Positions 1 to 44,180 of a stretch of DNA of 44,180 nucleotides are shown piece by piece. The DNA lies in NCBI GenBank assembly GCA_002796345.1, contig PCXC01000004.1, forward strand, positions 1 through 44,180. The letters run 5' to 3'. The number at the start of each line of letters is the position of its first letter. Position 1 is the first letter of the stretch. Origin of the DNA: Deltaproteobacteria bacterium CG11_big_fil_rev_8_21_14_0_20_42_23 (GTDB lineage Bacteria; UBA10199; 2-02-FULL-44-16). A program made the translations under genes and the position numbers. Below the pieces are notes generated by a model, which ran no database searches, was not told the origin of the DNA, and saw only the letters and a list, made by a program, of their open reading frames with translations.

Positions 1-25
1 TCATGCGTAAGATGATTGTGTGTTT

Positions 26-56
26 AAATGCCATGTTAAAAAATAACATCGCATTT
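26..56. repeat. AT-rich stem-loop at left edge
   Basis: Positions 26-31 (AAATGC) pair with 51-56 (GCATTT), and 33-38 (ATGTTA) pair with 44-49 (TAACAT). One C/C mismatch separates the two helices and five A residues form the loop. No long T-run follows on either strand, so this is only possibly a terminator for a gene beyond the left edge or for the lipoprotein gene ending at 152. The rest of 1-151 holds no gene I can support. Confidence 0.4.
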
Positions 57-88
57 TATCCGCTTTCTGCTTGACCTTTAAGACGATA

Positions 89-140
89 GATCCCCGCGTT
101 CGCGAGGATGACAGTAAAAAACAAAGCCAGAGGATGACAA
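89..140. repeat. Short palindromic intergenic repeats
   Basis: A GATCC-type repeat with the core CGCGTTCGCG, followed by GAGGATGACA, lies at 89-113. A second unit, AAGCCAGAGGATGACAA, lies at 124-140. The second unit recurs exactly at 3454-3470. The style matches dispersed REP-like repeats built around GATCC...GGATGACA, which recur at 3411-3514, 4531-4732 and 16661-16734 in this window. No coding potential was seen. Confidence 0.6.
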
Positions 141-151
141 GGAGCACGACA

Positions 152-1516
152 CTAAGGAACCAAACGGAAGGTGCGTGATTGTTCTAGAGGCACATCCAAA
201 CCTGTAGCCTCCAGTTTGCACTTAAAGGTAAATGAAGTGGAAGCATTGAACTCATTGCTTTCCGGCATGTGAAAATTGAAGTGGAAGGTTTTCTCTTCTT
301 CGCCTGTGTCTAAGCTGCAATCACACATTGCGGGGTTTGAGCCAGGGTCACAATCTGCTGCGGGCAACGCTGATATCACATCAATTTTTGACTGAAAATC
401 ACAAGACAGTTCGCAGTTTTGCACTTTGCCTTTGCGCTGATTTTTAACCGTGATGTCCATATCAAAACGAGAACCCCAATCAACATCGCCATCAAACTGT
501 TGGCTCATGCGAAGTTCCGGGGTGGCATCTACATTCACTTTAATCCCTTTGAGATCGTGCACGCCATCGGGGCAATCTGCTTTGGGAAGAAAATCGTAGC
601 TTGTAGTACGTGGTGGAGCATTTCGATTTACCACAAAATAAAATTTTGTCTTACAAATATCAGCCTTCCCTGCTCTGCCTTCTCTGATAATGACGGGGTT
701 TGAATTAAGAGAAAATTCGAAGTGACCAATGTCGGCATCAAAACTTCCAGTGTCCGCAGAGCTATGCACGGTGAGGAATTCCGACGGCACGAAAAAATCT
801 TGCAGCGTACAATCGCAAGGATATGGAACCGAAACTTCGCATGACTGCAGCGGAGAAAGTTCACACGGCTCGCGCGAGCTCATGTGACTTATATCTCCCA
901 AGAGATCGTAACCTAGACTGATGTCTTTTTTCACAGAACCTGCAAACCCTTTTTTGCGAATACAGTTTTCTGCAACAGGAGAAGTGTCTTCTGTTGAACT
1001 TGAAGAACTGTTCGCATTCGAAGTTGTGTTGTTTGAATTATTTTGCGTTGAAGAAGAATTATTATTCGAGTTGTTTTGGTTTGAAGAGTTTGTATTGGAG
1101 TTTGTATTTGAAGATGAGTTAGAGGACGAGCTTGATGATGAAGTATTCGATTCCTCTCCACCAAAACTGGGAACTTGTTTTGTGATCTGTTCGGCAGATA
1201 TGTTCTTGGCCGTGGTTTCCGAAGGTGACGCCGAAAGCGTTTTCTTGTCTACCTCAATGCAGAACACACCCTTTTCGCCGGTGAATTGGTATTCGCCAGT
1301 TTTGTCAGAGATGAGCTCTTCAGCAAAGGTTTCGCCATCTTTTACAACGCTAAAACGCACAAACTGACCAGCCTCTTCGCCTGTATCCAAGCGGCCATTC
1401 TGGTTTTTGTCGTAATAAAAAGCCCCATTCACCTTTCCCGTGCAGGCAAAGCCAGCAAAAAGTGAAAGGATTACAGCAAGTTTCACAAAAGTATTTAGAA
1501 ATGAAGGTAAAGTCAT
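152..1516 (-). CDS. Secreted or lipid-anchored protein with SdrD B-like start and Ser/Asn linker
   Basis: A 454-residue exported protein of unknown function. Residues 10-24 form a hydrophobic signal segment ending at Cys25. The sequence before this cysteine (GFAC) is an imperfect lipobox, so lipid anchoring is possible but unproven. Residues 30-48 contain YYDKNQNGRLDTGEE, a calcium-loop-like motif typical of SdrD B / Cna-B-like surface repeats, and the following 45 residues fit one such beta module. Residues 122-178 are almost only Ser, Asn and Thr, a flexible linker encoded at 983-1153. The C-terminal 275 residues are cysteine-containing and were not recognised. The gene stands alone, reading toward the repeats at the left edge. 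The ATG is followed directly by the signal peptide, but the Shine-Dalgarno sequence is weak. The call as a surface protein is firm; its role is not known. Confidence 0.75.
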   Translation of the reverse strand: MTLPSFLNTFVKLAVILSLFAGFACTGKVNGAFYYDKNQNGRLDTGEEAGQFVRFSVVKDGETFAEELISDKTGEYQFTGEKGVFCIEVDKKTLSASPSETTAKNISAEQITKQVPSFGGEESNTSSSSSSSNSSSNTNSNTNSSNQNNSNNNSSSTQNNSNNTTSNANSSSSSTEDTSPVAENCIRKKGFAGSVKKDISLGYDLLGDISHMSSREPCELSPLQSCEVSVPYPCDCTLQDFFVPSEFLTVHSSADTGSFDADIGHFEFSLNSNPVIIREGRAGKADICKTKFYFVVNRNAPPRTTSYDFLPKADCPDGVHDLKGIKVNVDATPELRMSQQFDGDVDWGSRFDMDITVKNQRKGKVQNCELSCDFQSKIDVISALPAADCDPGSNPAMCDCSLDTGEEEKTFHFNFHMPESNEFNASTSFTFKCKLEATGLDVPLEQSRTFRLVP

Positions 1517-1725
1517 ATGTCCAAATAGTACGTAATATTAGCTATTTACGCAAGCTCCTTTCTCAAAAACATTAAGGTTCCCGCCCCCACTCCTTTTATT
1601 ATCGGCCGGAAGCAGGGGCAAAGTTGCATTAAAGACCAAGCTTTTTTGAAGCAAAAAACACACAACTTTTTTGAGCTTTTGCGATAAGAGAACAAGTACA
1701 ACATTTCACTTTATGAGGAGTAGAT

Positions 1726-2649
1726 ATGAATATTGCAGCAACACCTATAACCTTGGGTACACAAATGACAACAGCTTCGTGTTTTATGAGGCTTCCGGCT
1801 AATTCTACCACGGATATTTTGAGAAAAGTTTTGGTCCGCCTAAATGATCAAAATATGACAACTTTTGCGTCTCCGCAGGGGATTAAACATCTACAAGATG
1901 AATTCAGGAGGAACTTATTTCCTATCTTTACTGGTAAAATGAAAGACCTCGCTCAATTGCCTAAACCTACCCAGAACATGTTAAAATGTCAGCTTCTTAC
2001 GATAACAGAATCTGAAAATGGTGCACTTGATGTGAGTTCCCCACTCCCCGCTACGGTAGAGCTGGGGCTTGTTTCCGCAGCTGCTTGCATGGGATTGATT
2101 GATAGCTGCTTGGATCAAACTGCGAAAAAATTAGCTGAACTTACCGCATCACCTCTCTTAAAATGTCAGCGCGGAAGAGTTTTTGATTCAGATCAAACAG
2201 GAGGAGCAAATCACGCTCTTACTGCTTTCGTTTCTGGCCTTATTGCTGCTGGAGTTTTATTGTCGGGATACACTATAGCCACCGAACAATTCCCAGCGGA
2301 AACAAATGTTATCATGGGCGTGGCAAGTGCCATAACGGCCTGTGCGCTAGGTGCTGTTACCTATCGCCTTGAAGCTGCTGGGAGAAAAAAATTAAGCGAC
2401 TATACTTACGTTCCACGGATAGACGCAGATGCTATAACTGCTGGAGCTTTAATTGAGCAGATTAAAACCGCATGGAGATACCAACTCCTTTTAGGAGAAT
2501 TACGCTATCAAATCGAATGGGCAAAAAGTGAATTGTGGCATAATGAGCCCAGAGATCCTATAAGTGGCGCATTTTGGAATGTGCTTGTAGGCGGACTCAC
2601 GCACGGCAAACGTCCTTACGAGTTACCTCAGTTTAACTTTGCTCCATAA
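1726..2649 (+). CDS. Unknown membrane protein with C-terminal VGGL motif, possible third member of the 13-15 kb family
   Basis: A 307-residue protein with no recognised domain. It starts at an ATG preceded by AGGAG at ideal spacing. Around residues 165-210 there are two hydrophobic segments forming a likely membrane hairpin; the rest is mixed helical sequence. Its plan resembles the two tandem paralogues at 13269 and 14271: an amphipathic N-terminal half, a segment of the form GL(V/I/L)(S/T) before the membrane hairpin, and a C-terminal GGL motif. Direct residue identity is low, so the relationship is an inference. It lies 43 bases upstream of the HEPN/MNT pair on the same strand and may share its transcript. 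The 209 bases between the lipoprotein start and this gene show no clear sigma-70 promoter. Confidence 0.7.
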   Translation: MNIAATPITLGTQMTTASCFMRLPANSTTDILRKVLVRLNDQNMTTFASPQGIKHLQDEFRRNLFPIFTGKMKDLAQLPKPTQNMLKCQLLTITESENGALDVSSPLPATVELGLVSAAACMGLIDSCLDQTAKKLAELTASPLLKCQRGRVFDSDQTGGANHALTAFVSGLIAAGVLLSGYTIATEQFPAETNVIMGVASAITACALGAVTYRLEAAGRKKLSDYTYVPRIDADAITAGALIEQIKTAWRYQLLLGELRYQIEWAKSELWHNEPRDPISGAFWNVLVGGLTHGKRPYELPQFNFAP

Positions 2650-2692
2650 TTGTCTCTTGCAAAGATGCATTATCTCGTTTACGAGGGTGCGC

Positions 2693-3097
2693 ATGAATCA
2701 AAAAGATATTCGGTGGAAACAGCGTTTTCAGAATTTTGAAAATGCTTTTTTTAATCTTGAAAATACTATAGCTATTTCAAACCCTTCCATTGCGGAAAGA
2801 GCTGGGCTTATTCAGTTTTTTGAAATTACGTTTGAGCTATCATGGAAAACGTTGAAAGATTATCTAGAGTCAGTCGGTTTTCAAACAGCAAGTCCACGCG
2901 AAACTTTGAAGCAGGCATTTCAAGAAGGCACCATTCAAAATGGTCACCTTTGGATAAAAGCTTTGGAAGACCGCAATCTTACCACGCACACTTATAATGA
3001 GGCTACTGCACAAAAAGTGGAAAAACTTATTCGTGAAGATTACTTTCCCTTGCTCAAACAACTTCACACCACCCTCAAAGGTAAACTCACGTCATGA
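2693..3097 (+). CDS. HI0074-like nucleotidyltransferase substrate-binding (HEPN) protein
   Basis: A 134-residue protein of the NTase substrate-binding family (HI0074 type, HEPN superfamily). The helical sequence carries the family motif DRNLTTHTY at residues 93-101, in which R94-x4-H99 matches the HEPN R-X4-6-H signature. Start: an upstream in-frame codon would add 18 residues, but the ATG at 2693 has a GAGGG Shine-Dalgarno and begins like family members, so it is preferred. The stop overlaps the next start by four bases (ATGA), which shows translational coupling to the nucleotidyltransferase partner. HI0073/HI0074-type pairs form complexes and related HEPN/MNT pairs act as toxin-antitoxin modules. 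Whether this one does is not shown by sequence. Confidence 0.85.
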   Translation: MNQKDIRWKQRFQNFENAFFNLENTIAISNPSIAERAGLIQFFEITFELSWKTLKDYLESVGFQTASPRETLKQAFQEGTIQNGHLWIKALEDRNLTTHTYNEATAQKVEKLIREDYFPLLKQLHTTLKGKLTS

Positions 3098-3396
3098 CAG
3101 TCGGTCTCAACTCTGAAGAGCTTCAACTCATGCACAATGTCTTTGTTCAGTTTTCAGATCTTGAAAAAGTAATTCTTTTTGGCTCGCGCGCCATGGGAAA
3201 TTTCAAGCCAGGCTCTGATGTGGATTTGGTGCTGCTTGGTGAGCTAGACCACAGCACACTTCTTGAAGTAAAACATCAGCTTGAAGAAGAAATTCCACTC
3301 CCCTACTTTTTCGATGTCCTCTTAGAAAGTGAAATTAGTAACGAATCTCTCAAACAACATGTGAAAGAATGTGGACAAGTGATTTATAGGCGTTGA
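3094..3396 (+). CDS. MNT-type nucleotidyltransferase (HI0073/MntA-like)
   Basis: A 100-residue minimal nucleotidyltransferase of the polymerase-beta superfamily. The active-site pattern is intact: GSR at residues 30-32 followed by SDVDL, giving metal ligands D42 and D44, with a likely third carboxylate at D74 in YFFDVLLES. Family members transfer NMP groups, and in HEPN/MNT toxin-antitoxin systems the MNT partner modifies the HEPN protein. It is coupled to the HEPN gene by an ATGA overlap and is the last gene before a repeat cluster. All catalytic residues are present, so it should be active. Confidence 0.88.
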   Translation: MTVGLNSEELQLMHNVFVQFSDLEKVILFGSRAMGNFKPGSDVDLVLLGELDHSTLLEVKHQLEEEIPLPYFFDVLLESEISNESLKQHVKECGQVIYRR

Positions 3397-3410
3397 GGAA
3401 AAACAAGAAT

Positions 3411-3514
3411 TGCTGGATCCCCTGCCCCTGCCTGCCGGCAGGCAAACCTGCTCAAGCCAGAGGATGACAAATCTAGATCCAGATTGCTTCAGCACAAAAC
3501 ACTTCGCAATGACG
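3411..3514. repeat. REP-like repeat cluster between MNT and etfA
   Basis: This region contains a perfect 16-base palindrome, TGCCTGCCGGCAGGCA, at 3429-3444. The unit AAGCCAGAGGATGACAA at 3454-3470 is identical to 124-140. A further unit, AGATTGCTTC...CGCAATGACG, spans 3481-3514. It sits between convergent genes (MNT rightward, etfA leftward) and could contribute to transcription termination, but no T-run follows the palindrome. Confidence 0.6.
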
Positions 3515-3537
3515 AATCAAAATTTTCTTCCTCGCTA

Positions 3538-4503
3538 CTACTCACTCATCAATCCCTGAAACGCTTTTGTTAATTCTGGAACCACTTCGAACATGTCGGC
3601 TACGATACCATAATCTGCGTGTTGGAAAATGGGGGCGTCGGCATCTTTGTTGATGGCTACTACAATTTTGCTGGTGCGCATGCCGGCAAAATGTTGGATG
3701 GCTCCAGAAATACCGCACGCGATGTAGAGGCTTGGGTTTACGGTTTTTCCGGTTTGTCCCACTTGGTGATCGTGGCCAATGTAGCCTGCATCAACGGCTG
3801 CGCGCGATGCACCAACACTTGCGTGCAAGGCTTTTGCACAATCGTAAATCATTTTAAAGTTATCTGCATTTCCGATTGATCTTCCAGCTGAAATAATTTT
3901 GTCTGCTTCAGTTAAATCCATCACACCTGCTTCAGACTCTTCTATTTTTACCAGCTCACTTCGCGAAGCAACAGCTACAGGTGCAAAGGCAACTACATCA
4001 GCTGTTACAGCTTGGGCTTTTAGGGGAAATGTATTTGGACGCAAGGTTGCCATTTGGATTTTGCTTTCCAAGCTTACATCTACAATGGCTTTGCCTGCAA
4101 AAATAGGACGCTTTGCTTTTAATTTTCCGCCGTCGCAGTCGATGGCGATGCAATCGGTGGCTAATCCAGCATTGGCCTTCATTGCAGCCCGGCCTAAAAT
4201 ATCTTTTCCGAATGGGCTTGCACTTCCCAACACACACGTTGCCGACTGCTCTTGCATCACTTGCACAAGCGCTGCGGAATACTGCTCGCTGTTGAAAGCT
4301 GAAAGTGAAGATGCTGCGAAGATTTTTTTCACGCCATATTGTTCAAGTTCGGCTTTTGTGTTTTCTGCACCTTCGCCAAAGCTAAGAGCAATCAAGTCTA
4401 AGTTGCACTTGCCCGCAAGTTCAGCTGCCTTGCTGGCAAGCTCGAGGCTGTATTTTTTTACTTTTCCATTTGTATGTTCAACTAGAATTAAAAGTGCACT
4501 CAT
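3538..4503 (-). CDS. etfA: Electron transfer flavoprotein alpha subunit
   Basis: EtfA, 321 residues, pairs with EtfB to carry electrons from acyl-CoA and related flavin dehydrogenases to the quinone pool through ETF:quinone oxidoreductase. The C-terminal FAD domain carries the family signature [19 protein letters not shown] followed by AIQHFAGM, near residues 252-279. The N-terminal Rossmann-like ETF domain is complete. The ATG is preceded by GGGAG at good spacing. It is encoded downstream of etfB on the same strand, but the two are separated by 238 bases filled with repeats, instead of the few bases usual in an etfBA operon. No ETF dehydrogenase or acyl-CoA dehydrogenase is in the window. 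Confidence 0.97.
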
Positions 4504-4530
4504 TATTTCTCCCTTTATTTCAATATTTAT

Positions 4531-4732
4531 TTGTCATTGCGAACCGATGTTTTGGTGAAGCAATCTTAATTCTCTTGTCATCCTCGAATACTCATCAAAC
4601 TGTCATCTCCGAATGTGTTAGTCGGAGATCCAGCAATTCAATTCCAATTTAAAACCCCTGGATTCCCGACAAGTTCATTCGGGAATGACAAAGAGGAGAT
4701 TGCCACTCCGCCAGAGGCGGATCGCAATGACA
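4531..4732. repeat. Repeat island splitting etfB and etfA
   Basis: At least four palindromic repeat units lie end to end. TCATTGCGAA...GAAGCAATCT lies at 4534-4565. A hairpin pairs ATCTCCGA (4605-4612) with TCGGAGAT (4622-4629). A second hairpin pairs ATTCCCGA (4662-4669) with TCGGGAAT (4679-4686). A final unit running from GAGATTGCC to GCAATGACA ends at 4732. These are REP-like units. As RNA hairpins they could modulate the etfB:etfA transcript ratio, but this is inference. Confidence 0.65.
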
Positions 4733-4741
4733 TTAAAACCT

Positions 4742-5506
4742 CTAAATCACTTTTGCATCTTCTCTTAAACACCTTGCTAACTCTTTCGCTGCGGTGGCCG
4801 CATCGCCTTCGATGATTTTGTGCAAGCGTTCTTGTTTGGGCAATGACACTGAAGTGTTTTTTAGCTCCACTGTTTTTCCTGCTAGCACATCAGCAAGATT
4901 TTTTTCTGCAAGTGGCTTGGATTTCGCCTTCATAATGCCTGGAAGTGAAGCATAGCGCGGATCTTTGGGGCCTTTATCGCAGCCAATTACTGCAGGCAGT
5001 GTTACTTTGTGCACTTCAGTTTTTCCACCGGGAATTGGGCGCTTTGCAGTCACAAAGCCTTCGCCAAGTTCAAGGTGCTCAACAGGCGACACATGAGGCC
5101 ATCCCAAAAATTCTGCAACGCCAAGATGCACTTGGCCGCAATCATCGTCTACAGCTTGTTTTCCCGCGAAGATGATGTTGAATGATTCCTCTTTGGCAAC
5201 GGCTGCAAGCGCTGTTGCTGTGGTGAAGGGATCAAGCTCTGCGCCTTCACTTTTGATGTGAATAGCGCGGTCTGCCCCCATGGCCAAACCTTGACGAAGC
5301 GCTTCAACCACTCTTGCTGGACCACAGCTTATCAATACTACTTCTGTGGCTTTGCCAGCATCTTTCAGCTTTAGGGCTTCTTCAATTCCAAATTCATCGT
5401 AAGGGCTCACTACCCATTTAAAGCCTGATTCATCAATTTTTCCATCGGACACTACAATCTTGCTCGCAGTATCGGGAACTTGTTTTATAAGCACGCCAAC
5501 TTTCAT
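4742..5506 (-). CDS. etfB: Electron transfer flavoprotein beta subunit
   Basis: EtfB, 254 residues, is the AMP-binding partner of EtfA. The start is MKVGVLIKQVPDT, the conserved N-terminus. The upstream in-frame extension of 11 residues is rejected because the ATG at 5506 has a clear AGAGGAG Shine-Dalgarno. Family sequences are visible throughout, including KWVVSPYDEFGIEEALKLKD and GKQAVDDDCGQVHLGVAEFL. First gene of the etfB-etfA unit, reading leftward from a 105-base gap after ccoG. No strong promoter was found in that gap. Confidence 0.97.
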   Translation of the reverse strand: MKVGVLIKQVPDTASKIVVSDGKIDESGFKWVVSPYDEFGIEEALKLKDAGKATEVVLISCGPARVVEALRQGLAMGADRAIHIKSEGAELDPFTTATALAAVAKEESFNIIFAGKQAVDDDCGQVHLGVAEFLGWPHVSPVEHLELGEGFVTAKRPIPGGKTEVHKVTLPAVIGCDKGPKDPRYASLPGIMKAKSKPLAEKNLADVLAGKTVELKNTSVSLPKQERLHKIIEGDAATAAKELARCLREDAKVI

Positions 5507-5611
5507 AACAACTCCTCTATCTATAGTGATGTAAACCATTGAACTAGCTGCGACTACATAGCCGAGTGAAAATTTGATTCAAGGAAAAACAGCACCAGCA
5601 ATGCTTGGCAC

Positions 5612-7000
5612 TTATCTTTGTGCTGATGGGCCTAAGAAAAGGACTTCAGAACGCAGTTCTCGTTGTTGCTTGTTTTCTTTTACTTTCACGGTAAATGAAA
5701 ATTCATGTGAAAAATGTTTGGCAGGCATTTCTACAAAAAAAGGAACCTGTTTATCTTCTAAACTTTTTAGAGAAATGCTTGTAATTGGCAAAAGCACATT
5801 TACTTCTTGCGGAGCTTCAACAGAAAGGAAAAAATTATTTTCCTCCCCTCCTTTGTTGGCGATATGCACTATAAACTGATTTCGAATATTTCCTTCACTT
5901 GTGAGCACATATGGCGCCTGCCCTAAAGCGCGCAGCGTATTTGCTTCGAAGGGTTTTCGCATCGTGACAAAAAAAGAAAAAACAGCAACACCGAGAAAAA
6001 AGAAAAAATTATAGAGCAAAAGCCGCGGCCTTATAATGCGTCGCGTTTTTTTCAACAACCCATTGAGTGAATCATAGCGAATCAAACCTGGAGCTTGTCC
6101 AATTTTGATCATAATTTCATTGCACGCATCGATGCAATTGGCGCAGCCAACACATTCAAGCTGCATTCCTTCGCGAATATCAATGCCAGTTGGGCAAACA
6201 TCCACACAACGATGGCAATTGATACATGCTCCGCGTGCGGGATCATTCTTTTTTCCTCTGGGCTCACCTCGTAAATAATCGTAGCCAATTACCAAGGTGT
6301 CATCATCGGCTAACGCAGACTGGATACGGCCATACGGGCAAACGATTAAACAGAGCTGTTCTCGAAACCATGCAAAGTGTAGGTAAATAATGCCCGTCAT
6401 TACCATCATCCACACAAACACTGGCCAATGTTCATACGGGCTTTGCTGCATGTAGTTCCACAAAATGGGAAGTGAAATAAAATAGCTCAAAAAAATATGC
6501 GTGATGACAAGGGCACAAAGAAAAAAGAGAAAATGTTTAACGGAAAACAAAAAGAGTTTTTTAATGTTCCAAGGAGCTTTTTCCAAAGCAAGCTGCGCCG
6601 ACCGTGGACCTTCTATCCAGCGCTCAATTCTTCTGAAAACTCCTTCCAAAAAAACAGTGTGCGGGCAAGCCCAGCCGCACCACAACCTTCCTGCAACTGC
6701 AGCAAGATAAAAAAGAGAAAAGGCAATGCCGGTCACAACAAAAAAAACCAGATAAAAATCTTGGGCATTAAACGTAAGCCCAAAAAGAAAAAACTTTCGG
6801 TGGGTAACGTCAATGAAAACAAGTGGATTCTCACCAATTTTTATCCACGGCAAAGCTGCATAAATAAAGATGAGGAGAAGGAAGACAAGTTTTTTCCAAC
6901 GCTGAAAAATTCCTTTTACATCGGCAATACGAATCTTAATTCGTTTTCCGTCGGTACGAATTGATGATGGCCGTTGATGAAGATCATTGGAATTTTCCAT
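5612..7000 (-). CDS. ccoG: cbb3 oxidase accessory protein CcoG (FixG/RdxA)
   Basis: CcoG, 462 residues, is a membrane-bound iron-sulfur protein needed for cbb3 oxidase assembly, proposed to reduce Cu(II) for CuB insertion. Membrane segments lie near residues 38-55, 82-105, 152-175, 195-212 and 328-346. Conserved cysteine pairs are in CGWACP (C108, C112) and CLIVCPYGR (C217, C221). A 2[4Fe-4S] ferredoxin domain follows, with C259, C262, C265, C269-Pro and C283, C286, C289, C293. The C-terminal 110 residues form the usual periplasmic Ig-like FixG domain. It begins six bases after ccoP and closes the cco operon. Shine-Dalgarno weak, so translation may be coupled to ccoP. No ccoH (fixH) is present. 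Confidence 0.97.
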   Translation of the reverse strand: MENSNDLHQRPSSIRTDGKRIKIRIADVKGIFQRWKKLVFLLLIFIYAALPWIKIGENPLVFIDVTHRKFFLFGLTFNAQDFYLVFFVVTGIAFSLFYLAAVAGRLWCGWACPHTVFLEGVFRRIERWIEGPRSAQLALEKAPWNIKKLFLFSVKHFLFFLCALVITHIFLSYFISLPILWNYMQQSPYEHWPVFVWMMVMTGIIYLHFAWFREQLCLIVCPYGRIQSALADDDTLVIGYDYLRGEPRGKKNDPARGACINCHRCVDVCPTGIDIREGMQLECVGCANCIDACNEIMIKIGQAPGLIRYDSLNGLLKKTRRIIRPRLLLYNFFFFLGVAVFSFFVTMRKPFEANTLRALGQAPYVLTSEGNIRNQFIVHIANKGGEENNFFLSVEAPQEVNVLLPITSISLKSLEDKQVPFFVEMPAKHFSHEFSFTVKVKENKQQRELRSEVLFLGPSAQR

Positions 7001-7006
7001 AGTATT

Positions 7007-7588
7007 TTATTTTGCTGGTATTACAAGTTCCCCCTGCGGCCCTATTGCATCCTTTGGCTGTGTTCCTCGTAAAGATAGTACGTAGGCAACAAGCTCTTCT
7101 ATTTTTTCACGTGAGAGCACACCCTTCCATGCCAACATTCCTTTTTCAACAACGCCATTTTGAATTACAGCAAAAATATCTTGAACGCCAGCACCATGAA
7201 TCCAATAGTCATCGGTAAGATTTGGGCCAATGCCACCACCCGCTTCAGGGCCATGACATGCAATACAATTTTGCTGAAAAACTTGCTTAGCCTCATCCAT
7301 TTCATGAGCGTCAGCCTGAATTTTTTCTACCGCCGCAAGATCAAACAGCACTTCACTTTCTGCACTCTTTTCTTTGGCTTCTGACGCTTGAATACCCAGA
7401 ACATCGTTGTAAGCTTCAACTTGAGATTTTCCAATGTCAAATACTTGATAGTAAAACCAATATCCCAATCCAAAAATGACGGTGAGAATAAAAGTGCCTA
7501 CCCACCAACGTGGAAGCTTGTTGTCGTATTCTTGAATGCCATCGTAAGAGTGTTTTTTTACCACATCTTTTTGATTGTCGTTTGTCAT
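7007..7588 (-). CDS. ccoP: cbb3 oxidase subunit III, single-heme CcoP
   Basis: A membrane-anchored c-type cytochrome delivering electrons to CcoO/CcoN. The N-terminal FixP-type segment, with EYDNKLPRWWVGTF (residues 20-33), leads into one transmembrane helix to about residue 48. One cytochrome c domain follows, with heme site CIACH at 108-112 and a likely axial Met at 151 (KGMLAWKGVLS). Classical proteobacterial CcoP is about 290-300 residues with two CXXCH sites; this protein has 193 residues and one site, so it is the short monoheme form. The start has an AGGAG Shine-Dalgarno three bases downstream of ccoQ. Confidence 0.95.
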   Translation of the reverse strand: MTNDNQKDVVKKHSYDGIQEYDNKLPRWWVGTFILTVIFGLGYWFYYQVFDIGKSQVEAYNDVLGIQASEAKEKSAESEVLFDLAAVEKIQADAHEMDEAKQVFQQNCIACHGPEAGGGIGPNLTDDYWIHGAGVQDIFAVIQNGVVEKGMLAWKGVLSREKIEELVAYVLSLRGTQPKDAIGPQGELVIPAK

Positions 7589-7591
7589 GTG

Positions 7592-7765
7592 CTACTCCTT
7601 ATCTTCATCATCTTGGAGAGGAAGTTGGGAAATTTTTTCGTATTTCTTTTTCTTTTTTTTGCGAAAGATCAAAACAATCGCAACTACAAAAAGGGTGACA
7701 AACAAAATCAAAACAGCAACAGAGCTTCCTTCCATGCCAAGTAGTTTTAGAAATTCTTGTTTCAT
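7592..7765 (-). CDS. ccoQ: cbb3 oxidase small subunit CcoQ
   Basis: A 57-residue gene read directly from the minus strand between ccoNO and ccoP. The protein begins MKQEFLKLLGMEGSS, has one transmembrane helix at about residues 15-34, then a basic stretch of an Arg and six Lys (35-41) and an acidic tail ending DDEDKE. Size, single helix, basic cytoplasmic face and position between ccoO and ccoP match CcoQ/FixQ, which stabilises the oxidase complex. Its ATG overlaps the ccoNO stop by four bases (ATGA), strong support for a real gene. CcoQ sequences are poorly conserved, so the name rests on context and topology. Confidence 0.85.
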   Translation of the reverse strand: MKQEFLKLLGMEGSSVAVLILFVTLFVVAIVLIFRKKKKKKYEKISQLPLQDDEDKE

Positions 7766-10053
7766 GGTTGCTCCTTCGAGAATTGTTTGTGATCTTTTCC
7801 AATTTTTTGAAGATATGCAATCATCGCCAACAATTCACTCTCACTGGAAGTCCTTATCCCTTGCGCTTTTAAGCCTTGTGCAATTTTTTTGGCCTGATCT
7901 TTTGCATTGATTGGAGCAAGGTAAATATCTGCATCAGTATAAGGCACTCCAAGTTGCTTCATCACTTTCACGCGATGAGAAAGAGTATCGAAGTCAACGT
8001 TAGTTTTTTCAAGAAATGCATACGAAGGCATGAGCGAACCTTGTGATGTAGAGCGAGGATCTACAAGATGCTTGTAGTGCCAGAGATCTGGATATTTTCC
8101 ACCAACGCGTTGTAAATCTGGGCCCGTGCGTTTTGAACCCCATTGAAAAGGATGATCGTACATCGATTCCCATGCTTCGGAATATGGACCATAACGCATT
8201 GTCTCGGAAACAAGCGGACGCACCATTTGCGTATGGCAATTGTAGCACCCTTCGCGCACATAAATATCACGGCCCACCAATTCAAGCGGCGTGTAAGGCG
8301 TTGCTGCATGCTGAAACGATAAAGCATCTTTGCTCATAAGTGGCGGAATAATTTCAGCTGCTCCACCAATGAGAATGGCAACAAGCACAAGCGATGCAAA
8401 CAGAAAGGGTTTCCCTTCAAGAGCCTCATGCCATGATTTTCCGCCTGGCCTGTCTATTTTTTTACTCACCATAATTACTGCAGCTACAATCAACACCGCA
8501 AAAGCAAAGAGCACTAAAAACGATTGCACAATACTTTTACTGGCAAGCAAAAACAAAAGCGCAAGCCCCACCACAACAAGACAAAACGTTGGACTCATCA
8601 GCAAACGCTTTGTGCTCACTTCCTCTTGTTTTTCTTCAACAATGACATGCACCACTCCATCTACTGCCCGTCCGGAAAGTGCCGTACGCACTAGGTTGTA
8701 GGCCATGAGAATAAAAGTGAGGAGAAAAAGTGAACCTCCAACAATGCGAAGATAATACATATTGTGAGAAGCGATAATCGATTCCAAAAAGTTTGGATAC
8801 GTTAAGGTTCCATCGGCAGAAAGCGCTCTCCACATCAAGCCTTGAGTAAGTCCACTTGCATACATGGCGGCAACGTAAAGCAAGATGCCAATGAGCCCCA
8901 CCCAAAAATGGAAGTCTGCCATCTTTTTCGAATACAACTTGGTGTCGAAGAGTCTTGGGATAAGCCAGTAAAACATTCCCGCTGCCATAAAACCATTCCA
9001 ACCAAGCGCTCCAGCATGAACGTGAGCAATAATCCAATCGGTAGAATGCGCCAGCGCATTGATGGACTTGATGGAAAGCATAGGCCCTTCAAAGGTGGAC
9101 ATTCCATAAAACGTGATGCCTGCTGCCAAAAATTTCACCACAGGATCGGTGCGGAGCTTATCCCACGCACCTCTAAGCGTGAGCAAACCGTTGATCATAC
9201 CACCCCAGCTTGGAGCCCAAAGAGCAACGCTAAATACCATCCCTAAAGTTTGAGCCCAGTCGGGAAGTGCAGTGTACAAGAGGTGATGCGGCCCGGCCCA
9301 AATGTACAAAAACACTAAAGCCCAAAAGTGAATGATGGAAAGCCGATAAGAGTAGACGGGTTTTTCAACTGCCTTGGGCATGAAGTAATACATAATTCCC
9401 AAAATGGGCGTAGTGAGAAAAAATGCCACAGCGTTGTGACCATACCACCACTGCACCAACGCATCTTGAGCTCCAGAAAAAATGGAGTACGACTTAAAAA
9501 AATCGAGGGGAAGACTTAAACTGTTTACAATGTGAAGCACCGCGACGGTAATAATCGTGGCAATGTAAAACCAAATTGAAACATAAATATTTTTTTCATT
9601 TCGTTTTTTGAAGGTCCAAAAAAAGTTAATGGCGAAAACAACCCACACTACAGCAATGGCAATATCAATGGGCCATTCAAGCTCTGCATATTCCTTCCCT
9701 TGGGTGATGCCCATTGGGAGCGTGATTGCGGCTGCTACAATAATAAGCTGCCATCCCCAAAAATGAATTTTGCTTAAAAGATCGGAGGCCATTCTGGTTT
9801 TAAGTAAGCGTTGAGTGGAATAATAAATTCCCGCAAAAAGCATGTTGCCCACAAAAGCAAAAATAACGGCATTGGTATGCAACGGACGAAGCCTTCCAAA
9901 GCTCAACCACGATGTATCAAAGTTGGCTTGCCAAAACGCCAGCTGAGCCGCAACAAGCACGCCAACAAGCATGCCCACAATTCCAAACAGAATGGAGGCA
10001 AAAATAAAATACCGCGTTACACTGTCGTTATAAACTATCTTCGTTTCTCTCAT
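7762..10053 (-). CDS. ccoN: Fused cbb3 oxidase subunits I and II (CcoN-CcoO)
   Basis: A 763-residue fusion of the catalytic heme-copper subunit CcoN (residues 1-480) and the monoheme cytochrome CcoO (about 540-763). CcoN ligands are visible: H59 in RPLHTNAVIF (low-spin heme b), H206 in WWYGHNAVAF, the CuB pair H256-H257 in AGPHHLLYT, and H344/H346 in AHVHAGALGWNG. CcoO carries the heme c site GCYNCHTQMVRP (603-607) and the Met region LMPSYAFL. Start: an upstream in-frame codon would add 12 residues, but the ATG at 10053 has AGGAAG at good spacing. It overlaps the end of ccoS by 26 bases. CcoNO fusions occur in several phyla, so this is uncommon but not unique. Confidence 0.96.
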   Translation of the reverse strand: MRETKIVYNDSVTRYFIFASILFGIVGMLVGVLVAAQLAFWQANFDTSWLSFGRLRPLHTNAVIFAFVGNMLFAGIYYSTQRLLKTRMASDLLSKIHFWGWQLIIVAAAITLPMGITQGKEYAELEWPIDIAIAVVWVVFAINFFWTFKKRNEKNIYVSIWFYIATIITVAVLHIVNSLSLPLDFFKSYSIFSGAQDALVQWWYGHNAVAFFLTTPILGIMYYFMPKAVEKPVYSYRLSIIHFWALVFLYIWAGPHHLLYTALPDWAQTLGMVFSVALWAPSWGGMINGLLTLRGAWDKLRTDPVVKFLAAGITFYGMSTFEGPMLSIKSINALAHSTDWIIAHVHAGALGWNGFMAAGMFYWLIPRLFDTKLYSKKMADFHFWVGLIGILLYVAAMYASGLTQGLMWRALSADGTLTYPNFLESIIASHNMYYLRIVGGSLFLLTFILMAYNLVRTALSGRAVDGVVHVIVEEKQEEVSTKRLLMSPTFCLVVVGLALLFLLASKSIVQSFLVLFAFAVLIVAAVIMVSKKIDRPGGKSWHEALEGKPFLFASLVLVAILIGGAAEIIPPLMSKDALSFQHAATPYTPLELVGRDIYVREGCYNCHTQMVRPLVSETMRYGPYSEAWESMYDHPFQWGSKRTGPDLQRVGGKYPDLWHYKHLVDPRSTSQGSLMPSYAFLEKTNVDFDTLSHRVKVMKQLGVPYTDADIYLAPINAKDQAKKIAQGLKAQGIRTSSESELLAMIAYLQKIGKDHKQFSKEQP

Positions 10054-10216
10054 GGGTATTTTCTTCCTTTCCCTGATATAATTCGTCATCTAGTGGCATA
10101 AGCGACAGTTCATCACTATGATCTAAATCATGATTTCTGCCTGAGTAAACAAAAAGAAGCACCGCTCCCAAAACAAGCACAAAAGAAATAAACAAGAGCA
10201 AAACGATGATGTTCAT
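10028..10216 (-). CDS. ccoS: cbb3 oxidase maturation protein CcoS
   Basis: CcoS, 62 residues, is a small single-pass membrane protein needed for cofactor insertion into cbb3 oxidase. It has an N-terminal transmembrane helix (residues 2-24) followed by the family-typical sequence YSGRNHDLDHSDE (SG...DLD). The ATG overlaps the ccoI stop (ATGA), and the 3' end overlaps ccoNO by 26 bases, so ccoI, ccoS and ccoNO are translationally packed. The codons for NHDLDH also form the palindrome ATGATTTAGATCAT, which matches the FNR-type box in the ccoI promoter region. Confidence 0.93.
   Translation of the reverse strand: MNIIVLLLFISFVLVLGAVLLFVYSGRNHDLDHSDELSLMPLDDELYQGKEENTHERNEDSL
10118..10131. promoter_or_regulatory. 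Candidate internal FNR-type box upstream of ccoNO
   Basis: ATGATCTAAATCAT fits the FNR/Anr/FixK pattern TGAT-N4-ATCA. All 14 bases, including the spacer, are identical to the palindrome at 12548-12561. Its centre is about 71 bases upstream of the ccoNO ATG; a class II site at -41.5 would put the transcript start near 10083, leaving a leader of about 30 bases. It lies in ccoS coding sequence, so protein constraint could explain it. Confidence 0.45.
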
Positions 10217-12510
10217 ATTTTCCTCTTCATCTTAGAAAAACTAAGGGCAATAACCAAGAGTGAGCTTGTAGGCATTAGCACCGCACACAAGAGCGGATTC
10301 ATAAGCCCTGCAAGGGCCAGCCCTACTGCTATTAGATTGTAAACCGCCGCGAAAAAAAGATTGAAGCGAAGCACTGCGTAAAAACGTTTCGCAATATCAA
10401 ACATTTTTGGCAACCATGCCAAGGAACCTGAAAGAAAAAAGAAATCTGAATCCTCCAGTAAAAAAGTTTTTTCGCCCAACGGAGTTGTGGAAAGAAAAGC
10501 ATTCGCAAAAGCTTGCCTATCGTTTAAGCCATCTCCCAAGAAAAGTGGGTACGTGCCTGCAAGTTGTGAAACAAAAGCCGCCTTTTCTTCTGGCTTTTGC
10601 TCACCGAAAGCATGTTGTTGTGAAATGCCCAGAGTACTTGCCATATGCTGAACTCGATTTTGCTTGTCTCCGCTCAGTAAAAAAACTTCGTATCCTTGTG
10701 ATTGAAGTGCTGAAAATGATTGTGCCGCATCTTGTAAAACATCTTCTTCAAAAAGAAATTGGGCCCTAACCTTGTCATCAATACAAAAATCAACTTGGTA
10801 TGAAAAATTTGTTTGCGCTTGTGATCGGCCTAAAAAATATTTTTTCCCTTTTTCAAAAATGAGAATACCCTCTCCAACCCGCTCCTCTACTGCTTTATCT
10901 GCCCATGGAAGTTTTTTGAGGGAGAGATAATGGTACAAAGCCCTGCTTGCAGGATGCCTACTTTTTGAAACCATGTGGTACAACACAGCCTGGTCTTCAC
11001 TGCTTAACGATTCAAGTTTTTCCGGATTGAGCAGATACAAATCACTCAACGTAAGTGTGCCCGTTTTATCACAAACCACACTTTTTACCTTGTGAAGGTT
11101 TTCAAGCAGATCATTTCTACGAACGAAAACACCTTCCGCAATCAGACGTTGGTTGGCAATACTTCTCGCCAAAGGAATGGCAATGCCAAGGCTGCAAGGA
11201 CAAGTGACCACCAAAATGGAAATCATCACCGGAAGCATAAGGGCTGCATCAAGAAAAAACCACAGTACCCCTCCAAGGCTTGCAGCCACCAACACAAAAA
11301 GTACGTAGTATTTACTCACCACTTGCCAAAGGGCAGAAAGCTCTTCTTCTTTTTCTTGCTTAAAAAAAGTTTTCCAAAACTGTGCATCATAGCTTGAACA
11401 TGCAGCCACTTTTGCGGCTTTAGCGCTGAGCAAAATACTTCCTGCTTCAATCAATTCACCCGGAGAAACAAGCACAGCTTCACTTTCCCCAGTTCTGAAA
11501 CTTTTGTTTATCTCAACCGCTTCCTCTCCGCACAGCGAACATTGAACGGGAAAAACATCTCCCGTTTGAAGAAGTAGAAGATCGCCTGCAACAAGCGTGT
11601 TCACACTGACCTCGCACAATTGTGTTCCTTCAATCTTTTTCACTTTTTCTGCAAAGTCATACTGCTCATTCAAAACGCGTGATCGATTTTTTGCCACAAA
11701 ACGATGCTGAAGATATCGGCCCACCAGCATAAGGGCGATAAAAATATTGAGCGTATCAAAATAGAGTGCAGAATAGTGATGCTGCCAGGAAGCATAGATG
11801 GAACCTGAAAATGCCGCCACGATACCAAGCGCAATGGGTAAATCGAAGTGAAGAACGCGATGCTTTAGCGCCAAGAAAGCTCGCGAAATAAAATATGTTC
11901 CGCCCACAAAAAAGGAAACAAACGAAAGAAAAAAGTTGAGTTTTGAAAAAAGCGAAAACAACAACGCTTCATTTTGGTTGAGGCCAAGATAAAATGAGAT
12001 GGTCAGAAACATCGTGTTCATCGCTATGGCAAGGCAGATCCCCATACGAAGCAAGATCGATTGATCTCCAGATCTTTCTCTCTCTTGAAGTGGAGCCGTG
12101 CGATAACCAAACTCTTGCAAACGCAGCAGAAATGCCGTCACATCAACTTTTTCTGGAAGGAAGCGAAGGTGCAGCTCTCCTAACGAACTATCAACTTTCA
12201 CCTGAAGATGCGCAAACTGTTTGGCCAGCTCTTTTATCAGCCACACACATGCTGCACATTGAATGCCTTCAAGCGAAAGGTGAAGTGAACCTGTTTTGAA
12301 ACCATCCTGCTCTTGGAGCCAATCGAAATTTCTCTTCCGGGAAAAATAATGCACGAGCGGCAACGTTTTTTCATCCTTCAGCTTGTAAAAGCGCTGCAAG
12401 CCTGCATCGTGCAGCAGCGTATACACCGCTTCACAGCCAGCACAACAAAACTGGCTGACACTTCGCCTGGCAGGGATAGCTTGTGAGCAATGTAAACAAG
12501 GTGCTGGCAT
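10213..12510 (-). CDS. ccoI: Copper-translocating P1B ATPase for cbb3 assembly (CcoI/FixI)
   Basis: CcoI, 765 residues, exports copper toward cbb3 oxidase assembly. The N-terminal metal-binding module has C5-x2-C8 and C22-C23-x2-C26. A heavy-metal-associated domain follows with C85-A-A-C88, as in GIQCAACVW. The catalytic core is complete: TGES at 340-343, the CPC ion-binding motif in VVTCPCSLG (437-439), phosphorylation site D481-KTGT, the HP motif (SRHPASRAL) and the hinge GDGLNDRQAF. It heads the leftward cco operon and its stop overlaps the ccoS start. No Shine-Dalgarno precedes the ATG; a TATAGG hexamer lies 13-18 bases upstream, so the leader may be extremely short. Confidence 0.96.
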   Translation of the reverse strand: MPAPCLHCSQAIPARRSVSQFCCAGCEAVYTLLHDAGLQRFYKLKDEKTLPLVHYFSRKRNFDWLQEQDGFKTGSLHLSLEGIQCAACVWLIKELAKQFAHLQVKVDSSLGELHLRFLPEKVDVTAFLLRLQEFGYRTAPLQERERSGDQSILLRMGICLAIAMNTMFLTISFYLGLNQNEALLFSLFSKLNFFLSFVSFFVGGTYFISRAFLALKHRVLHFDLPIALGIVAAFSGSIYASWQHHYSALYFDTLNIFIALMLVGRYLQHRFVAKNRSRVLNEQYDFAEKVKKIEGTQLCEVSVNTLVAGDLLLLQTGDVFPVQCSLCGEEAVEINKSFRTGESEAVLVSPGELIEAGSILLSAKAAKVAACSSYDAQFWKTFFKQEKEEELSALWQVVSKYYVLFVLVAASLGGVLWFFLDAALMLPVMISILVVTCPCSLGIAIPLARSIANQRLIAEGVFVRRNDLLENLHKVKSVVCDKTGTLTLSDLYLLNPEKLESLSSEDQAVLYHMVSKSRHPASRALYHYLSLKKLPWADKAVEERVGEGILIFEKGKKYFLGRSQAQTNFSYQVDFCIDDKVRAQFLFEEDVLQDAAQSFSALQSQGYEVFLLSGDKQNRVQHMASTLGISQQHAFGEQKPEEKAAFVSQLAGTYPLFLGDGLNDRQAFANAFLSTTPLGEKTFLLEDSDFFFLSGSLAWLPKMFDIAKRFYAVLRFNLFFAAVYNLIAVGLALAGLMNPLLCAVLMPTSSLLVIALSFSKMKRKI

Positions 12511-12545
12511 ATTTTGGGGGAACCTATAGTTTTTTCTCTTTTGAA

Positions 12546-12563
12546 CTATGATCTAAATCATAG
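12546..12563. promoter_or_regulatory. FNR/Anr-type operator between ccoI and TauE-like gene
   Basis: CTATGATCTAAATCATAG is a perfect inverted repeat of 7 bases around a 4-base spacer and contains TGAT-N4-ATCA, the core of FNR-family operators. It lies in the 85-base divergent gap, with its centre about 44 bases from the ccoI ATG and 41 bases from the opposite ATG. Oxygen-responsive control of cbb3 loci by FNR-type regulators is well established. No fnr gene is in the window. Confidence 0.7.
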
Positions 12564-12595
12564 TAAGCAAAGAAAAAAGAAGCCAAAGAAGAAAA

Positions 12596-13258
12596 ATGAA
12601 CGAACTCTGCCACCACATCAGCACCAACATTCCACTCACTCTCTTCGCCTTTTTTCTTTTAGGGCTTGGAGGAAGCCTGCACTGCTTGGGCATGTGTGGG
12701 CCGTTATCAGCTTTGTTTATTGGGCCACAGCAAAACAGAAACACCTTCATCTTGGCTAGCTATCATTTTGCACGCCTCTTAAGCTATGCACTTGCAGGTG
12801 CTGTGCTGAATGTTTTTGGCCAAGGCTTGCAGCAGTTTTTTGTGCATCTCCCACTCAAGTGGCTTGTTGTTATTCCCCTTGCCCTTTACGCTTTTGGCCT
12901 TCAGCTGAAAGCGCCGCGCTTTGTATCACGTCTGCAACTTTCGCTTTTGAAGCATCCATTGTTTGCTTCCGCTCAAGCAAGGGCAATGCTGCTTGGAAGT
13001 TTCTCGCCGCTTCTTCCCTGCGGCTTGCTGTATGCCGCGCTGGCAAGCTCACTTCTGGCAAGTTCTGCACTTCAAGCTGCTATACTCATGGCAAGTTTTG
13101 CCTTGGGCACCATTCCCTTGCTTGCCCTTGGACAAGCTGGCCAATATTCTCTTCACAAAAAACTTGATCCCCACAAATACAGATTGGGCTTGCGTTTGGC
13201 GGCAGTCTTTGCTATCGGCGTTCTACTTGGTTTGGGGAGATTATTGCCTGGTTTTTAG
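12596..13258 (+). CDS. DsbD_2/TauE-SafE-like membrane protein of cbb3 loci (COG2836 type)
   Basis: A 220-residue polytopic membrane protein with about six hydrophobic segments. Diagnostic motifs are LGLGGSLHCLGMCGPLSAL near residues 22-40 and LLPCGLLYAAL near 139-149, the paired Cys-containing signatures of the DsbD_2 / COG2836 family. Members of this family are commonly encoded beside ccoGHIS genes and are thought to take part in copper or thiol handling during oxidase maturation. It is divergent from ccoI and shares the FNR-type box, which supports co-regulation. The Shine-Dalgarno is weak (GAAGAAAA). The exact substrate is not known. Confidence 0.88.
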   Translation: MNELCHHISTNIPLTLFAFFLLGLGGSLHCLGMCGPLSALFIGPQQNRNTFILASYHFARLLSYALAGAVLNVFGQGLQQFFVHLPLKWLVVIPLALYAFGLQLKAPRFVSRLQLSLLKHPLFASAQARAMLLGSFSPLLPCGLLYAALASSLLASSALQAAILMASFALGTIPLLALGQAGQYSLHKKLDPHKYRLGLRLAAVFAIGVLLGLGRLLPGF

Positions 13259-13268
13259 TTAAAAAAAT

Positions 13269-14195
13269 ATGAGCAACTTCTTCAGCGTCCACAATCTCAT
13301 TCACAGAGATACAGCTTTCACGCCTGGCATTGCACTTAGTCATGCTCTTCACTTGCGCAGTCACCTTGCGGGTGAGCGAATACTTTCTCCCACGTCTCTT
13401 AAAGCAAGAGCTCAGCCAATCACTCGTTTGTTTGAAAAAATGGGGAGGCCAGATTGGCTGAATGAAGACCACTTTTACCTGCTTCACAGTCAATCACCAG
13501 AAGAGCGTGCTCACTTTTTCACTAATAATGTTGCAAGGGTTTTAAGGCCTCTCTTTGACAAAGCTTTAGTCGATAGTGTTGCAGGAGCATTTCATCCCAA
13601 TGCTGAAACTTTTTTGAAGCAGCAAAAAAGAATAGCTATCCCCTTTGATCTGCTTGCCCAGTCTATCCAAGCGGGGCTTATTACGTTAGCAGGCGCAGTG
13701 ACGTTTCTCACCGGAACTTTGCAGCATATTGATCATTTAGCACATCTTCAACGTGAGCAAGCGAGGCCAAAGTTCGAGCCCGTTCAATCTCTATGCGTTG
13801 TGGGAATGGCAGCAGGTATAAACTTTATTGCGGAAGGCGCAGCTTGGCTTTACTTGCTTTCTCCACTTGCTGCTTTGCTTGGTTGCGATTTTCTCCCTCG
13901 CCTGGTTTTTTCTCACTTCCTTTCACAACATCTCAAGCTTGATGAACCTGTGAGGAGCATACAAACCAAAGCTCACACAACACTTACTCAACTACGGGAA
14001 CTCCATGGGGAGGGAACTCTGTCTGGTTATTTTCCACAACAAGCACTCATTCCTACCTTACAGATAACGGCTAAAGGAGACATACCACTCCTTTCCATTT
14101 CACCTGAGGTTCATCAGGGCTATGTTCCTTTTCACCATGGCCCTCTCGTATATGGCGGACTTTATCTTAAACAAGCACAAGCCCCGGAAAGCTAG
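13269..14195 (+). CDS. Unknown membrane protein, tandem paralogue A
   Basis: A 308-residue protein not assigned to a known family. Hydrophobic residues 172-206 probably form one or two membrane helices; the flanks look soluble and helical. It is paralogous to the next gene: LFEKMGRPDWL (54-64) matches LFAKMGQPGWL, the segment at 88-106 beginning VARVLRPLF matches VARPLQPVL, QAGLITLAGA (134-143) matches QAGLLSEVGA, and GPLVYGGLYL (291-300) matches EPIVEGGLYL. There is no signal peptide. It begins 10 bases after the TauE-like gene with no Shine-Dalgarno, so it may be co-transcribed with and coupled to that gene. Confidence 0.78.
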   Translation: MSNFFSVHNLIHRDTAFTPGIALSHALHLRSHLAGERILSPTSLKARAQPITRLFEKMGRPDWLNEDHFYLLHSQSPEERAHFFTNNVARVLRPLFDKALVDSVAGAFHPNAETFLKQQKRIAIPFDLLAQSIQAGLITLAGAVTFLTGTLQHIDHLAHLQREQARPKFEPVQSLCVVGMAAGINFIAEGAAWLYLLSPLAALLGCDFLPRLVFSHFLSQHLKLDEPVRSIQTKAHTTLTQLRELHGEGTLSGYFPQQALIPTLQITAKGDIPLLSISPEVHQGYVPFHHGPLVYGGLYLKQAQAPES

Positions 14196-14270
14196 ATTCT
14201 GCTTGATTTAGCTGTGTCTTATCATTATGCACACCCACCTTTAATAAAGAAATAAAGGACGTAAGCGAAG

Positions 14271-15149
14271 ATGGCGGTTCAAGCATTTCACTATCCACGG
14301 TTCAATGCCACTCAGGTTCTTCCTCATTTATGTGTGGGTGATACTCTAAAAGATGCGCTTGCGTTTAGACGCAAGACGCTCGAAGCCATTCAAGGAAGAC
14401 GCCCCTTCGATCTTGCAGAACGGCTCAATCCACTTGCATCGCTCTTTGCCAAAATGGGGCAGCCAGGATGGCTTACCCTTCCCAACACGCTAGAGCATAT
14501 GGATACCCCAGCAAGCTTTGAGCGTTTTTTTGCCACTCGCGTTGCAAGACCACTTCAGCCTGTTTTGCATCGAGCTCTTATACGAGAAGTGAGCGGCATC
14601 ATGCCCCGTATCACTGATGGTTTTATTGATTTTCTCCACTCAACAAACATAACTCCCAAACGTCTTGCAGCTGCAGAGCAAGCTGGGCTTCTTTCTGAAG
14701 TGGGAGCAAATCTTTTTCTTCGAGGTGTGCATCGAAGATTTTGTTTCGCTGCAAAATCAGAATTGCTGTATCGCTACCTTCTCGGCGGAATGGTTGGTGC
14801 TGCTGCGGGTTATGGCAGTAAAGATCTTTTGAAAACAACTGCCATTGCCAGCTTTCCCACTTCATATTTTGTGCTAGCGCTAGCCATCACCATTTCTTTG
14901 GGTTTGGCACAAGTGCAAAGAGCTCCCAAAACATTTTTTCATAGCCTTCCCCCAAAGGAAAAAAAGTTCGTATTAGCTTTTCTAAAAGCAGCCAGAGAAA
15001 GTGATATGAATCTTCTTCCACAAAAATGGTTTATGGAGCGGCGCAGTCATTGGAGCTTATATGCATTTCCACATCCAGATCTCTCTAGAGACCCAAAGAA
15101 AAATGAACCCATAGTTGAAGGTGGATTGTATTTGATAGAAGGGTCGTGA
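14271..15149 (+). CDS. Unknown membrane protein, tandem paralogue B
   Basis: A 292-residue paralogue of the preceding gene, sharing the K-M-G-x-P-x-W-L motif (61-68), the VARPLQPVLHRALIREVSG block (91-109), QAGLLSEVGA (137-146) and the C-terminal IVEGGLYL. Two hydrophobic segments at about 168-182 and 196-214 suggest a membrane hairpin with both ends on the same side. An AAAGGA Shine-Dalgarno lies about 10 bases upstream. It is separated from paralogue A by 75 bases and is followed closely by a Rho-independent terminator, so it ends the transcript. Function unknown; duplication with strong divergence suggests a fast-evolving lineage-specific family. Confidence 0.8.
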   Translation: MAVQAFHYPRFNATQVLPHLCVGDTLKDALAFRRKTLEAIQGRRPFDLAERLNPLASLFAKMGQPGWLTLPNTLEHMDTPASFERFFATRVARPLQPVLHRALIREVSGIMPRITDGFIDFLHSTNITPKRLAAAEQAGLLSEVGANLFLRGVHRRFCFAAKSELLYRYLLGGMVGAAAGYGSKDLLKTTAIASFPTSYFVLALAITISLGLAQVQRAPKTFFHSLPPKEKKFVLAFLKAARESDMNLLPQKWFMERRSHWSLYAFPHPDLSRDPKKNEPIVEGGLYLIEGS

Positions 15150-15165
15150 TGTTCCTTTTGACCAG

Positions 15166-15185
15166 AAAGTGCCTGGCACTTTTTT
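15166..15185 (+). terminator. Rho-independent terminator after the paralogue pair
   Basis: AAAGTGC (15166-15172) pairs with GCACTTT (15176-15182) around a CTG loop and runs into six T residues (15180-15185). It lies 16 bases after the stop of paralogue B, between convergent genes. Confidence 0.75.
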
Positions 15186-15195
15186 GATCTTTTGC

Positions 15196-16614
15196 CTAAA
15201 TAATCGCCACACCATCGCAGTTTTGCGTTGGCTTTACATCAAGAGCGTCAAGCACGGTGGGGAAAAGATCTGCGCTTCTGGCATGCTTCCGTTCAAAGGT
15301 AGTATTGCAGAGCATTACGCAACGCATGTGCTCCCAGTGAAGTGAACCGTGTGAGCCGTGATGTTCTGGGTGTTCAAACTTTAAACGTAAATCATAGCCA
15401 GACTTTGCACTCACAATTAAATCACCTGCTCTCGGCGAACGCAGTAATTGCGCTAGTTGCAGCGGAGCATCTGGATATTCACTGTCGATGGTGCGCTCAA
15501 AGCTTTCGGCAAAACTCATCTTTTGTGGAAGTGCATCGTAGCCGAAAGGATCTGCATTTACCACTTGATAGCAAATCTTATCGCCTTCTTCTTTTACTTT
15601 TGCCTCGCCACGCTTGCTGAGAATATCAAAACCACCTTCGTTATTTCTGATAGCCACTATATCAACTGCCTCTTGTGCCAAAAAATCTTTCAGTAAATCT
15701 GGAGACATTTTTCTCAGCTCTTCTTGCGTGGTAATACGCTGCCAACCATCGTGATTGCGAAATGAAACATTGCTCATACCATTTCCAGAAACCATGCTAG
15801 CAGCTCTGGCATTGAATCTTCGGTGAATGAGGGGATAATAAAAAGTTGGAAAATCTCGTTCTTCCAAAAAAGTGTTAATACAAAAGTGATGATCGGTTTT
15901 GGAAAGTCCATGATCAGAGACAATCCACAATTGCGTATTATCCCATTCATTTTTTTTCTTCAACTCCGCTACAATTTCGCCAATGGATTCATCCAAGAAC
16001 TTGTAGCTGTCTAAAGTGGCCTCGTGCTTTGGCCCCGCCAAGTGGCCATATTCGTCAATGCCGGGATACACCACAAACAAAAAACGCAAATCGGGAATAC
16101 GAAGTGCATTCATCGTTTTTTCATGCGCTGCTTTGTCGGCAAAAGTCCAGTGGTCGGTAAGATGCGCGTAATACCAATACCAAATGCGAGAAAGTTTAGT
16201 GAGATTTCGATTTCCAAAACGCGGCGTCACCGCATTAAAAATATTGTAGGCTTCGGGGATAAGATCAAACAAGGTGTCTGTTCCCGCCTTGATATCTTTG
16301 CCCATGAAGTAGCTTTCTAAACCAACATAACTCCTGTGACCATCTGGCCAGCCAAAGCCTTTGGCGAAAGCTTTTTTATCGAACCATCTTATCCCCGGCA
16401 TGTTTGCCGTACCGGCGAAATTTCCGGTGAGAAATGGAAGATAAGCTGGACCTGTTGTGGAAGGAAAAGTGGTGGTGGCCTTAAAGTCAGTACCAGCCTG
16501 AATCAGGTGTTCGGTAATGTAAGGAAGTTTTCCAAGCGCAGAAAGCTCTTGAATCACGTCTGGCCTTGCACCATCGGCAAGAATGACAATTACTTTTTTG
16601 TAGTTTTTTTTCAT
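15196..16614 (-). CDS. Type I phosphodiesterase / nucleotide pyrophosphatase family protein
   Basis: A 472-residue alkaline-phosphatase-superfamily hydrolase of the PF01663 type. Metal and catalytic residues are visible: D14 in ILADGARPD, the nucleophile region TTTFPSTTGPAY with T54 as likely nucleophile, YPGIDEYGHLAGP (Asp and His ligands), IVSDHGLSKTDHH, and HHGSHGS near the C-terminus. A TTG 39 bases upstream is in frame, but MKKNYKKVIVILADG at 16614 is the natural family start; neither has a good Shine-Dalgarno. There is no signal peptide, so it probably acts in the cytoplasm on nucleotide- or phospholipid-type phosphodiesters. It stands alone, convergent with the paralogue pair. Confidence 0.9.
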   Translation of the reverse strand: MKKNYKKVIVILADGARPDVIQELSALGKLPYITEHLIQAGTDFKATTTFPSTTGPAYLPFLTGNFAGTANMPGIRWFDKKAFAKGFGWPDGHRSYVGLESYFMGKDIKAGTDTLFDLIPEAYNIFNAVTPRFGNRNLTKLSRIWYWYYAHLTDHWTFADKAAHEKTMNALRIPDLRFLFVVYPGIDEYGHLAGPKHEATLDSYKFLDESIGEIVAELKKKNEWDNTQLWIVSDHGLSKTDHHFCINTFLEERDFPTFYYPLIHRRFNARAASMVSGNGMSNVSFRNHDGWQRITTQEELRKMSPDLLKDFLAQEAVDIVAIRNNEGGFDILSKRGEAKVKEEGDKICYQVVNADPFGYDALPQKMSFAESFERTIDSEYPDAPLQLAQLLRSPRAGDLIVSAKSGYDLRLKFEHPEHHGSHGSLHWEHMRCVMLCNTTFERKHARSADLFPTVLDALDVKPTQNCDGVAII

Positions 16615-16660
16615 TTTGAATTTTATTTTCGTTGTTTTAGGGCGTGTTGACAATCAGCTT

Positions 16661-16734
16661 CTTGTCATTCTGAGCGAAGCGAAGAATCTACTACATTTGC
16701 TGAGGAGATCCTTCACTACGTTCAGGATGACAAG
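16661..16734. repeat. REP/BIME-like inverted repeat
   Basis: A 74-base element whose ends are imperfect inverted repeats: CTTGTCATTCTGAG (16661-16674) against TTCAGGATGACAAG (16721-16734), complementary at 12 of 14 positions. The interior contains GCGAAGCGAAGAATC and GAGATCCTTC, typical of dispersed GTCATTCTGAGCGAAGCGAAG repeats known from many genomes. It lies between the phosphodiesterase start and the end of the pseudopilin gene. Confidence 0.7.
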
Positions 16735-16748
16735 CTTAGAAGATCACA

Positions 16749-17222
16749 TTACAACTTCACAATGTGCGTCACAATATCAACCGTTTGTTCTTCATTATTT
16801 TCTTGCCACGAGACAATCAGCTTCAACTCCCGCACGGTTTTTTTGATTTCTTCAGTTAATTGCTTTCCCACCAAAGCTTGGATACTTCCTTCGTTTCCAA
16901 GAGGTGGCGCTGGAAGGTCGATGCGCTTTATTTCGTAGCTCCACTTATAGTCAGAGTAGATGCCTTCAAACGTACCCGATTCAGACTTCTCGTCTGGAAA
17001 CTCGCCTTTTTTTTCATCTTTGTGCAGCTCAATTTCAATCTCGCCCATTTTTTCTTCGGCAAGTTGAGTTGCAATGGTAAGCGTTTCGGCTCTGCGGCTG
17101 GTGAGCAGTGTGTTCCCTTGCAGCGAAACAAGTGCCACAAGCGAGAAAGCCAAAATGGCACTGGATACGAGGATTTCTAGAAGCGTAAATCCTTTTGACG
17201 TTGAGGAAAAAACTCGGCTCAT
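16749..17222 (-). CDS. GspI-like minor pseudopilin (type II secretion / type IV pilin fold)
   Basis: A 157-residue protein with a class III (prepilin) signal: a short basic leader, then GFTLLEILVSS at residues 11-21, giving cleavage after G11 and the conserved Glu at mature position 5. A hydrophobic helix to about residue 32 follows. The C-terminal globular domain, with LAEEKMGEIE near 50 and late WQENNEEQTVDIVTHIV, resembles GspI. No other gsp or pil genes are present. The ATG abuts the MlaC-like stop with no gap, so it is the last gene of a TolC/MlaC-like/pseudopilin operon. Confidence 0.85.
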   Translation of the reverse strand: MSRVFSSTSKGFTLLEILVSSAILAFSLVALVSLQGNTLLTSRRAETLTIATQLAEEKMGEIEIELHKDEKKGEFPDEKSESGTFEGIYSDYKWSYEIKRIDLPAPPLGNEGSIQALVGKQLTEEIKKTVRELKLIVSWQENNEEQTVDIVTHIVKL

Positions 17223-17945
17223 TTATTTTCCGTTGGCGAACCTGAAGTCACTTTTTTTTTGAGTCCGCTGCAACTCTATCGCAGCTCGTTCTTCTTTTAC
17301 CTGCTTCAGTTTCTTTTCCATGAGGCCTACCAAATGGCCATATCCATCTTTATTGATAATTTTATTGAATTGGTATTTGTAATTTTGAACCAAGCTGGCT
17401 TCATCTACAATGATGTCGTAAATTTTCCACTCGGTGCCTTCTTTTTTCAGTTTATAGTTGAGCTGCATTTTTAAACGCTCGGCCGGAATGTTAATGAGGG
17501 TATACACTTGCGCGCGGTCTTTCTTTTTGGCAATGTAACTTTCTTTCACATAAGAAACGGTATATTTGCTTCCACCTTTTTTCTTTGCTTCAAGGTGTTC
17601 GTTTGAAAACAAAGCCTTCTCTTGCAAAATATCCGTCATGAGTTGCGTAAATTTTTCTTGGTCTTTAGCTGAAAGTTCAGCCCAATGACTGGCAAGCGAA
17701 ACCTTGGAAAGCTCACGCACATCAAAGGTACCGTTGATAATTTGTTTCTTGAGATTTTTATTATAGGCTTTATCAGCTTCGGTTAAATGATCACCCTTTT
17801 TAAAAGAGGAAAGCTGATCATCCAAACTTTGAATAGCTCGCATGGGAGAACCAGGTTTGGCGGTGATCTTTGCATGACCAGAAGCCGAAAAAAGAAAAAG
17901 GCACACTACAAGTGCCAGAAATGAAAAAATATTTGAAGCCTTCAT
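17223..17945 (-). CDS. MlaC/Ttg2D-like periplasmic phospholipid-binding protein
   Basis: A 240-residue exported protein with a signal peptide (hydrophobic residues 8-21, cleavage likely after SGHA). The body follows the MlaC / toluene-tolerance Ttg2D pattern: an N-terminal helical segment, the ELSKVSLASHWAELSAKDQEKF block near residues 78-99, then a beta-rich core with VYTLINIPAERLKMQLNYKL and EWKIYDIIVDEASLVQNYKYQF. MlaC shuttles phospholipids between outer and inner membrane as part of the Mla system. The MlaFEDB transporter genes are absent here; instead a TolC-type gene lies two bases upstream in the same operon. Confidence 0.9.
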   Translation of the reverse strand: MKASNIFSFLALVVCLFLFSASGHAKITAKPGSPMRAIQSLDDQLSSFKKGDHLTEADKAYNKNLKKQIINGTFDVRELSKVSLASHWAELSAKDQEKFTQLMTDILQEKALFSNEHLEAKKKGGSKYTVSYVKESYIAKKKDRAQVYTLINIPAERLKMQLNYKLKKEGTEWKIYDIIVDEASLVQNYKYQFNKIINKDGYGHLVGLMEKKLKQVKEERAAIELQRTQKKSDFRFANGK

Positions 17946-17947
17946 GT

Positions 17948-19348
17948 TTATTGTTCTCCTTGTTGAATCTGTTTGAGGGATACTGCAACTGTTCGTTCCA
18001 GATCTGCAAGCGCTAAATTGTAGTCGTACACCGACTTCAAGTATTCGCCTCGTTTTAAAAGCAGAGTTTGTAACACTTCGGCATATTTATCTTGGTCTCC
18101 TACTCCTATGTCTTGATTGCTTTTTTCCAGGAAAACCGCCTGCCTCGCAAGAGATTTGGCTTTGTCGGCAGCGAGATAATTTTCTTTAGAACGTTTCGCA
18201 AAAAGGAATGCCTTTTTCGCCCTAATTTCTAAACCTTTCTTGGCTTCCATTTGATCAAAACTTGCCTTGAGCATTTCAGCTTTTGCTTTTTGGATTTTAG
18301 CATTGCTCGCGTGAAAATCGATATCTCCACTTAACTGAAAGCCAACTCCACCTCGTTGATAGTTGAAAGGATTACTGTAATCATCAGTGTTCGCAACTCC
18401 CGTTACCGTTGAAGTAGTGCCACCCACTTCATAAAAAAGACCAATTCCAGCTTTGGGAAGTCTTTTATATTTTTCAAGTTTAAGCTGTCGTTTTTTTGTC
18501 TCAACCCCAATGGCCAGCAACTTGGCATCTGGCTCTGTTTGAAGCGCAGCTCTTTCAATATAAGATTCAAAGGCTTCAAGTCTGGCTGAAGTAGGATTTA
18601 AGTTTCGTGTAGAAAGTTGAAAAACTTGCTCGTCTGGAAGCTGAAGATAAAAACGAAAACCATCAGTGGCTAAGGCTTGATTTTCAATGGCTTCAAGAAG
18701 ACGCTTTTCCAGCTCAACCTTAAACAGCTTTAGGCGAATAAGGTCTGTTGGTGCAATATCGGGTGTATCTTTTTCTTCTTCACTTTCAATTTTATCGTTC
18801 ACTTTTTTTGCAGCATCTTGAATGAGACGAATCACTTCGTGCGCATACTGCAAGCCAAAGTAAAGTCGTTTCACTTCATACACCAGATTGAGTTCTTCTT
18901 TTTGCTTGTAGTATTTTGCAGCTTCAATTCCACCATCTGCTAAGTCTTGAGCAATTTTTAACTGCCCAAAGGTGGTGAGAGGAATAATCACATTCGTATG
19001 AAACGAATTGAACATGGTAATATTGCCATCAAAAAAAGAACCCAGCGCATTGCTGACATCACTGGGAACTGGAGCTGCTCTATATTTGTATTCTAATTTT
19101 GGCCAAAAAAGTGCGTTAGCCTCTTCGCGCTGAAATTTTGCAGCATCGATACCAGCGCTTGCACCTCTCAGTTTTGGATAATTTTCTAGTGCGCGTTCAA
19201 GTGATTTTTCTAGGCTCAGCACCAAAACTGGTGGAGCTGAAACCATATCTGCAGCTGGCAAATTATTTTCAGCGTGAACAACAACAGTAAAAAAAGAAAA
19301 AGAACCCAATATCATTATGAAAAAAAATACCTTCACCAATCTTCTCAT
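17948..19348 (-). CDS. TolC-family outer-membrane protein
   Basis: A 466-residue outer-membrane channel of the TolC / OEP family. A signal peptide covers residues 1-26 (ending VVVHA). The mature protein has the duplicated long-helix architecture: ENYPKLRGASAGIDAAKFQREEANALFWPKL at the first repeat and a matching helical pair beginning EAFESYIERAALQTEPDAKLLAIGVE in the second. The ATG has an AGGGAAAAGGGG tract upstream. It is first gene of an operon with the MlaC-like and pseudopilin genes. No inner-membrane pump or periplasmic adaptor is adjacent, so its partner is unknown; the operon suggests envelope lipid export or trafficking. Confidence 0.9.
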   Translation of the reverse strand: MRRLVKVFFFIMILGSFSFFTVVVHAENNLPAADMVSAPPVLVLSLEKSLERALENYPKLRGASAGIDAAKFQREEANALFWPKLEYKYRAAPVPSDVSNALGSFFDGNITMFNSFHTNVIIPLTTFGQLKIAQDLADGGIEAAKYYKQKEELNLVYEVKRLYFGLQYAHEVIRLIQDAAKKVNDKIESEEEKDTPDIAPTDLIRLKLFKVELEKRLLEAIENQALATDGFRFYLQLPDEQVFQLSTRNLNPTSARLEAFESYIERAALQTEPDAKLLAIGVETKKRQLKLEKYKRLPKAGIGLFYEVGGTTSTVTGVANTDDYSNPFNYQRGGVGFQLSGDIDFHASNAKIQKAKAEMLKASFDQMEAKKGLEIRAKKAFLFAKRSKENYLAADKAKSLARQAVFLEKSNQDIGVGDQDKYAEVLQTLLLKRGEYLKSVYDYNLALADLERTVAVSLKQIQQGEQ

Positions 19349-19423
19349 TCAAAAACCCCTTTTCCCTGCTTATAGAGCGCGTTTTGTATCAAGAGAAAAT
19401 GAGGAACGCAAGAGATAGATAGC

Positions 19424-20809
19424 TTAGGCACTAAGCTCGGGATGCCTTACTCCTACAGGCTTTAGCGGGAGGGTAAACGAAAATTCACTACCTCGGTTTG
19501 CTTTGCTTGAAACCCAAAGTCTTCCACCGTGTAACTCCACAATCTTTTTGGTGATGGTAAGCCCCAAACCAAGGCCTGCAAATTCTCGTGTTTCACTGCC
19601 ATCACCTTGCACAAAACCATCGAATATTTTTTTTCTTTTTTCTGGAGGAATGCCCACCCCAGTATCTTTTACCGAAATGCGCAACATCTCACCAATCTTT
19701 GCCGCATCCACCGAAACAGAGCCTCGCTTGGTGAACTTCATCGCGTTATCCAAGAGATGCTTAAACACTTGAGCAATTTTTTCTTGGTCGCCGTAGACAC
19801 CTGGCGTGTTTGGATTGAGGTGAATACTGAGATCAATTCCCTTTCGAAGTGAAAGCGTGGGCATGACTTCGGAAACAATTTGATGCAAATCGAGACGATG
19901 AATATCAAGGGTTAGCTGATGTGATTCAAGCTTCGAAAGATTGAAGAGCGCATTCAACGTGTCCGAAAGCCTTATGCCCGACTGGCGAATAAGCGAGAGA
20001 TGTGCAATTTGCTCTTCTGTCATTTCGCCATCAGCTCCGTCTATCATCATCTCGGACAAACCAATAATGGCATTGAGTGGAGTACGAAGTTCATGAGAAA
20101 CATTGGAGAGCAATTGATTTTTCAAAATATTGGCCTGCTTCAAAGCTTGATTTTGCCGAGCAAGTTTTTCGTAGAGAAAAGTATTTTGCAGTGATTGAGA
20201 AAATTGAACCGCAATCACTTGCATAAGCTCATACCATTCTGCAGTAAATTCTCCTGAAAGAGGCGAGTCAAAATTTAACAACGCGATTACTTTTTTCTGC
20301 GAATAAAGGGGTAAGCATGCTTCACACGAAAGCTGCACAAAATATCGAAGCGCCTCGCAACGACAGGCACGCCAATCATCATCCGTCATCAGCTCTTTTT
20401 TGGTAAGCAAATTTTTCCTCTTGCTAATCAATGAAACAAAATTACGGATATCATCTAAGTTAAACTGCAACGGTTTTAAGTTGTGCTGCGTTTTGATGTA
20501 CCACGCACCCTTTTCATCACAGAGCAAAAGTGAACAGCCCAAAACTCCCAAGGTTTCGGTGGCGTAATTCACCATGAAGGAATACACGTCTCGAGGGTCT
20601 GAAAGTTCACTCAATCTGGTAAGTAAATCTTTTACGGTGGAAGAAACATCGAGTTTTGCTTGCTGGTGAAAAAACCGTTGGAAAAAACGTGAGACAGAAG
20701 ACCAGTTGAGAATCATTTTTAGAACAAAAATCACAAGCCCAAGCAAACTCACCGCACCAAGCACCCAAAACATTCCTAGCGAAGAAGAGCTTGTGAAAAA
20801 TTGTAGCAA
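19424..20809 (-). CDS. Membrane-linked GAF sensor histidine kinase
   Basis: A 461-residue kinase with one transmembrane helix (about 12-34), a GAF domain (about 58-212), and a HisKA/HATPase core. The H-box is LLSNVSHELRTPLNAI with H239 as phosphoacceptor; the N-box is HLLDNAMKFT; G1 is DTGVGIP and G2 is GLGLGLT. The GAF domain has C147, C151, C162 and C165 in WRACRCEALRY...CEAC, a cluster that could bind metal or sense redox, though this is inference. Start: a TTG at 20809 with GGGGGA six bases upstream; an in-frame ATG at 20773 lacks well-spaced Shine-Dalgarno. No response regulator is adjacent, so it is an orphan kinase here. Confidence 0.9.
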   Translation of the reverse strand: MLQFFTSSSSLGMFWVLGAVSLLGLVIFVLKMILNWSSVSRFFQRFFHQQAKLDVSSTVKDLLTRLSELSDPRDVYSFMVNYATETLGVLGCSLLLCDEKGAWYIKTQHNLKPLQFNLDDIRNFVSLISKRKNLLTKKELMTDDDWRACRCEALRYFVQLSCEACLPLYSQKKVIALLNFDSPLSGEFTAEWYELMQVIAVQFSQSLQNTFLYEKLARQNQALKQANILKNQLLSNVSHELRTPLNAIIGLSEMMIDGADGEMTEEQIAHLSLIRQSGIRLSDTLNALFNLSKLESHQLTLDIHRLDLHQIVSEVMPTLSLRKGIDLSIHLNPNTPGVYGDQEKIAQVFKHLLDNAMKFTKRGSVSVDAAKIGEMLRISVKDTGVGIPPEKRKKIFDGFVQGDGSETREFAGLGLGLTITKKIVELHGGRLWVSSKANRGSEFSFTLPLKPVGVRHPELSA

Positions 20810-20981
20810 GTGAAATCCCCCGGTTTGTAGTGAGGATATTATAACAATATTTTAAGGTAGTTACAAGATTTTCTTCAAGAAAAGATTATCTTTTTGGCTC
20901 CAAGAACTTGAAACATATCATGTATCCAAAATGAAATTGAAAAGAAAAAAATGAAGTTTGAAGGAAGCCGCTGAAAAGGTC

Positions 20982-21010
20982 TTGAATTCCAGTGCATTGA
21001 CGACTATCAT
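20982..21010 (+). promoter_or_regulatory. Candidate sigma-70 promoter of the S41 protease gene
   Basis: TTGAAT (20982-20987), a 17-base spacer, and TATCAT (21005-21010). The predicted transcript start near 21017 is only a few bases before the ATG at 21020, and no Shine-Dalgarno is present, which suggests a leaderless or nearly leaderless mRNA. The rest of the divergent gap 20810-20981 shows no other convincing element. Confidence 0.5.
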
Positions 21011-21019
21011 CCCTCGACT

Positions 21020-23740
21020 ATGAAATCATATAAAAAATCGTTTTTCGGCTTCCGTTCACTCTCCTTTTTGCTGCTTTTTTTAGGGGTCTTCTACGCTCTT
21101 CTTTTTCCGCTGAAGGGAAACGCCAGCAAAACGTCCTCACACGCCCTCTTTTTTAACACCGCAAAGGCCATTGAGCTGCATTATGTGGATTCGGACCGAG
21201 TAAAAGCCGAACACATGCTTGAAAAATCGCTTGAAAAACTTGAACTCTACATTCCCGAAGTGCTCGTAAAAACAAATGGCAAATCTCTGGATGTAAATGT
21301 GGGAATGGCAAAGAAAAGTTTTTCAAAATCAGAGGCCATCAAAGACCTGAGCCATTTGGCAAAAGTTTTAGACGACATCTATCTTTTTGTTGCGGTCAAT
21401 TATGATGGAAAACTCGAAAAAAGTGACATCCTCTATGTAATGCTCAACGGAATGCTGGAGCCACTTGATCCTCACAGCTCGTTTTTGACGCCCAAAATTT
21501 TTAAGGAATTCCGTGTTGGCACAAAAGGCGAATTTGGTGGACTTGGTTTTGTTATCGGCATCAGAGATGGAAATCTTACTGTCATCTCACCGCTTGAAGG
21601 CAGCCCTGCCTTTCGCGCTGGCATAAAATCTGGCGATAGCATTCACGAAATTGATGGCGTCTCCACTATTAATATGTCACTCACCGACGCCGTGAACAGA
21701 TTGCGTGGAAGAATTGGCAGCAAAGTAAGTTTGCTGCTTATGCGAAAAAACAAAGCTCAAACATTTGCAAAAATACTGAAACGCGAGCTCATTAAAATTG
21801 ACAGCATTCAGTCTAGCCTGCTTTCGGTCCAAGATAAGGACATTGGCTACATCAAGGTAAAAAGCTTTCAAGAAAACACCACACACGATCTCAAACTTGC
21901 CCTGAAAGATTTTCAGAAAAAAAGCACTCACTTTGAAGGCCTTATTTTGGACCTTCGCAATAATCCTGGCGGACTTTTGCAGCAGGCCATTGAAATGTGC
22001 GACCTCTTTCTTTCTTCTGGCACCATTGTCTCAACTGTAGCAGCAAGGGGTAAACTGTTGGAAGAAAACCAAGCACAAGCAGTTGGCACCGAGCCACCTT
22101 ATCCTCTTGTGGTTATTGTCAATGAAGGCTCTGCTTCGGCTGCCGAAATTGTTTCGGGTGCACTCAAGGCAAATAACCGCGCTGTCGTGGTGGGCGAAAG
22201 AACCTTTGGAAAAGGTTCGGTACAAACGGTCTTCAACTTTGGTGAAGACGAAGCGCTAAAACTCACCATTGCTCAATACTTGGCGGCAGGTACTCTTCCC
22301 ATTCAGCTCCGTGGACTCATCCCTGATATTGAACTTGTGCCCACTATCATCAGCAAAAAGAATATGAATTTGGTAAAAGATGAGTTCTTTGGTGAAGAAT
22401 CACTCGATCAACATCTGGAAGAAAAAAACGACGCTCTCGAAAAACCGCTCTACACAATTCCCATGATTACAAAAGATGAAGATCTTGATGAAGAAGAACT
22501 AAGCGAAAAAGCATATTCAAATAAAATAAATCTGGATGATGATTTTGCAGCAACTTTTTCTCGCGATTTTCTCTTGAGAGCTGGCGCATTTGTGAGGCCA
22601 AAAAGCTTGGTAAATGCAAAGCCTTTTATCCAAGAAACGCTTCAAAAAAACACTGCCGAAATAGCAAAAAAACTTGCTGAACTTGATATCGATTGGAGTC
22701 AGAAAAAAAATGGAGCTGAGAAAACTTCGACATTAAATATCATCACCTCTTACGAATTGCTTCAAAATGAAAAGAAAGTCGCCTCTCTCACAGGTGGCGA
22801 AAAAGCTACACTCAAGTTAAGCTTGACCAACAAAGGCAAAACTCCTCTCTACCGTTTTATTGCACTGGGTTCTTCGGAACATGGACTCCTCAACAATCGT
22901 GAATTTGTGTTTGGAAAAATAAATCCGAGCGAGACAAAAAGCCAAAGCGTTTCCATCGACATTCCAGATGGTGTCCCTGCTCAGGAACTCCCCATGACCC
23001 TTAGCTTTCAGAGCGATCACACCGAAATGAAAACCGAAAAAGAAAAAATGCTCCTCATTCCTATTCGTTCTAAGGATACTCCCGAGTTTGGCATTAGCTT
23101 CAACTTTAAAGAAGAGGGTCAGAAAAATTTAGGTAACAAAAAACCTCTTCACCTCGAAGTTTCCGTTGAAAATACCGGAAAAGGAAACTCTGGAAAAGAC
23201 ACCATCGCCACGCTTAGCAACGAAAGTGGAGATTCAGTGTTTTTGAAAAAAGGCCGAGCTGTGTTGGGAACCTTAAAGCCAAAAGAATCTAAAACGGTTG
23301 ATTTTGTTTTCTATCTCGAACCAGAATTTACTGAAAAAGACGTGCAACTCGATTTTCTCCTCTATGATTCCGAACATGTCGTTGCTCTTGAAAAAACCAT
23401 TAGCCTCCACCTCGCAAATGGCCACCTGTCACCAGCTCCAGGCCAACAGCTTCGTGGACCGCAAATTTTCTTATCCCAAAAAAATACTGATTCTAAAAAT
23501 GTGGGAGCAAAGTGGCAGTTGGAAGGCGTGATAAAAGACGACAAAAACATAAAAGATTATTTTGTTTTTGTTCAAGAAAAAAAGATGGCTTATTTTCCTG
23601 CTGAAAAGCTAACAAAAGAACTTCCGTTTTCACTTTCTCTTCCCCTGGAAAAAGGAAACAACAAAATCACCATTGGCGCGCGTGACTACGACGATCTTGT
23701 CAGCCGCGAAACCATCGTGATAAGGAGAAGTGATTCCTAA
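21020..23740 (+). CDS. C-terminal processing protease (S41A) with long C-terminal beta domains
   Basis: A 906-residue CtpA/Prc-type protease. An uncleaved or cleavable signal helix lies at 13-30. The PDZ domain spans about 165-250 with GGLGFVIGIRDG and SPAFRAGIKSGDSIHEIDG. The S41 core has LDLRNNPGGLL, the catalytic Ser373 in NEGSASAAEIVSGAL and Lys398 in GERTFGKGSVQT. Residues beyond about 450 are unusual in length: after an acidic linker come what look like two CARDB/Ig-like modules (near 590-690 and 710-815) and a final beta module to 906. Such tails may bind partners or the envelope. It is the first gene of an S41-ribF-aroE-like unit, and its stop overlaps ribF by one base. Confidence 0.92.
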   Translation: MKSYKKSFFGFRSLSFLLLFLGVFYALLFPLKGNASKTSSHALFFNTAKAIELHYVDSDRVKAEHMLEKSLEKLELYIPEVLVKTNGKSLDVNVGMAKKSFSKSEAIKDLSHLAKVLDDIYLFVAVNYDGKLEKSDILYVMLNGMLEPLDPHSSFLTPKIFKEFRVGTKGEFGGLGFVIGIRDGNLTVISPLEGSPAFRAGIKSGDSIHEIDGVSTINMSLTDAVNRLRGRIGSKVSLLLMRKNKAQTFAKILKRELIKIDSIQSSLLSVQDKDIGYIKVKSFQENTTHDLKLALKDFQKKSTHFEGLILDLRNNPGGLLQQAIEMCDLFLSSGTIVSTVAARGKLLEENQAQAVGTEPPYPLVVIVNEGSASAAEIVSGALKANNRAVVVGERTFGKGSVQTVFNFGEDEALKLTIAQYLAAGTLPIQLRGLIPDIELVPTIISKKNMNLVKDEFFGEESLDQHLEEKNDALEKPLYTIPMITKDEDLDEEELSEKAYSNKINLDDDFAATFSRDFLLRAGAFVRPKSLVNAKPFIQETLQKNTAEIAKKLAELDIDWSQKKNGAEKTSTLNIITSYELLQNEKKVASLTGGEKATLKLSLTNKGKTPLYRFIALGSSEHGLLNNREFVFGKINPSETKSQSVSIDIPDGVPAQELPMTLSFQSDHTEMKTEKEKMLLIPIRSKDTPEFGISFNFKEEGQKNLGNKKPLHLEVSVENTGKGNSGKDTIATLSNESGDSVFLKKGRAVLGTLKPKESKTVDFVFYLEPEFTEKDVQLDFLLYDSEHVVALEKTISLHLANGHLSPAPGQQLRGPQIFLSQKNTDSKNVGAKWQLEGVIKDDKNIKDYFVFVQEKKMAYFPAEKLTKELPFSLSLPLEKGNNKITIGARDYDDLVSRETIVIRRSDS

Positions 23741-24696
23741 TGGAAGTGGTGTACGGCTCTCAAGCTTTTCCAGATTCAGTTTTGTCTCCCATCGTGTGCA
23801 TGGGAAATTTTGATGGCGTTCATAGTGGGCATCAGATTTTGCTCCAAAAAACCTTAGAAATCGCTGCGACACAAAAAGGAAACGCTTGTCTTTACACTTT
23901 TTTTCCTCATCCTGCGCAAGTTCTTTCTCGTGACGCAGCTCCAGTGCTTATTCAAACTCTAGATCAAAAAATTGATTTTCTTTCTCAGTTTCACCTTTCG
24001 TTTCTCATTATCGAAAAATTCAATGCAGCCTTTTCAGAATTAAGTCCCGAAGCTTTTTTTCGTGAAATCATTCTTGATAAACTTCATCCAAACACCCTTA
24101 TTGTGGGATACGATTTTACGTTCGGAAAACACCGCACAGGAAATATTGAAAGCCTAAAAAGAATGTGCACCGAACAAAACATAAAGCTTGTTGTGGTTGA
24201 AGCACAGTTTCAAGACAAAACACTCATCAGCTCTTCCCACATCAGAACTTTGGTGGCCGCTGGAAATATTTCAAGGGCAAATGAATTGCTTGGGCACCCT
24301 TACCAAATTGAAGGCACGGTCATTAAAGGCCGTGGGATGGGCGGTTCGCTTGGTGCTCACACGGCAAATATTGAAACCGAAAATAAACTTGTTCCAAAAA
24401 ATGGCGTTTATCTTACGCGCACTTCCATTTTAGAAAACACAAAACCACTTCACAGAAGCTATCACCTCAAAGAGGCTCCCAGCATTTCAAGTGTCGGCTG
24501 GAACCCTACTTTCCCAGGTTCGCCGTTTTCTATTGAAACCCATTTTTTGAAACACAACGAAAATATTTTGGGAAAATTTATCCAAATCGATTTTCTCGAA
24601 CGTCTTCGAGATCAAATCAAATTTGAATCTCCTGCTGCTCTCAAAGAACAGATTGCTGCAGACATTGATGAGGCAAGGCAAAAACATGGCTTGTGA
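23740..24696 (+). CDS. ribF: Bifunctional riboflavin kinase / FAD synthetase
   Basis: RibF, 318 residues, converts riboflavin to FMN and then FAD. The N-terminal FAD synthetase (nucleotidylyltransferase) has GNFDGVHSGH (HxGH type) near residues 22-31 and LISSSHIR near 166-173. The C-terminal riboflavin kinase domain has GTVIKGRGMG, HTANIE (the usual PTAN motif with His in place of Pro) and VGWNPTF. The ATG shares its A with the S41 stop (TAATG). FAD supply fits a genome region rich in flavoproteins, but the placement may be incidental. Confidence 0.96.
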   Translation: MEVVYGSQAFPDSVLSPIVCMGNFDGVHSGHQILLQKTLEIAATQKGNACLYTFFPHPAQVLSRDAAPVLIQTLDQKIDFLSQFHLSFLIIEKFNAAFSELSPEAFFREIILDKLHPNTLIVGYDFTFGKHRTGNIESLKRMCTEQNIKLVVVEAQFQDKTLISSSHIRTLVAAGNISRANELLGHPYQIEGTVIKGRGMGGSLGAHTANIETENKLVPKNGVYLTRTSILENTKPLHRSYHLKEAPSISSVGWNPTFPGSPFSIETHFLKHNENILGKFIQIDFLERLRDQIKFESPAALKEQIAADIDEARQKHGL

Positions 24697-25243
24697 ACTT
24701 GATCTTGGTACTTTAATTGGAGTTGCCTCAAGAAAAAATGCTGCTTCACATAATTTTCATCAGCTTACGCAAAAAGTATTTTTCACTTCTCCCAAAAAAT
24801 TTACGTTTATTCCCTTTCATCTCCCGAAGAAAAAAGAAAAACACCTTCCGCATCTCATGAAACTTCTCGATTTTGAAGCTCTCTTTTTAGAAGAATCTGT
24901 AAGTTTCCCACACACAAGATTTGAAAATGATTTTTTGTACCGCAAAGGAAAAACAATTAAAGCATCTTCACTGAGTTTGCTGGTATTGCAAGAGCTCTCC
25001 AAGGAAATGAAGTACACTCACTTTGTTTTACGGGGCTCCAAAAAAACGGCGTGGCTTCAAGCTGCGCTTGGAGGAAAAAAATCTCACTTCACGCATAAAG
25101 CAAAACACACAAAACAAGATTCAAAACTGATCATCGAAATCTCTCCACCAAAAACAAAGTCAAAACAAAAGCCTTTCATCTCCCATACCACCTTTCAACA
25201 CCTACGCACACTCATGGCCTTAAAGCTGATGAGAAAAAAATAA
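24686..25243 (+). CDS. Unknown protein resembling a degenerate shikimate dehydrogenase (AroE)
   Basis: A 185-residue protein whose ATG lies 11 bases inside the ribF end; a further upstream in-frame start would overlap ribF by 74 bases and is less likely. Its order of motifs echoes AroE: LIGVASRKNAASHNF (10-24) resembles the LIG...S..HN start, FIPFHLP (41-47) resembles the Y-V-P-F strand, then a helix and DFEALFLEESVSFPH (62-76), where AroE has G-x-N-V-T-x-P-x-K. THFVLRGSKKTAWLQAALG (111-129) resembles the nucleotide-binding turn. Both the catalytic Lys position and the GxGG loop are lost and the chain is about 80 residues short. It is rich in Lys (pI clearly basic). I consider it an AroE-fold remnant or repurposed protein; fold similarity is inference. 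Confidence 0.6.
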   Translation: MACELDLGTLIGVASRKNAASHNFHQLTQKVFFTSPKKFTFIPFHLPKKKEKHLPHLMKLLDFEALFLEESVSFPHTRFENDFLYRKGKTIKASSLSLLVLQELSKEMKYTHFVLRGSKKTAWLQAALGGKKSHFTHKAKHTKQDSKLIIEISPPKTKSKQKPFISHTTFQHLRTLMALKLMRKK

Positions 25244-25372
25244 AAGCGCACATTTGAGGTAGTTTTTACTCGTTTAAAAGGTAAGTTTCACCCCTTTTTC
25301 TACTTCTCGATTTTTTCCACTTCATTTTCACCTTACAATTCAGACGTTTACGAAACATCTTTCAAGCAGTTC

Positions 25373-25389
25373 TTGGCATAAGGCTTGTA
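25373..25389 (+). promoter_or_regulatory. Candidate sigma-54 (-24/-12) promoter
   Basis: TTGGCATAAGGCTTGTA matches the -24/-12 pattern TGGCAC-N5-TTGCW with correct spacing and changes only at the last C of the -24 box and the C of the -12 box. The predicted start near 25401 leaves a leader of about 26 bases that contains the GGAGG at 25417-25421. No enhancer-binding protein gene is in the window. Confidence 0.4.
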
Positions 25390-25426
25390 GCCTATCACCT
25401 TGGGGCCAACAGGGGTGGAGGTAGAT

Positions 25427-25882
25427 GTGCCAAAGGTTCAGGAAAAAAAGATATTGCTGGTAGAAGAAGATTCAGCGAAAACGAGATTTTGGGAGCGATG
25501 CCTGAAGGAAACAGGTGAACACGTTCATCATGTTACGTGTAGTTTTGAAGAAGCTCAGCATTTACTTAAAGACGAACGCTACGATCTTCTTATCAGCGAA
25601 GTAAACCTCAAAGATAAGCACGGCTTCGAACTCTCGCGTTTGGCGAAGGCAAAAAATCCAGCTATCGAAGTGATTTTCACCACCAGCTACAAAACGGATT
25701 TTTCGCGCTATCATCTTTCGGATAGCCATTTTCACTTTTTGCAACAGCCGTTCATCAACGTTTCAGAAATCGCGCAATTTATCTCACGGCTCCTCTACGG
25801 AAAAAACGTCTACGCCTCAGCACCCGAGGATTCGTTCACCGAAGATGAAATCTATCCACAAGTGACGCGTTGGAAGTTATAG
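25427..25882 (+). CDS. Stand-alone pseudo-receiver (CheY-like) protein
   Basis: A 151-residue receiver-fold protein. The GTG start at 25427 is chosen because a perfect GGAGG lies five bases upstream; upstream in-frame TTG and GTG codons have none. The fold is visible as KKILLVEED, then YDLLISEVNLKDKHGFEL, IEVIFTTS and FHFLQQPF. Two catalytic positions are altered: the phosphoacceptor Asp is Glu58 (LISEVN), and the conserved Lys before the final Pro is Gln107 (LQQPF). It should therefore not be phosphorylated normally, and Glu may mimic the active state. A 30-residue acidic tail follows, with no output domain. The 3' end overlaps convergent pcrA by six bases. Confidence 0.85.
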   Translation: MPKVQEKKILLVEEDSAKTRFWERCLKETGEHVHHVTCSFEEAQHLLKDERYDLLISEVNLKDKHGFELSRLAKAKNPAIEVIFTTSYKTDFSRYHLSDSHFHFLQQPFINVSEIAQFISRLLYGKNVYASAPEDSFTEDEIYPQVTRWKL

Positions 25883-28096
25883 CGGAACGAGGCCAGCAAA
25901 TTCTGCAATGAGGCGTTTCACCATTCCACTTTGAAATTTCACGGTTACTTTGTGGCCTGCATTTGATTTTTCAGATTGGGTAATAATACCGGAGCCAAAA
26001 CTTGGGTGTTGTACTTTTCTTCCTTTTGGAAAAAGTTTTTGCTGCTCATAGTTTGGCGTTTGATCGAAGTCGTAATCAAAGTCATTGCTGACATCAACAG
26101 CACTTTCTTCCACAACAGCATAGTGGCCAGCTGTGTGCGAAAGCTGATTTAAGTCTCGCAAGCGAGAAGCTGGTGTTGACGCTTTTGCACTTCGTCTCTC
26201 ACTGAGTTCGGCTGGAATCTCTTCAAGAAAACGAGAAGGAATGCTGTATTTTTCTTTTCCAAACACGCGACGACGAAACGCGTGCGTTAAGTGCAGCTCT
26301 TGCATCGCGCGTGTCATACCTACATAGCAAAGCCGGCGCTCTTCTTCCAACTCTTCGGGGTCATCAAGCGAACGTGCATGTGGGAAAAGACCTTCCTCCA
26401 TACCCACCAAGTAAACTAGTGGATATTCAAGGCCCTTCGCTAAGTGAAGTGTCATGAGGGTTACAGCGCCCATGTCATCGTCAATTTTGTCAGCTTCGGA
26501 AACAAGCGCAACTTGGTCTAAAAATTCTGCCAATGCATTTTCAGCTTCAAGTGGACGAAATTCTTCAATAGCACTTACAAGTTCGTTGATATTTTCAAGC
26601 TTTGCTTCAGCTTCAATAGTGCCAAGACTTGCAAGCGATTCAACATATGCTGTTTTTTCCAAAACTTGATGCACAAGATCCTTCAGTGAAAGATTTTTTG
26701 CTTCATCCCGAAGCAGAGAAAGCAAAGCATGGAAGTCTTGTATTTTTTTGGTGAGGCCACCTTTTGTGAAACCACTTTCACTAAACGGCTGAAGCGCATC
26801 AAAAAGGGAAAGCGCATTTTCTTGTGAAAACAACTCCAGTTTTTCTAAACTTGTTTTTCCAATTCCACGCGCGGGTACATTAAGAATGCGCTTGAAGGCG
26901 ATATCATCACGAGAATCTTGCAAAAGGCGTAAGTAGGCAAGAATGTCTTTCACTTCTGCGCGAGCATAAAACTTCATACCACCATAAATTTTATAAGGAA
27001 TACCATGTTCACGAAAAGCTTCTTCAAAAGATCTTGATTGAGCATTGGTGCGATAAAAACATGCCACCTCTTTGTAGCTTTTTCCTTCTTGAATATACTG
27101 CTTAATATGCCTCGCTACACTTTTTGCTTCTTCACGATCTGAAGCAAAAGAAGAAATGACCACTTTTTTTCCTTGTTCATTTTCAGTCCAGAGTGATTTT
27201 GACTTCCGCCCTGCATTCCTTGACACCACTGCTTCTGCGGCTGCAATGATAGATGCGGTTGAACGATAATTTTGCTCCAATTTTACCACTTGCGCGCCAG
27301 CAAAATCTTTTTCGAAGCGCAGAATGTTGGAAACATCAGCACCTCTCCATTTGTAAATAGACTGATCATCATCTCCAACAACACAAATATTTTTATACTT
27401 TTGTGAAAGCAAGCGAAGCAATTTGTACTGCGCATTGTTGGTATCTTGATATTCATCCACCAAGAGATAACGCCACCGTTCTTGATACGCTTCACAAAGT
27501 GCTGGTTGCGTTTCAAAAAGCCAAACCGTGAGACGAATGAGATCTCCAAAATCCATGGCTTGCAATTCGGTAAGACGTTTTTGATACAAGTGGTAAATCT
27601 GTGAAATTTTTCTGAGGTATGGATTCTGAAGGCCCTCTTTCTCAAATGCTTCTGGAGAAAGGCAGGCATCCTTCGCTCGGGAAATGCGGTCTAACACTGA
27701 ACGTGGTGGCAAACGATTTTGATCGAGGTTCAGCTGCGCTAGACATTCTTTGAGCAAGGTAAGTTGATCGGAGTCGTCATAAATAACAAAGTTTGAAGAA
27801 TAGCCAAGATACTCTGCATGCTTTCGTAAAAGTTTTAAACAGGTAGAGTGAAAGGTCCCCGCAGTTACTTCTCTTGCCTTAAAACCGATGAGTTCTTCAC
27901 ATCGCTTTCTCAACTCGGCTGCCGCTTTGTTGGTAAACGTTAAAGCCAAGATGTGAGACGGAAAGGCAATGTTTTCGGAAATGAGCCGCGAGATTCTATG
28001 TACAAGCGTTTTCGTCTTGCCTGAACCTGGGCCCGCCAAAATCAATAGTGGCCCATCGGAAATTTCTACAGCTTTATTCTGTGCGTGATTTAACAT
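25877..28096 (-). CDS. pcrA: UvrD/PcrA-type superfamily 1 DNA helicase
   Basis: A 739-residue 3'-5' DNA helicase for repair and replication restart. SF1 motifs in order: Q-motif LNHAQNKAV at residue 2, Walker A AGPGSGKTKTL near 22-32, motif Ia LALTFTNKAA, motif II DEYQDTN near 218, motif III GDDDQSIYKWRGA, motif IV QNYRS, motif V LMTLHLAKGLEYPLV and motif VI YVGMTRAMQEL. The C-terminal PcrA-type tail ends with a Tudor-like GRKVQHPSFGSGIITQSE segment. It lies 23 bases downstream of glmS on the same strand, so it may be the last gene of glmU-glmS-pcrA. Confidence 0.95.
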   Translation of the reverse strand: MLNHAQNKAVEISDGPLLILAGPGSGKTKTLVHRISRLISENIAFPSHILALTFTNKAAAELRKRCEELIGFKAREVTAGTFHSTCLKLLRKHAEYLGYSSNFVIYDDSDQLTLLKECLAQLNLDQNRLPPRSVLDRISRAKDACLSPEAFEKEGLQNPYLRKISQIYHLYQKRLTELQAMDFGDLIRLTVWLFETQPALCEAYQERWRYLLVDEYQDTNNAQYKLLRLLSQKYKNICVVGDDDQSIYKWRGADVSNILRFEKDFAGAQVVKLEQNYRSTASIIAAAEAVVSRNAGRKSKSLWTENEQGKKVVISSFASDREEAKSVARHIKQYIQEGKSYKEVACFYRTNAQSRSFEEAFREHGIPYKIYGGMKFYARAEVKDILAYLRLLQDSRDDIAFKRILNVPARGIGKTSLEKLELFSQENALSLFDALQPFSESGFTKGGLTKKIQDFHALLSLLRDEAKNLSLKDLVHQVLEKTAYVESLASLGTIEAEAKLENINELVSAIEEFRPLEAENALAEFLDQVALVSEADKIDDDMGAVTLMTLHLAKGLEYPLVYLVGMEEGLFPHARSLDDPEELEEERRLCYVGMTRAMQELHLTHAFRRRVFGKEKYSIPSRFLEEIPAELSERRSAKASTPASRLRDLNQLSHTAGHYAVVEESAVDVSNDFDYDFDQTPNYEQQKLFPKGRKVQHPSFGSGIITQSEKSNAGHKVTVKFQSGMVKRLIAEFAGLVPL

Positions 28097-28119
28097 AGTA
28101 ATATCATTTCGCGAAAACC

Positions 28120-29958
28120 TTATTCAACGGTTACGCTTTTGGCTAAATTTCTGGGTTGGTCAACATCGGTACCTTTGTGGTCTGCCACATAATAAGCAAA
28201 AAGCTGTAATGCAACAGAAACAAAAAGTGGCGACACGCACCAAGAAGATGCTGGAAGAAAGAGACTATTTTCAGCCATGGCAGCTGAAGCCACATCACCT
28301 TCTGTAGCAAGCATCAACACTTTTGCTCCTCTTGCTTTTACTTCTTCTACATTAGAAAGCATTTTTTCATGCACTTGATCTTGCAAACAAATGGCGATGA
28401 CGGGAACACCTTTATCAATAAGGGCTATAGGGCCATGCTTCAATTCTCCTGCGGCATAACCTTCTGCGTGAATGTAAGAAATCTCTTTAAGCTTCAAGGC
28501 ACCTTCCAAAGCTGAAGGAAAATGAATACCTCGTCCCAAATAAAAAATATGTTCAGAAGCAGCATACTTTTTTGCAAGCTCCTGAATACTTGGTGCCACA
28601 TCCATTAAAATGGAATCAATTTCCCTGGGAACGGTGAGCAGTTCTTGAAGCGAATGTGATATTTCAGCATCGCTCATTGTTTTTCGCCGAAACGAAATAT
28701 CTAGTGCAAGCAAATACAACAAAATAAGCTGAGTGGTAAAAGCTTTTGTGGAAGCCACTCCAATTTCAGGACCTGCATGGTTATAAAGTGTTGCATCGCT
28801 TAAACGTGGGATAGCACTGCCAACCACATTGCAGATGCTTAGGATGGTAATCTTGCTCTCAAGTTTAAGTTTTTTAATCGCAGCCAAAGTATCTGCTGTT
28901 TCACCGGACTGAGAAATAGGAAGCAAAAGCGTGCGGCCACTCAAAACAGGCTCGCGATATCGAAACTCGCTGGCAAGCTCTACGCTCACTCTCACTTTTG
29001 CAAGGCTTTCGATAAGGTATTTTCCAATCACGCCAGCATGATAAGAAGTGCCGCACGCCACGATGGTAATTTCATCAAAAGGAAATTCATTGTTGCCACA
29101 CACTTCTTGAAGCTCATCGAGGGTTACTTTTCCTTCTGAAAGACTAATCCTTCCGGTGAAAGCATCCTCAATCACTTGCGGTTGCTCGTGAATTTCTTTG
29201 AGCATAAAATGTTTGTACCCGCCACGTTCTGCCATGAATGGTGTCCATGGAATGTGTTTCGTGGGCCGAGAAACTTCTTTTCCATCAGCCGAATAAATGG
29301 TGGTTTTCTTTTGTTCAATAACAGCAAGATCGTGATCTTCGAGAAAAATAACTTCGTTGGTATACGAGAGCAACGCGGGAATATCAGATGCGACAAGGCC
29401 CATCTGTGCATTGGCTCCAAGCACAAGTGGTGAGCCGTGTTTCGCCAGATAGAGTCTGTCTGGTTCACTTTCGTGCATAATTACAAAGGCATAATTTCCT
29501 TTGATGTCACTCAAAGCTTTTCTAAGCGCTAACAGCATGTCGCCTTCCGTTTGAAAATAATAATCAATAAGATGGCACGCTACTTCAGTGTCTGTTTCAG
29601 ATTCAAAAATATGGCCGCGTTCAATAAGCATTGCGCGAAGCTGATTATAATTTTCAATAATTCCATTGTGGACCAAAACAATTCCACCCGACCTATGCGG
29701 ATGGGCATTAATTTCGGAAGGTTTTCCATGAGTGGCCCATCTTGTGTGGCCGATTCCAATTATGCCCGAGAGTGGTTTTTCTTGTAGTAAAGTTTCAAGC
29801 TGTGAAAGTTTTCCCATGGCACGACGAAGTTCAATTTTTTGATCATGAATAATAGCAATGCCCGCAGAGTCATATCCTCTATACTCAAGACGACGAAGCC
29901 CTTCCACGATAACACGAGAAATATTTTGATCACCAACACAACCAATAATTCCACACAT
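28120..29958 (-). CDS. glmS: Glutamine-fructose-6-phosphate aminotransferase
   Basis: GlmS, 612 residues, makes glucosamine-6-phosphate, the first step toward UDP-GlcNAc for peptidoglycan and lipopolysaccharide. The N-terminal class II glutamine amidotransferase has nucleophile Cys2 (MCGIIGCVG) and RRLEYRGYDSAGIA. Two SIS isomerase domains contain SQSGETADTLAA and EIGVASTKAFTTQ, and the chain ends with the conserved DQPRNLAKSVTVE. Full length for the family. No glmS ribozyme can be placed: only nine bases separate it from glmU upstream. It forms an operon with glmU, which acts later in the same pathway. Confidence 0.98.
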   Translation of the reverse strand: MCGIIGCVGDQNISRVIVEGLRRLEYRGYDSAGIAIIHDQKIELRRAMGKLSQLETLLQEKPLSGIIGIGHTRWATHGKPSEINAHPHRSGGIVLVHNGIIENYNQLRAMLIERGHIFESETDTEVACHLIDYYFQTEGDMLLALRKALSDIKGNYAFVIMHESEPDRLYLAKHGSPLVLGANAQMGLVASDIPALLSYTNEVIFLEDHDLAVIEQKKTTIYSADGKEVSRPTKHIPWTPFMAERGGYKHFMLKEIHEQPQVIEDAFTGRISLSEGKVTLDELQEVCGNNEFPFDEITIVACGTSYHAGVIGKYLIESLAKVRVSVELASEFRYREPVLSGRTLLLPISQSGETADTLAAIKKLKLESKITILSICNVVGSAIPRLSDATLYNHAGPEIGVASTKAFTTQLILLYLLALDISFRRKTMSDAEISHSLQELLTVPREIDSILMDVAPSIQELAKKYAASEHIFYLGRGIHFPSALEGALKLKEISYIHAEGYAAGELKHGPIALIDKGVPVIAICLQDQVHEKMLSNVEEVKARGAKVLMLATEGDVASAAMAENSLFLPASSWCVSPLFVSVALQLFAYYVADHKGTDVDQPRNLAKSVTVE

Positions 29959-29967
29959 AAAAATATC

Positions 29968-31353
29968 CTATTTCTTTTTCTTTCGTTTCCATTTTGGCTG
30001 CCAAGACTTGATGATAACTTGTTCAGCGCGAGAAAGTGCCAAAACATTTGGCGGAACATTTTTGGTAATGGTTGAACCTGCTCCAATAGTACTGCCAGCC
30101 CCAATGCTTACGGGAGCAATGAACTGCACATCGCTGCCAACAAAAGCCCTGTCACCAATTATGGTTTTGTGTTTTTGATTGCCATCATAATTGCACGTAA
30201 TGGTACCACAACCAATGTTTGCATCTGCACCGATGACGCTATCACCAAGATACGTGAGATGAGAAACTTTAGCGCCTTTTTTCAAAACAGATTTTTTTAT
30301 CTCTACAAAATTTCCAATTTTTACCTTTTCTCCAATACTTGTTCCAGGTCGAATGCGTGCAAATGGCCCCACCACAGCACCTTCCGCCACTTTACTTTCT
30401 TCAATGGAACTCATTGACTTCACACAAACTGAATTGGAAAGTGTTGCATTTTTCAACACCACCGAATGTTCAATCACACAAGAAGAACCCACACTACTTG
30501 CTCCTTGCAAATGAGCTCCAGGAAAAATGATGCTGTCTTCACCAATTTTTACATCTGCATCCACATAAGTATTTTCAGGGTCAACAAACGTAACTCCGTT
30601 TAACATGTGAGTTGTGTTAATTCTTTTTCTCATCAATTTTTCAGCGTAAGCTAAATCGACACGATTGTTCACTCCTAAAAATTCTGTTTCGTCTGAAGAA
30701 ACAAAAGTAAAAATGGAATGATTTTCTTTCACTGCCTGAGGAATAATTTCGGGGAGATAATATTCGTGCGTAAGTGTATCGGCTTTTATTTTTTTGAGGC
30801 TTTTAAAAAGAAATTCTGCTTTCACACAATAGACACCTGCGTTTGCTTCCGTAATTTGCAACTCTGCTTCTGTTGCGTTTTTTGCCTCTTTCACCTTGAT
30901 AACTCTGGCGTCTAGGTCTCTGATAACTCTTCCATATTGTTTTGCATCTTGAAGCTGCATGGTAATAAGGCCCAATGTCGCCTTTTTTTCTTGTACGCGC
31001 TTCACAAAGTTGAGAATGGTTTCCTGTTTTAAAAGTGGAACATCGCCACTCAAAATGAGCACATAGCCTTTAAACCCCTCCAAGGCTTTTTTTGCGGCCA
31101 ACACGGCATGAGCTGTTCCCAAAGGTTTAGACTGGATGACAAACGTATGTTTGTTTTCTTTGAGGTATTCCTTCACATCACTTTGAGCAGGAGAAACAAT
31201 ACTGAAGACACGTTTTGATTTCAAAACTTTTGCGAAATCAAGAGGATATGAAATCATCGGCCTGCCAGCAATCTGATGCATCACTTTAGAAGACCTGGAT
31301 TTCATGCGTGTTCCCATGCCTGCGGCCAAAATGAGAACTGAAATTTCAGACAT
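29968..31353 (-). CDS. glmU: Bifunctional GlmU (GlcN-1-P acetyltransferase / UDP-GlcNAc pyrophosphorylase)
   Basis: GlmU, 461 residues, acetylates glucosamine-1-phosphate and uridylylates the product to UDP-GlcNAc. The N-terminal nucleotidyltransferase has LAAGMGTRMKSRSSKVMH (residues 10-27) and the QSKPLGTAHAV and LSGDVPLL motifs. The C-terminal left-handed beta-helix is evident from the hexapeptide pattern (VGPFARIRPGTSIGEKVKIG, GCGTITCNYDG, IGAGSTIGAGSTI). The ATG has AAGGAG at good spacing. It ends with a Lys-rich tail (KRKKKK). First gene of glmU-glmS-pcrA. Confidence 0.98.
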   Translation of the reverse strand: MSEISVLILAAGMGTRMKSRSSKVMHQIAGRPMISYPLDFAKVLKSKRVFSIVSPAQSDVKEYLKENKHTFVIQSKPLGTAHAVLAAKKALEGFKGYVLILSGDVPLLKQETILNFVKRVQEKKATLGLITMQLQDAKQYGRVIRDLDARVIKVKEAKNATEAELQITEANAGVYCVKAEFLFKSLKKIKADTLTHEYYLPEIIPQAVKENHSIFTFVSSDETEFLGVNNRVDLAYAEKLMRKRINTTHMLNGVTFVDPENTYVDADVKIGEDSIIFPGAHLQGASSVGSSCVIEHSVVLKNATLSNSVCVKSMSSIEESKVAEGAVVGPFARIRPGTSIGEKVKIGNFVEIKKSVLKKGAKVSHLTYLGDSVIGADANIGCGTITCNYDGNQKHKTIIGDRAFVGSDVQFIAPVSIGAGSTIGAGSTITKNVPPNVLALSRAEQVIIKSWQPKWKRKKKK

Positions 31354-31467
31354 ACTTTAAACTCCTTCTCTGATGCATTTAAAGGCTGATATGCAAAGTG
31401 CGGCACTCTATGAAAATATCATTGTTGATGCAAGTACGATTTCGAACCACGAAACACCAATGCCCTT

Positions 31468-31496
31468 TTGACAATGAATGGCAGCAATGCTAGCAC
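31468..31496 (+). promoter_or_regulatory. Candidate sigma-70 promoter upstream of the TonB-like-topology gene
   Basis: A perfect TTGACA (31468-31473), a 17-base spacer ending in TGC, and TAGCAC (31491-31496). The -10 matches only three of six positions, partly compensated by the TG dinucleotide. It would start transcription about 35 bases before the ATG at 31539. Confidence 0.35.
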
Positions 31497-31538
31497 TGGC
31501 CGCACTTGCGCGCCAAAGCCAAGTGTGGAGCAAACTGC

Positions 31539-32123
31539 ATGGAACAACACGAAGACAATCTGCACGACGAAGCCACTCATGTGGAAAAAGTAGAAACTCC
31601 AGCAGGCGAAATCAAATTGCCTCATAAAGACTTGTACCCAAACGCACCAAAAAAAACCTTTGGCAGAAATTTTTTCGCTGTTTTTGTCTTTCTTCTCCTT
31701 CTCACTTTTATGCGAGCCGTTCTTCTTTCATCTCCAAAACAACTCCCCTTAAAGAACGAAGCAGATCCTGTGGAAGAACAGCTTGCGCCTGAAAAAGCGC
31801 ATGAAGCAACTCCACAAACAAAAGTTGAAGAAACTCTCAAAACAATCCTTGAAAATAAAGTGTCCAAAGATGAAACAAGCGAAGAAAAAGCCGCGGAAGA
31901 TTTACCTAAGGCAAACATAATCGATTTCAACACGCTTACCGAAGCGAATGAAGCAAAAAGACAAGAAGAAGTGAAAGCAGAAAAAATTCCAAAGCCCAAA
32001 AAGAAAATGCTTAAAAAATCATCTCCAATTGAATTCACAGAAGAAGAATTGAATAACGATTTGGCCGAAAAGCTGAATCTTGAGCGCCTCTCCAATGGCG
32101 AATCTAACGAAGCCGCGCAATAA
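31539..32123 (+). CDS. Single-pass membrane protein with charged periplasmic tail, unknown function
   Basis: A 194-residue protein. The ATG at 31539 is preceded by GGAG at 8 bases; an upstream in-frame TTG would add 11 residues and has no Shine-Dalgarno. Residues 1-43 are hydrophilic, 44-63 form one transmembrane helix (FFAVFVFLLLLTFMRAVLL), and the rest is a long Glu/Lys/Ala-rich segment likely extended or coiled in the periplasm. This topology is like TonB or sporulation-type linker proteins, but no domain was recognised. It is divergent from glmU and its 3' end overlaps convergent pgeF by 20 bases. Confidence 0.78.
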   Translation: MEQHEDNLHDEATHVEKVETPAGEIKLPHKDLYPNAPKKTFGRNFFAVFVFLLLLTFMRAVLLSSPKQLPLKNEADPVEEQLAPEKAHEATPQTKVEETLKTILENKVSKDETSEEKAAEDLPKANIIDFNTLTEANEAKRQEEVKAEKIPKPKKKMLKKSSPIEFTEEELNNDLAEKLNLERLSNGESNEAAQ

Positions 32124-32739
32124 AGCTCACTTGCCTTTTTTCCGTTTTGTTTTTTCTGTAGGAAGCAAGCCTCTCATCTTCAAACGTGCATATGTGCACT
32201 ACATCAATATTATTTTCGCCAACGCCTGCATGCAAAAGCTGTTGTTTATTTATCTGAGCCAAATCTAAATGCGTTCCTGTTTCAGAAAAACGCGACGCAA
32301 GTTCACTGCCCACTTCGTAATGTGTTTTACAAATGCACGGACCAATTACTGCCAAAAGATCTTGAGGTTTGGTTTTGTAGTTTTTTTGCAAATACATTAC
32401 CGTTTTCTTCAGAATTTCTTGCTCTGTTCCTCTCCAACCCGCATGAACAGCTGCCACATGATTTTGCTTTGAATCATAAAGTAAAATGGGAACACAATCT
32501 GCCGTTCTCACGAAACATAAAACATTTTTTTCCGTGCTCACAAAAGCATCTGCCGTATACATTTCTGATTTCTGCTCATCAAGAGAAACAATAATGTCAG
32601 AGTGAATTTGCTTCGTGTGTGGAATAAAAAATGAAGAAAATGTTTTATCAGAAATCAAAAGATCAGCATTACCAAATCCATGAACAATTTCTTTTTTTTC
32701 TTTCAACAAAGCTGATTGATAGATGCATTCATTTTTCAT
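32104..32739 (-). CDS. pgeF: Peptidoglycan editing factor PgeF (YfiH, Cu-oxidase_4 family)
   Basis: PgeF, 211 residues, belongs to the YfiH/laccase-domain family that removes misincorporated L-Ser from peptidoglycan precursors. Conserved motifs are visible: RTADCVPILL near residues 79-88, AVHAGWRGTEQEIL near 97-110 with the metal-binding His, and GPCICKTHYEVG near 133-144. The ATG overlaps the rluD stop (ATGA), a pairing also found in enterobacteria where yfiH follows rluD. Slightly shorter than E. coli YfiH but complete. Confidence 0.93.
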   Translation of the reverse strand: MKNECIYQSALLKEKKEIVHGFGNADLLISDKTFSSFFIPHTKQIHSDIIVSLDEQKSEMYTADAFVSTEKNVLCFVRTADCVPILLYDSKQNHVAAVHAGWRGTEQEILKKTVMYLQKNYKTKPQDLLAVIGPCICKTHYEVGSELASRFSETGTHLDLAQINKQQLLHAGVGENNIDVVHICTFEDERLASYRKNKTEKRQVSFIARLR

Positions 32740-33722
32740 GAAAGAGTTGGCTCACTTTTTCTCAAAACGTCTAAAAGCTCTTGCAAATCGTTTGGCAACG
32801 GTGCCTCAAATGAAAGTTCATCGTGCGTACGAGGATGAGAAAAATTCATCCTGAAAGAATGCAACGCCGGCCGCTGAAGTTTGGAAAGATAAAGTTTAAG
32901 CTGCTTTAATTGGATGCGGTTCACTTGTTTTTCTCCGCCATAAGTAATGTCTCCTACCAAAGGAAAACCTGCTTCCGAAAAATGCACTCGAATTTGATGT
33001 GTTCTTCCCGTGTGAAGCGCAACCTCTACAAGTGTCACCCCACAGGAAAACCGCTCCAGCACTTTCCATGCGGTCAATGCTTCTTTTGGCTTTAAAGTAT
33101 GTTGCGAATATTTTTTTCTATCTCTTTGCGATCTCCCAATGGCTGTGGAAAAACTTCCGCTTTCGTCTTTGAACTTTCCATAGACAAATGCCAAGTAGGT
33201 TTTGCTGAGACTTCGTGAAGAAAATTGCGTAGCAAGTGATTGATGCGCAAGATCATTTTTGGCTGCAACCATCACTCCACTTGTTCCCTTGTCGAGGCGA
33301 TGCACAATGCCTGGTTTGAGTTCTCCGCCAATGCCAGAAAGGTCTTTGCAGTGTGCAAGCAAGGCATTAACCAGCGTTCCCTTCGCATTGCCTTTTGCCG
33401 GATGAACCACAATGCCCGCCTGTTTGTTCAACACAATAATATCAGCATCTTCATACAGCACATCCAAGTGAATATGTTCTGGAATAACATCTATGGTTTC
33501 AGGTTCCGGAAGCGTAAGGGAAAACAGCATTCCCTCTTCCACAATAAGGGAGGGCTTTAGCTTTGAAGTGTGAGGAGAGGAAATAAGTTTTTTTTCAAAA
33601 AGCCGCTTTACCGATGAGCGAGAATAATTTTGCACCTTCTCGGAAAGAAAGACATCAAGCCGTTTTCCGGCCGACACCCCATCTACTTTGAGTTGAATTT
33701 TTTCTTCTTGTTGATGCTTCAT
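32736..33722 (-). CDS. rluD: RluD-type 23S rRNA pseudouridine synthase
   Basis: A 328-residue RluA-family pseudouridine synthase. The N-terminal S4 RNA-binding domain covers about 12-72 (GKRLDVFLSEKVQNYSRSSV). The catalytic motif is GIVHRLDKGTSGVMVAAKN with the nucleophilic Asp in HRLDKGTSG, and GRTHQIRVHF is the second family motif. The S4 domain and coupling to pgeF favour RluD, which modifies helix 69 of 23S rRNA. No good Shine-Dalgarno is seen at the ATG. Upstream lies an inverted-repeat element between it and the HNH gene. Confidence 0.92.
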   Translation of the reverse strand: MKHQQEEKIQLKVDGVSAGKRLDVFLSEKVQNYSRSSVKRLFEKKLISSPHTSKLKPSLIVEEGMLFSLTLPEPETIDVIPEHIHLDVLYEDADIIVLNKQAGIVVHPAKGNAKGTLVNALLAHCKDLSGIGGELKPGIVHRLDKGTSGVMVAAKNDLAHQSLATQFSSRSLSKTYLAFVYGKFKDESGSFSTAIGRSQRDRKKYSQHTLKPKEALTAWKVLERFSCGVTLVEVALHTGRTHQIRVHFSEAGFPLVGDITYGGEKQVNRIQLKQLKLYLSKLQRPALHSFRMNFSHPRTHDELSFEAPLPNDLQELLDVLRKSEPTLS

Positions 33723-33775
33723 AAGCTGCAGGCTTACGATGTCGAAGAAGAGACATCAAGGGTTATTCCGGGAAT

Positions 33776-33960
33776 TGATGTTGAGTTGGAAATATTTTGC
33801 GGAAAACTTTGCTTCGCTCCAATTTTCCCGCTCAAGCGCCGCGGGAAAATCGTCCAACATTTCGGCCTTCATCGTTTTGCTTATGGCTGTTAAAGAGATG
33901 AAGGCCTCAAAAGTGCACTCCCGCAAAGTTTTCCGCAAAAGATTTTGAATTGGAACATCA
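33776..33960. repeat. MITE-like nested inverted-repeat element
   Basis: The arms 33776-33812 and 33923-33960 are inverted copies. Each shares an outer TGATGTT and a perfect inner 18-mer, TTTTGCGGAAAACTTTGC (33795-33812) versus its complement at 33923-33940. Inside are two more hairpins: 33822-33831 with 33841-33850 (ATTTTCCCGC) and 33864-33873 with 33897-33906 (GGCCTTCATC). The 271-base gap between HNH and rluD holds nothing else I can support apart from a small hairpin at 33738-33757. Confidence 0.7.
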
Positions 33961-33993
33961 GTACCACTGCATTTCGTTTTTGAATCACTAGAT

Positions 33994-34476
33994 TCACAAA
34001 TGCAGTCTTAAAAATGGATTCCACTGTTCATAGAGGCTTTGCATTTTGAGTCCTGTTAAAAAGGGAACTGCGTTTGGCCTTTTAGGCTTCTTCAACAATG
34101 GCATTCCTGCTTCAAAAGGAAGAAAATCTCCTTTTTTGTGATTGCAGGCATAACAGCTGGTGACCACGTTTTCCCAACTGGTTTTTCCTCCCCTCGAACG
34201 TGGTATGACGTGGTCGAAGTTGAGCTCGGCCCTGGGAAATGTGTGATAGCAATACTGACACGTAAAGTTGTCTCGAAGAAAAATATTATTGCGAGAAAAC
34301 TTCATATTTCTCATGGGAAGTTTGTCAAACGTTTGAAGTAGTATCACCCGCGGAACCGCAACAGACCTATTCACCAGGCCAATGAGTTCGGAAGAAACAC
34401 CTGATTGCTGCCATGAGAAAAAATCAAAGGTTTGATAATTGCCATCAACGGCGCGTGCAATACCACCATACAACAT
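33994..34476 (-). CDS. HNH endonuclease family protein (5' end uncertain)
   Basis: A 160-residue ATG-started ORF of the widespread HNH family with a C-x2-C zinc knuckle. Motifs: NFTCQYCYHTFP, then NFDHVIPRSRGGKTSWENVVTSCYACNHKKG, giving the H-N-H catalytic core and a second CxxC. The family normally begins with a V-L-V-L-N-x-S segment before this ATG, and that segment is encoded upstream in the same frame (34477-34560) without any ATG, GTG or TTG. The true protein is therefore probably longer, or the gene is frameshifted. It lies just after the GntR gene and may be co-transcribed. Such proteins are standalone HNH proteins of unknown biological role. Confidence 0.85.
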   Translation of the reverse strand: MLYGGIARAVDGNYQTFDFFSWQQSGVSSELIGLVNRSVAVPRVILLQTFDKLPMRNMKFSRNNIFLRDNFTCQYCYHTFPRAELNFDHVIPRSRGGKTSWENVVTSCYACNHKKGDFLPFEAGMPLLKKPKRPNAVPFLTGLKMQSLYEQWNPFLRLHL

Positions 34477-34590
34477 AATAAAGGCACGTTTTACAGAAGT
34501 AATATGAACGGGAAGAAAACTGCGGTTTAAAACGAGAACGGCGGTTTGAAGAAGAGCACTTTGGCGTTGGTTCTTGAAGACACGCTCCTT
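34477..34590 (-). other. Conserved HNH N-terminus without a start codon (probable frameshift)
   Basis: In frame with the HNH ORF, 34477-34560 encodes SALLQTAVLVLNRSFLPVHI and continues to the ATG; VLVLNRSF is the usual N-terminus of the family. The frame stays open to a TGA at 34591-34593 but has no ATG, GTG or TTG. A GTG at 34583 and another at 34559 lie in a neighbouring frame that reads NAKVL just before LLQT would begin. One missing base in the CTCTTCTTC tract near 34550-34557 would join the two frames. Confidence 0.6.
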
Positions 34591-34594
34591 TCAC

Positions 34595-35266
34595 TTATGA
34601 TTCTGCGTTCACCTCTTTAATCATCAATCCTTTTCCAAGCAAAGCGTTTGCGCGAACTAAAGCTTCGGCAGCGTCGGCATCACGAATTCTCATGGCTTGC
34701 ACGATATCTCTGTGCTGTGCAAAGGCTTCCTGATTTTTTCCTGATAATGCAATATGAATGCTGAAACGCTGAAATTTGTTTCCTAAAATGGAAATCATTG
34801 AGCGCAACTGCTCATTTCCTGATGCTTTGTTAATAATCTCGTGAAAGGCGCGATGAACGCGCAAATTTCCTTGAAGGTCGCCAGCATGATGATACTTTTC
34901 CATCTCTTCGTTGCACGCTAACATTTGATCAAGCTCTGTAGCACTAATGCGCGGAGTAGCTAGCCTTGCAGCATAGCCTTCCAAAAGAGCACGCACGTCG
35001 TAAAATTCTACTACGTCTTTTTCGGTAATGGTTGAAACCCTTGCTCCTCGCCTGGGAATGACGGTGAGAAAACCTTCAGAACCAAGTTGCCTCAAAGCCT
35101 CGCGAATAGGCGTTCTGCTGATGCCAAAACGTTCGGCAAGCGCAGGTTCGGAAACCCTTTCGCCAGGACGCATATCCCCTTTTATGATTGAAGTTCTGAT
35201 GGCGTCTACAATGCGTTCTCGAAGAGTGATACTGCTTCCAAAAGAAGACCGAATCTGAGTTGACAT
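34595..35266 (-). CDS. GntR-family transcriptional regulator with FCD domain
   Basis: A 223-residue FadR-subfamily regulator. The winged helix-turn-helix is at about 15-75 (LRERIVDAIRTSIIKGDMRPG, then ALAERFGISRTPIREALRQL and GFLTVIPRRGARV). The FCD effector domain follows, with metal-binding type residues in VHRAFHEII and QHRDIVQAM. The ATG at 35266 is five bases after GGAGGGG; a GTG two codons earlier is in frame but too close to that site. FCD regulators sense small carboxylates or sugar acids; the ligand cannot be told here. Neighbours (HNH, rimI) give no metabolic clue. Confidence 0.93.
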   Translation of the reverse strand: MSTQIRSSFGSSITLRERIVDAIRTSIIKGDMRPGERVSEPALAERFGISRTPIREALRQLGSEGFLTVIPRRGARVSTITEKDVVEFYDVRALLEGYAARLATPRISATELDQMLACNEEMEKYHHAGDLQGNLRVHRAFHEIINKASGNEQLRSMISILGNKFQRFSIHIALSGKNQEAFAQHRDIVQAMRIRDADAAEALVRANALLGKGLMIKEVNAES

Positions 35267-35339
35267 AAACACCCCTCCAAAGAAATGAAAGATTCATGTT
35301 TTCAGGCCGTCGGCACTGTCGCATAAAAAAGAGCGGAAG

Positions 35340-37117
<1,778 letters not shown>

Positions 37118-37126
37118 CTATAAGTT

Positions 37127-38035
37127 TTAGGGAGTGATTGCAAGTTCAAGATCTTTGCGAATCTTTTCTTTCTCATTCGGATGATACCAATGCACATTTT
37201 TTTCTTTTCGAAGCCACGTCAGCTGACGCTTTGCATACTTGCGCGTATTTTGTTTCATCTCAGAAACAGCTTCGTCCAAACTTTTTTCACCTTGAAGATG
37301 AGCAATCATTTCTTTGTAGCCAACGGCATGAAATGCTTGCAAATGGGGCGAATGCTGGCGAAGCAAATTTTTCACTTCCTCTAAAAAACCTGCATTCATC
37401 ATTTCATCAACTCGTGTATTAATTCTTTCGTAAAGCACATCGCGCTCAAGTTTCAGTCCAATTTTGAAGGATGGATATCGCTCATGCTCTTGCTCTAAAA
37501 GAAGCAAGTCGCTTGGTTTTTTTCCGGTGAGGTGAAGCAATTCAAGTGCGCGCATGATGCGACTGGAATGATGTGGATGCACTTTTTTTGCAAACGCGGG
37601 ATCTTGTTCGAAAAGCTCATCATGCAAAAACTGTTTTCCCTTTTCAGCTTGAAGCTTGGCTAAGTGTTCCCGAAAAACCTCATCCCGTTGAGGCAGTGGC
37701 GAAACACCATACAAAAGGGAGCGAATATACAAACCAGTTCCTCCAACGACAAAAACATTTTTTTTCCGTTGCCAAATATCAGCTATTGCTTTTTCGGCAT
37801 GTTGCAAAAACTGGCCAAGATCAAACGGCTTGTCTGGAGGAAGAAGATCGATAAGGTGATAAGGAACTTCGCTGCGTTCAGCTTGCGTTAGTTTCGCCGT
37901 GCCAATATCCATTCCTTCATACACTTGCTGGGAGTCTGCTGAAATAATTTCAGCATCAAAGAAAGGCGCCAAAGCATGAGCCAGACTACTTTTCCCGCTT
38001 GCGGTTGCACCTAAAAAGAGAACTAGTTTTTTCAC
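37127..38035 (-). CDS. miaA: tRNA dimethylallyltransferase
   Basis: MiaA, 302 residues, adds a dimethylallyl group to A37 of tRNAs reading UNN codons. P-loop GATASGKSSLA is at 9-19. The motifs SADSQQVYEGMDIGTAK, GGTGLYIRSLLYG and KRQLTWLRKE follow, all family-typical. The start is a GTG with AGGA four bases upstream and lies six bases after the mutL stop, so it is the second gene of a mutL-miaA operon, a common arrangement in bacteria (also with hfq in enterobacteria; no hfq here). Confidence 0.97.
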   Translation of the reverse strand: MKKLVLFLGATASGKSSLAHALAPFFDAEIISADSQQVYEGMDIGTAKLTQAERSEVPYHLIDLLPPDKPFDLGQFLQHAEKAIADIWQRKKNVFVVGGTGLYIRSLLYGVSPLPQRDEVFREHLAKLQAEKGKQFLHDELFEQDPAFAKKVHPHHSSRIMRALELLHLTGKKPSDLLLLEQEHERYPSFKIGLKLERDVLYERINTRVDEMMNAGFLEEVKNLLRQHSPHLQAFHAVGYKEMIAHLQGEKSLDEAVSEMKQNTRKYAKRQLTWLRKEKNVHWYHPNEKEKIRKDLELAITP

Positions 38036-38041
38036 GTTTTC

Positions 38042-39856
38042 CTAAACCCGTTTGAAGCGACGTTCAATTTCATTTTTTTCGAATACAATTAATATGGGCC
38101 TGCCATGAGGACAGTGCGTCACGTTGCCCTCTTTAATTTGACGAAGCAAATCTTGCATCTCGAGCGACGAAAGCTGATCGCCACCTCGAATTTGACGATG
38201 ACATGCCATAGTAGCAAAAAGCCTATCCAGGCTTTGCTCTAGCGCTGCGCTTTGGCCAAACTGGGACAAGTCATGCACGATTTGCTCCAGCAAACTTGGC
38301 AGCGAAGAAACTTTCAGCAAAGAAGGATATGCCTTAATCACAAAACTGCGCTCACCAAAAGGTTCGATCTCAAATCCCAAACGCGGGAAGAGATGCAAGT
38401 GTTCCAAAAGTGTGCTGGCTTCTTCCAAGCCCAGCTCAAGGGTTTCCGGCAACAGGAGCTGTTGTTGCTCAATGCGAGAAGCTTCATATTGCTGTTTGAA
38501 GAGATCGAAGCCGATGCGTTCGTGCGCGGCGTGTTGATCGATGAGCACCAACCTGCTTCCACTGGCTTCGCAAATCACATACGTGCGATCGAACTGACCC
38601 AGCACATCCACATCGGAAAGCACATTTCCACCGGGAAGTGGAAGTTCCAACGAGGCATCGTGATGCATCTGCTGTTGAAGGGGCTCAAACGAATTTGCTT
38701 CAGCAAGGGGATACACCTTTTCCTTTTGGGAAAAAATTGGAGACGAAAACACATTTCGCTTTTCAACGTGAGCAACGGTTTTCTTTTCATAGCTTCTCTC
38801 TGTTTCGTCACGTGTATTGAGAGGAGAAACATGAGCAGCAGAAAACTGAAATTCTTCCTGAGGCTTAAATGACAACGCTTTCCGAACGCTTGATTTTATA
38901 AAATCATATACAAGTGATGGTTCAGAAAATCTTACTTCGCGTTTTTGTGGATGCACATTTACGTCGACTAAACTGGGATCAAGTTCCAAAAACAAAACCC
39001 CCAAAGGATAACGTCCATGCGCAAGCCTTTCCCCATAAGCCGATGAAAAGGCATGAAGTAAACTTTTGTCTTTTATTGCTCTCCCATTCACAAAGAGTGA
39101 AGCATATTTTGCCTGCGCTTTTGAGTAATCTTCATGCGCCACAAAACCTTGCAGTGAGTAATCGTCGGCATGTTCTTCCACCGTAAAGAGAGCTTCTTCT
39201 TTTATTTTCTGGCCGAAGACATCTGCAATTCTGCCTTTGGGATCTGGCCGAACGGGAAAGACCATGTACTGTTTTCCATCGCGAAGAAGTTCAAAACGTT
39301 TTGAAGGATGAGATAAAGCTGCCTGCTGAAACACTTCGACAATGTGGTTGAATTCAATGTGATCCGATTTTAAAAACTTAAGCCGCGCTGGAACGTTATA
39401 AAACAAATCTTCCACCACAACACTAGTTCCCGCGGGACATCCAAAGTGTCCTTGCTCAACTATTTCGCCACCCATGGCTACTATTTTGATGCCGTCACTT
39501 TTGCCTGAAGCAAGTTTCGTCTCTATGCTAAACTTCGACACTGCACTAGCCGCAGCCAAGGCTTCGCCCCGAAAACCAAAAGAAGCAATGCTCCACAAAT
39601 CGTTGTCAGACTTGATTTTGCTGGTGGCATGTCGAATGATTGAAAGCTTTGCATCTTCGGCATCCATGCCGCAACCATTGTCGGTAACACGGATACACTT
39701 TTTTCCGCCTTCGCTAACTTCTACTGTAATCACATCGGCAGCTGCATCTAAGGCATTTTCAATCAGCTCTTTCAACACCGATGCCGGGCGCTCTATCACT
39801 TCACCAGCGGCAATTCTTTCGATCACACTTCTCTCTAGAACGCGAATATTCCCCAT
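38042..39856 (-). CDS. mutL: DNA mismatch repair protein MutL
   Basis: MutL, 604 residues. The N-terminal GHKL ATPase is complete: IAAGEVIERPASVLKELIENALDA, DNGCGMD and GFRGEALAAASAV. The C-terminal domain has the endonuclease-type motif DQHAAHERIGFD (usual form DQHA-x2-E-x4-E, with Asp for the last Glu) and the distal ACHRQIRGGD and CPHGRP motifs, so it likely nicks DNA itself, as in organisms without MutH. The ATG has GAGG five bases upstream. First gene of mutL-miaA; its promoter must lie in the AT-rich gap upstream. Confidence 0.97.
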   Translation of the reverse strand: MGNIRVLERSVIERIAAGEVIERPASVLKELIENALDAAADVITVEVSEGGKKCIRVTDNGCGMDAEDAKLSIIRHATSKIKSDNDLWSIASFGFRGEALAAASAVSKFSIETKLASGKSDGIKIVAMGGEIVEQGHFGCPAGTSVVVEDLFYNVPARLKFLKSDHIEFNHIVEVFQQAALSHPSKRFELLRDGKQYMVFPVRPDPKGRIADVFGQKIKEEALFTVEEHADDYSLQGFVAHEDYSKAQAKYASLFVNGRAIKDKSLLHAFSSAYGERLAHGRYPLGVLFLELDPSLVDVNVHPQKREVRFSEPSLVYDFIKSSVRKALSFKPQEEFQFSAAHVSPLNTRDETERSYEKKTVAHVEKRNVFSSPIFSQKEKVYPLAEANSFEPLQQQMHHDASLELPLPGGNVLSDVDVLGQFDRTYVICEASGSRLVLIDQHAAHERIGFDLFKQQYEASRIEQQQLLLPETLELGLEEASTLLEHLHLFPRLGFEIEPFGERSFVIKAYPSLLKVSSLPSLLEQIVHDLSQFGQSAALEQSLDRLFATMACHRQIRGGDQLSSLEMQDLLRQIKEGNVTHCPHGRPILIVFEKNEIERRFKRV

Positions 39857-39960
39857 AACGCCTCTTTCGTTGCCTCAATAGTTCAGTTCTCTTATCAGCC
39901 TTTTCAAAGACTGCAAATGTGAAAAAAAATTCTGCCCCACTTCTGTGGAAAAGTTCGGAT

Positions 39961-40139
39961 AAAAAGAAGAGAACGAAAATTTAAAAAAAATACAACCTAT
40001 AAATTCGTAAGCTTTTATTTTATATCATTTTATTTTGATTAATTTTTGTGCATTCCGGAGAAAGAAGCATTTCGTATACACTCGAAGCCAAGCACATGGG
40101 TTTTATACACACACTTATCCACATTTTGTGTGCACAAAA
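39961..40139. other. Origin-like region: AT-rich tract, DnaA boxes, palindrome
   Basis: The 308-base gap between mutL and the S41B-like gene contains a 90-base tract (39961-40050) with about 18 percent GC by hand count, which could serve as a DNA unwinding element. About 50 bases further on come two perfect DnaA boxes, then the palindrome TTTTGTGTGCACAAAA (40124-40139). One near-match, TGTGGAAAA, lies at 39944-39952. The layout is that of a bacterial oriC or a DnaA-regulated promoter, but dnaA, dnaN, gyrB, mnmG and parAB are not in the window. Confidence 0.45.
40103..40123 (+). promoter_or_regulatory. Two perfect DnaA boxes in tandem
   Basis: TTATACACA (40103-40111) and TTATCCACA (40115-40123) both match the DnaA consensus TTATNCACA exactly, lie in the same orientation and are three bases apart. 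Two perfect boxes this close are unlikely by chance in a short gap. Confidence 0.65.
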
Positions 40140-40164
40140 AGTTTCACGAAAAAGCAGAACTTCG

Positions 40165-41808
40165 TTATTTTTTCAGCTCTTGCTTCACTGCTTCCACAAT
40201 CGCATCTTTATAAGACTTAAATTCTTCCTGATAATCTTCCGCACCAAGATGATATGGAATGTCGGGAATAACTCCCACATTTTCAATGTAGCGCGCCATG
40301 TTCCCACTGGGAAGTTGCACGGCTTTCGGCCGCACCATAAGTGAAGCCGTGTAACGAACCGTGAGTTCTGAAAAACCAAATTGCTGTTCCTCCACCACAT
40401 TGCCACCGCACCCCATGGTATTCTCGCCAAATACTTTCACTCTGCCGGCATCTTGCAAAAGTGCTGGAAACATATCACCACCCGAGCAGGAAAGTTCATT
40501 CACCAAAAGGACAACCGGTTTGTTATAAGTGAGCTGCTCACCCGTTTCTCTATCGAGGTACGGCAAAATTTCTCCGTAGGGATTACACAAAGGCATGGCA
40601 TTGGTAAGAAAAGCTCCGTCTTTCAGCGCTGCTCTAATCGTCTTGGTGTAAATACGAAATAATGCTTTGAGCTCATCGAGTTCTTTATCATCGCTTTGTT
40701 CAAGGCTGATAAGATCAGATTCAAAATCCTGAAGCCAAGTTCTGGTAGCGCGCAAAGAAAACAACATTGAGGGTGCAGGCTCCTGCAAAAAAAGCCCTGC
40801 CGCGCGTTCCACAAAACAAGTGTTTCCTCCCGGATTATTGGTCTGGTCCAAAACTAAAGCATCGGTGTGTAAAGAAAGATATTGCAGCTCGTGAGCAAGA
40901 GCAGCCAAAGCTTTTTCAGCCCTATCCCTCCTTTCAATTTTCCACGTATCAAGGCGAAGGTAGCCAATGCTCATTCCATCTTGCGTAAAAATGCCCGTTT
41001 GAAATGGAAGTTTTTTACGTTCTACAAAGCTGTCCCAAAGGGGAAAAAATGATTCTTTGCGATAAGGATTCGCTGATTCAGGAAGCAAAGAAGCAAGTGC
41101 AAAACTTTGCTTCTGAAAATCATCCCGAGAGGGAATGGTTTGTTCTGCAAGCGTATACCCTTCAACTTTCCAAGGCAGCAAAAACTTTTGCTTGGCTCGC
41201 CGTTGTGGAGAATACACTTCAAGCTCTACGGGGTTTTCGGAAAGAAAAGGAAAAATTGACTGCGGGCGAACACTCAAAAACAAAGCTGCAATTTTAAGCG
41301 TAGCCAGTTTATTTCCAAGATGAACATATCGCTCCAAATTTTCCAAAGCCTCTAAAGCTGGAACTCCATCCACTGAAAGCACTTCATCACCCTCTTCAAA
41401 TGGAAAATGCTCTTTTGGCAACAGATCACGATTGATCTCAGTAATAAAAAGCTTTTGCGGATAATATTCCATTTGCAGCGGAAGCCGCACAATTCGAGTG
41501 CTGGGAAGTGACCATGAAACATGCGCATCTTGAAGGGTGCTCATGTAATGGATAAAAGCCTCATAGAGATCTTCATCCGAGTTTGCATCTCTTGCCTCTT
41601 GAAGCAGTCTATCGGCCATAGTGACAGCTGAGAGCCCAAGGGTATTTTCTTTCCAGGGAAACGGTGCATATCGCTGCTCGAATAAATGAATCAGATCATT
41701 TGCATCAGCCAAGCGTTGCTCAAGGCTTAGCTTTGCTTCTGCGGAAGGCGAGAAAAAAAATTGAATGAGAAAAAATGGGGTCAAAAGAAGAAATATTTTT
41801 TTTATCAT
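40165..41808 (-). CDS. S41B-like secreted peptidase with PDZ domain
   Basis: A 547-residue exported protease. Signal peptide residues 1-25 (ending PSAEA). A PDZ-like segment, FEEGDEVLSVDGVPALEAL, is near 138-156. The S41 core has LDQTNNPGGNT and the Ser region NELSCSGGDMFPALL. At the position where CtpA has Lys (GKG), this protein has Cys (GENTMGCGGN), so the Ser-Lys dyad is absent. Instead, STLQDAHVSW offers a His near residue 97, as in tricorn-type S41B enzymes that use a Ser-His-Glu arrangement. Start ATG at 41808. It is monocistronic, reading toward the origin-like region, and is unrelated in subfamily to the S41A protease at 21 kb. Confidence 0.85.
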   Translation of the reverse strand: MIKKIFLLLTPFFLIQFFFSPSAEAKLSLEQRLADANDLIHLFEQRYAPFPWKENTLGLSAVTMADRLLQEARDANSDEDLYEAFIHYMSTLQDAHVSWSLPSTRIVRLPLQMEYYPQKLFITEINRDLLPKEHFPFEEGDEVLSVDGVPALEALENLERYVHLGNKLATLKIAALFLSVRPQSIFPFLSENPVELEVYSPQRRAKQKFLLPWKVEGYTLAEQTIPSRDDFQKQSFALASLLPESANPYRKESFFPLWDSFVERKKLPFQTGIFTQDGMSIGYLRLDTWKIERRDRAEKALAALAHELQYLSLHTDALVLDQTNNPGGNTCFVERAAGLFLQEPAPSMLFSLRATRTWLQDFESDLISLEQSDDKELDELKALFRIYTKTIRAALKDGAFLTNAMPLCNPYGEILPYLDRETGEQLTYNKPVVLLVNELSCSGGDMFPALLQDAGRVKVFGENTMGCGGNVVEEQQFGFSELTVRYTASLMVRPKAVQLPSGNMARYIENVGVIPDIPYHLGAEDYQEEFKSYKDAIVEAVKQELKK

Positions 41809-41936
41809 GTTATTCCTTAAAGAGCGGCAAAGACAGATCTGGCCTGCCTTTTAGGTTTTTTGAAATCGTGCACAAAGTGCTGCCTTATCTTTTCCAAAAA
41901 TGGAAGAAAAAAACTCATTTTCTCCACCGGATCCAA

Positions 41937-41965
41937 TTGACAAGCCTATCCTCGAAGATTATGAA
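41937..41965 (+). promoter_or_regulatory. Sigma-70 promoter of icd
   Basis: A perfect TTGACA (41937-41942), 17-base spacer, and TATGAA (41960-41965; four of six). The predicted start near 41972 gives a leader of about 26 bases containing AAGGAG at 41986-41991. Good fit to a housekeeping promoter. Confidence 0.65.
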
Positions 41966-41997
41966 CGGCCGCACTAACCCTTACCAAGGAGTAACGT

Positions 41998-43218
41998 ATG
42001 AGCACTGGAACCCTTATTTCCAAAGATAACAACGGAAAACTTTGCATCCCCAATAACCCTATTATCCCCTTTATCACCGGCGATGGCATTGGCGAAGATA
42101 TTACACCTGTTACGCTGAAGGTGCTTGATGCTGCTGTGAAAAAAGCTTACAACGGCGAGAAAAAAATTGTCTGGAAAGAAATTTTTGCCGGAGAACGTGC
42201 TCAAAAGGCTTGCGGAGAATGGCTTCCCCAAGCCACTTTCGACGCCATCAAAAAACACCATGTTGCCATAAAAGGCCCACTTACAACTCCAATTGGTGGA
42301 GGCATTAGAAGCCTAAACGTAACCTTGCGCCAAGTGTTAGACCTTTACGCATGCGTGCGTCCCGTTCGCCATTTTTCTGGAGTACCAAGCCCCGTAAAAA
42401 ACCCTGGTGCGTTGAACGTTACTATTTTCAGGGAAAACACAGAAGATATTTACGCTGGCATTGAGTGGAAAAGTGGAACCCCAGAAGCTGAAAAAGTGCG
42501 CAATTTTCTGGTAAACGAAATGGGAGCCAACATTAGAGAACTTTCTGGCATTGGCATAAAACCCATGAGCCCATTTGGCAGCAAACGCCTCGTGGAAATG
42601 GCAGTTGCTCATGCCGTGAAACACAAATGTGAAAGCGTCACCCTTGTTCATAAAGGGAATATTATGAAATTCACCGAAGGTGCTTTCTGCGAATGGGGCT
42701 ACGAAATTGCCAAAGAAAAATTTGCCGATTTCATTATCACCGAAAAAGAAGTGTGGGAAAAGCACGATGGAAAAGCTCCAAAAGGAAAAGTGGTCATTAA
42801 AGATCGCATCGCAGATGCCATGTTCCAAGAGCTTCTGCTCCGTCCAGAAGAACATCATGTGCTTGCTTCATCAAACTTAAATGGCGATTACCTCTCTGAT
42901 GCTTGTGCAGCGCAAGTGGGCGGCCTTGGTCTTGCGCCAGGTGCAAACATTGGCGACGAAGTGGCGCTGTTTGAAGCAACACACGGTACAGCTCCAAAGC
43001 ATGCTGGCCATGATCGCGCAAATCCATCTTCTCTTTTGTTGTCAGGAAACATGATGCTGGAATATTTGGGATGGCAAGAAGCAGCAGATCTTGTCATTTC
43101 TGCACTTGAAAAAACTATTTCTCAAAAGAAAGTCACCTACGATCTGGAGCGTCAAATGGAAGGCGCCACAAAACTTTCCTGTTCAGCGTTTGGAGATGCT
43201 ATTGTCGGGAACATGTAA
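41998..43218 (+). CDS. icd: NADP-dependent isocitrate dehydrogenase
   Basis: Icd, 406 residues, makes 2-oxoglutarate in the TCA cycle. The signature [16 protein letters not shown] includes the active-site Ser that is phosphorylated by AceK in enterobacteria. [15 protein letters not shown] and [19 protein letters not shown] are also present. Coenzyme choice: [14 protein letters not shown] keeps the Lys that contacts the NADP 2'-phosphate (Lys344 in E. coli, where NAD enzymes have Asp), and TYDLERQM keeps the matching Tyr and Arg, so NADP is predicted. It starts at an ATG with AAGGAG six bases upstream, behind a clear promoter and before a strong terminator: a single-gene transcript. Confidence 0.97.
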
Positions 43219-43245
43219 CAACATTTTCATCCTCAATAAAAAAAG

Positions 43246-43271
43246 CCTCAGTTCAAACTGAGGTTTTTTTT
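43246..43271 (+). terminator. Rho-independent terminator of icd
   Basis: CCTCAGT (43246-43252) pairs with ACTGAGG (43257-43263) around TCAA, followed by eight T residues (43264-43271). It lies 27 bases after the icd stop. An A-run on the 5' side allows termination from the other strand as well. Confidence 0.9.
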
Positions 43272-43296
43272 GAAAAAGCACTGGACAGCTCAGAGA

Positions 43297-43417
43297 GCGC
43301 TCCAGAAATTTTCTGAGACAAGGAAGTGTGACGAAAGCACCGGAGGCGTACTGTGTGTGTTGTACGTCGAGGATGCTTGAGGAGCAGTGACGCCGTATCA
43401 GGAAATTTATGGAGCGC
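43297..43417. repeat. MITE-like element with 20-base terminal inverted repeats
   Basis: GCGCTCCAGAAATTTTCTGA (43297-43316) is inverted at 43398-43417, with 18 of 20 positions complementary. The interior, GACGAAAGCACCGGAGGCG, followed by GTAC...GTAC around TGTGTGTGTT, forms a further partial hairpin. No transposase is encoded in 121 bases. It sits between the icd terminator and the small gene at 43423. The remaining gap 43594-43706 holds only a direct repeat (AAAACCTAG twice) and no gene. Confidence 0.65.
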
Positions 43418-43422
43418 GACAT

Positions 43423-43593
43423 TTAGAACTTAATTTTCATCCCTACCATGAGTCCCATCCCCTTCAAGCTTACTTTGCCTTGAGTGGTATCTGTTTCTTT
43501 ACTTTTGAATGGATTCACCCAAGATTTTTTATCGCCCAAAGCTGCATAGGATGGTCGAAGAATGGATGCATTATTTGTTTTTTTGCCGCTCAT
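43423..43593 (-). CDS. Small hypothetical protein, 56 residues
   Basis: A short ORF read from the minus strand, starting ATG at 43593 with a G-rich tract (GGGGG) about six bases upstream, and ending TAA at 43423. The protein begins MSGKKTNNASILRPSYAALG and ends GMGLMVGMKIKF. It is basic, has no membrane helix, and its sequence looks protein-like, not low-complexity. It reads the same way as the transglycosylase upstream (113 bases away) and ends five bases before the inverted-repeat element. No family was recognised. A 90-residue ORF on the other strand covers the same DNA and is less convincing. Confidence 0.5.
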   Translation of the reverse strand: MSGKKTNNASILRPSYAALGDKKSWVNPFKSKETDTTQGKVSLKGMGLMVGMKIKF

Positions 43594-43706
43594 GGAAGCC
43601 CCCGTTTCAGTGATTTTTTGTTTCTTTTTATGATACCAAAAGAGCCTTCAAAAACCTAGTCCTTGATCTTATTCTTTTATCATTTTTAGCTAATAGGCTG
43701 AAAAAC

Positions 43707-44108
43707 CTAGCTTTTATAGCTGTGGTATAACTTCATCACCTTGCGCACGTAGCCTTGCGTTTCGGCAAAAGGCGGCACGCCTTTATATTTGCGCACATTT
43801 CCAGGCCCTGCATTATAGGCTGCAAGGGCAAGCTCTATACGGCCATCGAAAGATTTGAGCAATTCTTTCAAGTATTTAGCTCCACCGTTTACATTTTCAC
43901 GCGCATCCCAAATGTTTACGATGCCGAGATGACGTTGCGTGGGCGCATTGATCTGCATCAGCCCTTTTGCCCCCACTCCAGATTGTGCTTTTGGATTAAA
44001 ATGAGATTCAGCATGGATTACAGCCGCTATAAGCGCTGCTTCCACATTGTGCTTTTTGGCTGCATTGTGAATCATGCTAAAGATGTTTTCATCTACACTT
44101 CGCCCCAA
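43707..44108 (-). CDS. Lytic transglycosylase SLT-domain protein without signal peptide
   Basis: A 133-residue protein that is nearly all one SLT (family 1 lysozyme-fold) domain: ALIAAVIHAESHFNPKAQSG with the catalytic Glu in AESHF, then GAKGLMQINAPTQRHLG, NVNGGAKYLKELL and LALAAYNAGPGNVRKYKG. These cleave peptidoglycan glycan strands. The start is uncertain: a TTG at 44108 lies just after an in-frame TAA, and the first ATG is at residue 12. No signal peptide is encoded in any frame of the 72 bases left in the window, which is odd for an enzyme acting in the periplasm. It may be exported by another route or be 5'-truncated. Confidence 0.88.
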   Translation of the reverse strand: MGRSVDENIFSMIHNAAKKHNVEAALIAAVIHAESHFNPKAQSGVGAKGLMQINAPTQRHLGIVNIWDARENVNGGAKYLKELLKSFDGRIELALAAYNAGPGNVRKYKGVPPFAETQGYVRKVMKLYHSYKS

Positions 44109-44180
44109 GCCTTTTTAAAGTGGCCTTGTCTGTCTAGACCAAAGATTTAAATTCCTTAGTTCCCTAAGATATATTTTTAT

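Follow-up and report, generated by a model that had tools for sequence, protein, structure and literature searches.

A DnaA-box element conserved beside plsB in an uncultured bacterial class resembles the DARS2 reactivation site of E. coli

The gap upstream of mutL in the genome of Deltaproteobacteria bacterium CG11_big_fil_rev_8_21_14_0_20_42_23 (81 contigs, 2.03 Mb) combines an A+T-rich tract with a group of DnaA boxes, which raises the question of whether it is the chromosome's replication origin, a DnaA-controlled promoter or a DnaA-regulatory site of another kind. The window, i.e., the whole stretch of DNA analyzed here, is contig C4 with its 44,180 bases. A sequence-only reading of it had proposed an "origin or DnaA-controlled site", and most of its description was confirmed: two DnaA boxes on the same strand and 3 bp apart are present at 40103-40111 (TTATACACA) and 40115-40123 (TTATCCACA), the 90-base tract of about 18 percent GC (39961-40050) measures 17.8%, the intergenic gap from the mutL start (39856) to the S41-peptidase stop (40165) is 308 bp long, and all genes between 25.9 and 39.9 kb point leftward but for an ORF at 31.5 kb. 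The reported 16-base palindrome (TTTTGTGTGCACAAAA, 40124-40139) is a dyad with 7-bp arms and a 2-bp centre and not a perfect palindrome. Overlooked were a third, inverted DnaA box hidden in this palindrome stretch (40129-40137) and a further minus-strand box at 39944-39952. The features of the site are as follows.

39857..40164, no strand: the whole intergenic element, from the mutL start to the S41-peptidase stop; orthologue of the gap 3' of plsB in relatives.
39918..39926, minus strand: weak distal DnaA box TTTTTCACA (2 mismatches).
39944..39952, minus strand: distal DnaA box TTTTCCACA, 159 bp from box III; counterpart of the relatives' left module (148 bp there).
39961..40050, no strand: A+T-rich tract (17.8% GC) between the distal boxes and the core, taking in most of the Fis-like site.
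40037..40051, no strand: Fis-consensus site GATTAATTTTTGTGC, 0 mismatches to GNNYAWWWWWTRNNC, its centre 71 bp from box II.
40103..40111, plus strand: DnaA box III TTATACACA, 3 bp from box II and on the same strand.
40115..40123, plus strand: DnaA box II TTATCCACA, a perfect consensus box.
40129..40137, minus strand: DnaA box I TTGTGCACA, opposed to boxes II and III, 5 bp from box II and overlapping the palindrome; its geometry is that of box I in E. coli DARS1 and DARS2.
40103..40137, minus strand: DARS-type core (I, 5 bp, II, 3 bp, III), 1 mismatch to TTATNCACANNNNNTGTGGATAANNNTGTGNATAA.

The tract belongs to the most A+T-rich part of the contig, the lowest-GC 90-mer of the whole window starting at 39958 (16.7% GC). 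The number of boxes alone is nothing unusual; their arrangement is. Indeed, TTATNCACA occurs 3 times in the window vs. 1.4 expected, a count reached in 16 of 100 shuffles, and this raw number near expectation is what a reading of the boxes as chance or low-complexity matches in an A+T-rich gap could appeal to. The three-box group, however, shows 1 mismatch in 24 specified positions, whereas the best result was 5 after dinucleotide-shuffling the window 300 times and 6 after shuffling the gap 2000 times. With at least 5 mismatches in every shuffle and an element conserved in 21 genomes, the chance reading is already refuted, and we consider its probability negligible. An Rfam search for structured RNA in the element returned two sub-threshold chance matches and nothing else.

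The idea of a chromosomal replication origin (oriC) draws on the A+T-rich tract adjoining the DnaA boxes, as well as on the skew of the window, which falls over 40 kb up to the site. A DnaA-box cluster and an A+T-rich tract are, however, insufficient alone, and a GC-skew switch is absent at the element in four relatives. The only full dnaA of the genome resides on another contig (C35), where it is accompanied by five TTATCCACA boxes and flanked by dnaN, recF and gyrB on one side and by rnpA-yidC on the other. Three genomes of the class (G034, G013, G006) have their cumulative GC-skew minimum at dnaA; in a fourth (G019), dnaA is near a local minimum and the skew reaches a lower point at a distance of 36 kb. 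Only 4 kb of the own contig follow the site, and skew across the element was assessed in four relatives with long contigs (270 kb in the case of G013), where the 20-kb means keep their sign: +0.08 to +0.13 in G013, +0.07 to +0.05 in G034, +0.06 to +0.05 in G028 and -0.04 to -0.03 in G014. The fork direction inferred for the element, which depends on gene order, is the same in six contigs (own, G006, G013, G014, G028 and G034). Because the dnaA locus is elsewhere and the skew passes unchanged through the element in relatives, the origin half of the earlier proposal was rejected: the element is not the chromosome's replication origin, the origin reading being already refuted for the relatives and highly improbable overall. 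The other half survives in the form of a conserved DnaA-box element.

Its conservation was assessed by tracing orthologues via MutL and then PlsB searches. Orthologous elements, one per genome, were found in 21 of the 46 class genomes and in 12 families (f1, f2, f3, f4, f8, f9, f11, f13, f15, f17, f18 and f20), beside plsB or at the former plsB place; among the same 46 genomes, 9 families (f5, f6, f7, f10, f12, f14, f16, f19 and f21) yielded no element. The sequence-only reading had suggested that absence of the boxes from close relatives should count against it; the opposite was observed, the boxes being strongly conserved. In the own family and order, the cluster occupies the gap between plsB and a convergent neighbour, 3' of plsB, and its left plus-strand box is 158-160 bp from the right-hand group. 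The PlsB search gave no match in the own genome, where an S41 peptidase stands in the place of plsB and the element is kept. A model trained on sequence only (R1, built from 18 copies) yielded one strong site per genome and recovered held-out sites at the same locus in G016 (3.6e-7), G019 (8e-5) and G024 (0.016), the element of G016 lying directly after a plsB fragment.

This distribution also bears on the idea that DnaA controls a promoter here, that of mutL or of the mutL-miaA-eno operon. The element does lie directly upstream of mutL in the own genome, and DnaA regulates promoters in E. coli (PMC11317965), but in relatives it sits in the convergent gap 3' of plsB, up to 42 kb from mutL (the approximate distance in G028), and 27 relatives do not share an ordinary promoter box cluster, that of the own uvrB. 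As a conserved function, a mutL promoter was therefore discarded as improbable, and a secondary effect on mutL in the own species is possible.

What the element most closely resembles emerged from the spacing of its boxes. Read on the minus strand, they form the series (+0,-14,-26), i.e., TTGTGCACA-CAAAA-TGTGGATAA-GTG-TGTGTATAA, and the same series was measured on sequence for the E. coli cores of DARS1 (+2108,-2122,-2134 in L287) and DARS2 (+2136,-2150,-2162 in L286). DARS cores are known to consist of three boxes with a common spacing and an opposed box I (PMC5742627), and all of these are found here, at a site which, by the relatives' skew and the location of the own dnaA on contig C35, is away from oriC. 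Subjected to the same triplet test, E. coli DARS1 and DARS2 gave 2 and 3 mismatches, vs. 6 for datA and 9 for oriC. A whole-genome search with the core pattern (up to 3 mismatches) hit 5 of the 46 class genomes, in all cases at the element locus, and produced 7 matches in 339 other genomes, while a reversed control pattern gave 0 matches in all 385. When 1.6 Mb of class DNA was scanned without bias for every triplet geometry, no more than two were seen three times or more: that of DARS, with 6 occurrences, each at this element, and +0/+12/-23, likewise with 6, which makes up the left module in f20 elements and is found close to dnaA in four genomes. In its complete form, the DARS triplet is at its best in f1-f3, f17 and f18 only; several families (f15, f13, f20, f8) have a weak or displaced box I. 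In E. coli generally, DnaA prefers double boxes with a 3-bp gap, and these also occur at non-DARS sites such as polA, purH and datA (PMC11317965). The DARS reading therefore depends on box I being opposed and on the Fis-like site being phased.

The Fis-like site is a 15-bp dyad between the two modules (GCCT-N7-AGGC in the best copies). It fits the Fis consensus, GNNYAWWWWWTRNNC, with no mismatch in the window copy at 40037-40051. Most copies of the element carry this site together with a distal DnaA box, and in nearly all copies keeping the right-hand boxes the dyad centre is 69-72 bp from box II. A joint search for Fis site and boxes gave 14 matches at this offset, fewer than 3 at every other offset from 30 to 129 bp, and none in 0.84 Mb around mutL of other phyla. 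As for a protein partner, the own genome encodes a 166-aa protein (L304 497-997, contig C42) that matches E. coli Fis over its C-terminal 72 residues (2e-11) and, over its full length, resembles the end part of NtrC; it is a putative binder of the dyad. Similar proteins are present in order members G003 and G006-G008, and elsewhere the best homologue is often of full NtrC type. Relatives of the protein range from Fis-sized frames to full NtrC-type proteins, and the 166-aa form is possibly an intermediate in the origin of Fis. Two families (f5, f21) are without both the element and the Fis-like protein. This co-occurrence lends weak support to a DARS2-type reading, because other families have the Fis-like protein without the element; moreover, it is weak or partial in two genomes with the element. 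E. coli DARS2 requires Fis and IHF (PMC4245941). The own genome has four genes of the HU/IHF family; a scan of the copies for IHF sites found none that is consistent, the window copy having only a one-mismatch match that overlaps box II and a perfect IHF consensus being limited to the G013 copy.

Overall, we interpret the element as a probable chromosomal DnaA-regulatory, reactivating site of the DARS2 type (estimated probability about 0.6), with the architecture observed and the activity predicted from it. Observed are the boxes in DARS order and spacing, the Fis-consensus site at a near-fixed distance and the distal DnaA boxes, in one copy per genome, away from the origin and in the same place in at least 12 families. 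By analogy with E. coli, where the DARS2 reactivation mechanism is established (PMC5742627, PMC4245941, PMC8682772), we infer DnaA binding, Fis binding and nucleotide exchange at the element. Boxes I-III would be the assembly site of ADP-DnaA, the box I and box II molecules facing each other head to head; the Fis-like or another DNA-bending protein at 40037-40051 would bend the A+T-rich DNA and activate the complex at a fixed phase; ADP would then be released and apo-DnaA would depart and rebind ATP, renewing ATP-DnaA for the next initiation. The distal boxes may allow a feedback by ATP-DnaA, like DnaA box V in E. coli DARS2. Several observations count against this reading: a weak or displaced box I in f15, f13, f20 and f8, a window copy without a clear IHF site, a Fis site about 70 bp from box II vs. 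about 130 bp for E. coli FBS2-3 (as read here), 3-bp double boxes at the non-DARS sites polA, purH and datA (PMC11317965), the 9 families in which the element was not found, and the presence of the Fis-like protein in families without it, as well as its weak or partial form in two genomes with it.

The main rival is a titration or datA-like element, which would soak up DnaA or promote ATP hydrolysis with no reactivation. A strong 3-bp double box, the best DnaA binder in E. coli and also present at datA (PMC11317965), fits such a role, as do the f15, f13 and f20 copies, in which a weak box I leaves the double box and the Fis site; furthermore, B. subtilis has six DnaA-box clusters outside oriC that are thought to titrate DnaA (PMC13220808). 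Nevertheless, datA itself misses the triplet by 6 mismatches, its arrangement of an IHF site flanked by DnaA boxes is absent from the window copy, and pure titration has no need for fixed spacings of +0/+12/-26 and 69-72 bp. We consider a DnaA-sink or datA-like role rather unlikely for the element as a whole and the chief alternative above all in families with a weak box I.

The analysis also touched on a number of other loci with DnaA boxes or genes of DnaA-related function. In the own genome, three DnaA boxes (+, -, -) immediately precede uvrB, the gene next to DARS1 in E. coli (contig C17 23854-23896; L045 8854-8896); this cluster was considered as a second, DARS1-like site and rejected, its third box being 8 bp off and the cluster being absent in 27 relatives. 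Three more boxes (contig C60 32679-32760; L046 7679-7760) lie upstream of a 1456-aa ORF that, by eye, looks like a ribonucleotide reductase with an intein-like insertion. Two ATP-grasp-like genes, mutually alike by eye, are found near the origin genes on contig C35 (L044 7578-8921 and 15644-16897), one of them between dnaA and dnaN. No Hda-like gene was found in the own genome: besides dnaA, PF00308 matched once in the recF region and in two very long frames. Frames of 245-281 aa that fit Hda do exist in several relatives. Among the core-pattern matches in the 339 other genomes, one (G327) is near uvrB, the gene beside E. coli DARS1, another (G083) between dnaA and dnaN, and a third (G108, of another group; L313 about 6534-6568) has a DARS-type core directly upstream of an hda-like gene. 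The +0/+12/-23 triplets near dnaA are those of L268, L274, L280 and L284 (G034, G013, G019 and G006, respectively).

Most knowledge of how DnaA is switched back on comes from E. coli. Conservation of the DARS2 core has been stated for E. coli-related gamma-proteobacteria (PMC4245941), B. subtilis is described as having no DARS loci (PMC13220808), and in the open-access literature we found no DARS outside the E. coli-related gamma-proteobacteria, this class included. That a DARS2-type reactivation site with a Fis-like activator bearing an NtrC-like front part operates in an uncultured class so far from gamma-proteobacteria appears to us evenly balanced between true and false. If true, site-driven recycling of ADP-DnaA would either date back much further than thought or have arisen twice with an identical box geometry, and the combination of core geometry, phased Fis-consensus site and class-wide conservation makes the choice between ancient and convergent reactivation directly testable. 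The core pattern also offers a cheap genome test, which gave 0 matches with its reversed control and found the uvrB-near (G327) and hda-like-upstream (G108) sites.

A side-by-side comparison with known systems places the element as follows. With the oriC of the class (the dnaA locus) it shares DnaA boxes, and the left module of f20 is the +0/+12/-23 triplet found near dnaA in G034, G013, G019 and G006, whereas the element is without a skew switch and adjoining origin genes. E. coli datA, too, is a group of DnaA boxes in non-coding DNA apart from oriC and has a strong 3-bp double box; it misses the triplet geometry (6 mismatches). The core of E. coli DARS1 (bioD-uvrB gap; 101 bp) is nearly the same in sequence, TTATCCACT-5-TGTGGATAA-3-TGTGTATTA vs. 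TTGTGCACA-5-TGTGGATAA-3-TGTGTATAA in the element, although DARS1 is short, occupies another locus and has no known Fis/IHF-dependent regulatory region. Finally, the element differs from E. coli DARS2 (rppH-mutH gap; 455 bp) in belonging to another bacterial class and locus (plsB/mutL), in the distance from Fis site to box II (about 70 bp vs. about 130 bp, with IHF sites nearer, in DARS2 as read here), in a window copy without a clear IHF site and with distal boxes about 160 bp away, and in a host Fis-like protein of 166 aa with an NtrC-like front part. Nevertheless, both are non-coding and away from oriC, and both combine a core of box I, 5 bp, box II, 3 bp and box III, with box I opposed, with a Fis-consensus site and more DnaA boxes on the regulatory side.
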